A stretch of 64,000 bases of DNA, taken from contig NZ_CANLRL010000002.1 of the NCBI RefSeq assembly GCF_947493595.1, positions 248,001 to 312,000 of the forward strand. The letters run 5' to 3'. Each line of letters begins with the position of its first letter. Within the stretch, counting starts at the first letter, position 1. The notes below the pieces were generated by a model. The model was not told where the DNA came from. It made no database searches and saw nothing but the letters and a program-made list of their open reading frames with translations. The DNA comes from an uncultured Shimia sp. GTDB lineage: Bacteria; Pseudomonadota; Alphaproteobacteria; Rhodobacterales; Rhodobacteraceae. Below are positions 1-64,000 of the stretch, in pieces. A program made the translations under genes and the position numbers.

Positions 1-2
1 TG

Positions 3-371
3 ATCGCCTCGGCCAAATTTGTCGCCACCCCCATGCAGCACGGCCTGCGCTGTGCCGGCATTGTGGAGTTTGGCGATCTGTCGGAAAAGAAATCCAAAGC
101 CCCGCTGGCCCTGTTGCGCCGCCGCGTGGCTGAAGTCTTCCCGACAATGACCGCGGAAACTGACGAAGAATGGCTTGGTTTCCGCCCATCCCTTCCAGAC
201 AGCCTACCCATGGTGGGTGAGATAGGCCAAAGCGGTGTCTACACCGCTTTTGGTCACCAACATGTGGGCCTCACCGGCGGGGCCAAAACCGGGCGCTTGG
301 TAGCCGATCTGATCTCCGACACACCGCCCAACATCGACCTTTCACCCGTAAATCCAATGCGGTTTAGCTGA
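3..371 (+). CDS. FAD-dependent D-amino-acid dehydrogenase-like oxidoreductase, C-terminal part
   Basis: Open frame entering from the left edge, so only about the last 120 residues are present. The C-terminal segment reads GFRPSLPDSLPMVGE, then FGHQHVGLTGG and a closing run to the stop; this is the substrate/FAD-covering end of the DadA/glycine oxidase (DAO) family, where the GxRPxxPDxxPxxG pattern is typical. Such enzymes oxidise D-amino acids or related amines with FAD. The substrate cannot be told from the fragment. It is convergent with the minus-strand gene downstream, leaving about 60 bp between the stops. Seen: motif and frame; known: DAO family; inferred: catalytic class. Confidence 0.75.
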   Translation: MASAKFVATPMQHGLRCAGIVEFGDLSEKKSKAPLALLRRRVAEVFPTMTAETDEEWLGFRPSLPDSLPMVGEIGQSGVYTAFGHQHVGLTGGAKTGRLVADLISDTPPNIDLSPVNPMRFS

Positions 372-434
372 CGCCAAAACCAAAACAGCGCCGCCCAAAG
401 GCGACGCTGTTTTGATGTCTCTCAAGCAAGGGCC

Positions 435-1925
435 TTAAGCGGACTTAAGCGCTTCCTTTGAGGTCTCTTCGGTCTCCCCAGGAGCTTCCGTGGCCTCGCC
501 TTCGACCACATCAACCTCTTCCGCGTCCTCAGCCTCGGAGTGATCCTCCAATGCCCCAATGATCAGCGGCAGCATCGCCGCGCCGGTTTCGCTCAACCCT
601 TCGGTTTCCGGCGGCGCGGTCCAGCTCAGCGTGTCAAAGCTGTGGCAGTTGTCACAGGTTGGCGCCCACTCCGCATGGATATTGTGACAGGTATCACAAA
701 CCCACTGCGGGCCCCGTGGCGAACTGAGCGCCTTGGCCAAATAGCCTTTCACAACCGCATCATTGGCGCCTTCGCCACGCTCAATCGCCGCCATGATGGT
801 CAGCGAACGTTGGGTGGCGTCATTTTCCACCAGATCGCCCAGCGCGCGACGCGCTTCCGGGAAATCCTCCGCCGCAATATACAGCTCCGCCATCAGCATC
901 TTGCTCTCGGCGTGGTTTGCAGTGTTCTTTGTCAGGTTTTTAAACCGTTTGATCCGCGCTTCTGGCGTTTCCTCCGGCGCGATCTCGGCAAACGCCGCCG
1001 CCAAATCCGGATGCGGCTGCGCATCCCAAGCTTTCTTGATCAGACGCGTCGCATTGCGCGGCTTACCTTTGCCAACATACCCCCGCGCTGCCATTACCGC
1101 CGCCGGGATCAGGTCGGGCGACAATCGGTTGGCCTCAATCGCCTGCTCCTGAGTCTCAATGCTGGCATCTTCCGCAATCAATTCCTTCGCTTCCGACAGC
1201 GCCAAGACCGCATCACGACGGCGATGCACGTCGCGTGGCAGCGTGCCATGGCGCAGCTTCGCATTCAGCGTCCCGCGCGCGCCTTTCCAATCTTTGCTTT
1301 CGGTCTGCAGACGCAGCAGCGTGTCCTGCACCTCCACATGACGCGGCTTGAGCGCAAAGGCATTTTCTGCCAGCTTCAGCGCCACTTCCGTGTTGCCGGC
1401 CTCAAGCTTCTGCTTCATCAGCCCGCGAATACCAACAAACCGCGTGCCTTCGTTCTGCAGCAACTTCTTGTAGGTCTCTTCCGCCTTCTTGGTGTCACCG
1501 CTCAACTCGGCCGCCTGCGCCACAATCAGGTTGGTCAGCTCCGGCTTGTGCAGCTTTTTCTCGGCCAGCCGCGCCTTCTCCATCGCCGTGCGCCCTTCGC
1601 CAGAGGCCAGCGCCGTCACACTATCGGCCAACGCCTGATAGCCTTTCTTTTCCCGGTTGCGGTCAAAATAACGGCTGATCGCGGTTTCATCCCCGTTCAG
1701 GAACTTCAGCGTCGCCACCAGAAGGCCCAGCGCCTTGATGAACAGCCAAACCGCAGCCACCAGCGCGATCAAGGCCAAGGCGGTCTGAAACGGCCCAAGG
1801 CTGTATTCCACCCCGGCCACGGTGACCATCACCCCGCCTTCACTTTCCAGCAGGTAAATCGAGCCAAAGGTCAGCCCAGCGACAATGGCAACAAACGCAA
1901 TAATTTTAATCAGGGACCAGAGCAT
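435..1925 (-). CDS. hemY: HemY-like membrane-anchored TPR protein with zinc ribbon
   Basis: 496 residues. Two hydrophobic segments (about 1-25 and 46-68) form the HemY N-terminal membrane anchor, followed by helical repeats of TPR type (for example around residues 130-330). Near the C-terminus are two CxxC pairs (C410, C413, C424, C427) that look like a rubredoxin-type zinc ribbon, as in LapB-type TPR proteins, then an acidic tail. It follows hemD and the Mic60-like gene on the same strand, 10 bp after the latter, which fits one transcript for late tetrapyrrole synthesis and membrane organisation. HemY-N proteins are associated with haem synthesis but have no proven reaction; this is not the protoporphyrinogen oxidase also called HemY in Bacillus. 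Confidence 0.85.
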   Translation of the reverse strand: MLWSLIKIIAFVAIVAGLTFGSIYLLESEGGVMVTVAGVEYSLGPFQTALALIALVAAVWLFIKALGLLVATLKFLNGDETAISRYFDRNREKKGYQALADSVTALASGEGRTAMEKARLAEKKLHKPELTNLIVAQAAELSGDTKKAEETYKKLLQNEGTRFVGIRGLMKQKLEAGNTEVALKLAENAFALKPRHVEVQDTLLRLQTESKDWKGARGTLNAKLRHGTLPRDVHRRRDAVLALSEAKELIAEDASIETQEQAIEANRLSPDLIPAAVMAARGYVGKGKPRNATRLIKKAWDAQPHPDLAAAFAEIAPEETPEARIKRFKNLTKNTANHAESKMLMAELYIAAEDFPEARRALGDLVENDATQRSLTIMAAIERGEGANDAVVKGYLAKALSSPRGPQWVCDTCHNIHAEWAPTCDNCHSFDTLSWTAPPETEGLSETGAAMLPLIIGALEDHSEAEDAEEVDVVEGEATEAPGETEETSKEALKSA

Positions 1926-1935
1926 GAAACGACCC

Positions 1936-3240
1936 TCAGTTGGAGTTTAGGGTTTGCGCCAGATCTTCGGCGGCTTGAGTGGCAGCAGCGCGAGTCTGTG
2001 CTTGCGCAACCCACTCTGCCATCGCGGCTTTTGGCCCCTCGGCCAATGTATCCAGTTCGGCAAGCGCAGCCATCAAATCACCGGATTTTACAGCTGCTTC
2101 GGCCCGGCTCAACACCGCATCCGTGTCGGTGCCTTCCCGCGCCTCAACCGAGCGCGCACCAGTTTGTGTCTTCAGGAAATTGCCCAGCTTGTTGCCAGTG
2201 CCTGCGTCCACTTTGTCTTCACGGGCTTTGGCCAAAGCCGCCCGAGCTGCGTCCGGGTAATTCTCAATCAACGCCGCCAAAGTGATCACCCCGCTGTCCG
2301 CGTGATCTTCCAGCACCGCTGCAACGCCTTCGCCAGTGGAGGACCGCAGATCCACCACCGCAGCCCGATACGGCGCGCCGCTTTCCAACGCAGCCACAAT
2401 CCGTGTGACTGACGAGCGCGCAAGCGCCGCCTTCGCAGACAAGTCCGCTTTGTCTTTCAACTCAGAGGCCTCGGCCTTTTGCGCCGCAACCAGATCCTTG
2501 AGGTCCTTCACTTCACGCTCATAAGCCGCAATCGCCGCCGCGTTCAAACCTTCGCTCAACGGACGTTTCTCAATCTCAGTCAACCGTGCTTCCAAGGTGG
2601 CCACAGCGTCTGACACGCGTGCCACCTCAGCTGTTAGAACTGAGTGCAATGTGCCCAACTCCGCCGCCGCACCGCTTGCCGTGGTTTCCGCAGCATTTGC
2701 CAAATCCGCGTTAGTCACCTGAGCCGCCTGAAGCGTCGCAAGCGCCTCGGCTTGCGCCTCAAACTTGGCAGTCATCTCGCTTAGAGCGGCTTCTGTATTT
2801 GCGCCCAGCCCAAGTTGATCGCCAAAATAGACTGCGCCACCAAATCCAATTCCGGCCGCAATCACACCGCCAAGCACCATTGGCACAAAACCCCCTTTGC
2901 GCGCGGGCTCTTGTGTGGCTGGCGCAGGGGCCGGTGTCTCAGGAACCGCCTCTTCCGCAGGTGCTTCATCTTCAGCCATTACGGGCTCTTCTGCATCGTC
3001 TTCCACTGCCGCGTCATCTATGGGCTCTTCAATCTCTACGGGAGCCTCATTAGACTCATCGTCCCTCACAGTGTCTTTGGTCTCGTCTGCATCATTGTTG
3101 TCTGATGCACCGTCCGGCGCGATCTCTTCGACAATCTCCGCGTCCTCGACCACATTTTCTGCGTCGGCTTGCGTATCGGTCTGATCCTGTTGATCAACCT
3201 GATCTTTGCTTGGCTTGTCCGATTTATCCGTGGTTCCCAC
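1936..3240 (-). CDS. Mic60/mitofilin-like membrane protein
   Basis: 434 residues from a GTG start preceded by an AAGGG ribosome site. The layout is that of alphaproteobacterial Mic60 homologues (COG4223): a very acidic, low-complexity N-terminal region (about residues 1-105), a single membrane helix (about 118-139), then a long helical/coiled-coil periplasmic part ending in a helical domain with Ala-rich segments (about 280-430). Mitochondrial Mic60 shapes crista junctions, and bacterial homologues have been tied to intracytoplasmic membrane shape. It sits between hemD and hemY, the usual alphaproteobacterial position. Family assignment rests on architecture and neighbourhood rather than on a catalytic motif. 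Confidence 0.8.
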   Translation of the reverse strand: MGTTDKSDKPSKDQVDQQDQTDTQADAENVVEDAEIVEEIAPDGASDNNDADETKDTVRDDESNEAPVEIEEPIDDAAVEDDAEEPVMAEDEAPAEEAVPETPAPAPATQEPARKGGFVPMVLGGVIAAGIGFGGAVYFGDQLGLGANTEAALSEMTAKFEAQAEALATLQAAQVTNADLANAAETTASGAAAELGTLHSVLTAEVARVSDAVATLEARLTEIEKRPLSEGLNAAAIAAYEREVKDLKDLVAAQKAEASELKDKADLSAKAALARSSVTRIVAALESGAPYRAAVVDLRSSTGEGVAAVLEDHADSGVITLAALIENYPDAARAALAKAREDKVDAGTGNKLGNFLKTQTGARSVEAREGTDTDAVLSRAEAAVKSGDLMAALAELDTLAEGPKAAMAEWVAQAQTRAAATQAAEDLAQTLNSN

Positions 3241-3313
3241 AGGTCACCCTTTCGAATCCGTTTTTTGCAAATGCAGCACCAATCTAGGCGAGCAATCCGT
3301 GTGTCTCAATGCA

Positions 3314-4009
3314 TCACCCTGCGTCTAACAGTCTCGCCACCGCATTTGCCATGGCTTTTGCCTCTTTTTTCCCCGCCAAAACAACCGTTTCCACAGGCAA
3401 TTCCCCCAATGCGGCCTGTACAGCCTCACTCATCACAACCACATGAAGAGGGGCGTGAAACGGCCCTTGTTCAGCAAACTGCCGCGCCGCGCGCGGTGAA
3501 AAAAAGGGAACAATCACTGGATTCTCCCGCATTAGGGCCGTTTTTGCACGCTCCGACAGCGGATGTGCTGTCTGGCGATAAACCACCACCTCACGTGTTT
3601 GTATCCCGACCTTGGTCAAACGCCCGGCCAAATCCCCGCGCGCAACCTCACCACGAATGTGCAGCAACGGCCCCTGTGGCGCATCGGCCAAAACCCGCGC
3701 ATAAAGCGAGTCCGCATCGCCATCCGCCGCCGCCGCGCGCCATCCTTTGGCCCCAGCAGCCGCTGCCGTGGCCTCGCCAACGCACCAGGCGGGCAGATCG
3801 TACCCGTCCACCGCAGCCACCGCATTGCGTGAACTGAAAATGACACCCGTTATATCGGTCAGGTCAACGTGAACCTCGGTTGGAACAATCTCCACAATGG
3901 GCGAAATCTCCACCTCTGCGGCGATCCCCATATTCGCCAACATCGTGGCAAACCCCTCCGCATCGGCCAAAGGCCGGGTCAGCAAAATCAAAGGGGTCAC
4001 ATCTGCCAT
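3314..4009 (-). CDS. hemD: Uroporphyrinogen-III synthase
   Basis: 231 residues when started at the ATG giving MADVTPLILLTRP; an upstream in-frame GTG would add four residues. LLTRPLADAEGFA, VIFSSRNAV and VIVPFFSPRAARQF are the recognisable landmarks of the two-lobed HemD fold. The enzyme closes and inverts ring D of hydroxymethylbilane to make uroporphyrinogen III, the branch point of haem, sirohaem, cobalamin and bacteriochlorophyll. HemD is very divergent in general, so the hem-type neighbours (Mic60-like, hemY) matter. It diverges from tsaD across about 80 bp that must hold both promoters. hemC, its partner in many genomes, is not in this window. Confidence 0.85.
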   Translation of the reverse strand: MADVTPLILLTRPLADAEGFATMLANMGIAAEVEISPIVEIVPTEVHVDLTDITGVIFSSRNAVAAVDGYDLPAWCVGEATAAAAGAKGWRAAAADGDADSLYARVLADAPQGPLLHIRGEVARGDLAGRLTKVGIQTREVVVYRQTAHPLSERAKTALMRENPVIVPFFSPRAARQFAEQGPFHAPLHVVVMSEAVQAALGELPVETVVLAGKKEAKAMANAVARLLDAG

Positions 4010-4090
4010 TAGGCCCACCACTGTTGTTTGAGGCGCTCTCTGGTGTTACCTGCCAACAAACCTCCGCGCAACGGCAAGGACCTGTGACAC

Positions 4091-5188
4091 ATGGACGGCC
4101 CGCTCACCATTCTTGGCATTGAAAGCAGCTGCGACGACACCGCCGCCGCCATCTTGCACCAACCCATTGTGGGCGACGCCGAAATCCTCGCCTCTGTTGT
4201 GCATGGCCAAACCGACCTGCACGCGCCGTTTGGCGGTGTGGTGCCGGAAATCGCCGCCCGCGCACATGCCGAAAAGGTCGATCTCTGCGTTGAGGAAGCG
4301 CTCTTAGCGGCCAACGTATCGCTCAAAGATGTGGACGCCATCGCCGTCACCGCTGGACCCGGCCTCATCGGTGGCGTGATCTCAGGCGTGATGTGTGCCA
4401 AGGGCCTTTCGGCCAGCCTTAACATTCCGCTCATCGGCGTGAACCACCTCGCCGGTCACGCCCTGACCCCGCGCCTCACCGATCAGGTGGCCTTCCCCTA
4501 CTTGATGCTCTTGGTGTCCGGCGGCCATTGCCAGTTCCTGATCGCCCACGGCCCGGAAAAGTTCTCCCGCCTCGGCGGCACTATCGACGATGCGCCCGGA
4601 GAAGCCTTTGACAAAACCGCCCGCCTGCTTGGCCTGCCCCAACCCGGCGGCCCCGCTGTGCAAGCTGAAGCCACAAAAGGCGACCCCAAACGCTTCCGTT
4701 TCCCGCGCCCGCTTCTGGACCGTCCCGGTTGCGACATGTCTTTCTCCGGCCTCAAGACTGCCCTCTTGCGTCAGCGTGATGCCATCATCGCCGAAAAGGG
4801 CGGCCTCCCCGTGCAAGACCGCGCCGGCATGTGTGCAGGCTTCCAGGCAGCTGTTGTGGATGTCTTGGCCGAGAAAACCCGCCGCGCGCTGGACATCTAT
4901 CTGGCTTCGAACCCCTCTGAACCTCTGTTGGCCGTCGCTGGTGGTGTGGCTGCAAACACTGCCATTCGGGCTGAATTAGAGACTGTTTGCGCCACAAGAG
5001 GCGTGACCTTCACGGCCCCACCCTTAGCACTTTGCACCGACAACGCCGCGATGATTGCCTACGCCGGACTGGAGCGCTACCGCACCGGCGCGCGCGATGG
5101 CATGGATCTCTCCGCCCGCCCGCGCTGGCCACTGGATCAAACCGCCCCCGCGCTTTTGGGCAGCGGTAAAAAAGGAGCCAAAGCATGA
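4091..5188 (+). CDS. tsaD: tRNA N6-adenosine threonylcarbamoyltransferase
   Basis: 365 residues starting [17 protein letters not shown] after MDGP. The ASKHA-fold protein transfers threonylcarbamoyl from the TsaB/TsaE-assisted intermediate to A37 of ANN-decoding tRNAs. Metal-binding histidines are visible in ARAHAEKVD and NHLAGHAL, and the nucleotide site in LLVSGGHCQ and AVAGGVAAN. Length is slightly above the usual 340 because of a Lys-rich tail. The stop overlaps the gpsA start by 4 bp (ATGA), so the two are translationally coupled. Its partner tsaE is also in this window, 16 kb away. Confidence 0.97.
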
Positions 5189-6138
5189 TCTCCGTCCTCG
5201 GATCCGGCGCCTTTGGCACCGCCCTGGCTGTGGCTTTTGCCCACAGTGGCACCAGTGTGACCCTCTGGGCCCGCAATGCCGACGCCGCCAAAACCATGCA
5301 GGCCACCCGCGCTAATCCACGCTTGCCAGGCGTTGAATTGCCAGAAACAGTCTCTGTTACTGCCGATTTTGCCGATGCGCTCACCGACGTGGTTCTACTG
5401 GCCGTGCCCATGCAAAAGCTGCGCGGCCTCTTGGAAACCCACCCGGAACTCACCAGCCGCACCCTGATCGCCTGCTGCAAAGGCGTCGAACTTGGCACGC
5501 AATTGGGTCCCGTCGCTGTGATCCGCGACGTGCTGCCGGACGCCACGCCTGCCATCCTCACCGGTCCCAGCTTTGCCGCCGACATCGCCCGAGGATTGCC
5601 GACGGCACTGACCTTGGCTGTCTCGAACGAAAACACCGGAAAAGCCCTGCAACAGAGACTGATCTCGCCCAATCTCCGCATCTACCGCACCACTGACACT
5701 GTGGGCGCAGAACTGGGAGGCGCACTCAAAAACGTGATTGCCATCGCCTGCGGCATCGCCATTGGCGCAGGCCTCGGCGACAGTGCCCGCGCCGCTCTCA
5801 TGACCCGTGGCTATGCCGAAATGAAACGCATGGCGCAGGCTCTGGGCGCAAAACCCGACACGCTCTCAGGGCTCTCCGGTTTTGGCGACCTCACCCTGAC
5901 ATGTTCGTCCGAACAATCGCGCAACTTCAGCTTTGGCCTCTCTCTCGGGCGCAGCGATGCCTATGACCCCACGGTCACGGTCGAAGGCGACGCCACCGCG
6001 CGTGCGTCTCTGGCGCGCGCCAAAGCCATGCAGGTTGACATGCCCATCACCCAAGCCGTCGTCGCCATCCTCGATGGGGGCTTGCAAATCCGCGACGCCA
6101 TGGAAATGCTGCTCGCAAGACCACCCAAGGAGGAATAA
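5185..6138 (+). CDS. gpsA: Glycerol-3-phosphate dehydrogenase [NAD(P)+]
   Basis: 317 residues. The N-terminal Rossmann motif [11 protein letters not shown], the substrate loop [17 protein letters not shown], the catalytic lysine region [14 protein letters not shown] and GFGDLTLTC are all present. It reduces dihydroxyacetone phosphate to sn-glycerol 3-phosphate, the backbone for phospholipids. It overlaps tsaD by 4 bp and is followed two bases later by the YciI gene, forming a compact operon tsaD-gpsA-yciI-EVE. Length and motifs are standard for the bacterial enzyme. Confidence 0.97.
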
Positions 6139-6140
6139 TC

Positions 6141-6416
6141 ATGCTGGTTGCATTGATCGCCAAAGACAAACCTGGCGCGCTGGACATCCGCAAAGCCAAC
6201 CGCGACGCTCATGTCGCCTATCTGAAAGGCTCCGGCGACAAGATCATGATGGCCGGCCCGTTTCTGGATGATGCTGGCGACATGTGCGGCTCTCTCATCA
6301 TCTTAAACGTCGCCGACATGGGTGAGGCCGAAGCCTGGGCCGCAAACGACCCCTACAAGGCCGCCGACCTTTTTGCCTCAGTGGAGCTGAAACCCTGGAA
6401 CAAGGTGCTGGGCTGA
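6141..6416 (+). CDS. YciI-family protein
   Basis: 91 residues with a strong AAGGAGGA site before the ATG. The sequence MLVALIAKDKPGALDIRK, then HVAYLKG and a C-terminal VELKPWNKVLG match the small ferredoxin-like YciI/YCII fold, which keeps a conserved His-Asp pair. Some members are dehydrochlorinase-like, but no general function is known. Its stop overlaps the start of the EVE gene by one base (TGATG). The conserved pairing with gpsA and an EVE protein suggests a housekeeping role; nothing more specific can be read here. Confidence 0.85.
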   Translation: MLVALIAKDKPGALDIRKANRDAHVAYLKGSGDKIMMAGPFLDDAGDMCGSLIILNVADMGEAEAWAANDPYKAADLFASVELKPWNKVLG

Positions 6417-6835
6417 TGCGCTATTGGCTGTTCAAATCCGAACCCTCCACATGGAGCTGGGACCAACAGGTTGCCAAAGGGGACGCGGGCGAGGAATGGG
6501 ACGGCGTGCGCAATTACCAGGCGCGCAACTTCATGCGGGAAATGGCCGTGGGCGACCGCGGCTTTTTCTACCATTCTCAGAAAGAAAAGTCCGTTGTTGG
6601 CATCGTCGAAGTCTGCGCTGAAGCCCACCAAGACAGCACCACCGATGACGAGCGCTGGGACTGCGTCGACATCAAGGCCCTCAAGCCTGTGAAAAAACCC
6701 GTGTCCCTCGACATGATCAAAGCCGATCCTAGGCTGGCGGAAATGGTCTTGGTGAAAAGCTCGCGCCTGTCTGTGCAACCGGTCACCGAAGAGGAATGGA
6801 ACATCATCCTCAACCTCAGCGGCACACAAGACTGA
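6416..6835 (+). CDS. EVE-domain protein
   Basis: 139 residues beginning MRYWLFKSEPSTWSWD, with GVRNYQARNFMREMAVGD and FFYHS, the hallmarks of the EVE/thymocyte nuclear protein 1 family. EVE domains are PUA-like and bind modified bases in DNA or RNA. The whole protein is a single EVE domain without a fused nuclease or helicase, so a defence role is not indicated; it is the last gene of the tsaD-gpsA-yciI-EVE unit. No strong intrinsic terminator follows it: only a weak 5-bp hairpin without a T-run near 6845-6865. Confidence 0.9.
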   Translation: MRYWLFKSEPSTWSWDQQVAKGDAGEEWDGVRNYQARNFMREMAVGDRGFFYHSQKEKSVVGIVEVCAEAHQDSTTDDERWDCVDIKALKPVKKPVSLDMIKADPRLAEMVLVKSSRLSVQPVTEEEWNIILNLSGTQD

Positions 6836-6911
6836 GCCTAACGGAACAGGACGCCTTGGCCTGTCAAAGCAAAATGGCGCCGCTCCGCCAAGAGCTACGC
6901 CACATCAAATC

Positions 6912-6964
6912 TGGGAAAAATAAAACATAGGGGGCCTGTCTCCGCTCCAGCCAGACCCCCTATG
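6912..6964 (-). terminator. Intrinsic terminator-like hairpin
   Basis: The arms CATAGGGGGCCTG (6926-6938) and CAGACCCCCTATG (6952-6964) pair over 13 positions with a single mismatch. Read on the minus strand the stem is followed by TTTTATTTTT, the classical layout of a Rho-independent terminator. On the plus strand no T-run follows, so it is directional. Confidence 0.55.
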
Positions 6965-7066
6965 CACCCCGCGTGTATCCCATACCACCACACGCGTTCT
7001 GTAAATTTGGGTCCGGCCATCCTAGCCCGACATGACATGTGTAGCCCAAGTGAACCAATCAGTTCA
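6912..7066 (-). ncRNA. Candidate small RNA in a gene-free gap (speculative)
   Basis: The 340-bp gap between the EVE gene and DUF2853 has no believable coding frame. On the minus strand a GATAAT hexamer (7068-7073) could be a -10 element, although no good -35 is visible. Downstream there are two hairpins: a 7-bp perfect stem CGCGTGT/ACACGCG (6970-6976 with 6990-6996), then a long stem followed by a T-rich tract (see the terminator entry). The repeated GGGCT-containing segment near 7028-7055 may pair as well. This would give a transcript of roughly 150 nt, independent of DUF2853, which has its own terminator at 7122-7155. Structure is seen; expression is inference. Confidence 0.3.
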
Positions 7067-7121
7067 ATTATCAAGTATCTACAATCCGAGCGGTTCCCGA
7101 AGCACTTTGGCAACCAAACGG

Positions 7122-7155
7122 AAAACGCGCCCGAAACCCTCAGGCCTCGGACGCG
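7122..7155 (-). terminator. Intrinsic terminator of the DUF2853 gene
   Basis: Read on the minus strand, a 13-bp stem including three G-U pairs (7143-7155 with 7126-7138) and a TGAG loop is followed by TTTTCCGTTTGG. It begins 21 bp after the DUF2853 stop codon. Confidence 0.6.
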
Positions 7156-7175
7156 CCAAACCGCGAGTGGTGGTT

Positions 7176-7517
7176 TTACCCGTAGTGGGCCTCTTTGCCG
7201 AAGTGTTTGGTCAGCATGTAGTAAACAACAGCCCGATACTTGTTACGCTCAGACTTGCCGTAAGTCTCAATCACAGAGTGGATGGCATCCATCAGTTCGG
7301 GACCATCGCTCATACCCAACTTCTTGATCAGGAAGTTGGTTTTCACAGTTTCCAGTTCCGCTGGCTGGGAGCCAGCTACAGTGGACGCGTCATCATTGTA
7401 GATCGCCGGACCACAGCCGATGGTAACCTTTTCCAACAGCGTCATGTCTGGCTCGATGCCACATTTGTTCTTCAGATCGTCTGCGTATTTCGCGATCAAC
7501 TCGTCCCGTTTGCCCAT
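7176..7517 (-). CDS. DUF2853-family protein
   Basis: 113 residues when started at MGKRDELIAKYADDLK; the GGGAGAA ribosome site sits 8 nt before this ATG, so the longer frame (five more residues) is less likely. The acidic/basic helical sequence with TLLEKVTIGCGPAIYN and a C-terminal YRAVVYYMLTKHFGK is the DUF2853 family, found in Rhodobacterales and other proteobacteria and without assigned function. No signal peptide or membrane segment. It stands alone on the minus strand with its own terminator and shares its upstream region, including a perfect palindrome at 7593-7608, with the divergent oxidoreductase gene. Confidence 0.85.
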   Translation of the reverse strand: MGKRDELIAKYADDLKNKCGIEPDMTLLEKVTIGCGPAIYNDDASTVAGSQPAELETVKTNFLIKKLGMSDGPELMDAIHSVIETYGKSERNKYRAVVYYMLTKHFGKEAHYG

Positions 7518-7592
7518 CTGATATTCTCCCAATTGTCGATAAATGCGCTTGAAGTTGCCTTCTGCGCGGCGTCCTTGAAACCCTTCCTACAG

Positions 7593-7608
7593 TTGACGTG
7601 GACGTCAA
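7593..7608. promoter_or_regulatory. Palindromic operator candidate
   Basis: TTGACGTGGACGTCAA is a perfect 7-bp inverted repeat with a 2-bp centre, in the divergent region between DUF2853 (start 76 bp away) and the Gfo/Idh/MocA gene (start 111 bp away). Its shape resembles MerR-family or similar dimer sites, but the regulator is not next to it. A second, imperfect inverted repeat (TAAGGGGAA / TTCCCCCTTA, 7610-7640) lies immediately beside it. Confidence 0.5.
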
Positions 7609-7718
7609 TTAAGGGGAAAGACCGCGCCTGTTCCCCCTTAGCACAGATCCCGCTGGTCATTTGAAGAATCGCTGCCTAGGCTGACCCTCTGCGCATTTTC
7701 ACAACACAGGGGCACGCA

Positions 7719-8717
7719 ATGCTGCGTTGGGGTATCCTTGGAACCGGCTTCATTTCTCACGCCATGCTGGGCGCGATCCGCGACAGTGATAACTCAACTG
7801 TTGCGATGCTCTGTGGCCGCAACGAAGCTGCGCTGTCCGACCTTTCCGCACAATACTGCGTTGCGCACACCACCACGGATCAAGCCGAGCTCTTCGCCAA
7901 TCCGGATGTGGATGTGATCTACATCGCCCTGCCCAACCACCTGCACCGCGCCGCCACCGAGGCCGCCATGGCCACAGGCAAACCTGTGCTCTGCGAGAAG
8001 TCCCTGACCACCACGATGGAAGACGCCCAAGCGCTGGTCGCCTCCGTGCGCGCCGCGAATATCTTCTTTGCCGAAGGTCTGATGTATCTCGCGCACCCCT
8101 TCATGCAGCAGCTTGTCACCGTCCTGCGCGCCCCTTCCGTGGGCGAGCTGCGCTCCGTCTCCGGCTTCTACGCCGCCGACATCTGGCAGATGGTCAACCC
8201 CGCCGGCGGCGGCACGCTCTACAATCTCGGCTGCTACCCCGCCTCCCTCTTGCATCTGGTGGTGCAAACCATGTGCGGAGAAGAGGCCTTTGCCAGCCGA
8301 TCCATCGCCGCTTTTGGCAACATCGGCAAAGACAGCACCCTGCAAGACGCCAGCCTTTCTGTGCGTTTTGACAACGGCGTGCTTGCCAACCTGCACAGCA
8401 CAGATGGCCACGGCATGGCACATGCGTTCACCATCGTGACCACCAAAGGCACGCTGCGCTTCGCCACCAACCCATGGCTGCCCGAAGCAGGCGAAAATCG
8501 GATGATCTGGCAGCCCTACGACGGCCCCGCCCGAGACATCGTGGTCGAAACCAAACACGACGCCTTTTATCATCAAACAAAAATGGTCGAACGCGCGCTG
8601 GCCATGGGTGCCAAAGAAGCCTCCCGCCCCTCACCCCGCCTGTCCGACAGTCTGGAGATCATGCAATTCCTAACAGACTGGGAAGCGGCAGCGCTTGGAA
8701 AGGACACCCCCCAATGA
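7719..8717 (+). CDS. Gfo/Idh/MocA-family oxidoreductase
   Basis: 332 residues. The N-terminus LRWGILGTGFISHAML is the NAD(P)-binding Rossmann motif, followed by VDVIYIALPNHLHR and the catalytic GKPVLCEKSL lysine signature; the C-terminal half contains GGGTLYNLGCYP, the substrate domain. The family oxidises or reduces sugars, polyols and related diols. Substrate is unknown. The stop overlaps the next gene by 4 bp (ATGA), coupling it to a VOC protein. The short upstream region carries the 7593-7608 palindrome. Confidence 0.9.
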   Translation: MLRWGILGTGFISHAMLGAIRDSDNSTVAMLCGRNEAALSDLSAQYCVAHTTTDQAELFANPDVDVIYIALPNHLHRAATEAAMATGKPVLCEKSLTTTMEDAQALVASVRAANIFFAEGLMYLAHPFMQQLVTVLRAPSVGELRSVSGFYAADIWQMVNPAGGGTLYNLGCYPASLLHLVVQTMCGEEAFASRSIAAFGNIGKDSTLQDASLSVRFDNGVLANLHSTDGHGMAHAFTIVTTKGTLRFATNPWLPEAGENRMIWQPYDGPARDIVVETKHDAFYHQTKMVERALAMGAKEASRPSPRLSDSLEIMQFLTDWEAAALGKDTPQ

Positions 8718-9130
8718 TCGGTTACGTCTGTGTTGGCAGCAATGACATCCCCCGCGCCAAACGTTTTTATGCCGCGGTCCTGCCTGCCCTGGGCTACAGC
8801 GTGAAAGAAGGCCCCGAAGGCCTCAGCTACGCCCTTTCTGTTCCAGAAGGCCAACGCCCATTACTGCCCGATTTCTACATAAAACCCCCGTTTGACGGGC
8901 AAATCGCCTCGGTGGGCAACGGCACCATGGTGGCCTTTGAAGCCACAAGCCAAGCGCAGGTCCGCAGCCTGCACGCCGCCGCCCTCGACGCCGGTGGCAC
9001 GGATGAAGGCCAACCCGGCTTTCGCGCCGATTACGGCCCGCACTTCTACGTCAGCTACCTGCGTGACCCGGACGGCAACAAAATCGCGATTTACTCCAGC
9101 GATCCAAATGAGCCTGGGCGGGACGATTGA
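8714..9130 (+). CDS. VOC-superfamily (glyoxalase-like) protein
   Basis: 138 residues, starting at the ATG that overlaps the previous stop (MIGYVCVGSNDIPRAKRFY). The two beta-alpha-beta repeats of the vicinal oxygen chelate fold are visible, ending in FYVSYLRDPDGNKIAIY, the usual metal-binding C-terminal repeat with a glutamate-equivalent position changed to the NKIA form. Members include glyoxalases, dioxygenases and fosfomycin-type enzymes; this single-domain type is often annotated only as VOC protein. Coupling to the Gfo/Idh/MocA enzyme suggests a shared small-molecule pathway. Confidence 0.85.
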   Translation: MIGYVCVGSNDIPRAKRFYAAVLPALGYSVKEGPEGLSYALSVPEGQRPLLPDFYIKPPFDGQIASVGNGTMVAFEATSQAQVRSLHAAALDAGGTDEGQPGFRADYGPHFYVSYLRDPDGNKIAIYSSDPNEPGRDD

Positions 9131-9254
9131 CGGGTACTCAATATTTGCTACTGACGATTAAAAGTCGCGAGATCAGGTCGTTCGTGCCAAAAGGGATTGC
9201 CGCAAAAGGCAACAGATCCAAAACGCAAATCACATTTGACCGGGAGACTGATCG

Positions 9255-9548
9255 TTGGAAGCAACGCTTACAACCTCAACACAGAGTAACAGCTGGGAAA
9301 TAATTCCCGGTGGCTCTGTCGCAGGCATTATTCTTGCCGTGCTTTTCATCTACTTGTTTTTTCGCCATTTCCTGTTTGTGCTGATGTTTATGGACCTAAT
9401 CTTGGGGTGGCTACGTCAATTCAATTGGTTCCCGAAAGAGGGCAAGCGTCTAAAAACTGTGCTTCATTGGGCGATCGCCTTAGTGCTTTTTGGTGGCTAT
9501 CTGGCGATTGCTGGTTCAATGGGCTGGCTACAATTTGTGCCCAATTGA
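9255..9548 (+). CDS. Small membrane protein, unknown
   Basis: 97 residues from a TTG codon with a GGGAGA site 7 nt upstream. After a polar N-terminus there is a long hydrophobic stretch (about residues 20-53), a basic loop (PKEGKRLK) and a second hydrophobic segment (about 70-95), giving two or three membrane helices. No family recognised. It lies between the VOC gene and the ahcY terminator and is not obviously coupled to either. Confidence 0.55.
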   Translation: MEATLTTSTQSNSWEIIPGGSVAGIILAVLFIYLFFRHFLFVLMFMDLILGWLRQFNWFPKEGKRLKTVLHWAIALVLFGGYLAIAGSMGWLQFVPN

Positions 9549-9567
9549 TCCAAAACCTACCCCCAAC

Positions 9568-9597
9568 AAAAAACGGCGCCCCAATTCGGGACGCCGC
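9568..9597 (-). terminator. Intrinsic terminator of ahcY
   Basis: On the minus strand GCGGCGTCCC, an AATT-centred loop and GGGGCGCCG form a GC-rich stem followed directly by TTTTTTGTT. It starts about 25 bp after the ahcY stop. Confidence 0.8.
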
Positions 9598-9622
9598 TCT
9601 CAAAATCAGTGCCTAATCCAGC

Positions 9623-11008
9623 TTAATAGCGGTAGTGCTCCGGCTTGAACGGGCCTTCGGTGCCAACACCGATGTAGTCCGCCTGCTCCTTGCTGAGCTT
9701 GGACAGTTTTGCGCCCACTTTCGCAAGGTGCAGCGCCGCCACTTTCTCATCCAGATGCTTGGGCAAGATGTAGACGTCGTTCTTATACGCGTCACCCTTG
9801 GTGAACAGCTCGATCTGGGCCAGCACCTGGTTGGTGAAGGATGCAGACATCACAAACGACGGGTGACCGGTGGCGTTGCCAAGGTTCAAGAGACGGCCTT
9901 CAGACAGCAGGATCATGCGGTTGCCGGATGGCATCTCGATCATGTCCACCTGCTCTTTGATGTTGGTCCACTTGTGGTTCTTCAGGTTCGCCACCTGAAT
10001 TTCATTGTCGAAGTGGCCGATGTTGCCAACAATCGCCATATCCTTCATCTCGCGCATGTGCTCGATGCGGATCACGTCCTTGTTGCCGGTGGTGGTGATG
10101 AACAGGTCAGCGGTCGCCGCCTCATCTTCCAACGTGGTCACTTCAAAGCCGTCCATCGCCGCCTGCAGCGCACAGATCGGGTCAACTTCAGTCACCTTCA
10201 CGCGCGCACCCGCGCCACGCAAAGACGCTGCGGAGCCCTTGCCCACGTCGCCATAGCCACAGACCACGGCCACTTTGCCGGCCATCATGGTGTCGGTCGC
10301 GCGGCGGATGCCGTCAACGAGGCTCTCTTTGCAGCCGTATTTGTTGTCAAACTTGGATTTGGTCACAGAGTCGTTCACGTTGATCGCCGGGAACGGCAGT
10401 TCGCCCTTTTTCACCAGATCATAAAGACGGTGCACACCGGTGGTGGTCTCTTCAGATACACCCTGGATCGCGTCACGTGTCTTAGTGAACCAACCAGGGC
10501 TTGCCGCCATACGCTTGGCAATCTGCTTGTGAATGACTTCTTCTTCCTCGGAAGACGGCACGCCAAGGTCTTCGCCTGCTTCCGCCTTGGCACCGAGCAG
10601 CACATACAATGTCGCGTCGCCACCATCATCGAGGATCATGTTGGGGCCTTCCGGGAACATGAACGACTTGTCCAGATAGTCCCAGTGCTCTTCCAGAGAC
10701 TGGCCTTTGATCGCAAACACCGGAATGTCTGCAGCCGCAATCGCTGCCGCTGCGTGGTCCTGTGTGGAGAAGATGTTGCAGCTGGCCCAGCGCACGTCCG
10801 CGCCCAGTGCCACCAGCGTTTCAATCAGACAGGCGGTCTGAATGGTCATGTGCAACGAGCCAACAATGCGCGCGCCCGTGAGTGGTTTGCTTTCGCCAAA
10901 CTCCTCGCGCAGCGCCATCAGGCCTGGCATTTCGGTTTCGGCAATGTCCAGTTCCTTGCGGCCAAAATCAGCCAAGGAAATATCTTTAACAGTGTAATCG
11001 GTCGCCAT
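9623..11008 (-). CDS. ahcY: Adenosylhomocysteinase
   Basis: 461 residues. The enzyme hydrolyses S-adenosylhomocysteine to homocysteine and adenosine, clearing the product of all SAM-dependent methylations. Seen are the NAD site [15 protein letters not shown], the substrate region [25 protein letters not shown] and the family's C-terminal end FKPEHYRY. Length matches the alphaproteobacterial form with its 40-residue insert. AAGGAG precedes the ATG by about 10 nt. I looked for an SAH- or SAM/SAH-type riboswitch in the 100 bp upstream and saw none. Confidence 0.98.
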
Positions 11009-11108
11009 TGCGCCCAGCTCCTTACGGGTTTGCTTTGGCGACCAGATAACACTCAGAAGGGCTTTCTACAACGTTACCAAAAACGTTTCGATGCGCTGCA
11101 TAGGCGCT

Positions 11109-11426
11109 TTAGCCCTCAATTCCGTCAGGCGGCAGCACCGCCTCTTGCTGGAACCAGTCCGTTCCGGCGGCCAAAATACAGGAAACCCCCTGCGCATTGG
11201 TCATGATCACCGTAAATGTCCCGGTTGTTTCTGATGACCACACCTCAAGCATCGTCATCTTTGTGTCGTGGCTGCCTTGCAGCCCACCTGCGACCATGGC
11301 TTCGGCATATTTGCTCTGCAAACGCTGCACCACCAGGTCTCTGTCCGCACAGCTGGCGGCGTTCGCCGGCGGTGCTGCTGCGGCCATGCCAAACAGCAAG
11401 GCTGCTCCTACTACTCTCTTAAACAT
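11109..11426 (-). CDS. Small exported protein, unknown
   Basis: 105 residues when started at MFKRVVGAALLFG, where AAGGAG lies 7 nt upstream; the longer open frame has no support. A clear Sec signal peptide ends near APPANAA, leaving a mature domain of about 80 residues with two cysteines that could form a disulfide (one directly after the cleavage site, one in GVSCILAAG). It is probably periplasmic. No family recognised; it lies 100 bp upstream of ahcY on the same strand, but a shared role is not evident. Confidence 0.7.
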   Translation of the reverse strand: MFKRVVGAALLFGMAAAAPPANAASCADRDLVVQRLQSKYAEAMVAGGLQGSHDTKMTMLEVWSSETTGTFTVIMTNAQGVSCILAAGTDWFQQEAVLPPDGIEG

Positions 11427-11754
11427 AGCGCTCTCCTTTCTCGCGCAGATTGACCCGGTTAGATCAATGTCGTTGAGGTTGGAGAGGGGGACACGCGGGA
11501 GGAAGCCGATGTAAAACGTGCCCCCCTCGCTAGTGATGTCGGTATCGCGGTGCGCTTTTACAAAACACGCCTGATCACGTTGTTTTGTGGCAGCACGTGA
11601 TCCCGACACAATATAGGCTGCGCCTCAAATATGGCCAAAATGTGGCGCTGCTTAATTTTGCAGCAAAACAAGGCGCAAATGGGTCAGCTCCCCCTGACTG
11701 TTAAGACTTCCGAAACCAAGGTATAAGAAACCTTTATTTATTAGGTTTTTGGTC
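11427..11754. other. Gene-free stretch with an inverted repeat
   Basis: This 328-bp stretch upstream of the small exported protein holds no convincing gene. It includes a perfect 8-bp inverted repeat, GATCACGT (11573-11580) and ACGTGATC (11595-11602), with a 14-nt loop. A weak AAACCT/AGGTTT stem with a short T-run (about 11728-11750) precedes the small frame at 11755. Confidence 0.4.
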
Positions 11755-11877
11755 ATGAATTTCCCGCCACTTAGGGCCATGTTTCGGTCTGCTTTCTTCA
11801 TCCCCGCCGTCTTGCTGATGGGCACATTGATTGTGATCACCAATGCGTTGATCACCACCGGTGTGGCCGCTGGTTGA
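11755..11877 (+). CDS. Possible 40-residue single-helix membrane peptide
   Basis: An ATG-started frame of 40 codons whose product has a basic N-terminal part (residues 1-11) and one continuous hydrophobic helix (about 12-37, FFIPAVLLMGTLIVITNALI within it). That layout is typical of small bacterial membrane peptides and unlikely to arise in non-coding DNA, but the ribosome site is poor and it ends only 30 bp before the HD-hydrolase frame. It could also be a leader. Low certainty. Confidence 0.35.
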   Translation: MNFPPLRAMFRSAFFIPAVLLMGTLIVITNALITTGVAAG

Positions 11878-11906
11878 TACCAGCGCATCCCCTGTCCGTC
11901 TGACTG

Positions 11907-12548
11907 TTGCGCATCGCCTCTTGGCTGGCGTACACCGGTTTCACACAACCGGGAGGCACCCCTTTGGCACGAGCATGGCAGCGTATGTTGTCCGGTCGCA
12001 GGCTGGACCTGTTGGACCCCACCCCCGTGGACATCGAAATCGAAGACATCGCCCACGGGCTGGCTTTTGTCGCCCGCTGGAACGGCCAGACCCGTGGCGA
12101 TTTTGCCTATTCCGTGGCTGAACACTCCCTGCTGGTCGAAGAGCTTTACGGGCGAATGTACAAATCCGCCACGCCCAAAACCCGACTGACAGCCCTTCTG
12201 CATGACGCGCCGGAGTATGTAATTGGCGACATGATTTCTCCAGTGAAAGCCGCCGTGGGCCCCAGCTACGAAAAACTTGATGACCGTCTGATGGCTGCAA
12301 TTCACATCCGCTTTGGATTGCCCGCCGAAACCCCCAAGCGGTTAAAGGCGCAGATCAAGAAAGCCGACAAAATCTCCGCCTGGATGGAAGCCACCCAAAT
12401 CGCAGGGTTCTCCGTGCCAGAGGCAAACAAGCTGTTTGGCATTCCTGACCCCAAAATAACCGAAGGTTTGTCTATTCGATTGCGCCCGCCTGTCGAAGTG
12501 CGCACCGACTACACCACCCGCGTAGAAACCCTTCTCGCAGCGCTTTAA
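11907..12548 (+). CDS. HD-domain phosphohydrolase, YfbR-like
   Basis: 213 residues from a TTG; the conserved region begins near RAWQRMLSGRRLDLLDP, so the true start may be somewhat downstream. The metal-binding HD signature is visible as AEHSLLVEEL and TALLHDAPEYVIGDMISPVK. This is the YfbR/HD superfamily branch whose E. coli member is a 5'-deoxynucleotidase. Substrate is not determinable from sequence. It is followed after 30 bp by a GNAT gene on the same strand. Confidence 0.8.
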   Translation: MRIASWLAYTGFTQPGGTPLARAWQRMLSGRRLDLLDPTPVDIEIEDIAHGLAFVARWNGQTRGDFAYSVAEHSLLVEELYGRMYKSATPKTRLTALLHDAPEYVIGDMISPVKAAVGPSYEKLDDRLMAAIHIRFGLPAETPKRLKAQIKKADKISAWMEATQIAGFSVPEANKLFGIPDPKITEGLSIRLRPPVEVRTDYTTRVETLLAAL

Positions 12549-12578
12549 GCCTGTTTAGTCTCTGATATTGAGTATCCC

Positions 12579-13070
12579 ATGTCCCAGATCACTATCCAAA
12601 AAGGCAACGCCGTAGACCTACGCCAGACCGCGGAGCTCCTCAATGAAATCATCGCCATTGGGGGCTCCACTGCGATGACCAAACCGATGTCTCGCGACGA
12701 CTTGGAAGGCTGGTTGATGGCCGATCAAGACTGCAGCACATGGCATATTGCCATGGCCGCGGACGGCACTCTTCTAGGGTTTCAATGGATTGGTCCTTGG
12801 GGAGTCTTGCCGCCCGAAGCCTGTGGCATTGGTACCTTTGTGAAAGCGGGCCACACAGGTCTGGGCATTGGCTCCAAACTGTTCGAGGCCAGCGTAAAAG
12901 CCGCCCGTGCTTTGGGCTACACATGGATGGATGCTGAAATCCGCGCCGACAACGAAGGCGGTCTGGCCTATTATCAAAGCCGGGGATTTGAAAACTACAA
13001 ACGCAAAGATGGCGTGCGCTTGGATAACGGCGCCGAGGTCTCGAAAATCCACAAGCGCTACGACCTCTAA
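12579..13070 (+). CDS. GNAT-family N-acetyltransferase
   Basis: 163 residues. The acetyl-CoA pyrophosphate loop appears as VKAGHTGLGIGSKLFEA, followed by the DAEIRADNEGGLAYYQSRGF segment typical of motif B. A complete single GNAT domain; the acceptor (amino acid, antibiotic, protein terminus) cannot be inferred. Its stop is 3 bp from the stop of the convergent Lrp-type regulator. Confidence 0.88.
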   Translation: MSQITIQKGNAVDLRQTAELLNEIIAIGGSTAMTKPMSRDDLEGWLMADQDCSTWHIAMAADGTLLGFQWIGPWGVLPPEACGIGTFVKAGHTGLGIGSKLFEASVKAARALGYTWMDAEIRADNEGGLAYYQSRGFENYKRKDGVRLDNGAEVSKIHKRYDL

Positions 13071-13073
13071 CCC

Positions 13074-13529
13074 TCACATCGCCGGTAACACATCTCGCCG
13101 CACCAGCGCCCGCAAAGCAAAGTTGCTCCGCATGTTGCGCACGCCTTTCACCTTCATCAGCCGATGTTCCAGGAACGCGTCAAACGCATCCAGATCCGCT
13201 GCCACCACCCGCAACAGGAAATCCCGCGAGCCGGTCATGAGATAACATTCCATGACCTCCTCAAACGCGCTCACTGCCCGCTCAAAGTTCTTGATCACGT
13301 CAGCCCCCTGTGCCTCCAGCTCCACCGACACAAAAATTGTAACCGGCAGGCCAATTTTACGCGGATCCACCCGCGCACCATAGCCGGTGATCACCCCATC
13401 CGCCTGCAACCGTTCCAGCCGCCGCGCACAGGGCGTGGCCGACAGCCCCACCTGCTCCGCCAGCTCGCCAATCTTCATGCGCCCGTCCAGTTGCAAGGCC
13501 CGAACGATTCTACGATCAATGGCATCCAT
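13074..13529 (-). CDS. Lrp/AsnC-family transcriptional regulator
   Basis: 151 residues starting MDAIDRRIVRALQLDGRM; an upstream in-frame codon would add five residues. N-terminal winged helix-turn-helix (about 1-60, with GLSATPCARRLERLQADG as recognition helix region) and a C-terminal RAM ligand domain (SRDFLLRVVAADLDAFDAF). It is divergent from a leucine-type dehydrogenase, and Lrp-family regulators commonly control the amino-acid enzyme beside them; branched-chain or aromatic amino acids are therefore the likely effectors (inference). A candidate operator is at 13558-13575. Confidence 0.93.
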   Translation of the reverse strand: MDAIDRRIVRALQLDGRMKIGELAEQVGLSATPCARRLERLQADGVITGYGARVDPRKIGLPVTIFVSVELEAQGADVIKNFERAVSAFEEVMECYLMTGSRDFLLRVVAADLDAFDAFLEHRLMKVKGVRNMRSNFALRALVRRDVLPAM

Positions 13530-13557
13530 AGGGAAAATCTCCAAAAGTTAACCATAT

Positions 13558-13575
13558 TTGGGACAGTATCCCCAA
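13558..13575. promoter_or_regulatory. Candidate Lrp/AsnC operator
   Basis: TTGGGACAGTATCCCCAA is an imperfect inverted repeat (TTGGG-N8-CCCAA) placed 29 bp before the regulator start and 110 bp before the dehydrogenase start. Position and dyad shape fit a site for the divergent Lrp-type regulator. Confidence 0.35.
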
Positions 13576-13684
13576 TAATCACCCTTTCGCATAGGTGTAT
13601 TTGGAGAAAACCTCTGTCGATCCTGTGTCAATTTGCCGCCACTTCGCGCCTGGGACGCCGCAATCAAAAACAAGGAAACGCCCG

Positions 13685-14731
13685 ATGCAAATCACCCGTT
13701 TGGCCACACCAACCCATGAAACCGTTTTGCGTGTACATGACGCCAGTATTGGCCTCACCGGTTTTATTGCGGTGCATTCGACCAAACTGGGCCCTGCTGC
13801 CGGCGGCCTGCGCATGCGTCCCTATGGCAGTGAAGACGCAGCCCTGACTGACGCGCTGCGCCTGTCCGAAGGCATGACCTACAAAAATGCCGCTGCTGGC
13901 CTGCCTCTGGGCGGCGGCAAAGCGGTCATCATGGGCGACGCCTCGGCCAAAACCTCCGCGCAACTGCTGACCTTTGCCCGCGCCATCAACACGCTGGAAG
14001 GTGAGTATTGGACCGCTGAGGACATGGGCATGAGCCCCGCAGACATGTCCCTGCTGGCCACGGAAACCAAATTTGTTGCGGGCCTGCCAGACGGGCCACA
14101 TGCCTCTGGTGACCCCTCTCCAATCACCGCCCGTGGCATCTTTGAATCGATCAAAGTCACCGCCAAACATCAACTGGGCAGCGCAAATCTCACGGGCCGC
14201 ACCGTCGCTGTGCAGGGCCTTGGCCACGTTGGCACCTACCTTTGTGAGTTCCTGCACAAAGCTGGCGCCAACCTGATCTTGGCTGACATCAATGCCAAAC
14301 GTGTAGCCGAACTGGCCAGCAAATATGACGCCCAAACCGCTGGTCCAAACGACATTCTGACTGTAAAGGCCGACATCCTCGCGCCCTGCGCAATTGGCGC
14401 GCTCCTGAACGCAGACAGCATCGCCAAATTAAACGTCTCAGCCGTCTGTGGCGGCGCCAACAATCAGCTGGCCACAAGCGAAGACGGCGCCCGCCTGCAT
14501 GCGCGCGGTATCCTCTATGCACCTGACTTTGTTGCCAATGCCGGTGGCATCATCAACGTCGCCACCGAGGTGCTCGCCATCGACAACCGTGCCGCGTATG
14601 TGGATGAAAAGCTGGCCGCCGTGGAAAACACGCTCGACCGTATCTTCGCGCGCGCCAAAACCATGGATTGCAGCCCAGCTGACGTGGCTGTGGCCATTGT
14701 CGACGAAATGCTGGCCGACAAGGCCGCCTAA
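13685..14731 (+). CDS. Leucine/phenylalanine/valine-type amino acid dehydrogenase
   Basis: 348 residues starting MQITRLATPTHETV after an AAGGAAA site. GPAAGGLRMRPY, the catalytic lysine motif AAGLPLGGGKAVI (K79) and the NAD-binding VQGLGHVGTYLCEF place it in the Glu/Leu/Phe/Val dehydrogenase superfamily, close to leucine dehydrogenase in length. It reversibly deaminates a hydrophobic amino acid to its 2-oxo acid with NAD. The divergent Lrp-type gene is the likely regulator. A terminator follows at 14795. Confidence 0.92.
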   Translation: MQITRLATPTHETVLRVHDASIGLTGFIAVHSTKLGPAAGGLRMRPYGSEDAALTDALRLSEGMTYKNAAAGLPLGGGKAVIMGDASAKTSAQLLTFARAINTLEGEYWTAEDMGMSPADMSLLATETKFVAGLPDGPHASGDPSPITARGIFESIKVTAKHQLGSANLTGRTVAVQGLGHVGTYLCEFLHKAGANLILADINAKRVAELASKYDAQTAGPNDILTVKADILAPCAIGALLNADSIAKLNVSAVCGGANNQLATSEDGARLHARGILYAPDFVANAGGIINVATEVLAIDNRAAYVDEKLAAVENTLDRIFARAKTMDCSPADVAVAIVDEMLADKAA

Positions 14732-14794
14732 ATCCGACCCATTGAATAATCGTCCTCGGTTGCTGAGGGCGTTCCGGTTCTCACGAACCCACTG

Positions 14795-14818
14795 CCCGGC
14801 CCTTGTGGCCGGGTTTTT
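14795..14818 (+). terminator. Intrinsic terminator
   Basis: CCCGGCC and GGCCGGG pair perfectly around a CTTGT loop and are followed by TTTTT, 63 bp after the amino acid dehydrogenase stop. Confidence 0.85.
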
Positions 14819-14903
14819 CATTTGTGGTCTCTCGACAAAACCACGCCCGCTCACAAAAACGTGAATTTTATGAAGAATTCCTTGCTGAAAAGATGCACCC
14901 AAT

Positions 14904-14977
14904 AAGTGTATTTTGTTCGACCGCTCAATCTACTTCTGGAACAAAGACTTATAAAATGAGCGCCGAATACACTTTTT
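14904..14977 (+). other. Nested stem structure upstream of the chemoreceptor
   Basis: In the 374-bp gap before the MCP gene, AAGTGTATT (14904-14912) pairs perfectly with AATACACTT (14966-14974), and inside it CGCTCA (14922-14927) pairs with TGAGCG (14957-14962). The outer stem runs straight into a T-run. This could be the end of a small transcript, an attenuator, or a structured leader about 130 nt ahead of the MCP start. The rest of the gap shows no gene. Confidence 0.4.
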
Positions 14978-15105
14978 CCGGTGGCGTAAATGCGCCCCTG
15001 CCCAAAATTCTTCGACAGTTTTCTCTTTAAGACATTGTTCAGCCAACCCTGCCTAGGACCCATTCAGGCACTTTCAGATTCGATCCAAATAATCTGGGGA
15101 AACAG

Positions 15106-17187
15106 ATGTCACTTAGATCACAAATACTCGCAATTATGACCGTCCCGTTATTGGCTCTGCTGGCCATCGGCGGCCTTAAGACGCAAGCCGACTGGCACCG
15201 TAGCCAAAACGCGCAAGCCACCCAAACTATTGCACAGCACGCCACAATCCTCCTGCGTGTGGCGCATACACTTCAGGTTGAACGTGGCCTTTCTGCCGCC
15301 TTCCTCTCCTCCCCACAAATACACACATTGCCTGCCACTTTGATTGAGGCCCGAAGCGCAACAGATACAGCCCTGGCCGCAATCTCAAATGACACAGCTG
15401 ACCTGCGCCAGCACATCGCCCCTCTGGACACATTGCGCCGCGGTGTGACCGGCAAATCTCTGCCATTGGGAGAAATGGGCGGTGACTATTCCGGAATGAT
15501 TGCCAACATTCTTGCAAACGTCAGTGGCACGCTCCTACATCAAAACAACGCCGAACTGGCCCAAATCAGCGCGGCTTTGGTGAACATGACCTACGCCAAA
15601 GAAATGGCTGGCCAACAACGGGCAGCCGGTGCGGTGGGTTTTGCGCAGGGCACATTTACCCGACCGATCTACCAGTGGTTTGCTGAAACCGGCGCTGCCG
15701 AAACACGCCTGCTTGATATCGCCGCGCTCTCGCTGAAACACCATTTGCCGGACGTCGATGTGCGCGCGGGACTGGCGCCAACGGGCTTACCGGAGATACG
15801 CGCCAGTATCCTAAACGCAGGAGCGAACGGCGCCGTTAGTCCCATGACGCCAAAAGACTGGTTTGAACGCGCCACCTCCTGGATCTCATCGTTGCGAGAC
15901 CTGGAATTGCACGTGGCCGACCACATGAACATGCTGGCCACAATCGAAGCCGCAGCTGCTAAATCTGCACTCCAGATCACATTGGCAACCGGCGCTCTGT
16001 GCACGCTGTTGAGCCTTCTGGTGGGATGCCGACTGATCTATGCCTTCACATCTCAATTCAAAGATCTGCAATCAGACATGGACAGGCTTGCCAGAAAAGA
16101 ATTTGAGTTCGAGCCCGCAAATTTGAATGCAAAAAACGAGGTCGGCCTCCTCAATCAATCCCTTGAGCAAACCCGCATCGCTTTGGAACAGGCCGAAAAC
16201 CGCCTCATCGCCAGCGAAGAAGCCCGCGTCAAAGATCGAGGAGTCTTTGTCGCCCACTTGGATCAGGGCCTGGCACGCCTTGCAGACGGCGATTTGGACT
16301 GCGCGATCCACGATCACTTTTCCGAGGAGTATGAACCGCTACGGATCAGCTTTAATCAGTCTCTGAATCACCTAAAAAGCACCATCGGAGAGGTCCTGGA
16401 AGCGGCCGCTAACATGACAATTGGCGCTTCTGAAATCAGCCAAGCAGCGGATCACCTGTCCCAACGCACAGAACGACAGGCGGCGACGCTGGAAGAAACT
16501 GCAGCAGCCTTAGAAGAACTCACCAATTCCGTGCAATCCTCCGCAGAAGGCGCACGCAGCGTGGAAGCCACAATGGAGCATGCCAGCGAAGAGGCCAATG
16601 CAAGTGGTGTGATTGTGCAGAACGCCATTGCCGCCATGGCGGAAATTGAAAAATCTTCCTCCAAGATCGCGCAGATCATCAGTGTGATTGACGACATCGC
16701 GTTTCAGACCAACCTTTTGGCTTTGAACGCTGGGGTCGAGGCTGCACGAGCAGGTGAACACGGGCGCGGCTTTGCGGTGGTGGCGTCCGAAGTTCGCCAC
16801 TTGGCACTGAACTCCGCGGACGCGGCCACTGAAATCAAATCTTTGATTGTGGACAGTTCAGGCCACGTTCAACAAGGCGTCAATTTGGTTGGGGATGCGG
16901 GCACCGCGCTCAACAACATTGTAGACCGCGTCAATCAAATCTCCAAATTGGTCAGTGGCATTGCGTCCGGATCTGTGGAACAGGCTACGGGGCTAAAAGA
17001 GATCAACACCAACGTGCACCATCTGGACGATGTCACGCAGAAGAACGCCGCCATGGTCGAGGAATCCACCGCAGCTGGCCACCTGCTGCATACTGATGCC
17101 ACCAAGCTTGCGACGTTGATGGAACAGTTCAACACAGGTGATCTCACAGAGGCACCCGCGCCTTCGGAGCTACGCCAGGCATCCTAG
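15106..17187 (+). CDS. Methyl-accepting chemotaxis protein with nitrate/nitrite-sensing (NIT) domain
   Basis: 693 residues. TM1 about 9-24; a large helical periplasmic part (about 30-285) with TLQVERGLSAAFLSS and AKEMAGQQRAAGAVGFAQG, features of the NIT sensor domain; TM2 about 289-311; HAMP-type linkers (about 312-430); then the MCP signalling domain whose hairpin tip is DDIAFQTNLLALNAGVEAA (about 529-547) with SEVRHLALNSADAATEI after it. NIT domains sense nitrate or nitrite in several receptors, so that ligand is the best guess. No che genes are adjacent. It ends in a terminator shared with regA. Confidence 0.9.
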   Translation: MSLRSQILAIMTVPLLALLAIGGLKTQADWHRSQNAQATQTIAQHATILLRVAHTLQVERGLSAAFLSSPQIHTLPATLIEARSATDTALAAISNDTADLRQHIAPLDTLRRGVTGKSLPLGEMGGDYSGMIANILANVSGTLLHQNNAELAQISAALVNMTYAKEMAGQQRAAGAVGFAQGTFTRPIYQWFAETGAAETRLLDIAALSLKHHLPDVDVRAGLAPTGLPEIRASILNAGANGAVSPMTPKDWFERATSWISSLRDLELHVADHMNMLATIEAAAAKSALQITLATGALCTLLSLLVGCRLIYAFTSQFKDLQSDMDRLARKEFEFEPANLNAKNEVGLLNQSLEQTRIALEQAENRLIASEEARVKDRGVFVAHLDQGLARLADGDLDCAIHDHFSEEYEPLRISFNQSLNHLKSTIGEVLEAAANMTIGASEISQAADHLSQRTERQAATLEETAAALEELTNSVQSSAEGARSVEATMEHASEEANASGVIVQNAIAAMAEIEKSSSKIAQIISVIDDIAFQTNLLALNAGVEAARAGEHGRGFAVVASEVRHLALNSADAATEIKSLIVDSSGHVQQGVNLVGDAGTALNNIVDRVNQISKLVSGIASGSVEQATGLKEINTNVHHLDDVTQKNAAMVEESTAAGHLLHTDATKLATLMEQFNTGDLTEAPAPSELRQAS

Positions 17188-17201
17188 TTGCCAAAAACAG
17201 A

Positions 17202-17226
17202 AAACCCGGCCTTCTCGGCCGGGTTT
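17202..17226. terminator. Bidirectional terminator
   Basis: AAACCCGGCC and GGCCGGGTTT form a perfect 10-bp stem around TTCTC, with A-rich sequence before and T-rich sequence after. It lies between the convergent MCP and regA genes and can serve both. Confidence 0.75.
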
Positions 17227-17298
17227 GTTAACACTTTACCCCACCACCGTGAAACAGACGTGATACCGACGTTGTTTTTGGTGGCGTCAGATCCTTTC

Positions 17299-17853
17299 TT
17301 AACGCGGCGAGCGTTTTGCCAGAATCCGCTGCAACGTCCGCCGATGCATGTTCAACCGACGCGCGGTTTCACTCACATTGCGATCACACAATTCATACAC
17401 CCGTTGGATGTGTTCCCAACGCACGCGGTCCGCGCTCATCGGATTTTCCGGTGGGGGTGGCAGCTCATCCGGACCGCTCAGAAGCGCGTTCATCACATCC
17501 GTCGCATCTGCCGGTTTGCTGAGGTAATCGGTTGCCCCAATCTTCACCGCAGCAACAGCCGTGGCAATCGCACCATAACCGGTCAAAACAACAACTCGGC
17601 TGTCCGCACGTTTTTCCCGAATGACTTCGACAACATCCAATCCGTTGCCATCCCCAAGCCGCAAATCAACCACGGCATAGGCCGGTGGGCGGGCGGTGGC
17701 AATGGCTTGCCCCGCCGCAACGGATCCAGCCGTTTCCACCTCAAAACCGCGTTTTTCCATGGCCTTAGCGAGGCGCCGCAGAAACGGCTCATCGTCATCT
17801 ACCAACAGAAGTGATTTGTCCGGCCCGATCTCCGACAGCGCGTTTTCCGTCAT
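17299..17853 (-). CDS. regA: RegA/PrrA/ActR-type global redox response regulator
   Basis: 184 residues. Receiver domain (about 14-125) with phosphoacceptor D63 in VVDLRLGDGNGLDV, the same position as in Rhodobacter RegA; then a Pro-rich linker and a Fis-type helix-turn-helix (ETARRLNMHRRTLQRILAK). It is the DNA-binding partner of RegB and controls respiration, photosynthesis, CO2 and nitrogen fixation genes in relatives. Lies 74 bp downstream of senC on the same strand and opposite to regB, the conserved regB-senC-regA arrangement. Which target pathways exist here cannot be told from the window. Confidence 0.97.
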   Translation of the reverse strand: MTENALSEIGPDKSLLLVDDDEPFLRRLAKAMEKRGFEVETAGSVAAGQAIATARPPAYAVVDLRLGDGNGLDVVEVIREKRADSRVVVLTGYGAIATAVAAVKIGATDYLSKPADATDVMNALLSGPDELPPPPENPMSADRVRWEHIQRVYELCDRNVSETARRLNMHRRTLQRILAKRSPR

Positions 17854-17927
17854 GTGCCTGTTCCCTGCTGCGTGTTCGAACCAGTATTAGCGTCCCTAGC
17901 CTATTGGGTCAAACTGACCCGCGACTA

Positions 17928-18557
17928 CTACATGTTGTCCACAAAGCAGGCCACGGTTTCCGCCATCTTCTCCGGTGTCACGTCACGGCGGAAATACTCA
18001 ACAAACCCGTGCTCTGGCAGCGTCAGATAGGTGAATGTGGAGTGGTCTACGAGGTAAAATTCCTCATCGCCATCTTCCGCAGGCTGCTTTTTGTAATAGG
18101 TGCGATAGGCTTGGCTTGCGGCCTTTACCTGCTCCGGAGTGCCAGTCAGACCAATCATGCGTTCATGCAAGTAGCCGGCGTAATCACTCATCACTTCCGG
18201 CGTGTCGCGCTTAGGATCGATGGTGATAAACACAGGCGTCACAATCTTGCCGTCTGCTTCAAGGATATCAACAGCTTCTGCATTCCGCGTGTTGTCCAGC
18301 GGGCAGACATCCGGGCAGAAAGTATAGCCAAAATAGACCAGCGACGGTTCGGTCAATACGTCCTTGTCCGTCACCGTTTCACCAGCCCCATTCACCAACT
18401 CAAACGGCCCACCAATCGCACTGGTGCCACCGGCAACCTGACCTTGACGACATTGTGCAAACTGATCGCCACCACCGTTGCCACGGCTCACGTACCACAT
18501 GCCGGCAAGCGCAAAGATCGCTACAAACGCGGCCACTGCCGCCACAATCCGAACCAT
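17928..18557 (-). CDS. senC: SCO1/SenC/PrrC copper-binding protein
   Basis: 209 residues when started at the ATG giving MVRIVAAVAAF, which has GAGG 6 nt upstream; an ATG four codons earlier lacks a ribosome site. N-terminal membrane anchor (about 1-22), then a thioredoxin-like periplasmic domain with the copper/redox motif FCPDVCP (C81, C85) and the partner histidine in LVDHSTF (H172). SenC proteins deliver copper to cytochrome oxidase and modulate RegB signalling. Divergent from regB over 84 bp. Confidence 0.95.
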   Translation of the reverse strand: MVRIVAAVAAFVAIFALAGMWYVSRGNGGGDQFAQCRQGQVAGGTSAIGGPFELVNGAGETVTDKDVLTEPSLVYFGYTFCPDVCPLDNTRNAEAVDILEADGKIVTPVFITIDPKRDTPEVMSDYAGYLHERMIGLTGTPEQVKAASQAYRTYYKKQPAEDGDEEFYLVDHSTFTYLTLPEHGFVEYFRRDVTPEKMAETVACFVDNM

Positions 18558-18641
18558 GTCAAACCTCATCAAGTTTAGTTGCGGGATATGACGTTGAGAC
18601 CTATCAAGGTTGCTCAAAGACACAAGCGGAAAGGCCTCAAA

Positions 18642-20027
18642 ATGACGGATTTGTCAGGCGAGCTGCTCAATACAAATCGTCGCAGCAACTGGATTCGTCT
18701 GCGCACGTTCATCATGCTGCGCTGGATTGCCATCTGCGGTCAGATTGTTGCGCTGCTGGTGGCCCAGTTTGGCTTTCACTTAGAGCTCTACTACGGCCTG
18801 TGTTACATGGCGGTTGGGGTTGCCATCATTGGCAACTTGGTCGCCACTTTTGTGTTTCCAGAAAACAAGCTGCTTACCGAAAAAGAGAACATGGCCATGT
18901 TGCTCTTTGATGTTTTGCAGCTGAGCTTCCTGCTGTTTCTCACCGGAGGTCTGCACAACCCTTTTTCCTTCCTGGTTGTCGCACCTGTCTCTATTGCCGC
19001 CTCCGTGCTCCCCATCCGTTCAGCAGTGTTTTTGGGATGCCTGACCGTCGCCTTGGTCAGCGTTCTTTTGGAATTTCATATTCCCCTGCGTACCGATAAC
19101 TTTTTCATCCTGCGCGTGCCGGATGTTTTCCTGTTTGGGAACTGGGCGGCCATTGTGATTGCTCTGTTCTTTTCCTCTCTCTACTCCCGCCGCGTGGTGT
19201 CGGAGATGTCCTCCATGGGGGAAGCTTTGGCAGCCACGCAGATGGCTCTGGCGCGCGAACAGAAATTGACCGACCTCGGCGGCGTCGTCGCCGCCGCTGC
19301 GCACGAACTTGGCACCCCATTGGCCACCATCAAACTCACCAGCGCGGAACTCATGGAAGAGCTGGAAGACCATCCGGATTTACATGAAGACGCTGCCCTG
19401 ATCCGTCAGCAGGCCGATCGCTGCCGAGACATCCTACGCTCCATGGGGCGTGTCGGAAAAGACGACCTTCACTTGCGCAAGGCGCCGCTGTCCACGGTCA
19501 TAGAGGAGGCCGCCGAACCCCACATGGGACGCGGAAAAGAGATCATTTTTGACCATTATGACTTGTTGGACGGACCGGAAATCTTGCGCCGCCCAGAAAT
19601 CATCCATGGCCTTCGCAACCTAATTCAAAATGCTGTCGACTTCTCCAAAACGTCGGTTTGGGTTGAGACAGAATGCGCAACTGAGTCGGTATCCGTGCGC
19701 ATTTTGGACGACGGACCAGGGTATCCAACTCACCTAATTGGACGTATTGGCGACCCTTTTGTGCGATACCGAAAGTCAGCAAAAGACGTCAAAAAGCGGC
19801 CCGGGTACGAGGGAATGGGGCTTGGGCTATTTATAGCCAAGACACTTTTGGAGAGATCAGGGGCCGAGATCAGTTTTGCCAATGGATCTAGTGTTTTAGG
19901 TGAGTATGACGAAGGCGCAGACCGCTGCGGTGCGGTTGTCGAAGTGATTTGGCCACGTGAAAAAGTGGATGCGGCCATGAGCCTCTCGACGCTTGGAATA
20001 GGTGACAATCCATTACACAAATCTTAA
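18642..20027 (+). CDS. regB: RegB/PrrB-type redox sensor histidine kinase
   Basis: 461 residues from the ATG preceded by GGAAAGG; an upstream TTG frame is less likely. Six N-terminal membrane segments (about 25-180) include the ubiquinone-contact motif TGGLHNPFSF (101-110). The H-box is AAAHELGTPLATI with H221, and the redox-active cysteine of the family is C261 in QQADRCRDILR, with the same 40-residue spacing as H225/C265 of Rhodobacter capsulatus. ATP-binding N and G boxes (NLIQNAVDFS; GYEGMGLGLFI) follow. It phosphorylates RegA according to quinone redox state. All key residues are intact. Confidence 0.97.
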   Translation: MTDLSGELLNTNRRSNWIRLRTFIMLRWIAICGQIVALLVAQFGFHLELYYGLCYMAVGVAIIGNLVATFVFPENKLLTEKENMAMLLFDVLQLSFLLFLTGGLHNPFSFLVVAPVSIAASVLPIRSAVFLGCLTVALVSVLLEFHIPLRTDNFFILRVPDVFLFGNWAAIVIALFFSSLYSRRVVSEMSSMGEALAATQMALAREQKLTDLGGVVAAAAHELGTPLATIKLTSAELMEELEDHPDLHEDAALIRQQADRCRDILRSMGRVGKDDLHLRKAPLSTVIEEAAEPHMGRGKEIIFDHYDLLDGPEILRRPEIIHGLRNLIQNAVDFSKTSVWVETECATESVSVRILDDGPGYPTHLIGRIGDPFVRYRKSAKDVKKRPGYEGMGLGLFIAKTLLERSGAEISFANGSSVLGEYDEGADRCGAVVEVIWPREKVDAAMSLSTLGIGDNPLHKS

Positions 20028-20130
20028 CCGCGCGCGCGTGCTAGGTTGAAAAAAATGCAATTTTGAGTAAGCTATTTGAGTAACCCAATTACGTACTCCT
20101 CGTTGTTTCGAAATAACTTTGAGGTCTACC

Positions 20131-21633
20131 ATGATTTTATTCAGCGCTTTGTTTTTTGTGCTTTTGTTTTTTTTGTGTCTGGCCGCTGCCGTGGTGATGT
20201 ACCAATCAAGAGAAACTGACAGGCAAACGACGCACCCATTGGTCGAACCACCATCTCAGCCACCTCAGGTGGCGCGGTTTTTGTTTCGCGCAGGGGCCTT
20301 GGTTGATGCCAATCCCGCAGCGCTCAGACTATGCTCAGAGGTGCCAGCCGAACGTTTCGACTGGGAAGCACTTCGTCAAAAACTGTCTGCCAGCTTTCCC
20401 GATTTTCCATACGCACAAGGGGCCTCGCAAAAAAGAGACGTAACGGTTCTGAAATCAAACAATCCAAACGACGCATCAATTGTCACGCTGGATCAATGGA
20501 ACGATGTGGCCCGTGTCACACTGGAGCAAGACATCGCACCCGACCTGGCGCGCCGCACCGCCATTTTTCAGGCCATGTTTCAAGCGCCCAATCCAATCTG
20601 GAAAATCAACACAAAGGGCGTGATTGTGTGGAGAAACACTGCCTACAAATCGCTTGGTGCGTCACTTGGTTTTACAGGTGACTCTCAGCCCCTGTTTGAC
20701 ACAACAACCCTGTCTCCCGGTGACCCGCCTTTGCGCTTCAAACTCTCAAGTCGCGACAATACACAAATCCATTGGTTCAACGTTACGGCGGTGCGCGCAG
20801 GCCCTGACATTATGTTTTACGCAACCGAAGCGGATGCCGAGGTTTCTGCACTAGATGCGCGTCGTAGCTTTGTGCAAACATTCTCAAAAACCTTTGCACA
20901 ATTGTCCACGGGTCTCGCAATTTTTGACCAAAACCAGAGTCTGGTATTGTTCAATCCCGCTCTGATCGAGCTAACCGGAGTATCCGCAGATTTTCTGTCC
21001 AATCGCTGTGATCTTTTTGCCTTTTTCGATCACATGAGGGAACACCATGTGATCCCAACTTCAAACGGCCAAACAAGCTGGCACGCGCAAGTCTCTCAGA
21101 TCGTACAAGAGGCACAACTTGGCGCGTATTGCGAAACATGGACGCTGCCTACCGGAGTCACCTACAAAGTGTCCGGTCGCCCCCACCCAGACGGCGCATT
21201 GGTCTTCCTGATCGAAGACATCACTTCGGAAATCACTGTCACACGTCGCTTCCGAAGCGAGCTGGAACAGGTTTACGGCGTACTGGACACAGTTGAAGGC
21301 GCCTTGGTCCTCTTTTCCCCAACCGGTCAGTTGCATATGTGCAATCAAGCCTACCGTGACATGTGGAAAAGTGATCCGGATCGCACCTTTGCCAAATACA
21401 CATTTTTTGATGCTCTCCAACACTGGCAAGTGGATTGCAGGCCCTCTCCTGTTTGGAGCAAATTAAAAAACCGTATTCTGTCTACCTCCGATCGCAGCGC
21501 TTGGTCCGCATCCTTAACCAAAATAACCGGCGAAGTTTTGACGATGGAGGTAACACCCGTGGCCGGCGGCGTCACTTTGCTAACATTTAAGGAAATCAAT
21601 CCTGTCGGTTTGCCACTGACAACGACGCACTGA
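20131..21633 (+). CDS. Membrane-anchored PAS-domain protein without kinase domain
   Basis: 500 residues from the ATG preceded by GAGG. One N-terminal membrane helix (about 1-24), then at least three PAS-like units: about 45-150, a central one with TGLAIFDQNQSLVLFNPALI, and a last one with GALVLFSPTGQLHMCNQAY. No histidine-kinase, GGDEF, EAL or HTH part follows; the protein ends just after the last PAS unit. It starts 103 bp after regB on the same strand and 48 bp before tsaE. Related PAS-only proteins occur at this place in other Roseobacters as far as I recall. It may be a sensory accessory to RegB, but that is inference. Confidence 0.75.
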   Translation: MILFSALFFVLLFFLCLAAAVVMYQSRETDRQTTHPLVEPPSQPPQVARFLFRAGALVDANPAALRLCSEVPAERFDWEALRQKLSASFPDFPYAQGASQKRDVTVLKSNNPNDASIVTLDQWNDVARVTLEQDIAPDLARRTAIFQAMFQAPNPIWKINTKGVIVWRNTAYKSLGASLGFTGDSQPLFDTTTLSPGDPPLRFKLSSRDNTQIHWFNVTAVRAGPDIMFYATEADAEVSALDARRSFVQTFSKTFAQLSTGLAIFDQNQSLVLFNPALIELTGVSADFLSNRCDLFAFFDHMREHHVIPTSNGQTSWHAQVSQIVQEAQLGAYCETWTLPTGVTYKVSGRPHPDGALVFLIEDITSEITVTRRFRSELEQVYGVLDTVEGALVLFSPTGQLHMCNQAYRDMWKSDPDRTFAKYTFFDALQHWQVDCRPSPVWSKLKNRILSTSDRSAWSASLTKITGEVLTMEVTPVAGGVTLLTFKEINPVGLPLTTTH

Positions 21634-21681
21634 TGTTCGATCTCGCTTGCAGGTCCTGAGCCGCGTTTTTACTGTGGCGCC

Positions 21682-22155
21682 ATGACCGCCTTCTCTCGCA
21701 CCATCTCTTTGAATTCCCCGGCCGAAACCCAAGCTTTCGCAACTCAGGTAGCGACACTACTCTCGCCTGGCGACGTGGTGTTACTGGAGGGGTCAATTGG
21801 CGCCGGCAAAACCCATTTTGCCCGCAGCTTGATCCAATCATTGTTGCCGGTAATGGAAGACGTACCTTCGCCAACCTTCACATTGGTCCAGGTCTATGAC
21901 GGACCAAGCTCTGAAATCTGGCATGCCGATCTCTACCGTTTGTCCGCGCCGGACGAAGTGGTTGAACTCGGTCTGACAGATGCCTTCGAGGACGCGATTT
22001 GTCTTGTTGAGTGGCCCGACAGATTGGCAGAACTGGCGCCAGAAAACGCCCTGACATTGCGGTTTGAATTGTCTCAGCAAGAGGAGCATCGCGTGCTGAC
22101 GATGTCCGCACCTTCCTCCAATTGGGCCAAGAAGCTTGAAGGCATTGCGGCATGA
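21682..22155 (+). CDS. tsaE: tRNA threonylcarbamoyladenosine biosynthesis ATPase TsaE
   Basis: 157 residues. P-loop GSIGAGKT (37-44), PSPTFTLVQVY and HADLYRL, then LVEWPDRL, all typical. TsaE is the ATPase that resets the TsaB/TsaD complex during t6A37 formation; tsaD is in this window at 4.1 kb. The stop overlaps the amgK start (ATGA). It begins the operon tsaE-amgK-murU-addB-addA-trxA. Confidence 0.95.
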   Translation: MTAFSRTISLNSPAETQAFATQVATLLSPGDVVLLEGSIGAGKTHFARSLIQSLLPVMEDVPSPTFTLVQVYDGPSSEIWHADLYRLSAPDEVVELGLTDAFEDAICLVEWPDRLAELAPENALTLRFELSQQEEHRVLTMSAPSSNWAKKLEGIAA

Positions 22156-23174
22156 GTGAGCGTGAGGCCCTCATTGATGCCTTCTTGGCAAACTCCGAAT
22201 GGGCAAATGCCCAAATTTGTGATCTCGCTGGAGATGCCTCCGCCCGCCGCTACAAGCGATTGAAACTGGCGTCTGGGGCAACTGCGGTGTTGATGGACGC
22301 GCCAGATGAGGACGGCAACGGCACAGACCAATTTGCGAGCATGGCGCGTTTTTTGACCAACAAAGGATTATCCGCGCCGCAGATCTACCTCAAGGACCAC
22401 AGCCAAGGTTTGTTGCTGCTGGAAGACCTCGGCGACGATCTTTTTGCTCGAGTCATTTCCAAAGACCCAAGCTCCGAAATCCCGCTCTATGCGGCTGCGG
22501 CCGACGTGCTCACCGCCTTGCATCAGCACACTCCACCTTCGGAATTGCCTCAGATGGATGCTGCGACGCTGGCAGAGATGGTTGAACCGGTGTTTTCCTG
22601 GTACGTCGCTGGTGCAGACCTCCCCTGGCAACATGCCTGGACGGCGTTCCACGAAGCCATTTCCCCGGTCCTGACAGACCACCTCGAGGCACCGAACACG
22701 CTCGTTTTACGAGACTATCACGCCGAAAACCTGTTGTGGCTGCCGGATCGAGACGGTGTGGCCAAAGTTGGTCTGTTGGATTTTCAAGACGCCTTGATAG
22801 GTCACAAAGCCTATGATCTGGTCTCCCTCCTGCAGGACGCCCGCCGGGATGTACCTATTGAGGTGGAGCGAAAAACCAAGGCCCATTTTGTGCAGGCTTC
22901 TGGTTTAGATCCCCACTCTTTTGACCTCACCTACGCCCTGCTCGGCGCACAGCGAAACCTAAGGATCATCGGTGTTTTTGCCCGCCTGTGCATGCACTAC
23001 GGCAAACCCCACTATGTTGATCTCATCCCACGAGTTTATGATCTGGCGATGCGCAATCTACAGCATCCGATCCTCAAAGCGCCTGCCGACATACTTGCAG
23101 AATCCATGCCAGCGCCGACCCCTGACCTGATAGAAAAATTGAAAACCAAATGCGCAACCATCCCGACGCCGTAA
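22152..23174 (+). CDS. amgK: N-acetylmuramate/N-acetylglucosamine kinase
   Basis: 340 residues with an aminoglycoside-phosphotransferase fold: GDASARRYKRL at the N-terminus, the catalytic loop LVLRDYHAENLLWL and the metal motif GLLDFQDALIG. Position between tsaE and a MurU-type nucleotidyltransferase is the diagnostic context for AmgK, which phosphorylates MurNAc (and GlcNAc) at C1 in the peptidoglycan recycling route that bypasses de novo UDP-MurNAc synthesis. Overlaps tsaE by 4 bp and murU by 25 bp. Confidence 0.92.
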   Translation: MSEREALIDAFLANSEWANAQICDLAGDASARRYKRLKLASGATAVLMDAPDEDGNGTDQFASMARFLTNKGLSAPQIYLKDHSQGLLLLEDLGDDLFARVISKDPSSEIPLYAAAADVLTALHQHTPPSELPQMDAATLAEMVEPVFSWYVAGADLPWQHAWTAFHEAISPVLTDHLEAPNTLVLRDYHAENLLWLPDRDGVAKVGLLDFQDALIGHKAYDLVSLLQDARRDVPIEVERKTKAHFVQASGLDPHSFDLTYALLGAQRNLRIIGVFARLCMHYGKPHYVDLIPRVYDLAMRNLQHPILKAPADILAESMPAPTPDLIEKLKTKCATIPTP

Positions 23175-23842
23175 TGCTCTTCGCCGCTGGATTTGGCACT
23201 CGGATGGGCGAGCTCACCCAAGAGACACCTAAGCCCCTGTTGCACGTTGGCGGCCAAACGCTCTTGGATCGCACCCTTGATCTCACCAAAGCAGTATCGC
23301 CCACGCGCACCGTGGTGAATGCACACTATTATCACCAAAAAGTCGTCGACCATCTGCAAGGCACAGCGGTTCAGGTTATTATCGAACACCCAGACATTCT
23401 AGAAACCGGTGGCGGTCTGCGCAATGCCTTGCCCGTTCTTGGGGATGGCCCGGTCTTCACAAGCAACACCGACGCCGTCTGGCGCGGACCGAACCCATTT
23501 CAAATGCTACTAAAAGCCTGGCAGCCTGAAAAAATGGATGCGCTTTTGCTCTGTCTGCCCAAAGACAACGCCATTGGCCACAAAGGCAAAGGTGACTTCG
23601 TGCTAAGTGAAACCGGGCAAATCTCGCGCGGACCCGGCGTTGTGTATTCTGGCATTCAGATCCTCAAGACAGATGGGCTGCACAATATTGCCGAAAGCGC
23701 GTTTTCGCTTAACCTGCTGTGGGACCAGATGCATAAAAACGGGCGCCTTTTTGGGCTGACTTATCCGGGAAAATGGTGTGACGTTGGCTCCCCTGAAGGC
23801 ATCACACTGGCTGAACAAATGCTGGACGCCGCCGATGTTTAA
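23150..23842 (+). CDS. murU: N-acetylmuramate alpha-1-phosphate uridylyltransferase
   Basis: 230 residues. The nucleotidyltransferase signature AAGFGTRMGELTQETPKPLL is present at the N-terminus, with FTSNTDAVWRG as metal site and the C-terminal YPGKWCDVGSPEGI. MurU makes UDP-MurNAc from MurNAc 1-phosphate and UTP, completing the recycling step started by AmgK immediately upstream. The last 8 bp overlap the addB start. Confidence 0.92.
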   Translation: MRNHPDAVMLFAAGFGTRMGELTQETPKPLLHVGGQTLLDRTLDLTKAVSPTRTVVNAHYYHQKVVDHLQGTAVQVIIEHPDILETGGGLRNALPVLGDGPVFTSNTDAVWRGPNPFQMLLKAWQPEKMDALLLCLPKDNAIGHKGKGDFVLSETGQISRGPGVVYSGIQILKTDGLHNIAESAFSLNLLWDQMHKNGRLFGLTYPGKWCDVGSPEGITLAEQMLDAADV

Positions 23843-26759
23843 ACCAAGTGCCTCACCCCGCGTATTTGCCCTGCCACCCGGTGCTGATTTCCCACGTTAT
23901 CTTGTCGAAGGCATCCGCGCGCGCTTTGCAGACCAACGCCCCGATGCCATCGCCAAAGCCACCGTGATCGTGAACACTACCCGGATGGCGCGCCGTGTGC
24001 ACGCCCTCTTTGACGAAGGTCCGGCAACCCTCCTGCCCCGCATCCAACTGCTGGGTGAATTTGCCAACGCTGCCACGGCACATCTTCCGGCTGCCACACC
24101 CGCCATCCGTCAACGATTTGAGCTGATTCAGCTTGTCACGCGACTGCTTGAACAACAACCTGACCTCGCTGCGCGCGCTTCTGTCTACGATCTCGCGGAC
24201 AGCCTTGCCGCCCTGTTTGATGAAATGGCAGGTGAAGGCGTACCGGTGGACGCCATCGAAGCCTTGGACGTCAGTGACCAATCCGGCCATTGGGCCCGTG
24301 CGCAATCTTTCTTCGGCATCGCGCGCCATTTCTTGGAAAATCTCGACAGCACCCCCGGCCAAGAAGCCCGCCAGCGTCGTGCAATCGAGGCGATTGTAAA
24401 ATCCTGGGATGAGACACCACCACAACACCCGATCATTCTGGCAGGTTCCACTGGCTCACGCGGTACCATGCAAGTGCTGATGCAAGCGGTCGCCACACTC
24501 TCGCAAGGTGCGGTGGTTTTGCCTGGCTATGACTTCGACATGCCGCCTGAAACCTGGGATCACCTATCTGACGGATTGCAAAGCGAAGATCATCCGCAAT
24601 ACCGCTTTCGCTCTTTGGTGAGCGACCTAGACCTGACCCCACAGGACGTTCAGCTCTGGCACAAGTGCTCTGCGCCATCCGCTGCGCGTAACAAACTGGT
24701 GTCGCTTGCCTTGCGCCCTGCCCCCGTGACCGATCAATGGCTCAGCGAGGGTCCAAACCTCGGCGACCTGACCACTGCCACCAAAGACATCACGCTGGTC
24801 GAGGCCACAACCCAGCGCGAAGAGGCCCTCACCATCGCCGCCCGTTTGCGCAAGGCCGCCGACGAAGGGCTGACCTGTGCATTGATCACGCCAGATCGGA
24901 TGCTCACCCGCCAAGTAACAGCGGCGCTGGATCGCTGGGACATTGTGCCAGACGACAGTGCCGGACAACCCTTGCAGCTGTCCCCGCCCGGCCGCTTCCT
25001 GCGCCACACTGCGGCTCTATTACACCAGAAACTAACCTCCGAAGCCCTTCTAACGCTGCTCAAACACCCGTTGACGCACAGCGGCGAAAACCGGGGGGAT
25101 CACCTCCGCTTCACCCGTGACTTGGAGTTGTGGATGCGCCGCAATGGCGTGACCTATCCGGAAGCAGAAAAACTTCAGGCCTGGGCCGCTGCGGGCAACG
25201 AAGAGATGTCCGCATGGATGGCTTGGGTCGCCGCATGTTTCTGCGAAGCGGAACGCACGCAAATGGACATGGCTACGCTTCTAAACGACCACCTCGCCTT
25301 GTCAGAGAAAATCGCCCATGGCCCAGGCGAAGGCAGTGGCGGTCTTTGGGACCAAGCTGCCGGCCGCTCGGCATCTCGACTTGTGGCGGAGGTGAAGGAT
25401 CACGCACAGGTCGTCGGCCCCATCGCACCGGCAGACTATGCCGATTTGTTTAGCGCCCTTCTCTCTCGCGCAGAAGTGCGCGACCGCGATGTTGGCCATC
25501 CAAACATCTTGATCTGGGGTACCTTGGAGGCGCGCGTTCAAGGCGCAGACCTTGTGATCCTTGGCGGCCTCAACGAAGGCAGTTGGCCCGAAGCGCCAAG
25601 CCCGGACCCTTGGCTCAACCGCAAACTACGCCATGATGCGGGCCTGTTGCTGCCCGAACGCCGCATCGGCCTGTCGGCCCATGATTTTCAACAAGCCATC
25701 GGCGCCCCGGACGTCTGGATCACCCGCTCCGTGCGCTCAGACGAAGCCGAAACCGTACCGTCTCGTTGGGTCAACCGTCTGGTAAACCTTCTGAGCGGAT
25801 TGCCAGATCAAAAAGGGCCAGAGGCGCTTGCAAACATGAAATCCCGCGGCAACACTTGGCTATCGTATGTACGCGCTATGGAAACCGTTCCCATGGTGCC
25901 AGCCGCACCACGCCCTTCACCCACACCACCACCAGAGGCGCGCCCACGTCAGCTTTCGGTCACCGAGATCAAACGCCTGATCCGTGATCCCTATGCGATC
26001 TATGCCAAACACGTCCTGCGCCTGCGCCCGCTTGACCCACTGATGCGCACGCCCGACGCGCTTTTGCGCGGCATCATTGTGCATGAGATCTTGGAAACTC
26101 TGATCAAGACATCCGTGGCCGATCAATCGCCAGTAACACGGGATCAAATTCTGACAATATCAGAGACTGTTCTGGCCCAAAACGTGCCATGGGCCACCGC
26201 GCGCGCCTTGTGGCAGGCCAGATTGGACCGGGTTGCAGATCACATCGTACATGGCGAAGAGAAACGTCGCGCACGCGGTGAACCTCTGGCCTTCGAAATT
26301 CAGGCCGAGGGCACCATTCCAGAGCTGGGCTTCCGGCTCACAGCCAAAGCCGACCGTGTCGACCGCACCGAAACCGGGGCGCTGATCTTGTATGACTATA
26401 AAACCGGCGCGCCACCTTCAAAGGACGAGCAAACGTACTTCGACAAACAACTTTTGCTGGAGGCCGCCATGGCCGAGCAAGGCGGTTTCACAGACATTGA
26501 TCCTTCCGATGTTGCCGATGCGATCTACATCGGTCTTGGCACCACGCCAAAGGATCAGCCCGCACCGCTGTTGGAAACGCCGCCCACAAAGGTTTGGGAA
26601 GAGTTCATCGCCCTGATTGAGCACTACCTTGCCAACGGCAAAGGTTTCACCTCCCGCCGCGCCATGCGCACAGAGCGCGACGAAAGCGACTACGACCAAC
26701 TGGCACGTTTTGGCGAATGGGATGCCACCGATGAACCCACACCGGAGGCGCTGTCATGA
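23835..26759 (+). CDS. addB: Double-strand break repair protein AddB
   Basis: 974 residues from the ATG giving MFKPSASPRVFALPPG, inside the end of murU. The N-terminal two-thirds is the degenerate helicase part of alphaproteobacterial AddB (WGTLEARVQGADLVILGGL is a good landmark). The C-terminal RecB-type nuclease domain has LRGIIVHEILETL and the catalytic LYDYKTG with D854 and K856. With AddA it forms the helicase-nuclease that resects double-strand ends for RecA. Stop overlaps addA by 4 bp. Confidence 0.95.
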   Translation: MFKPSASPRVFALPPGADFPRYLVEGIRARFADQRPDAIAKATVIVNTTRMARRVHALFDEGPATLLPRIQLLGEFANAATAHLPAATPAIRQRFELIQLVTRLLEQQPDLAARASVYDLADSLAALFDEMAGEGVPVDAIEALDVSDQSGHWARAQSFFGIARHFLENLDSTPGQEARQRRAIEAIVKSWDETPPQHPIILAGSTGSRGTMQVLMQAVATLSQGAVVLPGYDFDMPPETWDHLSDGLQSEDHPQYRFRSLVSDLDLTPQDVQLWHKCSAPSAARNKLVSLALRPAPVTDQWLSEGPNLGDLTTATKDITLVEATTQREEALTIAARLRKAADEGLTCALITPDRMLTRQVTAALDRWDIVPDDSAGQPLQLSPPGRFLRHTAALLHQKLTSEALLTLLKHPLTHSGENRGDHLRFTRDLELWMRRNGVTYPEAEKLQAWAAAGNEEMSAWMAWVAACFCEAERTQMDMATLLNDHLALSEKIAHGPGEGSGGLWDQAAGRSASRLVAEVKDHAQVVGPIAPADYADLFSALLSRAEVRDRDVGHPNILIWGTLEARVQGADLVILGGLNEGSWPEAPSPDPWLNRKLRHDAGLLLPERRIGLSAHDFQQAIGAPDVWITRSVRSDEAETVPSRWVNRLVNLLSGLPDQKGPEALANMKSRGNTWLSYVRAMETVPMVPAAPRPSPTPPPEARPRQLSVTEIKRLIRDPYAIYAKHVLRLRPLDPLMRTPDALLRGIIVHEILETLIKTSVADQSPVTRDQILTISETVLAQNVPWATARALWQARLDRVADHIVHGEEKRRARGEPLAFEIQAEGTIPELGFRLTAKADRVDRTETGALILYDYKTGAPPSKDEQTYFDKQLLLEAAMAEQGGFTDIDPSDVADAIYIGLGTTPKDQPAPLLETPPTKVWEEFIALIEHYLANGKGFTSRRAMRTERDESDYDQLARFGEWDATDEPTPEALS

Positions 26760-29700
26760 CCCAACCAATGAACGACGCCACCCGTCGCCAGATCACCGCC
26801 GCGCGCCCTGACGCCAGCACCTGGCTCTCTGCCAACGCCGGCTCCGGCAAAACCCGCGTGCTCACGGACCGTGTCGCACGGCTTTTGCTTGAAGGTGTTT
26901 TACCTCAACACATCCTGTGTCTGACCTATACCAAGGCCGCCGCCAGCGAGATGCAGAACAGGCTCTTCAAACGTCTTGGCAGCTGGGCGATGAAATCTGA
27001 TGCCGAACTGTCTGAGGAGCTTGGCGAGCTCGGCGTTGTCGGAAAATCCAACGCTGACGATTTGCGCAACGCCCGCACCCTATTTGCCCGTGCCATTGAA
27101 ACACCGGGCGGCTTGAAAATCCAAACCATCCACTCCTTCTGCGCCTCCATGCTGCGCCGCTTTCCGCTTGAGGCCGGCGTCTCGCCGCTATTCAGCGAAA
27201 TGGAAGACCGCGCGGCAGCATTACTGCGTGAAGAGATTGTGGAGCAGATGGCGGAAGAGCCAGACGCCATTCTGGTGCGTGACCTCGCCACCCATTTCAC
27301 CGGTGCCGCGTTGGAAGATCTGACAGCAGACATCTGTCGCCATGCAGACCGGTTGCGTCATCCAGTATCGTCAGCAGACCTTTGCGATCTGCTCGGATTG
27401 CCGGACGGCTATGACCAAGACGCGTTGCTGTCTGATGTTTTCCTAGGCGGTGAAGCAGAGCTGGTCAACGCACTCATCGACGTCCTTCAAAAAGGAGGCA
27501 AAACCGACGCGACAGCGGCAACAAAACTAAGTGCCATCACTAATTTCGATGTATCCGCGCTGCCCATCCTGGAATCCGTTTTCCTGACAGGTAAAAGTGC
27601 AAAAGATCCGTTTTGCGCCAAGTTAGACTCATTTCCAACCAAAGCACTGCGTACCAATCATGCGGATTTGATGGAACGCATCAAGCCTCTCATGTTGCGT
27701 GTAGAAGTTGCAAGACCGCGTCGCCTCGCCCTTCAAGCCCAAGACCGCAGCGCCGCGTTGCACGCTTTTGCGGCACGCTTTCTGGAACGCTACGACACCG
27801 CCAAACAGCATCGCGGCTGGCTCGACTTTGACGACCTCATTCTGCGCGCGCGCAACCTGCTAAACGAACCTGCCGTGGCCGAATGGGTACTCTATCGACT
27901 CGACGGCGGCATTGACCACATCCTTGTGGATGAAGCCCAAGACACCAGTCCGGTGCAATGGCAAGTCATCGAACGTCTGGCGCAAGAATTCACTTCCGGC
28001 TCTGGTGCACGGGGTGACGACATCCGAACCATTTTTGTGGTGGGCGACAAAAAGCAGTCGATCTACAGCTTTCAAGGTGCGGACCCGGCAGAGTTTGACC
28101 GTATGCGCGATGAATTTGCCACGCGATTGCACGCAACAGAAACCCAGTTGCAGGACCTGAGCCTGGAATACTCCTTCCGCTCTTCCCCTGCGGTCCTGAA
28201 CCTCGTCGACAAGTGTTTTGAGAACCACGCTGATGCAGGCTTTCCTACGGGCAATCGCCACATTGCGTTTAACGACGACATGCCGGGCCGCGTTGACCTC
28301 TGGCCGGTCGTCGAGCCCGTTGCAAAGGCGGAAAAAGACGATTGGTTTGATCCGGTCGACCGCCTTGGAGACACCCATCACTCGGTCATTTTGGCTGATC
28401 GCATCGCGGCACAGATCGCGCGGATGATCAAACAGGACACCATTGCCGACAAGCGCGGCCCCGACGGGCAGTTCACGCAACGCAAAATCGAACCAGGCGA
28501 TTTCCTCATTTTGGTGCAATGTCGCTCTGACCTGTTCCACGAGATCATCCGCGCGTGCAAACTGCACGGCTTGCCGATTGCCGGTGCCGACCGCCTGAAA
28601 GTCGGCGGCGAAATGGCTGTGCGTGACCTCGGCGCATTGTTGTCCTTTCTCGCCACTCCCGAAGACGACCTGTCGCTGGCCACGATCCTGCGGTCCCCGT
28701 TGTTTGGCTGGTCGGAACAGGCGCTGTTTGACCTCGCACATCGCCGCGCCCCCAAAACCTACCTTTGGGCGGCACTACGCGACAGGGGCGACGAGTTCCC
28801 CAAAACTATGGCCGTGCTGGACGATCTGCGCGCCAACACTGACTTCTTGCGGCCCTATGACCTGATCGAACGCGTGCTTACCCGCCACAAAGGCCGCCAC
28901 GCTTTCCTTGCGCGCCTTGGGGCTGAAGCAGAAGACGGCATCAACGCACTTCTCTCTCAAGCGTTGGCCTATGAAAAATCCTCAGTGCCCAGCCTCACCG
29001 GCTTCTTGCAATGGATGCAGACCGACGAACTGGAAATCAAACGCCAGATGGACAGCGCCACCAACCGTATCCGTGTGATGACAGTGCATGGTTCAAAGGG
29101 TCTGGAAGCACCCATTGTTATCATGCCGGACACAGGCAAACGGTTGATCAAAACCGACGCGCCAATTGTGCCCGTTGGAGACACAGCGCTTTGGAACATG
29201 GCGTCCGATAGCGCACCAGCCCCTTTGACTTATGCACGCGAGACATTGGCGGAGGCACAAGCCGCTGAACGGCTGCGCTTGCTTTACGTCGCCATGACCC
29301 GTGCTGAAAAATGGCTGATTGTGGCAGCGGCCGGAGATTTGGGGAAAGACGGCAAGAGCTGGTATGACACCATCCGCGCCGCGATGGTCGCCTCCAATGC
29401 CATGCCTTGTCAGTTTGACGGCGGTGAAGGTCTGCGCCAGGATCACGGGAATTGGGCCGGAACAGTCACTGAATCAGATGAGGCCAATGCCCCTCCCATA
29501 GTCGATGTGCCGGTGTTCCTTAAAACCGCCGCGCCTGAACCACCAACACATCCACAGGCCCTCAACCCGTCTGATTTGGGCGGTGCCAAGGCGCTTGGCG
29601 GGGAGCAAGGCTTGGATCAAGAGGCCGCTATGCAACGCGGCACTTGGCTCCACTTGCTGCTCGAGCATTTGCCCAACCATCCGCAAGCTGAATGGTCAGA

Positions 29701-30151
29701 AATTGCCAAATCTCTTCTGCAAGATGATCTGGTCGAGATGCAGAACAGGCAATTAGAAGATCTACTGGCCGAAGCCACGCAAACTTTGTCCAAACCAGAG
29801 CTCGCCTGGCTATTTGATCCATCTGCTTTGGCAGAAGTCCCCGTGACCGCCAACCTTGGCCCCAATCGATTACACGGAATTATCGACCGCCTGGTGATTC
29901 AGGATGATTGTGTCTGGGCCATCGATTTCAAGACAAACGCCACGGTTCCAACCTCTACGCAAACCACACCGGACGGCATCCTCAGACAAATGGGGGCCTA
30001 TACCCATGCTTTGGAACAGATTTTTGACCTGCCAATCCGCACGGCAATCTTGTGGACTGCAAAGGCGGAGTTGATGGAACTGCCACACGATCTTGTGACA
30101 AGTTCACTTGCGGCCACAGGATATCTTGACGCCCCCGCCCCGCAAACCTAG
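26756..30151 (+). CDS. addA: Double-strand break repair helicase-nuclease AddA
   Basis: 1131 residues, UvrD/Rep-type superfamily 1 helicase: Walker A ANAGSGKT (26-33), [13 protein letters not shown], Walker [13 protein letters not shown] (from 391), [30 protein letters not shown] and [14 protein letters not shown]. The C-terminal nuclease has IDFKTN with D1057 and K1059. All catalytic residues look intact, so this is a full AddAB rather than a RecBCD system. A thioredoxin gene follows 49 bp later. Confidence 0.97.
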
Positions 30152-30200
30152 GTTCCCTCGAACCAAGACTTACCAGCACCCTCTTTCAGGAGACCTCCCA

Positions 30201-30521
30201 ATGGCAACCGTCGCTGTCACCGATGCCACCTTTGACGAAGAAGTAAAAAACGCCGACGTTCCTGTCGTCGTGGATTTCTGGGCCGAATGGTGTGGCCCTT
30301 GTAAACAAATCGGCCCAGCGCTCGAAGAGCTCTCTGCCGAAATGGACGGCAAAGTGAAAATTGCCAAAGTCGACGTGGACAGCAACCCTGGCGCAGCCGC
30401 TGCTCTGGGCGTGCGCGGCATTCCTGCGCTGTTCATCTTCAAAGACGGACAAGTGATCTCCAACCGCGCGGGCGCGGCGCCTAAAGCCGCTCTGCAAAGC
30501 TGGATCGAAGACGCCCTTTGA
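30201..30521 (+). CDS. trxA: Thioredoxin
   Basis: 106 residues from the ATG behind CAGGAG. Classic active site AEWCGPCK (C31, C34), VDVDSNP and the cis-proline loop [14 protein letters not shown]. General protein disulfide reductase, and electron donor to ribonucleotide reductase and PAPS reductase. Last gene of the run beginning at tsaE and closed by a strong terminator. Confidence 0.97.
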
Positions 30522-30545
30522 TCCGGGCGAAATACTGATTTCGAG

Positions 30546-30571
30546 AGGCGCTCCATTGGGGCGCCTTTTTT
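30546..30571 (+). terminator. Intrinsic terminator of trxA
   Basis: AGGCGCTCC pairs with GGGGCGCCT (one G-U) around a 3-nt loop, followed by TTTTTT. The T-run touches the stop codon of the convergent gene at 30570. Confidence 0.85.
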
Positions 30572-31478
30572 AGTCCACAGGCCAGCCAAGGCCTGCCAAG
30601 CGTGCTCTGATTTTGTCTTTCGCTTCCGGCCGCCCCGCATTGATCGACATCTGTTGCAGGAACCACCACAGGTATTGAGGGTAGGGCGGTTTCATCCGCT
30701 GCACGGCTTTGAACGCGCCCTCGATGCCAAGCTGATCCACATTGGCAGCGATATGTTGAAAATCGATCCCAGCAAATAGCACGCAAGGCTTTTTAAGAAA
30801 GTACCCGGCAAAAGCCACGCTTGAATTCATCGCAACCACGTAGGCACATTTGGGGAGAAGTTCCTCCATCCCCCCAACACGCAACGACAATCGCGCGTTC
30901 TGAACCACCATATCGTTTAAAGTATCCCGCTCTTCCTTGGTGTAGATCTCACCAGGATGCAGCGTAATTACAACCTCTCGGTCCTGCTCCTGCGCGAGCA
31001 CATGCTCCACCATCTCGACTGGGTTACAGTGCTGAAAATAGCGTTTCTCAAGTAGCTTCCCTTGCAGCGGCACATAGACAAAATCGCCCTTCTCCACCTG
31101 CTTTAGCAGCGGCTCATACAAGCGCCGCCGCCAGGCCTGAAAAAACTTCCGTGCTTCTGCCTCATCAATCTTGGACGGATCAAAAGCGGTCTCTGCCACT
31201 TCCCAGTGCCATCTCTCGTTGGTGGGCTCAATGTGCCAAAACGGGTAGTAATAGGCCTTCCTTAGCGTGACCGAATTGCGCACAAAAGGATCACGCATAT
31301 AGAACACCGAATACCCGCCCAAACGCGGATCGGCTTCCTCAGGATCAACATAGCTCACTTGCATACCTGCAGAGCGAACCACATCCGACACTTTATTGAT
31401 AAAGTTGTGCTCGCCAGCTTCCGCGCGCTGTCGATGCGGCCATGGAATGTAAAAGCGGGCCTGTGTCTCACTGCTCAT
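30570..31478 (-). CDS. Capsule-polysaccharide (KpsS/LipB-like) biosynthesis-type protein
   Basis: 302 residues when started at [15 protein letters not shown]. The C-terminal half reads [31 protein letters not shown] and [13 protein letters not shown], which matches the pattern of capsule synthesis glycosyltransferases of the KpsS/KpsC type (HPxE, then NSSV, then KPV). The family adds the Kdo linker to phospholipid anchors of capsules, but no other capsule genes are nearby and the N-terminal half is not recognised. Function is therefore tentative. Divergent from hslV over 100 bp. Confidence 0.5.
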
Positions 31479-31520
31479 GCGCCGGACGCTAAGCCCTTGC
31501 AATCACGCCCGCAAGCCATA

Positions 31521-31552
31521 CCCTTGTGCCTTTCCGGTCGCAGGCTCATATA
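31521..31552 (+). promoter_or_regulatory. Probable heat-shock (RpoH) promoter of hslV
   Basis: CCCTTGTGC (31521-31529), a 15-bp spacer and CTCATATA (31545-31552) closely follow the RpoH pattern CCCTTGAA-N13-15-CCCATNTA. The start of transcription would fall about 20 bp before the hslV ATG. hslVU is a known heat-shock operon, which supports the reading. Confidence 0.5.
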
Positions 31553-31578
31553 GGGCAAAGGACAAAAGGAGCTTTTGG

Positions 31579-32136
31579 ATGTCTGAGGATCAATTCCCCG
31601 GTTGGCACGGCACCACCATCATTGGTGTGAAAAAGGGCGGCGAAGTTGTGATTGCCGGTGACGGGCAGGTCTCTTTGGGCCAAACCGTGATCAAAGGCAC
31701 CGCGCGCAAAGTGCGTCGCCTGAGCCCCGGCGGCTATGAAATTGTCGCAGGGTTTGCCGGCTCCACCGCAGACGCCTTCACACTTCTGGAGCGCTTGGAA
31801 GCCAAACTCGAAGCCACCCCCGGCCAACTGGCCCGCGCCTCGGTCGAACTGGCCAAAGACTGGCGCACGGACAAATACCTGCAAAAGCTCGAAGCCATGC
31901 TGATTGTGTCGGACGGCGCCGACATCTTCGTGATCACCGGAGCAGGGGACGTGCTTGAGCCTGAACATGACGTGACCGCAATTGGCTCCGGTGGCAACTA
32001 CGCGCTGGCCGCAGGGCGCGCGCTGATGGACACCGATCTGTCTGCCGAAGAGGTTGCGCGCAAAGCCATGGGTATCGCTGGGGATATTTGCGTCTACACC
32101 AACGGCAACCTGACCGTGGAGACCATCAAACAATGA
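31579..32136 (+). CDS. hslV: ATP-dependent protease subunit HslV
   Basis: 185 residues behind AAAAGGAGC. Proteasome-type peptidase: after a 12-residue leader (ending FPGWHG) comes [11 protein letters not shown], whose first threonine is the catalytic nucleophile once the leader is removed; [14 protein letters not shown], then [14 protein letters not shown]. It assembles with HslU into a protease for misfolded and regulatory proteins. The partner hslU is not directly downstream but 2.1 kb away, after an aldo/keto reductase and a membrane protein. Confidence 0.96.
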
Positions 32137-33167
32137 GCGACATGACCTACACCCGCATGGGCAATTCCGGTCTGGTTGTTTCCCGTCTGGCGCTTGGCAC
32201 CATGACCTTCACCCACGGCTCCGACTGGATTCCCGGCGTTGCCAAAGTTGGCCTTAGTGATGCCCAGCGCATGGTCGACACCGCCCTGGATGGGGGCATC
32301 AACTTCTTTGACGCCGCAGATGGCTATTCCAATGGTGAAGCCGAAGACATCCTTGGCAAAACCCTCAAGGGCAAGCGCAACGACGCGGTGATCTGCACCA
32401 AGCTGGGTTTTCGCCAAAGCGATCGCATCACCAACGCTGGCCTCTCACGTGGACACATCCTCTCATCCGTAGATGGTTGCCTGAAACGGCTCGACACCGA
32501 TTGGATCGACCTTCTGGTACTGCACAAAACCGACTTCACGACGCCAATGGAAGAAACCCTGTCGACCCTGCAAACGGTGATCGAAGCCGGAAAGGTGCGC
32601 CACATCGGTGTATCCAACTGGCCGGCGTGGAAGGTCGCACAGGCCGTGCAGTTTCAGCGTGACAACAACTTGAGCCAGTTTGTGGCCGGGCAATACCTTT
32701 ACAACGCTGTGGGTCGCGACATCGAGATGGACATCCTACGCATGGGTGCGGAACTCGGCATCGGTCTCATGGCGTGGTCGCCGCTGGCGGGTGGTCTGCT
32801 GACGGGAAAATACGATCTCAACAAGCTGGAAGACAGCGACGGCCGTCTGGCCGAAGGAGATTTCCTGCAAGTCTCCAAAGAGCAAGCGCAGACCGCGATC
32901 ACCGCGCTGACATCCGCCGCCGACGTGCACAACGCAACACCGGCACAAATCGCCCAAGCCTGGATTCTGAACAAACGCCGTGACCACACAGTTATCATCG
33001 GAGCCTCCAAACTCAGCCAGCTTGAAACCGGCATCGCCGCCGCCAATATCGCGCTGAGCGAGGCGGAAATGGCTGCTCTGGACGCTGCTGCCGCGCCAGG
33101 TCGTCGCTACCCCGAGTGGTTTGACGACATGATGAAAGACGAACTGTTTGCCAAAGTGCTCGCGTAA
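32133..33167 (+). CDS. Aldo/keto reductase
   Basis: 344 residues starting at the ATGA overlap with the hslV stop. [18 protein letters not shown], the catalytic tyrosine in [18 protein letters not shown], the lysine in VICTKLGF and the [10 protein letters not shown] segment identify an AKR with NADPH specificity typical of the YajO/Tas-like branch. It reduces aldehydes or ketones; the substrate is unknown. Overlap with hslV suggests cotranscription from the heat-shock promoter. Confidence 0.93.
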
Positions 33168-33182
33168 CGAGAGACCCACCTC

Positions 33183-34247
33183 ATGATTGACAAAGATGAT
33201 CTTCGCGCCGCGGTTGGCTCCGGCCTGCTGAACGAACAACAGGCCGCGGCGCTTGCGGCACTGGCGGATAGCAGGCGCGGCGCACGCGAAGACCTCACCA
33301 TCGGCGATGAACCGTTTGAACTTTTCAAAGGTTTCAACGAGATTTTCATTGTGGTTGGCTTGCTTATCCTCGCCAGCGGCTGGGCTGCGGTCAACGGCAT
33401 CGCCATGGCCGCCGAAGTGGTGAACTACAAAACCAAAATTGTGACCACCACAGCCATCTCCGGCGCTGTGATCTGGGCACTGGCGGAGTACTTCATCCGC
33501 CGCCGCCGGATGGTGGCCCCGGCCATTGCCTTGTCGATCCTTTGGGCGATCAACGCAGGCTCTGGCATCACCGCCTATTTCGCGCAGCCTTTCATGCTGG
33601 CTCAGGAAGACTTCTCCAGCCTGCCACTGCCGCTGGCGCTCACCACTTTGGCAACACTGATCTTCTGGCTGCGCTTCCGCGTGCCCTTTGCCATGGCGCT
33701 AATTGCACTTGGCGTCTTTGGCATCGCGCTCATGCTTGGCGCCAACCAATCCGGCACGCCGACCAGCCCACAAGACCTGTTCCTGTTGTCCGCCGGGGGC
33801 CCCTTTGCCTTCATCACTTTGGGTGTCGGTATCAGTGTCTTTGCTGCCGCCATGTATTTTGACATGTCCGACCCACACCGCGTCACCCGCCGTAGCGCGC
33901 AAGGCTTCTGGCTCCATGTCGTCGCTGCGCCTGCCTTGATCAACACCGTGGCACTTACGTTGCTTGAAGCGGGCGGTAACGGCGCGCATTTGGCACTTAT
34001 GCTCTTCCTTCTGGGCTTTGCCGCCATCGCCATCATCATCGACCGGCGCTCCTTCCTGATCGCTGCCATCGGCTACACCGTGGCTCTGGCCAGCATCGTC
34101 TTTGACGGCGAAGGCGCAGCCTTCACCATTCTTTTCCTCGGCATCTTCTTGGTGGTGCTCGGCGCCTTCTGGTCCCGCTTCCGCGCGGCCCTTCTTGAGC
34201 CATTGTCCGGCATCCTGCCGCTACACCGCCTGCCGCCCTCTCACTGA
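33183..34247 (+). CDS. Polytopic membrane protein, unknown
   Basis: 354 residues. A soluble N-terminus (about 1-55, with LLNEQQAAALAALAD) is followed by roughly nine or ten membrane helices separated by short loops, with RRR and DRR positive clusters at the cytoplasmic side. The layout resembles DUF2157-type membrane proteins but no diagnostic motif is certain. It lies 15 bp after the aldo/keto reductase and 12 bp before hslU, so it is in the hslV-hslU transcript. Confidence 0.75.
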   Translation: MIDKDDLRAAVGSGLLNEQQAAALAALADSRRGAREDLTIGDEPFELFKGFNEIFIVVGLLILASGWAAVNGIAMAAEVVNYKTKIVTTTAISGAVIWALAEYFIRRRRMVAPAIALSILWAINAGSGITAYFAQPFMLAQEDFSSLPLPLALTTLATLIFWLRFRVPFAMALIALGVFGIALMLGANQSGTPTSPQDLFLLSAGGPFAFITLGVGISVFAAAMYFDMSDPHRVTRRSAQGFWLHVVAAPALINTVALTLLEAGGNGAHLALMLFLLGFAAIAIIIDRRSFLIAAIGYTVALASIVFDGEGAAFTILFLGIFLVVLGAFWSRFRAALLEPLSGILPLHRLPPSH

Positions 34248-34259
34248 TTGGACACCGTT

Positions 34260-35570
34260 ATGACTGATCTCACACCTCGTGAAATTGTTTCCGAACTTGA
34301 CCGATTCATCATTGGCCAGAACGACGCAAAACGCGCCGTGGCCGTGGCCCTGCGCAATCGCTGGCGCCGCAAACAGCTGTCTGATGACATCCGAGATGAA
34401 GTCTATCCTAAGAACATCCTGATGATTGGCCCCACCGGTGTTGGCAAAACCGAGATCTCCCGCCGTCTGGCCAAACTGGCGCGCGCACCTTTCATCAAGG
34501 TTGAAGCCACCAAATTCACCGAAGTGGGTTACGTGGGCCGTGATGTTGAACAGATCATCCGCGATCTGGTCGATGCCGCCATTATCCAAACCCGCGAGCA
34601 CATGCGCGAAGACGTGAAGGTCAAGGCCCATGCCGCCGCCGAAGAGCGCGTGATTGAGGCCATTGCGGGTCCCGACGCGCGCGAAGGCACGCGAGACATG
34701 TTCCGCAAGAAGCTCAAAGACGGGCTGCTCGACGATACAGTGATTGAGCTTGAAGTTGCCGACAGCTCCAATCCTTTGGGCGGCATGTTTGACGTTCCCG
34801 GCCAACCGGGCAGCCAAATGGGTATGATGAACCTGGGTGACATCTTTGGCAAAGCCATGGGCGGCCGCACGACCAAGAAACGCATGACCGTAGCTGAGAG
34901 CTATGAAATTCTGATTTCTGACGAAGCTGACAAACTTCTGGACGACGAAACCGTCAATGCCGCCGCGCTGCAATCTGTGGAGCAAAACGGCATTGTCTTC
35001 CTGGATGAGATCGACAAGGTCTGCGCCCGTCAGGAAGCCCGCGGCGGTGACGTCTCCCGCGAGGGTGTGCAACGTGATTTGTTGCCCCTAATCGAAGGCA
35101 CCACTGTCTCCACCAAACACGGTCCCGTAAAAACCGACCACATCTTGTTCATCGCGTCGGGTGCGTTCCACATCGCCAAACCGTCTGATCTTCTGCCCGA
35201 ACTGCAAGGCCGCTTGCCAATCCGAGTTGAATTGCGCGCCCTGACCGAAGAAGACTTCGTGCGCATCTTGACCGAAACAGACAACGCTCTGACCCGTCAA
35301 TACACTGCACTGATGGGCACCGAAGAGGTCACTGTCACCTTCACTGAAGATGGCATCGCTGCCTTGGCCAAAATTGCGGCAGACGTGAACCAATCGATTG
35401 AAAACATCGGCGCCCGTCGCCTTTACACGGTGATGGAACGCGTCTTTGAGGAACTGAGCTTCACTGCGCCGGATCGGTCTGGCGACGAAATCACGGTTGA
35501 TGCAGCCTTTGTGGAAACAAACTTGGGTGAGCTGTCCAAATCCGTGGATGTAAGCCGCTACGTGCTCTGA
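34260..35570 (+). CDS. hslU: ATP-dependent protease ATPase subunit HslU
   Basis: 436 residues from the ATG giving [19 protein letters not shown]; a TTG four codons earlier is also in frame. AAA+ motifs: Walker A GPTGVGKT (57-64), the substrate-pore loop VGYVGRDVE, Walker [12 protein letters not shown], and the C-terminal VDVSRYVL that docks into HslV. Unfolds substrates for HslV. Followed by a strong terminator that also borders the next gene's start. Confidence 0.97.
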
Positions 35571-35607
35571 TTTCCCCCTAGCAGCACTTTCCGTTCCTCG
35601 GCATAGT

Positions 35608-35638
35608 CCCGGCAACTCAGTTTTGCCGGGATTTTTTT
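35608..35638 (+). terminator. Intrinsic terminator of hslU, abutting the next start codon
   Basis: CCCGGCAA and TTGCCGGG pair over 8 bp and are followed by ATTTTTTT. The T-run ends one base before the GTG of the next gene, and GGGA in the 3' arm is 8 nt from that GTG, so the hairpin also carries its likely ribosome site. Confidence 0.85.
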
Positions 35639-36736
35639 GTGCGCCGCCTTATTATCATACTCACGTGTTGCCTTGTGTCCGCCTGCGCAGATCGTATCAC
35701 CGCTCCAGTTCAACCGGAGGCATTGTCTTCCGCCAACACACGCCAGATTTTTGTTGTCACCAACCGACAGCGAAACGCGCAGGGTTACCTCGCAAACACG
35801 CGGAATTCTGAGCTGACTTTCCTGGACACAATAGTGTCTATTCCACCTAAACACTCAGCTGGCGAAGCGCCTACGTTCCATGCCCACCCGGATCCACAAA
35901 AGCACTTTGTAATCGCAAAAGAAACTCAAATTGCCTCCCTGCCTGAGTTGGCAAAGAGGGTGTCTTCCAGCTTATCGGACCAACCGCGCCGCAATCGCGA
36001 AGTCACCGTTTTTGTGCATGGGTTCTACAATACCTACCAAGACAGCCTGTTCCGCATCGCCCAGCTTCAAACCGATTTTAATATGCCTGGCACCGTGGTA
36101 AATTTTGCCTGGGCCAGCGCAGGCAGCCCCTTGGGATATGCGCACGACCGGGAAAGCGCCTTGTTCTCACGCGATGATCTTGAGCGCACGCTGCGTACCC
36201 TTGCCAAATCCAAATCTGATCGCCTTTTACTCGTTGGACATTCCCTTGGCACGTTTTTGATCACTGAAACGCTGAGGCAGATCGAGCTCAAGGAGCCTGG
36301 CTGGACGGCCCGCAACATCGATGCGCTGGCACTGATTTCACCGGACATGCCGGTTGATTTGTTCCTGCGCAACTTGGAGCCGATAAATTCACTGCCTGAC
36401 TCGACCGTGATTTTGACATCGACAGAAGACAGCGCCCTACGCCTCTCCAGTCGAATAAACCGATCATCTCAGCGGTTGGGCCAGCTAGACAACCCCGATT
36501 TGCTCGCGGATCTTCCGGTGATTGTATTTGACGTGTCGAGCTTTTCCGATGGCAGCAGCAACCATATGACATTTGCCGAAAGCCCTGCGTTGATTGCACT
36601 ACTGCGTGATGCGCGCACATTTGATGAATTGCTTGCACCAGACGATCCAAATTTCCTTCTGCGACAAGCGGAAAAAGTCCGCGTTTCCAATCAGGCAATC
36701 GCCATTCAGGTCTCCGGCCCGTCAGGCGGATCATGA
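35639..36736 (+). CDS. DUF900-type alpha/beta hydrolase lipoprotein
   Basis: 365 residues from GTG. N-terminal lipobox LVSAC (Cys16) marks an outer-membrane or periplasmic lipoprotein. The hydrolase core has EVTVFVHGFYNTYQDSL, FAWASAG and the nucleophile elbow VGHSLGTFL, as in the DUF900 family; the acid/histidine end is in SDGSSNHMTFAES. Esterase or lipase-like activity is expected but the substrate is unknown. Its stop overlaps the start of an MFS transporter (ATGA). Confidence 0.88.
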   Translation: MRRLIIILTCCLVSACADRITAPVQPEALSSANTRQIFVVTNRQRNAQGYLANTRNSELTFLDTIVSIPPKHSAGEAPTFHAHPDPQKHFVIAKETQIASLPELAKRVSSSLSDQPRRNREVTVFVHGFYNTYQDSLFRIAQLQTDFNMPGTVVNFAWASAGSPLGYAHDRESALFSRDDLERTLRTLAKSKSDRLLLVGHSLGTFLITETLRQIELKEPGWTARNIDALALISPDMPVDLFLRNLEPINSLPDSTVILTSTEDSALRLSSRINRSSQRLGQLDNPDLLADLPVIVFDVSSFSDGSSNHMTFAESPALIALLRDARTFDELLAPDDPNFLLRQAEKVRVSNQAIAIQVSGPSGGS

Positions 36737-37953
36737 TCTCGACAGGCGCATTTCTTCGGCAAAATGGCCGCTACCTTTTGCCGGGTGCTATGCTGATGTT
36801 CCTGTCCTGCTTTGGTCAAACCTTTTTTATTGGCACGTTTGCCGCTGACATCCGGGCTTCCTTTGAACTGTCCCACAGCCTATGGGGGGCAATCTATATG
36901 CTTGGCACCGGCACCTCAGCACTCCTTATGCTGTGGGCGGGGACGCTGGCAGATCATGTCCGCGTGCGCATTCTTGGCCCAATCATGTTGATATGCCTTG
37001 CCGGTGCCTGCGTCGCCTTGGCTTTTCTGTCTTGGGTCTGGGCACTTCCCTTTGTCATCCTTGCCCTCAGGTTCACCGCACAGGGCATGCTGCCGCATAT
37101 TTCTGCCGTTGCGATGGCCCGCTGGTTTGCGGTTTCTCGTGGTCGTGCATTGGCCTTTGCCACCATGGGATTCATGCTTGCAGAGGCCATCATGCCAATC
37201 ACTGTGGTCTGGCTAAAGGGTTCGCTAGACTGGCATCTCATCTGGATGCTTGCAGCTGGTGTTTGCTTACTTATGGCACCGGTGATCTACGTACTGTTGC
37301 GTCAAGAACGCGAGCCTCAACACACAGCAAACAGCACGACGTCACTTGGCATGGAGGGCCGCTCTTGGACTCGTTGGGAAGCCATCCGTCACCCGGTGTT
37401 TCTTTCCGCCATTCCTGCAATGATGGCTTTCCCTGCCTTTGCCACGGTGTTTTTCTTTCAACAGACCTATTTTGCAGAGATCAAAGGCTGGTCCCACTTA
37501 TCTCTGGTGTCAGTGTTTCCTCTTGGGACTTTGGCATTTGGCCTCTCAACATTGACTTTTGGCTGGCTCATTGATCGCTTTGGCGCTTCTCGGTTGATGC
37601 CACTTTATCTCCTGCCCCTGGTGGCCGCCTTTGCTGTGCACGCTTGGGCGCCATCGGTTGGCTGGGTCGCCCTTGGCGTTGTCCTGATGGGGCTTGCGGG
37701 GGGAGGTCAGGCCACACTACCTGCTTCTGTCTGGTCGGAGTTCTTCGGCACCAAACACCTCGGCGCTATCAAAGCCACCGTGGCTGCTTTTGCTGTGCTT
37801 GGATCAGCACTTGGCCCGGGTCTGTCTGGCTGGCTGATTGACCGTGGTGTGCCCTATGAACAACAGCTCTTCGCCTTTGCTGTCTGCTTTGCATGCGCAA
37901 GTGCAATCATGGTTTTGCCATTTGCACGCGCCCGTCAATCTTTAGCGCCGTAG
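36733..37953 (+). CDS. Major facilitator superfamily transporter
   Basis: 406 residues with twelve predicted membrane helices. The A-motif equivalent is seen as GTLADHVRVR after TM2 and, in the second half, GWLIDRFGASR. No large loops or fused domains. Members of this MFS branch (oxalate/formate-antiporter and monocarboxylate-like) carry organic anions or drugs; the substrate cannot be named. Coupled to the upstream lipoprotein hydrolase, which hints at uptake of a hydrolysis product. The stop overlaps the convergent Smr gene by 12 bp. Confidence 0.9.
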   Translation: MISTGAFLRQNGRYLLPGAMLMFLSCFGQTFFIGTFAADIRASFELSHSLWGAIYMLGTGTSALLMLWAGTLADHVRVRILGPIMLICLAGACVALAFLSWVWALPFVILALRFTAQGMLPHISAVAMARWFAVSRGRALAFATMGFMLAEAIMPITVVWLKGSLDWHLIWMLAAGVCLLMAPVIYVLLRQEREPQHTANSTTSLGMEGRSWTRWEAIRHPVFLSAIPAMMAFPAFATVFFFQQTYFAEIKGWSHLSLVSVFPLGTLAFGLSTLTFGWLIDRFGASRLMPLYLLPLVAAFAVHAWAPSVGWVALGVVLMGLAGGGQATLPASVWSEFFGTKHLGAIKATVAAFAVLGSALGPGLSGWLIDRGVPYEQQLFAFAVCFACASAIMVLPFARARQSLAP

Positions 37954-38529
37954 ATAGACGTAATACGCACCCGTACCGCCATGTCGGATATGCGCCTCAG
38001 CCACCTGAAGAATACAGGACTTCAACGGCGGCAGCGCAAACCACTGCGGCACCTGATGTTTCAACACACCCCGACGCGTCGGAATCGGCCCATCATCGCG
38101 CTTACTCTTACCTTTGCCGGTGATGACCAAAACCAAACGTTTGCCCTCGCCGTGTGCGTGCAAAATAAATCCGGTTAACGCGCCATGGGCCTGATCCGCA
38201 GTCATACCATGCAGGTCAATTTTACCTTCCGGCTTCAGCCTGCCACGCTTCATCCGACCAAAGGTCTTTTTGTCCATCTGAACCGGTTGTCGCGCCACCC
38301 GATCTGACACGCTCCCCATCAGATCATGTCCAGATCGGCCAACCGGCGCTTTTGACCCAACCTCAAAACTTGACAGGGCAGGGTCCAAATGCGGGCGCGG
38401 CTTCTTATGTGGCTTTGGCTTGGGCTTTGGCAACTCGTGCGAGCTGGCCTCAGGATGCAATCGCTCAGCTGTATCCGCCACCTTCCGCCAGAGGGTGACT
38501 TCGTCTTCACTCAATTTCCGCCGTGTCAC
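37942..38529 (-). CDS. Smr-domain (MutS2 C-terminal-like) protein
   Basis: 195 residues. A basic N-terminal half (PKPKPKPHKKPRP) precedes the Smr domain with KIDLHGMTADQAH, LVLVITGKGKSKRD, GVLKHQVPQWF and HIRHGGTGAYYVYLRR. Stand-alone Smr proteins are nicking endonucleases or RNases; newer work connects some to ribosome rescue. Follows mltA with a 4-bp overlap. Confidence 0.92.
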   Translation of the reverse strand: MTRRKLSEDEVTLWRKVADTAERLHPEASSHELPKPKPKPHKKPRPHLDPALSSFEVGSKAPVGRSGHDLMGSVSDRVARQPVQMDKKTFGRMKRGRLKPEGKIDLHGMTADQAHGALTGFILHAHGEGKRLVLVITGKGKSKRDDGPIPTRRGVLKHQVPQWFALPPLKSCILQVAEAHIRHGGTGAYYVYLRR

Positions 38530-39563
38530 AGAACCGACTCCGGCAACATCGCATAGGCCCGCTGAATCGGCAGCAACACCACCATGCGCCCCGGGTCCTT
38601 AAGCGTGCCAGCAGCTTTGCCCGCCGCGTCCCCGGTGCCAAAGAAAATATCTGCGCGCTGCGCACCTTTGATGGCGGAACCTGTGTCCTGCGCGATCATC
38701 AACCGCCGCAAGGGTCCATCGCCATCTTTCTCCACCCAAACCGGTGCCCCCAATGGGATAAACTTCGGGTCCACCGCCACAGACCGCATTGCCGTAATCG
38801 ACCGGTTCATCGCCCCCAACGGGCCTTTGTGTGCCGGTACGCGGCTCACTTCTCGAAAGAACACAAAGCTGTCGTTGTGACGCAGCAATTCTGCACCATC
38901 CACAGGATTTCGTTTCACCCAATTTTTGATGACCTGCGCACTCACCTGATGGGCGTTGTAGATGCCACGCCGTACCAGCTCCGCGCCAATCGAGCGGTAC
39001 TTATGCCCATTTGCTCCGCCGTAACCCACACGGATGTAAGATCCATTTGGCAGGCGGATACGTCCAGACCCCTGAATTTGCAGGAAGAACAACTCAACAG
39101 AGTCATCCACCCAGGCAATTTCCAAACCGCGCCCCTGAAGGGCACCGGTGGTTTCAATTTCCCGCCGCGAAATCCATTTTCCATCACGGGCCTCTGCTGG
39201 AAGGCGGTAAACAGGAAAGCGATACCGCCCACCTGGCGTCAGTGATCCGTCCAGTTCTGGCTCAAAATACCCTGTAAACAGCGCACTCTTGTCTGCTTCT
39301 TCAATCAACACCGGCCGAAACAACAGCTCAAAAAACTTCCGTGCGTCTTCGATCCCGGTGGCTGCCGCACAAAGCGTCTGCCAATCCGGTGCATCAAAAT
39401 CACCACAGGTGTTCAGAAACACTTGACGGGCGACCTCGTGATCATCCGCGGCCCACCCGTCAAGGTCTTCAAAAGACAGAATTTTCATATGAGTTTCGGA
39501 CATGGCAGCCCCTCCGGCCATTACAAAGACCGCGGCCAGCGCCGCCCGAAACGCCCGGATCAT
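38526..39563 (-). CDS. mltA: Membrane-bound lytic murein transglycosylase A
   Basis: 345 residues with an N-terminal signal segment (about 1-22). The MltA domain shows FTGYFEPELDGSL, YRFPVYRLP, VELFFLQIQGSGR and the C-terminal 3D domain LMIAQDTGSAIKGAQRADIF with the catalytic aspartate. It cleaves the MurNAc-GlcNAc bond forming 1,6-anhydro-MurNAc, material for the recycling route encoded by amgK/murU in this window. No lipobox is obvious, unlike the E. coli lipoprotein. It overlaps the Tim44-like gene and the Smr gene. Confidence 0.93.
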   Translation of the reverse strand: MIRAFRAALAAVFVMAGGAAMSETHMKILSFEDLDGWAADDHEVARQVFLNTCGDFDAPDWQTLCAAATGIEDARKFFELLFRPVLIEEADKSALFTGYFEPELDGSLTPGGRYRFPVYRLPAEARDGKWISRREIETTGALQGRGLEIAWVDDSVELFFLQIQGSGRIRLPNGSYIRVGYGGANGHKYRSIGAELVRRGIYNAHQVSAQVIKNWVKRNPVDGAELLRHNDSFVFFREVSRVPAHKGPLGAMNRSITAMRSVAVDPKFIPLGAPVWVEKDGDGPLRRLMIAQDTGSAIKGAQRADIFFGTGDAAGKAAGTLKDPGRMVVLLPIQRAYAMLPESVL

Positions 39564-40219
39564 TCGCCGGTGGCAACAAGCTGCCAGTTTGGATCATTTG
39601 ATCCCATCGCGCGGGCAAAGGTCCAAACGTCCTTTTGGCGCTTAATCTGGCTTTCGCTGCCCTCAACAATGTCACCGCCGTTGTCGCGCACAACATGTGT
39701 CAGCTCGCCAACATAGCGCACGGTGATTTCACCCTCTTTGGTGCTCTCGTCAAAATGCGCCGCTTGCAGCGACATTTCGCGCACGCCGATAAACTCGCTC
39801 TCAACGGTCAACCCTTTGTCGGCGCGCATTTCCACAACCTGAGCAAAGCTTTCATACACTTCATCACCGAGGAAACTTTTGATTTCAGCCAAATCGCCTT
39901 TTTCAAAGGCCATCAGGATCATCTCATAGGCACCACGTGCGCCACCGAGGAAATCGCTTACACCAAACTGAGGATCAATCGACTTCATTTTGGCCAGTGC
40001 AAGCGCGTTCACGCTGCCTTCTTCGGCATGATCGAGAATGTCCTGATCCGGTCCACCTTCAATCACTTCAAGGTCTGGGCCCTTGCGACGTGCAGAGGTC
40101 ACACCCTCCTGACGGGGCTCTTCATATCCCTCTCGAGTCCCCAAAACATTGCGCAAGCGCAAGATCAGAAACACGGCGATACCGGCAAGAACCAGAAGTT
40201 GAATTAAGGAGGAGTTCAT
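39560..40219 (-). CDS. Tim44-like (TimA) inner-membrane protein
   Basis: 219 residues from MNSSLIQLLVLAGIAVFLIL, one membrane helix at the N-terminus, then a short charged linker and the Tim44/Tim44-like domain (about 85-215) with GARGAYEMILMAFEKGDLAEIKSFL split over the domain start. Mitochondrial Tim44 tethers the import motor; the alphaproteobacterial TimA has a still unclear role at the membrane. Its position divergent from fxsA and secB is common in the group. Confidence 0.9.
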   Translation of the reverse strand: MNSSLIQLLVLAGIAVFLILRLRNVLGTREGYEEPRQEGVTSARRKGPDLEVIEGGPDQDILDHAEEGSVNALALAKMKSIDPQFGVSDFLGGARGAYEMILMAFEKGDLAEIKSFLGDEVYESFAQVVEMRADKGLTVESEFIGVREMSLQAAHFDESTKEGEITVRYVGELTHVVRDNGGDIVEGSESQIKRQKDVWTFARAMGSNDPNWQLVATGE

Positions 40220-40323
40220 TTGAACCTCATGTTGGGCATGGAAACACTGTTCTCTCGCACTTATGTAAGTCACAGGCGGGGTCAAGTCCACCTCGCCAAA
40301 AGAAGCATTGGAGTAAAGCTAAG

Positions 40324-40866
40324 ATGTGGCTCTTGTTGGCCTTTGTTGCGATCCCCATGATCGAAATTGCCCTGTTTATCAGCGTTGGTGGGGCCATTGG
40401 CCTTTGGCCGACACTCGCCATTGTATTGCTCACCGCCATCCTAGGCACGCATTTGGTCCGATCTCAGGGGCTCGCGGCCATTGGGAATGTGCAACAATCC
40501 TTCAACGAACTAAATGACCCAACAGAGCCCTTGGCCCATGGTGCAATGATCCTCATCGCCGGAGTGTTGCTTTTGACACCTGGCTTTTTCACGGACGCAG
40601 TTGGGTTTGCTCTGCTCACGCCCGCATTTCGGAAAATCATGTTCAATTTTGCGCGCAGCCGGGTGCGCGTGCAAAGCTTCACGATGGGCAGCCAGCAATC
40701 TGCGACCTTTCATTCCGGCCAGGCGAACCACAGACATCACCCTGCTGAGTCAGACGTGATTGATGGTGAGTTTTCCGAGGTTGATCCCACCCAAAACGGT
40801 GCGGCACAGCAACTGGACAGCGCCAAAAATCCCACGCATAAACCATCCGGTTGGACTAAACATTGA
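40324..40866 (+). CDS. fxsA: FxsA-family membrane protein
   Basis: 180 residues. MWLLLAFVAIPMIEIALFI, GGAIGLWPTLAIVLLTAILG and LLTPGFFTDAVGF are the FxsA hallmarks: about three or four membrane helices with a cytoplasmic tail. In E. coli FxsA counters F exclusion of phage T7; the normal role is unknown. The hydrophilic C-terminal tail (about 125-180) is variable. Starts with GGAG 11 nt upstream, followed after 53 bp by secB. Confidence 0.92.
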   Translation: MWLLLAFVAIPMIEIALFISVGGAIGLWPTLAIVLLTAILGTHLVRSQGLAAIGNVQQSFNELNDPTEPLAHGAMILIAGVLLLTPGFFTDAVGFALLTPAFRKIMFNFARSRVRVQSFTMGSQQSATFHSGQANHRHHPAESDVIDGEFSEVDPTQNGAAQQLDSAKNPTHKPSGWTKH

Positions 40867-40919
40867 GACACCCAATTTGACCTGTTAAAGCAGGGCAAAC
40901 GAATATTCTGGAGACTCCC

Positions 40920-41417
40920 ATGGCGGAAAATGAAAACGGTGCAGCACAAGCGCCGCAACTGAAAATGAACGTACTGACCCAATTTGTACGCGACATGTCG
41001 TTCGAAAACATTTTGGCTCAAAAAGGCTCTGCGGGTAACCCACAACCGGACGTTCAGGTTCAGGTCAACTTGGATGCCAAAAAGCGCAACGCCGATCATC
41101 AGTTTGAAGTGGCGATGAAACTCAACATCACCGCCAAGAACAAAGAAGACGGCGCTGAAATGTTCATTCTGGAACTGGACTACGCCGGTGTGTTCCACGT
41201 GGAAGGTGTGCCAGAAGACCAGCTGCACCCGTTCCTGCTGATCGAATGCCCACGGATGTTGTTCCCGTTTGTACGCCGCATCGTTTCCGACGTGACACGC
41301 GACGGTGGCTTCCCGCCACTGAACCTGGAAACCATCGATTTTGTGGCTCTGTATCGCTCCGAGCTGGCACGCCGCGCGCAGGAGCAGCAGGCAGAAGAGC
41401 AGCCGGTCGCAAACTAA
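40920..41417 (+). CDS. secB: Protein-export chaperone SecB
   Basis: 165 residues. KMNVLTQFVRDMSFENI, VQVQVNLDAKKR, GVFHVEGVPEDQLHPFLLIE and CPRMLFPFVRRIVSDVTRDG are standard SecB. It holds precursors unfolded and hands them to SecA. Located in the conserved origin-proximal block secB-dnaQ-coaE-aroE-maf, here on the opposite strand to the last four. Confidence 0.97.
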   Translation: MAENENGAAQAPQLKMNVLTQFVRDMSFENILAQKGSAGNPQPDVQVQVNLDAKKRNADHQFEVAMKLNITAKNKEDGAEMFILELDYAGVFHVEGVPEDQLHPFLLIECPRMLFPFVRRIVSDVTRDGGFPPLNLETIDFVALYRSELARRAQEQQAEEQPVAN

Positions 41418-41438
41418 GCGATCCGCTAACGAAAATTC

Positions 41439-41470
41439 AGGCGCTGCCCTCGTGGGCGGCGCCTTTTTTA
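41439..41470 (+). terminator. Intrinsic terminator of secB
   Basis: AGGCGCTGCCC and GGGCGGCGCCT form an 11-bp stem (one G-U) with a TCGT loop, followed by TTTTTT; it ends 5 bp before the convergent dnaQ stop. Confidence 0.88.
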
Positions 41471-41474
41471 TAGC

Positions 41475-42209
41475 CTATCCCAGTTTGGTCCAAAGGGCGT
41501 TGTCGCCCATCTTTTCAACAAACTCTTTATGCGCTGTTGCTTCGTCTTCGGTCAGGCGGGAGGGCAGGGGTGTCGCGCGTTTGGTGGGCCGCCAATCGTC
41601 CACCTGCACCGATTTGGTTTTTCCACCACCTCCGGAAGCCAAAACCAGATCCGGTTGCCGGCCACCAATCAGCTCAAGATAGACTTCCGCCAGGATTTCG
41701 GAGTCCAAAAGCGCGCCGTGCAACGTCCGTGAGGAGTTATCGATCCCATAGCGTCGGCACAAAGCGTCCAACGTGGCTGGCGAGCCAGGAAATTTGGTAC
41801 GCGCCATAGCCAGCGTATCCACCGCGCGATCCATCGGGATCTCCGGCAGGTTCATCCAACTCAGTTCCGCGTTCAGGAACTTCATGTCAAATTTGGCGTT
41901 GTGAATGACCAGTTTACTGTCTTTGCCAATGAAATCCAAAAACGCCTGACCATGCGCCTCAAAGACCTTCTTGTCTTTTAGAGTCACTTCACCCGGCTGT
42001 GCATCCCGCGGCACATCCAGCAAATCCGGCCCAATCCCGTGCACGCCAAAAGCCTCTTCCGGCATATTCCGCAAGGGGTTGATATAAACGTGAAAGGTCT
42101 CACCAGTCGGCAGATGGTTGTACAATTCCAACGCCCCAATTTCGACAATCCGGTCGCCGGAGAACGGATCAAACCCTGTGGTTTCCGTATCGAGTACGAT
42201 TTCACGCAT
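41475..42209 (-). CDS. dnaQ: DNA polymerase III epsilon (proofreading) subunit
   Basis: 244 residues. DEDD exonuclease motifs: VLDTETTGFDP (D7, E9), NAKFDMKFLNAEL and HGALLDSEILAEVYLEL. The C-terminal extension (about 185-244) carries the link to the polymerase alpha subunit. It overlaps coaE by 8 bp. Closeness to the origin is conserved in alphaproteobacteria. Confidence 0.97.
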   Translation of the reverse strand: MREIVLDTETTGFDPFSGDRIVEIGALELYNHLPTGETFHVYINPLRNMPEEAFGVHGIGPDLLDVPRDAQPGEVTLKDKKVFEAHGQAFLDFIGKDSKLVIHNAKFDMKFLNAELSWMNLPEIPMDRAVDTLAMARTKFPGSPATLDALCRRYGIDNSSRTLHGALLDSEILAEVYLELIGGRQPDLVLASGGGGKTKSVQVDDWRPTKRATPLPSRLTEDEATAHKEFVEKMGDNALWTKLG

Positions 42210-42795
42210 TGGCCAACTGTCCCCTGATGGTGGTCACAATCTTCTCCACCTGCTGGCGGGCATGGTCAAGCGTGTCTGTGGTCACTACGTAATCTGAGCG
42301 GGCCACTTTCTCATCATTTGGCATCTGTTTGGCACGGATCTGCTCAAACTGCGCCTCGCTCATCGTGCCTCGCGCCAAAACCCGATTTCGCTGCAGTTCA
42401 GCTGCAATAGAGACACATACAACCGCATCCATTGCCTCATTTCCGCCGGTTTCAAAAAGCAACGGAATGTCAAAAACCAGAATGTCTGCTTTGGCAGAAG
42501 TAATGAAGGCGGCACGGTCTTGCGCCACCAAAGGATGCACAATCTCTTCAATCGAGTTGAGCGCCGAAGGGTCACGCCCAATAACCTCTTTGAGCTTGTC
42601 GCGCGCCACAGCGCCGGCGACCACGGCTTCCGGAAACTTTGCCTGCATCGGCGCAACAGCCGCACCGCCTATGTCATAAAGCCGATGCACCGCCGCATCC
42701 GCATCCCAAAGCGCACAGCCGAGATCGACAAACATCTGCGCCGTGGTCGATTTGCCCATGCCAATCGAACCTGTCAGGCCAAGTTTGAAGCTCAT
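42202..42795 (-). CDS. coaE: Dephospho-CoA kinase
   Basis: 197 residues. P-loop GSIGMGKS (9-16), LGCALWDADAAVHRLYD and VFDIPLLFETG are diagnostic. It carries out the last step of coenzyme A synthesis. Overlaps both neighbours (aroE 4 bp, dnaQ 8 bp) in a tight minus-strand operon with maf. Confidence 0.96.
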   Translation of the reverse strand: MSFKLGLTGSIGMGKSTTAQMFVDLGCALWDADAAVHRLYDIGGAAVAPMQAKFPEAVVAGAVARDKLKEVIGRDPSALNSIEEIVHPLVAQDRAAFITSAKADILVFDIPLLFETGGNEAMDAVVCVSIAAELQRNRVLARGTMSEAQFEQIRAKQMPNDEKVARSDYVVTTDTLDHARQQVEKIVTTIRGQLANA

Positions 42796-43625
42796 CCCAG
42801 AACCACGCGTCGGGTTTCGTCATCCACCGCGGGACGGCGCCCAAACCAGCGTTCAAAACCGGGAACCGCTTGATGCAGCAACATGCCCAATCCATCCACG
42901 GTCACACAGCCAATCTCATTGGCTGTGCGCAGGAAGTTTGTGGTCAACGGCGTATAAACCAGATCGGTCACCACGGTTTCCTTACGCAGCCCATCCATCG
43001 GCACACGCAACTCTGATTTACCGGTCATACCCAGAGAGGTAGTGTTCACCAACGTAGCGCCTTCTTCCAGAATATTACCCGCCTGCACCCACTCAACAAC
43101 TTTCACCCGCGCGCCAAAGTCTTCACGAAGCTTATCTGCCCGCACACGCGTACGATTGGTCAACAAAATCTCCGGCGCCCCGGCATCGAGCAACGACGCC
43201 ACAACTGCCCGCGCGGCGCCACCGGCACCCAATACAACTGCTGGCCCAGAAGAGGCATCCCATTCCGGCGCGCCTTGACGCAGGTTTTCAATAAACCCAT
43301 ACCCATCGGTATTGTCACCCAAGATACTACCATCATTGAGAAAGATCAGCGTGTTCACCGCCCCAATCAGCGTTGCGCGATCCGTGATCTGGTCCACAAA
43401 CTGCATTACCCGCTCTTTATGCGGGATCGTCACGTTGCAGCCGACAAACCCCATCTTTGGCATCGCCTTCAAAACATCGCCGAGGGCGTCCGCCTCGACC
43501 TCTAGCGGCACATAATGTCCGGCAATGTCATAGGTCTTCAGCCAATGCCCATGCAGGACCGGTGATTTTGAGTGCGCAATCGGGTTCCCGATCACACCCG
43601 CTAAAGGAATTGACGGCAATGTCAT
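42792..43625 (-). CDS. aroE: Shikimate dehydrogenase
   Basis: 277 residues. Substrate motif GNPIAHSKSPVLHG, NVTIPHKERVM, NTDGYGFIENL, and the NADP site GAGGAARAVVASLL. Reduces 3-dehydroshikimate in aromatic amino acid synthesis. Overlaps maf and coaE by 4 bp each. Confidence 0.97.
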   Translation of the reverse strand: MTLPSIPLAGVIGNPIAHSKSPVLHGHWLKTYDIAGHYVPLEVEADALGDVLKAMPKMGFVGCNVTIPHKERVMQFVDQITDRATLIGAVNTLIFLNDGSILGDNTDGYGFIENLRQGAPEWDASSGPAVVLGAGGAARAVVASLLDAGAPEILLTNRTRVRADKLREDFGARVKVVEWVQAGNILEEGATLVNTTSLGMTGKSELRVPMDGLRKETVVTDLVYTPLTTNFLRTANEIGCVTVDGLGMLLHQAVPGFERWFGRRPAVDDETRRVVLG

Positions 43626-44221
43626 TGTGGCAGTTCTCCCCGTGTCGTCAGAAACGACAGAATTTCTACAAGTGGCATGCCAAGGACCGTAAAATAGTCC
43701 CCATCGATCTTATCAAACAGCCGCACACCTTCTTCTTCCAACTTATACCCGCCAACCGAATGGCGGATGCTGTCAAAGTTGCGATCCAGATAGCCCTCAA
43801 GAAAGTCGTTGCTGAATTGCCGCATGAACAACCGTACAACCCCCACATGACGCCAAAGCGGTTCGCCATTCTGATAGATCACCGCCGCTGATAACAACAT
43901 GTGACGCTGACCACGCAGCAACAGCAACTGATTGCGCGCATCATCGACGCTGGCAGGCTTGGAAAAAATCGTGCCCTGAAAATCCAGCACCTGATCGCAC
44001 CCTAAAACCAGCGCCTCCGGCCGTTTCAAACTCACCTTTCGCGCTTTAGACTCCGCCAAAGCGTCTGCCACATCCCGGGGTGTGGCCCCCTCTGCCTGCA
44101 AAGATCGCTTGATCATTTCCTCATCTACCCGTGGCTTAACGGTTTCGTAACCAACTTTGGCTTTAGATAGGAGCTGAGCCCGTATCTCGGAGCCTGAAGC
44201 AAGGATCAGGGGTGCGGTCAT
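43622..44221 (-). CDS. maf: Maf-family nucleoside triphosphate pyrophosphatase
   Basis: 199 residues starting MTAPLILASGSEIRAQLL. The Maf signature here is ASGSEIR in place of the common ASxSPRR, as in other alphaproteobacterial members; ESKARKVSL, GCDQVL and GDYFTVLGMPL complete the fold. Removes pyrophosphate from non-canonical or modified nucleotides. The ATG abuts a perfect DnaA box at the edge of oriC, and no ribosome site is visible; a longer in-frame GTG start would run 87 bp into the origin and is unlikely. Confidence 0.93.
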   Translation of the reverse strand: MTAPLILASGSEIRAQLLSKAKVGYETVKPRVDEEMIKRSLQAEGATPRDVADALAESKARKVSLKRPEALVLGCDQVLDFQGTIFSKPASVDDARNQLLLLRGQRHMLLSAAVIYQNGEPLWRHVGVVRLFMRQFSNDFLEGYLDRNFDSIRHSVGGYKLEEEGVRLFDKIDGDYFTVLGMPLVEILSFLTTRGELPQ

Positions 44222-44229
44222 GTGGATAA
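44221..44229 (-). other. Perfect DnaA box
   Basis: TGTGGATAA, the complement of TTATCCACA. Its first base is the A of the maf start codon on the minus strand. Confidence 0.75.
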
Positions 44230-44403
44230 ATCCGTGGAGAAAGGAAGGAACTTCTTTGGAGTCCTTTCTGGAAACTTCTGTGAGGTTTTGCAAGCTGGGG
44301 AAACTCACCCCCGTCTCACGGAAATCCCCCGATTTTCTGCACGGTGGACGGGGAAAACTCTGCCTGTGGGAGGAATCACCTGCATACCGGTTTCTCCACG
44401 CAG

Positions 44404-44412
44404 TTACCCACA
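44404..44412 (+). other. DnaA box (one mismatch)
   Basis: TTACCCACA, one change from TTATCCACA; immediately preceded by the weaker TTCTCCACG copy at 44392-44400. Confidence 0.65.
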
Positions 44413-44510
44413 GTCACACAGCTGTCACTTTTCCCTCAAGTCACTGAAATTATTATACCCTTTAAACTTTCTCACCAGATGTTGATACAGATCAGAGCGG
44501 CCCATTCAGA

Positions 44511-44519
44511 TGTGGGTAA
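44511..44519 (-). other. DnaA box (one mismatch)
   Basis: TGTGGGTAA, the inverted twin of the 44404 box, 18 bp before the next box. Confidence 0.65.
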
Positions 44520-44536
44520 GTCCTAGGGAAACTCAA

Positions 44537-44545
44537 TAATCCACA
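44537..44545 (+). other. DnaA box (one mismatch)
   Basis: TAATCCACA, the box nearest the AT-rich tract (about 20 bp away), where initial unwinding would be expected. Confidence 0.6.
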
Positions 44546-44565
44546 GGATTGGACGTCCCTACTTA

Positions 44566-44603
44566 ATCATCATCCTTTTCTATATATATTTATTTATTAT
44601 AGA
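44566..44603. other. AT-rich putative DNA unwinding element
   Basis: Contains TATATATATTTATTTATTAT (44581-44600), by far the most AT-rich run in the window, at the hemJ-proximal end of the origin. Confidence 0.65.
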
Positions 44604-44635
44604 GAGGGTCCGGCTTCGATCAGGATCAAACCACC

Positions 44636-45085
44636 ATGAGTTACTTTCTCGTCGATATTTATCCTTACGTGCTTTCTCTGCACATCATCGCAGTGATCAG
44701 CTGGATGGCAGGTATTTTTTATCTCCCGCGTCTCTTCGTCTATCACGCAGAGCGGGCAGAGAAGGGCGATCAACTCGACGAAACTCTGAAGATCATGGAA
44801 TTTAAGCTTCAACGCTACATCATGGCCCCTGCAAGCATTGTGGCCTGGATCGCAGGTCTCACGCTTGTGTTTATACCTGGGGTGGTCGATTGGTCTGCAA
44901 TCTGGCCTTACACCAAAGCATTTGGCGTGATTTCCATGACGGTGTTTGATCATTGGCTGATGATTATGCGGAAGAAATTTGGCCGCGATGAAAACAAACT
45001 CTCCGGTCGCCAGTATCGCATGATGAACGAAGTTCCGACGGTTTTGATGGTCCTGATTGTTGTCTCCGTCGTTGTGAAATTCTGA
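44636..45085 (+). CDS. hemJ: HemJ-type protoporphyrinogen IX oxidase
   Basis: 149 residues, four membrane helices. LHIIAVISWMAGIFYLPRLF with its conserved histidine, FKLQRYIMAPASIVAW and FRMMNEVP-like YRMMNEVPTVLMV identify the UPF0093/HemJ family, which oxidises protoporphyrinogen IX in bacteria lacking HemG and HemY oxidases. It is the first gene right of the origin and the position that hemE holds in Caulobacter. Ribosome site AGGA lies 12 nt upstream. Confidence 0.93.
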   Translation: MSYFLVDIYPYVLSLHIIAVISWMAGIFYLPRLFVYHAERAEKGDQLDETLKIMEFKLQRYIMAPASIVAWIAGLTLVFIPGVVDWSAIWPYTKAFGVISMTVFDHWLMIMRKKFGRDENKLSGRQYRMMNEVPTVLMVLIVVSVVVKF

Positions 45086-45207
45086 AGCGTTTGACTCAGG
45101 CGAAGAAAGTGGCGTAGAACTGCCGCCAACTGGCCCGTCCGGGCTAAGTGTCTTCCAAATACAGAGTACATGATCTGCCTTACTGTGAGGCAGCACAGGA
45201 TATTTTC

Positions 45208-46479
45208 ATGACACAAGAAAAGCTTGCTCTTGGCACGTTGAAAGCCAAAAGCCCTAAAGATCTCTTGGCAATGGCCGAAGAGCTGGAGATCGAAAACGCC
45301 TCCACCATGCGCAAAGGCGAGATGATGTTCCAGATTCTGCGCGAACGTGCAGATGATGGATGGGAAATTTCCGGCGATGGTGTGCTTGAGGTGTTGCAAG
45401 ACGGTTTCGGGTTTTTGCGCTCTCCAGAGGCGAACTACTTGCCAGGTCCGGATGACATCTACGTCTCCCCTGAGATGATCCGTAAGTACTCTCTGCGTAC
45501 CGGTGATACCGTGAACGGGGTTATGACAGCTCCAGGTGACACAGAACGCTATTTTGCGCTTACAGGTGTGTCTCAGATCAATTTTGAGGCGCCAGAGAAA
45601 GCCAAACACAAAATTGCGTTTGATAACCTTACACCGCTGTATCCGGATGAGCGTTTGAAGATGGAGATCGAAGATCCGACCATCAAAGATCGGTCGGCTC
45701 GGATCATCGACCTTGTTGCGCCAATTGGTAAAGGCCAGCGTTCCTTGATTGTTGCGCCACCTCGGACGGGTAAAACCGTGCTGTTGCAGAACATCGCACA
45801 CAGCATCGAAGCCAATCATCCTGAGTGTTATCTGATCGTTTTGCTGATTGATGAACGTCCTGAAGAAGTGACAGACATGCAGCGCAACGTGAAAGGTGAA
45901 GTTGTTTCCTCGACCTTTGATGAACCTGCCACGCGCCACGTTGCAGTCTCTGAAATGGTCATCGAAAAGGCCAAACGTCTTGTTGAGCATAAACGAGATG
46001 TTGTGATCCTTTTGGATTCGATCACAAGACTTGGCCGTGCGTTCAACACTGTGGTGCCATCTTCCGGTAAAGTTTTGACCGGTGGTGTGGATGCCAATGC
46101 GCTGCAACGTCCAAAGCGTTTCTTTGGTGCGGCGCGTAACATCGAAGAAGGCGGCTCACTGACCATTATCTCCACCGCGCTGATCGACACTGGCTCGCGC
46201 ATGGACGAGGTGATCTTTGAAGAATTCAAAGGCACCGGTAACTCTGAGATTGTTCTGGATCGCAAAGTGGCCGACAAACGTGTCTTCCCTGCGATCGACA
46301 TTCTCAAATCCGGCACTCGGAAAGAGGATCTGCTTATCGACAAAGGCGATTTGGCCAAGACTTATGTCCTACGCCGTATTCTCAACCCGATGGGCACCAC
46401 CGATGCTGTGGAATTCCTGCTTGGCAAGCTCAAGCAAACCAAAACCAATGGCGAGTTCTTTGACTCGATGAACACCTAA
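45208..46479 (+). CDS. rho: Transcription termination factor Rho
   Basis: 423 residues from the ATG giving [16 protein letters not shown], with AGGA 10 nt upstream; a longer in-frame extension is unlikely. Cold-shock-like RNA-binding domain ([19 protein letters not shown]), Walker A APPRTGKT (183-190), [14 protein letters not shown] and the Q/R loops [12 protein letters not shown] and [11 protein letters not shown]. Typical length without an N-terminal insertion. Confidence 0.97.
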
Positions 46480-46489
46480 GGATGCTGTG

Positions 46490-47788
46490 ATGGCCTATGT
46501 GGCTGACACAATTTTCGCTCTTGCAACGGCCCCCGGTAAAGCGGGGGTCGCTGTCGTTCGTGTATCCGGAACACGCGTGATTGAAACGGGCAGAGCGCTT
46601 TTTGGTGATCTGCCAAAACCGCGATTTGCAGCCCTCAAATTGCTGAAAGACAGGGAAGGTCGACGACTGGATCAGGCTTTGGTACTTCATTTTGAGGCAG
46701 GCAGCAGCTTCACTGGCGAAGAGGTTCTAGAGCTACACCTGCACGGCTCCACTGCCGTGGTGAATGCCGTCCTGCGTGAACTCTCCGAAATGGAAGGCTT
46801 GCGTTTGGCGGAATCGGGTGAGTTCACCCGCCGCGCTTTGGAAAACGGTTGTCTCGATCTGGCGCAGGTTGAAGGTCTGGCGGATTTGATTGATGCTGAG
46901 ACTGAAGCTCAACGGCGCCAAGCCTTGCGTGTTCTGTCGGGGGATCTCGGAAATCTCGCTGGAAAATGGCGCACTGATCTGATCCGAGCCGCGGCTTTGA
47001 TCGAAGCCACCATCGACTTTGCCGATGAAGATGTGCCTGTCGATGTCACGCCGGAGGTTACGGAACTTCTCTCTGGGGTTCGTAGTGAACTCGACAAAGA
47101 AATCGCAGGTGTTGATACCGCGGAACGCATCCGTACAGGGTTTGAAGTTGCCATCCTTGGCGCGCCCAATGTTGGCAAATCTACATTGCTGAACGCATTG
47201 GCTGGTCGCGAAGCTGCAATTACGTCGGAATATGCCGGCACCACACGCGATGTGATCGAAGTGCGTATGGAGCTGAACGGGTTACCAGTCACTTTGCTCG
47301 ACACCGCAGGCCTGCGCGAAACTGACGATCACGTCGAAGGCATCGGCATCCAACGCGCCCGAGAGCGGGCTGAGGCGGCTGACCTTCGCGTGTTTCTAAA
47401 GACAGATGAGGAAGAGCCGGACTTTACCCCACTTCCAAACGATGTGATCCGTGCTGCCAAGGCGGACATGCTTTCCGATCCGAAAAATGCAATTTCCGGA
47501 AAAACCGGGTTTGGCGTTTCTGAACTTGTGGCTGAGATCACCGAGAAACTCTCGGAACAGGCGGGGCGTTCCGGTGTGGCCACCCGCGAACGGCACCGTA
47601 TAGCTATGAAACGCGCATCGGAATCCTTGGATGCGGCCCGCGCCGTTCTCGCTTTGGGTCCGGATCACTATGATATCGGCGCGGAAGAACTGCGGACTGC
47701 GATTCGCGCCCTTGATTCCATCGTTGGCCATGTTGATGTAGAGAACCTGCTGGACGAAATCTTTTCGAGCTTTTGTATCGGAAAGTGA
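46490..47788 (+). CDS. mnmE: tRNA uridine-5-carboxymethylaminomethyl synthesis GTPase MnmE
   Basis: 432 residues from the second of two adjacent start codons, behind AAGGA. N-terminal tetrahydrofolate-binding domain, GTPase domain with GAPNVGKS (224-231) and [15 protein letters not shown], and the C-terminal CIGK with the catalytic cysteine (C429). It works with MnmG to modify the wobble uridine of certain tRNAs. MnmG is encoded 15-23 bp downstream. Confidence 0.97.
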
Positions 47789-47803
47789 TTCAAATTTGAG
47801 GAG

Positions 47804-47819
47804 TGTTTCACGTGAAACA
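47804..47819. other. parS centromere site overlapping the mnmG start
   Basis: TGTTTCACGTGAAACA, a perfect copy of the 16-bp ParB-binding site. It spans both candidate mnmG start codons. About 3.2 kb from the origin and 3.3 kb from parB. Confidence 0.93.
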
Positions 47820-49674
47820 TTTTGACGTCATTGTTGTTGGGGGCGGGCACGCTGGCACAGACGCTGCGGCGGCTTCGGCACGTATGGGCGCGTCGACCGC
47901 GCTTGTGACCCTTAAGAAATCCGGCATTGGCGTTATGTCCTGCAACCCGGCCATTGGCGGCTTGGGAAAAGGCCACCTCGTGCGCGAAGTGGATGCCTTA
48001 GATGGCGTGATGGGCCGTATTGCGGACAAGGCTGGGATTCAGTTCCGCTTGCTCAATCGTCGCAAAGGTCCAGCAGTCCAAGGTCCCCGTGCGCAATCTG
48101 ATCGAAAGATCTACCGCACCGAGATGCTGGCAGAAATAGAAGGGACGCAGAACCTGACGGTGATTGAGGGCGAAGCCATTGATTTTCGCATGGAAGGGCA
48201 GGCAGTCCGCGGCATCATTTTGGCTGACGGGTCTGAGATCGCCGCGCATGCCGTTGTTCTGACCACTGGGACATTCCTACGCGGTGTCATCCATATTGGC
48301 GATGTCTCGCATTCCGGTGGCCGCATGGGGGACAACGCCTCGGTAAAGCTTGCAGAACGTATTGATAGTTTCGAGTTGCCTTTGGGCCGCCTAAAAACCG
48401 GCACTCCGCCACGCTTAAATGGCAAAACCATAAAATGGGATCTGCTGGACAACCAACCCGGTGATGACGAGCCTGTGATGTTCTCCTTCTTGAATAAGAG
48501 ACCATCTGCACGTCAGGTTGCCTGCGGTATCACACATACAAATGCCAAAACCCATGACATCATTCGCGATAACCTGGCGCGGTCAGCGATGTATGGTGGG
48601 CATATCGATGGGGTTGGGCCCCGCTATTGTCCGTCCATTGAAGACAAGATTGTGCGGTTTGCTGACAAAGACTCACATCAAGTGTTTTTGGAACCCGAAG
48701 GACTGGATGACGACACGGTCTATCCCAACGGGATTTCGACCTCGCTGCCCGTCGATGTCCAGGAAGCATATGTGCGTTCCATTTATGGGTTGGAAGATAT
48801 TGAGATATTGCAGCCTGGTTACGCAATTGAATATGACTACGTTGACCCACGCGCTTTGAATGCAGAGTTAGGTGTAAAAAACGTACCGGGTCTCTATTTG
48901 GCCGGTCAGATTAACGGCACAACTGGATATGAAGAGGCGGCAGCGCAAGGTCTGGTTGCGGGCTTAAACGCAGCGTTGTCCGCGAAAGGCAAAGATCCAC
49001 ATCACTTCAGCCGTTCTGACAGCTATATTGGCGTCATGGTGGATGATCTGATCACCCGTGGTGTGACGGAACCTTATCGGATGTTCACCTCCCGCGCAGA
49101 GTTCCGTTTGTCTTTGCGGGCTGACAACGCCGACCAACGGCTGACCCCAATTGGACTGGATCTTGGATTGATTGGAGAAGCGCGAAAAGCGGCGTTTGGG
49201 ACAAAATCGGAAAAGCTAACTGCCGGAAAATCTCTGTTGAATGAAAAGGGATTCACACCCAAAGAAATCAATGCTGCTGGGATCGCGGTGAATCAGGATG
49301 GCAATCGTAGATCGGCGTTTCAAGTTCTGGCGTTCCCGGAGGTCGGATTTAGCGATCTGATCCCGTTGGATGATCGGTTTGCGGGTGTTGAACCGGAAAT
49401 TCGAGAGCAACTGGGTCGAGATGCGCTGTATGCAAATTACATCGAGCGGCAAAAGCGCGACGTAGAAGCCATGCGCCGGGATGAGACACAGATCATTCCG
49501 TCGGATTTTGACTTTGATGTGATTGAAGGGCTCAGCACAGAATTAAAAACAAAGTTGAACGCCGTGCGTCCGTCCAACTTGGGGCAAGCGGGCCGAATTG
49601 ATGGGATGACTCCCGCAGCTTTAACGTTGCTCCTTGCCAAGTTGCGCCAGGCAAAAAAGGCGAAGTCTGCGTAA
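47812..49674 (+). CDS. mnmG: tRNA uridine-5-carboxymethylaminomethyl synthesis enzyme MnmG (GidA)
   Basis: 620 residues from the GTG at 47812 ([18 protein letters not shown] after Met), chosen because GAGGA lies 9 nt upstream; the GTG at 47803 (adding three residues) directly touches GAGGA and has no spacing. FAD site [35 protein letters not shown] and [16 protein letters not shown] are standard. Either start falls inside the parS palindrome, so ParB binding and mnmG initiation share DNA. The stop overlaps rsmG by one base. Confidence 0.95.
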
Positions 49675-50312
49675 TGTCTTGCCCTGACCATATCGAATCC
49701 AAGTTGAACGTTTCACGTGAAACATTGACTCGCCTTGAAATGCTCGCGGATCTGCTGGTGAAATGGAACCCGCGTATCAACCTGGTGTCCAAGTCCACGC
49801 TCAACGACCTCTGGTCGCGGCATATCCTGGATTCGATTCAAGTTTTACGTTGTGCGCCCCAAAATGTCGGCCATTGGGTGGATATCGGCAGTGGCGGCGG
49901 CTTCCCAGGCTTGGTTGTGGCGCTGATGGCCGCAGAGCCGGAAGCTCCGAAAAAGGTCACGTTGATCGAGAGTGACCAGCGTAAATGCGCGTTTTTGCGC
50001 ACTGTTCTGCGCGAAACCGGCGTGAAAGCGTCTGTTGTGACCGAACGCATTGAGCGTGCCGTGCCGCAGGAAGCGGATGTGTTGTCAGCACGGGCTTTGG
50101 CCGATCTCACACTGCTGTGTGAATTTGCGGAACGTCATTTGCAGACCACCGGCACCGCCGTGTTTCCAAAAGGAGCCCGTTGGCAAAAAGAGCTGCAATC
50201 CGCACAGAAATCGTGGTCATTTGATTACGAAGTGGTAAAAAGTATCACGGACCCAGAAGCGGTCATTCTGAAGATCGGAGAGCTCAATCGTGTCGGATCC
50301 CACACGCCCTGA
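49674..50312 (+). CDS. rsmG: 16S rRNA (guanine527-N7)-methyltransferase
   Basis: 212 residues. [18 protein letters not shown] is the SAM site, with [15 protein letters not shown] before it and [15 protein letters not shown] after. The segment NVSRETL near the N-terminus is written by a parS sequence. Ends 23 bp inside parA. Confidence 0.95.
49709..49724. other. Second parS site, inside rsmG
   Basis: CGTTTCACGTGAAACA, one base from the perfect 16-mer, with the full GTTTCACGTGAAAC core. It encodes NVSRET in RsmG. Confidence 0.9.
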
Positions 50313-51099
50313 AGGGCCCAAAATCATTGCAGTGGCCAACCAAAAAGGCGGCGTGGGCAAAACCACAACGACAATTAACCTCGCAGCAGCGCTGGCTGAA
50401 GAAGGGCATAAAGTGCTTTTGGTGGACCTAGACCCCCAAGGCAATGCTTCCACCGGCCTTGGTGTCGATGTTGAGGACCGCACCCACACCACATACGATC
50501 TTCTGACGGGGGATGTGGAGTTGGAGGATGTGATCCAAGCCACAGATTCGTCAAACATGTCGATTGTCCCAGCAACCGTAGATCTCAGCTCGGCCGACAT
50601 CGAGCTGATGTCCAATGAAAAACGCAGCTTTTTGCTGCATGACGCCCTGCGCCAGACGGCAATGGACAAATATGACTTGGATTACATCCTCATTGACTGC
50701 CCGCCATCGCTGAACCTGTTGACAGTAAATGCGATGATTGCAGCGCATTCTGTGCTTATTCCGCTGCAAAGTGAGTTTTTCGCGTTGGAAGGCCTGTCTC
50801 AGCTCATGTTGACTGTGCGTGAGGTGCGCCAAACTGCAAATGCGGGGCTGCGGATCGAAGGTATTGTCCTCACAATGTTTGATGCCCGCAACAACCTGTC
50901 GCAACAGGTGGAGCAAGACGCGCGGGATAACCTTGGTGATCTGGTGTTTGAAACCAAAATTCCGCGCAATGTCCGGGTGTCTGAGGCACCGTCTTTTGCA
51001 CAGGCTGTCCTGGATTACGACACGACCTCCAAAGGCGCGGAAGCCTATCGCGCATTGGCCAAAGAACTGCTCGCCAAAAATTTCAAGATCGCCGCTTAA
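50290..51099 (+). CDS. parA: Chromosome partitioning ATPase ParA
   Basis: 269 residues from GTG with GGAGAG 8 nt upstream, inside the end of rsmG. Deviant Walker A KGGVGKTT (19-26), [13 protein letters not shown] and [15 protein letters not shown]. No N-terminal DNA-binding extension, so it is the chromosomal (small) type. With ParB and the parS sites it segregates the origin region. Confidence 0.97.
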
Positions 51100-51111
51100 A
51101 GGAGGCCCATA

Positions 51112-52005
51112 ATGGCAGACAAGAAAAAACAGCGTGGTCTTGGCCGCGGTCTCAGCGCTCTCATGGCGGATGTGACGGAAGATACATCTCGACCAGACGC
51201 AGGCGCGGCGCCGCGTCGCGCGGATCTTGTTGTGCCGATTGAGCGTATTGAGCCCAACCCGGATCAGCCACGGCGTGATTTTACGCCGGAACAACTCGAC
51301 GATCTTGCAAACTCCATTCGTGAGAAAGGGGTGATTCAACCTCTTATCGTGCGCAAGAAGCCTGGCGATCGCTATGAAATTGTCGCCGGTGAACGCCGCT
51401 GGCGGGCGTCCCAAATGGCACAACTGCACGAGCTGCCGGTTATTGTACGCGAGTATGATGATACCGAGGTGCTCGAAATTGCGATCATCGAAAACATCCA
51501 ACGGGCCGATCTGAACCCAGTCGAAGAGGCAATGGGCTACCGCCAGCTGATGCAGAAGTTTGGCCATACGCAGGAAAAGGTATCTGAGGCGCTTGGTAAA
51601 AGCCGGAGCCACATTGCCAACTTGATGCGTCTGCTCAATCTGCCGGATGATGTGCAGGTTATGTTGCGTGAAGGTCACCTGTCGGCCGGTCATGCTCGCG
51701 CCCTGGTGACCACAGACAACGCATCTGAGTTGGCTCGTAAAGTGGTGAAGGACGGTTTGTCGGTACGGCAGACGGAAAAACTGGCGAAAAAAACAGGCTC
51801 TCTCGTCGAACAAAATAAAAAATCTCGACCAAAGACCCATAAGGACGCCGACACAGTCGCGCTAGAAGGCGATCTTTCGGCCAATTTGGGCATGAAAGTT
51901 TCCGTAGATCACGTTTCCGGCGGAGAAAACGGAAAAATTACTATTACTTATCAAACCCTTGATGAGTTGGATGAATTGTGCCGAGTTTTGTCGTCTACGA
52001 ATTAG
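51112..52005 (+). CDS. parB: Chromosome partitioning protein ParB
   Basis: 297 residues behind AAAGGAGG. N-terminal GLGRGLSALM, the CTPase/ParB box GERRWRASQMA and ENIQRADLNPVEEAMGYRQL, the helix-turn-helix ALGKSRSHIANLMRLLNLP and a C-terminal dimer domain with the usual TYQTLDELDELCRVL. Its stop overlaps the convergent DUF454 gene by 11 bp. Confidence 0.97.
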   Translation: MADKKKQRGLGRGLSALMADVTEDTSRPDAGAAPRRADLVVPIERIEPNPDQPRRDFTPEQLDDLANSIREKGVIQPLIVRKKPGDRYEIVAGERRWRASQMAQLHELPVIVREYDDTEVLEIAIIENIQRADLNPVEEAMGYRQLMQKFGHTQEKVSEALGKSRSHIANLMRLLNLPDDVQVMLREGHLSAGHARALVTTDNASELARKVVKDGLSVRQTEKLAKKTGSLVEQNKKSRPKTHKDADTVALEGDLSANLGMKVSVDHVSGGENGKITITYQTLDELDELCRVLSSTN

Positions 52006-52348
52006 GCCGCGTCCAGATGAAAAAAAGTACCGCGCTCAAAACCACCATTTGAATGACAATCACGGTGGTTTTGACGCCAACCAGCAGCGAAATTCCAAAA
52101 ACCCCAACAATGGACAGCGTAGCTGCCTTTTTGGCTGATGGTCGAATTGCGCCGTTGCTGTTCCAGTCTTCAATCATGGGGCCAAAGGTTTTGTGAGATA
52201 AAAGCCAGCTGTGCAGCCGTTCAGAAGAGCGGGCAAAGCAGAAAGCGGCGAGAAGCAGAAACGGCACGGTTGGAAGGAGGGGGAGGACAACGCCAATCAG
52301 GGCCAGCGCTACACAGGTCAGTCCACAGATCAGCCAAAGTACGCGCAT
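51995..52348 (-). CDS. YbaN/DUF454-family membrane protein
   Basis: 117 residues, three to four membrane helices. GVVLPLLPTVPFLLLAAFCF and ARSSERLHSWLLSHKTFGP define the DUF454 family, with the basic segment RPSAKKAA in the loop. Function unknown. Starts with no gap after the hemW stop. Confidence 0.9.
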   Translation of the reverse strand: MRVLWLICGLTCVALALIGVVLPLLPTVPFLLLAAFCFARSSERLHSWLLSHKTFGPMIEDWNSNGAIRPSAKKAATLSIVGVFGISLLVGVKTTVIVIQMVVLSAVLFFIWTRPNS

Positions 52349-53506
52349 TTAGTCCACCAATAGTTCTGACAAAACCGAGTTAAGTACCATCCGCCCTTGC
52401 GGCAAGACGCGCAATCTTGATTTTTTGATTTCAATCATGCCGATGTCTTGCAGGGTGTCGACACGTGTCCCTTCAAGCGGTTTTCCCGCCAACGCTTCAT
52501 AACGGGACAGATCAACCCCTTCGCTCAATCTTAGTCCCATCAGCAACAATTCAGTTGCTTGCCCTTCTTGCGAAACGGCTTCTCGCAGGTTTTCTCCATT
52601 GCCGGCCTCCGCCGCTTCCAACCATTTGGTTGGGTTTCGCCAGTTTTCGATGGCGTGCCGCTGGCCGTTGAGGGTCAACCGAGCATGGGCTCCAGGGCCA
52701 ATCCCGGCATAATCCCCATAGCGCCAATAGATTTGGTTGTGGCGTGATTCAGAGCCTATTGCGGCGTAATTTGACACTTCGTAAGGCAGCATCCCGACTT
52801 CGGCGCAGATGTCCTGCGTGACTTCATACATGTCTGCCGCGAGATCGTCTTCCGGCAGGCCACGCAGTTTGCCACGATTGTATCGGTCGCCAAAGGCAGT
52901 GCCTTGCTCAACCGTCAGTTGGTAGAGAGACAGATGGTCAATCGCCATGGAAAGCGCTTCGCGCAGTTCGGATTGCCAATCATTCAGCGTTTGGTCTTGG
53001 CGCGCGTAAATCAGATCAAAACTCACGCGATCAAAGGTTTTTCGCGCAATTTCAAATGCCTGCTTGGCCTCAGAAACCGAGTGAATTCGCCCCAATCGTT
53101 GCAGGTCTCGGTCATTGAGCGCCTGGATGCCCATTGATATCCGGTTCACGCCCCCGTCGCGATAGGCGACAAATCGGCCAGCTTCTACCGATCCGGGGTT
53201 CGCTTCCAGCGTGATTTCCATGTCATTGGATGTGGGCCAAAGCTTGCGTACATGTTCCAAGATGGCCGCAACCACTTCTGGATCCATCAAACTTGGCGTG
53301 CCGCCGCCGAAGAAAATGGTGTTCAAAACCCGACCGGAGGTTTCTGCAGCGACCCGATCCAACTCGCTCAAATAGGCTCTAAGCCAGCGGAGTTGATCAA
53401 TTTCACGGCTTACATGACTGTTGAAATCGCAATAGGGGCATTTGGCCTGACAAAACGGCCAATGAATATACAGGCCAAAGCCCCCGTTTTGCCAATCCTC
53501 AGCCAA
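52349..53506 (-). CDS. hemW: Radical-SAM haem chaperone HemW
   Basis: About 385 residues from a TTG that overlaps the rdgB stop by 8 bp; a GTG 12 codons earlier is the alternative. YIHWPFCQAKCPYCDFNSH carries the 4Fe-4S cysteines, followed by FFGGGTPSLM and GIGPGAHARL. HemW was long misnamed coproporphyrinogen oxidase; it binds haem and is a proposed haem transfer protein. Fourth-gene-to-last of the rph-rdgB-hemW-DUF454 run. Confidence 0.93.
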   Translation of the reverse strand: MAEDWQNGGFGLYIHWPFCQAKCPYCDFNSHVSREIDQLRWLRAYLSELDRVAAETSGRVLNTIFFGGGTPSLMDPEVVAAILEHVRKLWPTSNDMEITLEANPGSVEAGRFVAYRDGGVNRISMGIQALNDRDLQRLGRIHSVSEAKQAFEIARKTFDRVSFDLIYARQDQTLNDWQSELREALSMAIDHLSLYQLTVEQGTAFGDRYNRGKLRGLPEDDLAADMYEVTQDICAEVGMLPYEVSNYAAIGSESRHNQIYWRYGDYAGIGPGAHARLTLNGQRHAIENWRNPTKWLEAAEAGNGENLREAVSQEGQATELLLMGLRLSEGVDLSRYEALAGKPLEGTRVDTLQDIGMIEIKKSRLRVLPQGRMVLNSVLSELLVD

Positions 53507-54110
53507 AACAGCCCGCCACAAAAGCTTGCAGCGCGCGGCCACGGTGGCTGATTTGGTTCTTTTCTTCTTTTGGCATCTCGGCGCAGGTCACGTCATAGCT
53601 GTCTGGCATGAACATAGGGTCATAGCCAAACCCACCTTTACCTCGGATCGGCCAAACCAACTCTCCAGGCATGACACCTTCAAACACCTCGTCGTGTCCG
53701 TCAGGCCACGCCAAAACCAGCGTGCAGCGGAACTGCGCAGAACGCGGTGCACCCGGGCCTTTGGCGGTAATTTCGTCATTGGCGCGGGTCATGGCCCGCA
53801 TGAAGTCGCGGCCATTGTCGGTCTCCGCCCAATCCGCGGTGTAAACACCTGGCGCGCCGTCCAGCGCGTCAATGGTGATACCGCTGTCATCGGACAGGGC
53901 AGGGAGCCCAGTTGCCTTGGCCGCCGCATGTGCTTTGATACGGGCGTTGCCGACAAATGTGTCTTCGGTTTCGTCCGGCTCCGGCAGATCCATATCGCCA
54001 GCCCCCACCACGGACACTCCGTGTGGGGCCAAGATCTCGGTGATCTCGGCCAGTTTGCCCGCGTTGTGAGTGGCGACCAATAAGCGGTCGCCTTCAAATT
54101 TACGGGTCAT
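53499..54110 (-). CDS. rdgB: Non-canonical purine NTP pyrophosphatase (RdgB/HAM1)
   Basis: 203 residues. [46 protein letters not shown] and [10 protein letters not shown] are all diagnostic. Hydrolyses XTP and (d)ITP. Overlaps rph by 4 bp. Confidence 0.97.
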
Positions 54111-54820
54111 GCGGAGGCTGCCAGTTGTGCTTTAACCAACTCCGCCACGCCTTTTTCCGCCAGATCCAGCAGTTCATTCATCTGCGCACGGGAATAGGTG
54201 GAGCCTTCAGCAGACATCTGTGTTTCGATCATCTGACCATTGGCCAACATGATGAAGTTACCATCCACACCCGCTTCGCTGTCTTCCGGGTAATCCAGAT
54301 CGAGTACAGGCTGACCGGCGTAAATGCCGCAAGACACAGCAGCCACAGGAGAAATCAGCGGATCAGTTGTTACGTCCCCGGCTTTCATTAGCGTGTTCAC
54401 CGCCAAACGCAGCGCAACCCAGCCACCGGTGATCGATGCACAGCGTGTGCCGCCGTCAGCCTGGATCACGTCACAGTCCACAGTGATCTGGCGCTCTCCC
54501 AAAGCCACACGATCAACGCCGGCACGCAGAGAACGGCCAATCAAGCGTTGAATTTCCACGGTGCGACCACCTTGCTTGCCCGCAGTCGCCTCGCGACGCA
54601 TGCGCGAAGAGGTGGAACGCGGCAGCATGCCGTATTCTGCGGTCACCCAACCCAGGCCAGAGCCCTTGATAAACGGTGGCACGCGCGCTTCCAAAGATGC
54701 GGTGCACAAAACGTGGGTGTCGCCCATTTTGATCAAACAGGAGCCTTCGGCGTGTTTGGTCACATTGGTTTCAATCGAGACTTCACGCATTTCGTTAAGC
54801 TGACGGCCGGAAGGGCGCAT
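54107..54820 (-). CDS. rph: Ribonuclease PH
   Basis: 237 residues. [33 protein letters not shown], the arginine-rich [19 protein letters not shown] and [19 protein letters not shown] are typical. Trims tRNA 3' ends by phosphorolysis. First gene of the minus-strand run; divergent from hrcA over 116 bp. Confidence 0.97.
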
Positions 54821-54885
54821 GGCAAATATCCTTTGTTAGGTTTGGGCTGGGGATAACCGCGGGATAAGGTTGTGCGCAACCCCGA

Positions 54886-54914
54886 TTGACCTTTGCCTGT
54901 GAGGCTATTTTATT
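54886..54914 (+). promoter_or_regulatory. Candidate hrcA promoter
   Basis: TTGACC (54886-54891) is followed after 17 bp by TTTATT (54909-54914), a weak sigma-70 pair ending 22 bp before the hrcA ATG. No CIRCE element was found here. Confidence 0.3.
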
Positions 54915-54936
54915 AAGGAGACAAAGGCACGGGCGA

Positions 54937-56001
54937 ATGACAGACAGCAGCAAAATTCTCGAAGAAATGAATGACCGCAGCCGCGAGGTGTTCCGCCGCG
55001 TGGTTGAGGGGTATTTGGAGACCGGTGATCCGGTCGGATCGCGCACCCTAACACGCTCTCTGTCTGAAAAGGTAAGTGCGGCAACCATCCGTAATGTGAT
55101 GCAGGATCTGGAGTATCTTGGTCTCTTGGATAGCCCGCACGTCTCCGCCGGACGTATTCCAACACAGCAAGGCCTGCGCATGTTTGTGGATGGTTTGTTG
55201 GAAGTTGGTGATCTTGACCAAGGGGATCGTCAAAAAATTGACGCGACGCTTGGCGACACAGGTGCCGATGTGGGCAATATGCTGGATCGCGTGTCTACTG
55301 CGCTGTCGGGAGTCACACAGGGCGCATCGCTTGTACTGGCCCCAAAACATGAAGCCCCAATCAAGCATATCGAGTTTGTCAGCCTTGGTGCCGAACGTGC
55401 CTTGGTGGTGCTGGTTTTTGCAGATGGTCATGTGGAAAACCGTCTGTTCACACCTCCAGTTGGCCAAACACCCAGCTCAATGCGAGAAGCGGCAAATTTC
55501 CTCAATGCGGTTGCCGAAGGGCGCACCTTGAGCGAGTTGGGCACTGCCGTTCAGGAAGAGATCAAAAAACGCCGTCAGGAGATCGACAGCCTGGCGGCTG
55601 ACATGGTTGAAAACGGGCTCGCGCTTTGGGCTGATGAGGGTGGACAGCAAGAGCGTTTGATTGTGCGCGGTCGGTCGAATCTGCTGGGCACAGATGAGGA
55701 AGAACAGGATCTCGAGCGCATCCGTACGTTGTTTGATGACCTCGAACGTAAACGAGACATTGCTGATTTTCTTGAATTGGCGGAGCAGGGCGACGGTGTG
55801 CGCATTTTTATTGGCTCTGAGAACAAACTTTTTTCACTTTCGGGTTCCTCTTTGGTGGTGTCTCCCTATATGAACGCTGATCGTAAGATCGTGGGTGCTG
55901 TCGGGGTTATTGGACCCAAGCGCCTGAACTATGGACGCATCGTGCCGATTGTGGATTACACGGCACAGCTGGTCGGGAAGTTGATCACCGACCGCGGTTA
56001 G
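54937..56001 (+). CDS. hrcA: Heat-inducible transcription repressor HrcA
   Basis: 354 residues from the ATG giving MTDSSKILEEMNDRSREVF. Winged HTH with GDPVGSRTL, VSAATIRNVMQDLEYLGL and SAGRIPTQQGLRMFVD, then the GAF-like inducer domain ending VIGPKRLNYGRIVPIVDYT. It represses chaperone genes through CIRCE sites, none of which lie in this window. Followed by grpE after 9 bp. Confidence 0.97.
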   Translation: MTDSSKILEEMNDRSREVFRRVVEGYLETGDPVGSRTLTRSLSEKVSAATIRNVMQDLEYLGLLDSPHVSAGRIPTQQGLRMFVDGLLEVGDLDQGDRQKIDATLGDTGADVGNMLDRVSTALSGVTQGASLVLAPKHEAPIKHIEFVSLGAERALVVLVFADGHVENRLFTPPVGQTPSSMREAANFLNAVAEGRTLSELGTAVQEEIKKRRQEIDSLAADMVENGLALWADEGGQQERLIVRGRSNLLGTDEEEQDLERIRTLFDDLERKRDIADFLELAEQGDGVRIFIGSENKLFSLSGSSLVVSPYMNADRKIVGAVGVIGPKRLNYGRIVPIVDYTAQLVGKLITDRG

Positions 56002-56010
56002 AGGTGACAA

Positions 56011-56571
56011 ATGGCTGAGCCGAAAGAAAACGAGTTTCTGGACGACATCGCAGATGCCGAGGCCGAAGAATTTGCTCAAAGCTTGGATGAGCTGGATGAC
56101 GAGGCCATCGAAATTGATGAGCTGCGCGCCGAACGTGACGAGCTGAAAGACCGCTGGATGCGTGCGTTGGCAGATGCCGAAAACGCCCGCAAACGTGGCG
56201 ACAAAGCCCGTCGTGAGGCGGAGCAATACGGCGGCTCTAAACTGGCGCGTGATATGCTGCCCGTGTTTGACAACATGAAACGTGCGGTTGAAACCATCAC
56301 CGATGAGCAGAAAGAAGCTTCCGCTGCGTTGATCGAAGGCATCGAGCTGACTATGCGTGAGCTGCTGAAAACCTTCTCCAAACACGGCATCGAAGTTGTT
56401 TCGCCTGAGGTGGGCGACAAGTTTGATCCAAATGTACATGAAGCCATGTTCGAAGCACCGGTCCCAGGCACCAAATCTGGTGAGATCATTCAAGTCTCGG
56501 CCCAGGGCTTCATGTTGCATGACCGCCTTCTGCGGCCCGCACAAGTGGGCGTGAGCTCGAACCCGGGCTAA
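56011..56571 (+). CDS. grpE: Nucleotide exchange factor GrpE
   Basis: 186 residues. Acidic N-terminus, a long helix with RWMRALADAENARKRGDK, and the beta-domain GVEVVSPEVGD-like region KHGIEVVSPEVGDKFDPN followed by HEAMFEAP. Releases ADP from DnaK. Typical hrcA-grpE pair; terminator overlaps the following gene. Confidence 0.97.
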   Translation: MAEPKENEFLDDIADAEAEEFAQSLDELDDEAIEIDELRAERDELKDRWMRALADAENARKRGDKARREAEQYGGSKLARDMLPVFDNMKRAVETITDEQKEASAALIEGIELTMRELLKTFSKHGIEVVSPEVGDKFDPNVHEAMFEAPVPGTKSGEIIQVSAQGFMLHDRLLRPAQVGVSSNPG

Positions 56572-56594
56572 ACAGACGACAAAATGCTTGCTAC

Positions 56595-56627
56595 AAAGCT
56601 CCCGAAGTTTTCGGGAGCTTTTCTTTT
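56595..56627 (+). terminator. Intrinsic terminator of grpE, overlapping the next ribosome site
   Basis: AAGCTCCCGAA and TTCGGGAGCTT make an 11-bp perfect stem with a GTT loop, followed by TTTCTTTT. GGGAG in the 3' arm is 8 nt from the TTG at 56626, so the hairpin carries the likely ribosome site of the TPM gene. Confidence 0.88.
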
Positions 56628-57678
56628 GCACATTTTTCTAAAAGTATTTTTTGCGATTTCCATAGCGGTGACACCCGCCTGGGCAGTGACTTACCCAGAG
56701 CGGGCGGATCGGTTTTTGAACGATTTTGCGGATGTCCTGACGCTTAATCAGGAGGCAGAAATCAGAGCCAAATTGGTGGAAGTCCATCGCAACAACGACA
56801 TTGAATTTACGGTCCTTACCATCAATAGTCTGCAAGATTATGGACACGACGGCAAAATTGAACCCTACGCTACGGCATTATTCAACACATGGGGTGTAGG
56901 GGACGCGTCTAGAAACGACGGCGTATTGATGCTGGTTGCGGTCTCAGATCGTGTCATTCGCATCGAAGTAGGGGCAGGCTATGGCCTCGAACTCAATACA
57001 CCTATGCAGCTAATCATCGACAGGACAATCTTACCCCGGTTTCGTGAAAGAGACATGCCCGAGGGCATCAGCGCGGGGGTTTCAGACGTAATTGACGAGG
57101 TTACCGGTCGCAATCGCCGGGCACGGGAAGCTGCCGAGCTTGCTGCGGAAACCGTGCCTGTTCAACCCAGTATTTTTGAGAGGATTCCTGGGTGGCTATA
57201 TGGAGTTTTCACTGCAATCCTTGGTGCTGGCGGGGTCTTTCTCCGCCGTTGGCTTCGACACCGCCCACGGATCTGTCCCAACGACAGTTCCAAAATGGAG
57301 CGCATGTTGGAAGAGTGGGATGATCAGCATCTGCAACCGGGACAAATCACTGAAGAGAGGCTCAAAAGCGTCGATTATGATGTGTGGAAATGCATGCGCT
57401 GTGACCACATGACCATTGAGGCCTATAAAGGCTGGTTTTCGCGTTATAGCGCCTGCCGCTCGTGTGGATACAAGACAGTCGAGTCAGACAGCACCATCCT
57501 AGAAAGCGCAACGCGCCATTCAACGGGGTTGAAACGTGTCGACTACAGCTGCCTGCATTGTCAGGACACCTGGAGCCTGCGCAAAATTATCCCACGCATA
57601 TCGTCAAGTTCGTCGTCCTCTGGCGGGTCGTCCAGTGGCGGAAGTTCGTCTGGAGGCGGTGCATCCGGCAGTTGGTGA
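56626..57678 (+). CDS. TPM-domain (YgcG-like) protein with zinc ribbons
   Basis: About 350 residues from TTG (HIFLKVFFAISIAVTPAWA after Met, a clean signal peptide); an ATG at 56584 would translate the terminator and is doubted. TPM domain (about 22-150: FLNDFADVLT, NDGVLMLVAVSDRVIRIEV, GYGLE), a membrane helix, then a cysteine-rich C-terminal part with three CxxC pairs (CMRC, CRSC, CLHC) and a Ser/Gly tail ending GGGASGSW, typical of YgcG. TPM proteins are membrane-linked and include phosphatases in plants; role here unknown. Confidence 0.82.
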   Translation: MHIFLKVFFAISIAVTPAWAVTYPERADRFLNDFADVLTLNQEAEIRAKLVEVHRNNDIEFTVLTINSLQDYGHDGKIEPYATALFNTWGVGDASRNDGVLMLVAVSDRVIRIEVGAGYGLELNTPMQLIIDRTILPRFRERDMPEGISAGVSDVIDEVTGRNRRAREAAELAAETVPVQPSIFERIPGWLYGVFTAILGAGGVFLRRWLRHRPRICPNDSSKMERMLEEWDDQHLQPGQITEERLKSVDYDVWKCMRCDHMTIEAYKGWFSRYSACRSCGYKTVESDSTILESATRHSTGLKRVDYSCLHCQDTWSLRKIIPRISSSSSSSGGSSSGGSSSGGGASGSW

Positions 57679-57794
57679 CATTGATCCACAGGACTGCCTT
57701 TCTGAGGAAATTGAGCAGGTGTTGCTTCGTTGACAGGCTTTGCTGTCGCGCCCATTAACGGACCACCACGGGCAGGGAAAAAAGGGTGGCACAA

Positions 57795-59123
57795 ATGAAA
57801 ATTGTGATGATCGGCACGGGGTATGTTGGATTGGTTTCCGGTGTCTGTTTCTCCGACTTTGGACATGAAGTTGTCTGCGTTGATAAGGACCCCGTCAAAA
57901 TCGAAAAGCTTGTGCGCGGCGAAGTCCCGATTTACGAGCCGGGCTTGCAGACACTGATGGAAAAAAACGTTGAAGCTGGGCGGCTTAGCTTCACACTTGA
58001 TCTAACTAAGGCCATGGATGGCGCCCAAGCGGTCTTTATCGCCGTTGGGACACCAACCCGTCGAGGGGACGGCCATGCAGATTTAACATATGTGATGGCG
58101 GCAGCTGAAGAAATTGCCCGTACCGCCCAGGATTATGTAGTGATTGTCACCAAATCCACGGTGCCCGTTGGCACCAATCGACAGGTCAAGAAAACGGTGC
58201 GCAAAGCCAATCCGGAGCTTGACTTTGATGTGGCTAGCAATCCGGAGTTCCTGCGAGAAGGCGCCGCCATAGAGGATTTTATGAAGCCAGACCGAGTGGT
58301 GATTGGTGTGCATAATGACCGCGCAGGCGAAGTGATGAATGACATTTACCGCCCCCTCTACTTGCGGGATTTTCCAATTGTTTCGACAGATTTGGAAAGC
58401 GCGGAGGTGATCAAATACGCCGCCAATGCCTTCTTGGCCACCAAGATCACCTTTATCAATGAAATTGCCGCTTTGTGTGAGCGGGTTGGTGCGGATGTGA
58501 AGCAAGTTTCTAAAGGCATGGGCATGGACGGGCGCATCGGGAACAAGTTTCTGCATGCAGGCCCTGGCTACGGTGGCTCCTGCTTCCCTAAGGATACCAA
58601 AGCTTTGGCCCGCATTGGTCAGGACAACGCGGTTCCAATGCAGATCACAGAAACTGTCATTCAAGTGAATGAGGAAACGAAGCGCCGCATGATCGATAAG
58701 GTGCTTGATTTGTGTGGTGGCAGTTTCAATGGTAAAACCATTGGTGTATTGGGTGTGACCTTTAAGCCAAACACAGATGACATGCGGGATGCGCCAAGTT
58801 TGACACTAATCCCGGCAATGGTTGGTGGCGGCGCCAAGGTGTGCGTCACAGATCCGCAAGGGCGCCATGAAGGCGAAGCACTCTTGCCTGGCGTGATCTG
58901 GGTGGACGATGCTTACAAAGCGGCGCAAAACGCTGATGTCTTGGTGATCATGACTGAGTGGAATGAGTTCCGGGCTTTGAATTTGAAAAAGATTGCTCGC
59001 AAAATGACAACCCCGTGCCTTGCAGACTTACGCAACATCTATTCAGTGCGGGATGCCAAGCGGGCTGGATTTCAAGCATATGCCAGCATAGGCCGCGTTG
59101 GATTTTCATCGGTGGACGAATAA
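57795..59123 (+). CDS. UDP-glucose 6-dehydrogenase
   Basis: 442 residues from ATG behind AAAGGG (a GTG three codons earlier has an equally spaced AGGG). NAD motif MIGTGYVGLVSGVCF, VAVGTPT-like FIAVGTPTRRGDG, ASNPEFLREGAAI, the catalytic cysteine in GPGYGGSCFPKDTKAL and GVTFKPNTDDMRDAPS. Makes UDP-glucuronate for polysaccharides. No other sugar genes flank it, so GDP-mannose activity is not excluded. Confidence 0.93.
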   Translation: MKIVMIGTGYVGLVSGVCFSDFGHEVVCVDKDPVKIEKLVRGEVPIYEPGLQTLMEKNVEAGRLSFTLDLTKAMDGAQAVFIAVGTPTRRGDGHADLTYVMAAAEEIARTAQDYVVIVTKSTVPVGTNRQVKKTVRKANPELDFDVASNPEFLREGAAIEDFMKPDRVVIGVHNDRAGEVMNDIYRPLYLRDFPIVSTDLESAEVIKYAANAFLATKITFINEIAALCERVGADVKQVSKGMGMDGRIGNKFLHAGPGYGGSCFPKDTKALARIGQDNAVPMQITETVIQVNEETKRRMIDKVLDLCGGSFNGKTIGVLGVTFKPNTDDMRDAPSLTLIPAMVGGGAKVCVTDPQGRHEGEALLPGVIWVDDAYKAAQNADVLVIMTEWNEFRALNLKKIARKMTTPCLADLRNIYSVRDAKRAGFQAYASIGRVGFSSVDE

Positions 59124-59169
59124 CCGCCTGCATGGTTTAGAAACCTTGTTTCCAGAAAGGCATCCTCAC

Positions 59170-59709
59170 ATGACTTGGAAAACACTATCGACAAAAAGTC
59201 TACTCAATCGGCCGCCCTTTTTGGAAGTGCAGCAGGAACAAGTGGAGATCAGACCGGGTCATGTGGTGGATGACTTCTATCAGATCCGTTTGATGGATTT
59301 TGCAGTTGTCATTCCCTTTTTGAACGATGGGCGTGTCGAAATGATCCGTCAGTACAAACATGGCCCGGCCCGCGAAGTTCTTGGTTTTCCGGCTGGGCAT
59401 GTGGATTCAGGAGAGGATCCTGAAGCCGCCGCGCGGCGTGAGCTCTTGGAAGAAACCGGGTTGCAAGCCGATACGTTGGTGCATTTGGGCTCGTTTGTGG
59501 ATCACGGTAATCAACGTGTGTGCCACGGGCATTACTTTGTTGCGCCGCATTGCCGTCGTGTCACAGAGCCCAACCCAGGTGACTTAGAAGATTTTGCATA
59601 TGAAGCGCTTACACCAGCTCAAATTGAAACAGCTATTCGGTCTGGCGAGGTTGGCGTGATGCACCACGTGGCGGCCTGGGGCCTGTGGAAAATACAATGC
59701 TCAGCCTAA
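59170..59709 (+). CDS. NUDIX hydrolase (ADP-sugar diphosphatase-like)
   Basis: 179 residues from ATG behind AGAAAGG. Complete Nudix box GHVDSGEDPEAAARRELLEE then TGL. The upstream MIRQYKHGPAREVLGFPAG segment resembles ADP-ribose/ADP-sugar pyrophosphatases (NudF/ADPRase type). Substrate is inferred only from that similarity. Confidence 0.88.
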   Translation: MTWKTLSTKSLLNRPPFLEVQQEQVEIRPGHVVDDFYQIRLMDFAVVIPFLNDGRVEMIRQYKHGPAREVLGFPAGHVDSGEDPEAAARRELLEETGLQADTLVHLGSFVDHGNQRVCHGHYFVAPHCRRVTEPNPGDLEDFAYEALTPAQIETAIRSGEVGVMHHVAAWGLWKIQCSA

Positions 59710-59821
59710 ATTGAGCGGAAATCAGTTAGTTCACAACCTACCTGATGCAGGACAATTTCCGGGTGGCCAGCATTCACGCGTAGCGATGTTGTCACACTAA
59801 AGGACAACTCGGCTTACAGCC

Positions 59822-59842
59822 TGTGGAAAACTGTGTGGAAAA
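59822..59842 (-). other. Tandem DnaA-box-like sequences upstream of gspD
   Basis: TGTGGAAAA occurs at 59822-59830 and again at 59834-59842; the complement TTTTCCACA differs by one base from the DnaA box. Spacing is 12 bp. The 235-bp gap (59710-59944) otherwise holds a weak GTTGTC/GACAAC repeat (59788-59808) and no gene. Confidence 0.4.
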
Positions 59843-59944
59843 GAGTGCAATCCGTGGCCACATCCGCTATAAAGCCTCAAAGAGGCAAGGCGGCTTAGGT
59901 TCGATCAACGGATCAGGTGACAGCCCGTGACAAGAGAGCAGGTC

Positions 59945-61921
59945 ATGAAACTATTTGCACGCCTAAGCCCGCGTCGGGCTGTGGCATCGGCGATGGTCGG
60001 TGCGGTTGTCAGTGTTTTTGCGTGTTTTGCTATTGGGGTTGGCGCCGCCAATGCGCAGGTGTCACTTGATCTGCGCGACGCGGATCTGCGCAGTTTTGTC
60101 GAGATCGTTTCGGAAAACACTGGCCGCAGTTTTGTTGTGGATCCGGCCGTGCGGGGCAATGTGACTGTCCTGGCGCCCAATCAACTCACCGCAGATGAGC
60201 TCTATGAGGTCTTTCTGTCTGTTTTGGAACTTAATCGGCTGACAGTCATCGAAGGCGCTGGCGCCGATCGCATTGTTCAAATGAACACAGCCAGAGAGTT
60301 GTCGTCTGGCGATGCATCCGGTGTTTCCTCTGGCTATGAAACACGGGTCATTCCTGTGCGCCACGCGCCGTTGCAAGAGGTCATTGAGGTGGTGCGGCCC
60401 CTTCTGCCGTCAGAAGCAGTGATCACACCAGTGCCAGGCGCCAGTTTGCTAATTCTGTCGGACCGTGGCGCAAACCATGCTCGTATCACCCGCTTGATCA
60501 AACGTTTGGATCAGCCCCGGCAAACGGATCCAATCGAGATGATTCAGCTGCAAAACGCCCAAGCAGGAGATGTTATGCAAGTGGTGCAGTCCATGGGGAT
60601 TGTGCCCAATGGTGCATCGGTCAGCATTGACCGTCGGTCCAACGCGCTTCTGGTGTCCGGTCCCGATGAAATGCGCCAGCGGGTACGGCTTTTGGCCAGT
60701 CGACTGGATACGCAACGAGAAAGTGTAACCAGTCGGACAATCTCTCTGAACTACGCCGATGCTGCTGCAATTGCCGATGTTGTTTTGCGGACCGTCAATG
60801 CAAGTGGGGATGCTGCACAGGCAAACGTCCGGATTGTGCCAGAACCTCAGACCAACACATTGTTGGTCTTTGCGCCGCAAGACCGTATGTCCGAGATTGT
60901 GCGGATCGTGAAGTATCTGGATCAACGTCCAACACAAGTTCTTGTTGAAGCCGTAATTTTTGAGATGACCGTGGACGGGTTTTCGGATCTCTCCGTTCAA
61001 TTTGCCGCCGTTCTCAATGATGCGCTGGTGGGAGGAGTCCAATTTGCCCTCCCGGGACGCACAAGCCTGATCAACCTTGTGTCTGCAGTGTCAAATGGCA
61101 ATGCGCCAGATTTGGGACCTGCGGGTGTGCTGGGCGGCAGTACCTACAATTCGAGCACTGGAAACGGCATTGCGGGTTTGATCACGGCCATTGCTTCAGT
61201 CAACTCCACACGCCTGTTATCAACCCCATCAATTTTAACGCTCAACAATCAAGAAGCAGAGATTGTTGTGGCTCAAAACGTGCCATTTGTGACGGGCAGC
61301 TACACGTCGACAGGGGACGGCGCCAATCCGGAAAACCCCTTCCAAACCATCGAGCGCCAGGATGTCGGTTTGACGCTGAACGTCACACCTCAAATCAACG
61401 CGGACCGCACCGTACGCATGGTGATCAAGCAGGAAGTGTCCAATCTGACAAATTCCACGTCGACGTCTGGCGGGGAAATAACCGCCCGTCGCGCGCTCTC
61501 AACCACTGCTCTGGTGCGCGATGGCAACGTGATTATGCTCGGCGGTTTGCTTGAGGATGGTTCTGGAGCGGTCAATCAACGTGTGCCCGGCATTTCTAGC
61601 CTTCCAGTGGTCGGCGGGTTGTTTCGCGGCAAAAACTCAACCAAGAACCAGCGTGTTTTGCTGGTGTTGCTCCGTCCGCAGGTTGTGTCAAACGATGCCG
61701 AGGCGCGTCGCATCACCAAAAATCTCACCGATAAAGCTTATGCAACCAGTGCTTCCATTCAGCCGCTGGATGAGGGAGGCTATCCTCGGGCTGACCAACG
61801 CCTGCTGCCTTACGATGGGGCGGATTTGAACCAACCTTTTGATGCTGGATTTATCGATGCGCTTGCGCAAAGCCGCAATTTTCCACCGCTTCCGAGCCGC
61901 CTGCGGTTCAACGGAAACTGA
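59945..61921 (+). CDS. gspD: Type II secretion system secretin GspD
   Basis: 658 residues from the ATG at 59945; a GTG six codons earlier is possible. Signal peptide (about 1-38, ending AANAQ), N0 domain (LDLRDADLRSFVEIVSENTG), N1-N3 repeats, and the secretin core with AVIFEMTVDG, VPFVTGSY and VGLTLNVTPQIN, closing with GGLLEDGSG and VPGISSLPVVGGLF. Forms the outer-membrane channel. First gene of the gsp operon seen; gspC is not upstream. Confidence 0.95.
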   Translation: MKLFARLSPRRAVASAMVGAVVSVFACFAIGVGAANAQVSLDLRDADLRSFVEIVSENTGRSFVVDPAVRGNVTVLAPNQLTADELYEVFLSVLELNRLTVIEGAGADRIVQMNTARELSSGDASGVSSGYETRVIPVRHAPLQEVIEVVRPLLPSEAVITPVPGASLLILSDRGANHARITRLIKRLDQPRQTDPIEMIQLQNAQAGDVMQVVQSMGIVPNGASVSIDRRSNALLVSGPDEMRQRVRLLASRLDTQRESVTSRTISLNYADAAAIADVVLRTVNASGDAAQANVRIVPEPQTNTLLVFAPQDRMSEIVRIVKYLDQRPTQVLVEAVIFEMTVDGFSDLSVQFAAVLNDALVGGVQFALPGRTSLINLVSAVSNGNAPDLGPAGVLGGSTYNSSTGNGIAGLITAIASVNSTRLLSTPSILTLNNQEAEIVVAQNVPFVTGSYTSTGDGANPENPFQTIERQDVGLTLNVTPQINADRTVRMVIKQEVSNLTNSTSTSGGEITARRALSTTALVRDGNVIMLGGLLEDGSGAVNQRVPGISSLPVVGGLFRGKNSTKNQRVLLVLLRPQVVSNDAEARRITKNLTDKAYATSASIQPLDEGGYPRADQRLLPYDGADLNQPFDAGFIDALAQSRNFPPLPSRLRFNGN

Positions 61922-61962
61922 CTTAGACGAACGTGTGATACCAGAGACGGAGCAAGCGTGTC

Positions 61963-63429
61963 ATGGGTGATACAAACAACCGCCTGCCGTTTGCTTTTGC
62001 CCGTGACAATCATGTGCTACTCAAGGGCACTCAGGTGTTTGCTGGACCCGCGGTAACTGCTTTGGGTCTCAGGGAGGCACAAAGGCGCGTGGGCTTGGTT
62101 GATGTGGTTTTCAACCAGCTGGCGCAGCCAGAGTTTGAAACACAGCTGGCGAAACTTTATGACGGCTCAGACACGGGGCCGGATCCGACAAGCGACACCG
62201 AGCTGAGTTTTGATCTCGAAGAAGCGGCTTTTGCCTCGCGTCAGCGAGATCTGCTGGACGAACCGGGAGATGCGCCAGTGATCCAGCTGGTCAATCGGCT
62301 GCTGCGCAAAGCTGTGCTGGGCCACGCGTCTGATTTGCATGTGGAGCCGCACGAATACGGCCTTCGCGTGCGCATGCGGGTCGACGGCTTTTTGCAGGAA
62401 GTGATGGACCGTGCCGACGTGCCGGTTAAACGCATTGTGTCGCGACTGAAGGTCATGGCCGGTTTAGATATTTCCGAAACACGCCTTCCGCAAGATGGAC
62501 GCATTGCGCTGTCTTTGGGGGGGCGCATGATCGACACGCGGGTGTCTTCGCTGCCTGGCCACTATGGCGAGCGCATTGTCCTGCGTATTCTGGACCGCTC
62601 GGCTGGTCTGATGCCACTCAAGGATCTTGGCTTGTCAGAGGCGCAGCAGGCATTGTTGCAGCGCCTTGCGTCTCTGCCAAATGGCATCATTTTGGCGACA
62701 GGTCCAACTGGTGCGGGAAAAACCACCACGCTTTATTCCCTGCTGCAATTGGCGGATCGGGACGAGCACAACATCGTCACCGTCGAAGATCCGATTGAAT
62801 ATGATCTGCCTGGCGTGAGCCAATCTCAAATCAACGCAGACATCGGCATGACCTTTGCTGCGGGCTTGCGGGCCACGTTGCGCCAAGACCCAGACGTTAT
62901 TCTTGTTGGCGAAATCCGCGATCCGGAAACCGCCTCCACTGCGGCGCAAGCGGCCCTTACTGGGCATTTGGTATTTTCCTCTTTGCACGCAAATAGCTCT
63001 GTTGGTGCCATTGTCCGTCTGCGGGACTTGGGTGTGGATAACTTTCTCATAGCCGCCACTTTGCGCGGTGTGATTGCGCAACGTCTTCTGCGCAGATTGT
63101 GCCAAAACTGTTGCGCGGCTCACGATCCAACTCGTGAAGAAACATCGCATTTCACCCGCCACGGTTTGCCAATTCCCGAGACGCTTTATGATCCTGTTGG
63201 GTGTGAAGTCTGTTTAGGAACGGGTCATGCCGGTCGGATGGGTGTCTTTGAGATGGTGGAAATTGGCGAAACGCTCCGTGCGGCGATTGATCGTGGGGCA
63301 ACCGAAACCGAAATGGCATCCATGTCGCTCTCTGCCGGAGAAACCCTGATTGGTCAGGGTCTGCTGGCCGCCTCTGGCGGTGATGTGAGCCTGTCTGAAA
63401 CATTGCGCGTTGTTGGAGACGTAGCGTGA
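61963..63429 (+). CDS. gspE: Type II secretion system ATPase GspE
   Basis: 488 residues. N1E-like start, then the ATPase: DLHVEPHEYGLRVRMRVDG, Walker A GPTGAGKT (247-254), VTVEDPIEYDLPGVSQ, Walker B LRQDPDVILVGEIRD, and a zinc-binding cysteine set (LCQNCCAA; CEVCLGTGHAGRMG). Its stop shares bases with the gspF start. Powers pseudopilus assembly. Confidence 0.96.
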   Translation: MGDTNNRLPFAFARDNHVLLKGTQVFAGPAVTALGLREAQRRVGLVDVVFNQLAQPEFETQLAKLYDGSDTGPDPTSDTELSFDLEEAAFASRQRDLLDEPGDAPVIQLVNRLLRKAVLGHASDLHVEPHEYGLRVRMRVDGFLQEVMDRADVPVKRIVSRLKVMAGLDISETRLPQDGRIALSLGGRMIDTRVSSLPGHYGERIVLRILDRSAGLMPLKDLGLSEAQQALLQRLASLPNGIILATGPTGAGKTTTLYSLLQLADRDEHNIVTVEDPIEYDLPGVSQSQINADIGMTFAAGLRATLRQDPDVILVGEIRDPETASTAAQAALTGHLVFSSLHANSSVGAIVRLRDLGVDNFLIAATLRGVIAQRLLRRLCQNCCAAHDPTREETSHFTRHGLPIPETLYDPVGCEVCLGTGHAGRMGVFEMVEIGETLRAAIDRGATETEMASMSLSAGETLIGQGLLAASGGDVSLSETLRVVGDVA

Positions 63430-64000
63430 AGGCCTACGCCTATACCGCCTACACCGGTAATGGCCGGCGCAAAACAGGCACTATTGTTGCTGAAACCGAG
63501 GCTGATGTTGCTGCACAGTTGGCGCAGCAAGACTTGTTTGTGTCTGAGGTTCATGAGACAACACCACAGCTCAGCAAACACACCGCGCGCCTGTCACGCC
63601 GGTCTCGTTTGAACCCAGATCTGCAGTCGGTGTTTACCCGCCAAATGGCGGTATTGCTTGGAGCAGACCTCACTGCGGAAGCTGCGTTGGAGGCCGTACG
63701 AAGTGAGAGCCAAACCGTGCTGGATACAGTAGCGGCGCAAGCACGTGCCTCGCTAATGGAAGGTGCCACCTTGTCAGATGCATTGGCGGAGACGGGTGCC
63801 GGGTTTCCCCCTTACTACCTTGCTGCGCTAAGGGCGGGTGAGGGCGCTGGCGAATTGGCAACGGTGTTCCAAGAGCTGGCAGATCACTTGGAGCAACTGG
63901 GGACCGAGAAAGCAGATATTGCCACCGCGCTGATATACCCTGGTTTCGTGGCCGCTGTGGCATTATTGGTTTGTGCAATCCTGATGACCAGCGTCGCCCC
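63426..64000 (+). CDS. gspF: Type II secretion system inner-membrane protein GspF, N-terminal part
   Basis: Begins at GTG overlapping the gspE stop (GTGA). About 191 residues are present before the window ends. KAYAYTAYTGNGRRKTGTIVA, then FTRQMAVLLGADLTAEAAL and the cytoplasmic helical domain with AGEGAGELATVFQELADHLE, reaching the first membrane helix (ALIYPGFVAAVALLVCAIL). GspF anchors the pseudopilus assembly platform. Confidence 0.95.
   Translation, partial: MKAYAYTAYTGNGRRKTGTIVAETEADVAAQLAQQDLFVSEVHETTPQLSKHTARLSRRSRLNPDLQSVFTRQMAVLLGADLTAEAALEAVRSESQTVLDTVAAQARASLMEGATLSDALAETGAGFPPYYLAALRAGEGAGELATVFQELADHLEQLGTEKADIATALIYPGFVAAVALLVCAILMTSVA

Follow-up and report, generated by a model that had tools for sequence, protein, structure and literature searches.

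Gene order at the maf-hemJ locus

The locus lies on contig C2 (707,322 bp) of a 4.28-Mb draft genome in 23 contigs, which a tree of MnmG sequences places within the Shimia clade. The window, meaning the whole 64-kb stretch of DNA that was analysed, corresponds to C2:248001-312000, and positions given without a contig prefix refer to it. The genes maf and hemJ enclose an intergenic gap with an A+T content of 54%, compared with 43% for the contig (Table 1). According to NCBIfam, one flank encodes DnaQ, CoaE, AroE and a Maf-like protein, and the other HemJ, Rho, MnmE, MnmG, RsmG and a ParA-like protein. DnaQ, CoaE, AroE, Rho, MnmE, MnmG and RsmG score above the family cut-offs, and the matches of HemJ (136.2 versus a cut-off of 138.05), Maf (110.2 versus 117.15) and ParA (113.7 versus 180) fall below them. 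An earlier note on this DNA had placed a gap between maf and hemJ at these positions, with dnaQ-coaE-aroE-maf on one side and rho-mnmE-mnmG-rsmG-parA on the other; the open reading frames and family scans agree with it on both points, the names maf, hemJ and parA being supported by matches below the cut-off. No Rfam family was found in the 64-kb window at the gathering threshold.

Table 1. Positions in the window of the features in and around the maf-hemJ gap.
Feature	Position	Strand	Remarks
maf	43622-44221	-	left border of the gap
maf-hemJ intergenic gap, very probable oriC	44222-44635		414 bp; skew minimum, DnaA-box cluster, conserved order and length
hemJ	44636-45085	+	right border of the gap
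DnaA box	44221-44229	-	perfect TTATCCACA; shares one base with the maf start codon
GANTC site	44259-44263		GAGTC
GANTC site	44373-44377		GAATC
DnaA box	44404-44412	+	TTACCCACA, one mismatch
DnaA box	44511-44519	-	TTACCCACA, one mismatch
DnaA box	44537-44545	+	TAATCCACA, one mismatch; directed toward the A/T tract
AAT-CAT-CAT, putative DnaA-trio variant	44565-44573	+	
CATCATCCTTT	44568-44578		invariant in 18 Shimia-clade rows; single occurrence in contig C2
A/T tract, probable DNA unwinding element	44576-44601		50-bp stability, A/T run
parS	47804-47819		perfect TGTTTCACGTGAAACA; within the start of mnmG
parS-like site	49709-49724		one mismatch; within rsmG
parB	51112-52005		ORF named by position; tblastn matches at the same place in relatives

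Of 531 relatives in a HemJ search we used the best 80, the titles of which mostly name Rhodobacteraceae in the wide sense. The order aroE-maf-gap-hemJ-rho is found in 79 of these best 80 loci, with gaps of 359-452 bp. The remaining locus, from Paracoccus sanguinis (L025), is without a maf match at the origin, and there aroE adjoins the gap; it was excluded from the gap counts.

The earlier note had singled out hemJ, rather than hemE, as the border of the gap. The border is indeed hemJ, but it is not a peculiarity of this genome, in which hemE sits on contig C6. No hemE was found at any of the best 80 of the 531 relative loci, most of which cover 16 kb around hemJ, whereas in other alphaproteobacterial families, where HemJ gave 111 matches in 105 of 142 genomes, 25 of the best 30 loci (fragments of up to 3.4 kb) carry hemE upstream of hemJ and in the same orientation. 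Because of this difference between the two sets, we regard the absence of hemE from the hemJ side as a trait of the sampled Rhodobacterales, for which, as far as these sequences indicate, hemJ is the normal border of the gap.

Replication signals and the location of the origin

DnaA boxes were scored against TTATCCACA, counting sites with 0 or 1 mismatch. The gap contains one perfect box and three with a single mismatch, in both orientations, exactly as the earlier note described. At the density of contig C2, where 707,322 bp contain 135 such sites including 4 perfect ones, a stretch of 414 bp should have only 0.08; the Poisson probability of four or more is ~1.5e-6. Of the 79 relatives, 77 could be compared at the left box (44221), two gapped rows having been set aside, and 71 of them keep it with no more than one mismatch; the box at 44537 is present with at most two mismatches in 70 of the 79. 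Contig C2 holds another cluster of four box-like sites, at 59496-59842 of the window, and therefore a cluster of boxes is by itself not decisive for an origin. Each site of this other cluster has one mismatch and lies on the minus strand; together they stretch from the last part of a NUDIX-like ORF to the gap that precedes a secretin-like ORF (NUDIX-like and secretion-secretin names assigned by eye); the DNA at 59640-60000 matches 3 of the 31 genomes searched, our own included.

The cumulative GC skew of contig C2, which represents 707 kb of the 4.28-Mb genome, has its minimum at position 44746 (C2:292746), 111 bp past the first base of hemJ. The check that the earlier note had proposed, a skew minimum at the gap as opposed to one near dnaA, thus came out in favour of the gap on this contig. 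A lesser dip near C2:100000 counts against the origin reading. Two related genomes were sampled on a larger scale. For Shimia biformata, where 40 stretches of 20 kb were taken along a 3.1-Mb contig, the sampled minimum falls in 310.5-330.5 kb and the skew has risen by the next sample, at 388 kb, and the two bracket the maf-hemJ locus at ~366.5-366.9 kb. On the closed chromosome of Pseudooceanicola spongiae (60 samples of 20 kb) the sampled minimum is the sample starting at 3.056 Mb and the maximum lies at 0.946 Mb; the locus, at 3.214 Mb, is two samples (~0.15 Mb) away from that minimum, a point against the reading, and in the sample holding the locus the local minimum, at 3,213,991, lies within the gap. 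Among the relatives, the local skew minimum is at most 1 kb from the start of hemJ in 56 of 75 long loci, and more than 1 kb from it in the other 19, which again speak against the reading (the count covers 75 of the best 80 loci, five short or maf-less ones being excluded).

The least stable 50-bp window of contig C2 begins at 44558, within the gap. The gap also has an A/T-only run at 44581-44601, the sole run of at least 20 bp in the 707 kb of the contig; the earlier note had recognised the AT-rich tract and its A/T-only run, giving the length as 20 bp, and the actual length is 21 bp. Only two 16-mers within two mismatches of TGTTTCACGTGAAACA, which we take to be the parS consensus, occur in contig C2, both of them 3-5 kb from the gap.

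The skew minimum, the cluster of boxes, the stretch of lowest stability on contig C2, the parS sites and the conserved anatomy all support what the earlier note had proposed, and on the strength of these sequence features we conclude, with a probability of about 95%, that the maf-hemJ gap is the chromosomal oriC of Shimia. The gap might instead be a divergent promoter region and nothing else, its boxes serving to regulate maf and hemJ or to titrate DnaA, with the origin elsewhere. Such a role would suit the position of both genes, which begin at the gap edges, and has a parallel in the other box cluster of the window, which sits upstream of an ordinary gene; it leaves the skew minimum at 44746, the unstable DNA and the nearby parS without explanation, however, and a simple scan of 44100-44750 returned no sigma-70-like promoter and no other promoter- or terminator-like site. 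We consider it very improbable. Even less credible, in our judgement, is an origin at dnaA (C2:42399), at ~42 kb of the contig and some 250 kb away. Contig C2 has its second least stable 50-bp window there, at ~C2:41596, and single box-like sites occur at C2 41652 and 41008, but the cumulative skew drops steadily through dnaA with no extremum, and the surrounding 6.5 kb contain just 2 boxes; the course of the skew and the low number of boxes led us to discard this candidate. The unstable window near dnaA perhaps belongs to an autoregulated dnaA promoter. A plasmid replicator was set aside as well, as a blastn comparison with 72,556 PLSDB records gave no match.

A conserved element beside the A/T tract

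In the 18 aligned Shimia-clade rows, 64 of the 414 gap columns are invariant. They form four runs of five or more: CATGTGGA at the left DnaA box (44219), CGTGG (44233), TAATCC (44537) and CATCATCCTTT (44568), the last located between the final DnaA box and the A/T tract. With 11 columns, CATCATCCTTT is the longest of these runs, a length that none of 10,000 column shuffles attained, the longest run in them being 8. The same element is the most informative 12-column stretch over the 79 relatives (1.50 bits versus a mean of 0.58).

The surrounding elements are arranged in the order box (44537, plus strand), spacer with CCC-TAC, trinucleotides, CCTTT and A/T tract. A published search rule for DnaA-trios, as stated in the available part of its source, calls for at least three NAN trinucleotides at a spacer of 0-16 (PMC8287927). 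In our sequence the box TAATCCACA, within two mismatches, points toward the trinucleotides, and AAT-CAT-CAT supplies three of the NAN type; the spacer measures 19 nt in the window, which is longer than the rule allows. Because the NAN requirement is lax, the weight rests on conservation. An A occupies the middle of at least three of the four aligned trio positions in 70 of the 79 relatives, and of all four in 43 of 79, and the box ends 16 nt before the first trio position in 62 of 79 and 17 nt before it in 17 of 79. Judged by these alignments, AAT-CAT-CAT, together with CATCATCCTTT, looks like a variant of the DnaA-trio in which 5'-CAT-3' stands for 5'-TAG-3'. Two relatives (L027 and L044) carry a tandem pair of DnaA-box-like 9-mers ahead of the trio element; Shimia has a single box and a longer spacer at this site.

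It is also conceivable, with a likelihood that we put only just short of an even chance, that the gap is the oriC but that CATCATCCTTT is no DnaA-trio, being instead the site of another protein (for helicase loading or control of hemJ) or a part of the unwinding region that works independently of the box. The 19-nt spacer of the window would then need no reconciling with the range in the available text of PMC8287927, nor 5'-CAT-3' with the canonical 3'-GAT-5', and the CCTTT that follows the trinucleotides is conserved too, which trios do not explain. Set against this, box, spacer, at least three NAN trinucleotides and A/T-rich DNA occur in Shimia in the identical order and orientation as in the basal unwinding system, as far as the accessible portion of its description goes (PMC8287927); that system has 5'-TAG-3' where Shimia has 5'-CAT-3'. 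The middle A and the 16- or 17-nt distance kept among the relatives likewise argue for a trio.

On the reading of CATCATCCTTT as part of a trio variant, DnaA-ATP would bind the boxes at 44221, 44404, 44511 and 44537, and a DnaA filament would grow from the box at 44537 onto single-stranded AAT-CAT-CAT. The filament would open the A/T tract, where the replicative helicases would be loaded, and replication forks would depart in both directions. CtrA would not be expected to silence the origin in Shimia by way of a full TTAA-N7-TTAA site; the timing of initiation would be set by DnaA activity, and possibly also by GANTC methylation.

The wider occurrence of the arrangement was assessed with the pattern ATCCAC-N10-24-CATCATCCTT, counted irrespective of a maf or hemJ neighbourhood. 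Of 198 family genomes, 25 contain it, at 26 sites in total; the reversed control occurs in none of the 198. CTAC lies in between at 18 of the 26 sites, and the remaining 8 may be due to chance. The exact pattern is missing from 173 of the 198 genomes and is therefore a signature of only part of the family.

Comparison with known origins and control of initiation

With a cluster of boxes, a GC-skew minimum on contig C2 and an A/T-rich predicted unwinding element, the locus has the features of a DnaA-dependent oriC and is very probably an oriC of an ordinary, already known kind. The oriCs of 101 Rhodobacteraceae strains have been predicted by Ori-Finder (Kopejtka et al., 2019; PMC6699656). Those predictions, so far as the available sections of that study describe them, have the GC-disparity minimum, the DnaA boxes and the nearby parAB in common with Shimia; flanking genes and base-level anatomy do not appear in those sections, and the present strain is not known to be one of the 101. 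The Cori of Caulobacter, as described in the available part of its report (PMC1914354), resembles the Shimia gap in that the DnaA boxes lie within a gap of ~400 bp or more. Its borders in that account are hemE and COG1806, whereas those in Shimia are hemJ and maf, and it has five CtrA sites and one IHF site, whereas the Shimia gap contains neither a full CtrA motif (TTAA-N7-TTAA) nor an exact IHF motif. The neighbours on the hemE/hemJ side are common to the alphaproteobacterial class and are shared by Cori and Shimia alike. No member of the COG1806 family (PF03618) was found in our genome. The exact IHF motif searched for, WATCAANNNNTTR, is present in 11 of the 79 relatives when only exact matches are counted.

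To this known kind the analysis adds the anatomy at base level, a conserved CAT element and a CtrA motif with a patchy distribution. We found no description of the latter two at these origins in the literature covered by our search, whose scope did not extend to supplements and most subscription journals. The analysis would place the origin of the genus Shimia and make the interval between maf and hemJ the usual origin address among the sampled relatives.

The earlier note had reported two GANTC sites in the gap, and both are there. As evidence for an origin they were dropped: two sites against 0.52 expected are not above chance (P ~0.10), and 18 of the 79 relatives have none. Control by GANTC methylation is possible, and the number of sites gives no indication of it.

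The absence of a full CtrA site from the gap, also pointed out in the earlier note, holds, and extends to all 17 of the 17 Shimia-clade relatives when the full TTAA-N7-TTAA motif is considered. The genome itself encodes CtrA (NF045991, 429.2 bits versus a cut-off of 350), and has one match to the GcrA family and one N6/N4 methyltransferase match, the latter no more than a candidate for CcrM. In the Rhodobacterales studied, loss of ctrA is without negative effect on growth or viability, and an influence of CtrA on replication has been shown in some of them, according to the available part of PMC8116508. For Ruegeria sp. KLH11, the accessible text of PMC3692519 indicates that CtrA probably has no part in cell-cycle control. 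The suggestion that initiation in Shimia may be controlled differently from Caulobacter fits the lack of the full motif throughout the Shimia clade, and has to be seen beside a genome that does encode CtrA, a GcrA match and the N6/N4 methyltransferase match; from the motif searches we infer that direct control by CtrA is probably absent at the Shimia origin.

Full TTAA-N7-TTAA motifs are present in 15 of the 79 relatives, and in 11 of these the motif stands next to the left DnaA box, 22-24 bp inside the gap (L022, L026, L028, L029, L035, L039, L040, L047, L056, L057 and L074). In the MnmG tree the carriers of this fixed-place motif are placed in a Roseovarius clade and among Sulfitobacter/Roseobacter, and its distribution takes 2 changes versus a shuffled mean of 8.8, on a tree built by a quick method from 77 rows with 10 of the 11 carriers, the count covering the rows of the compared groups. 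Two gains would fit this distribution, and so would one gain with losses.

We tentatively propose, at somewhat worse than even odds, that Rhodobacterales origins open by means of a variant DnaA-trio and that direct control of the origin by CtrA depends on the lineage within the Roseobacter group. The variant trio would consist of repeats of 5'-CAT-3' with CCTTT behind them, at a distance of 16-19 nt from the last box; the lineages would differ in having the CtrA motif by the left box, as in Roseovarius and Sulfitobacter/Roseobacter, or none, as in Shimia. If this is true, the Roseobacter group would offer a natural experiment on the gain and loss of CtrA origin control. The proposal can be tested, since it predicts that DnaA opens the origin via the CAT trios and that CtrA binds it only in the motif-bearing species of the Roseobacter group. 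In the four other relatives with a CtrA-like motif, the motif is found at other positions in the gap.
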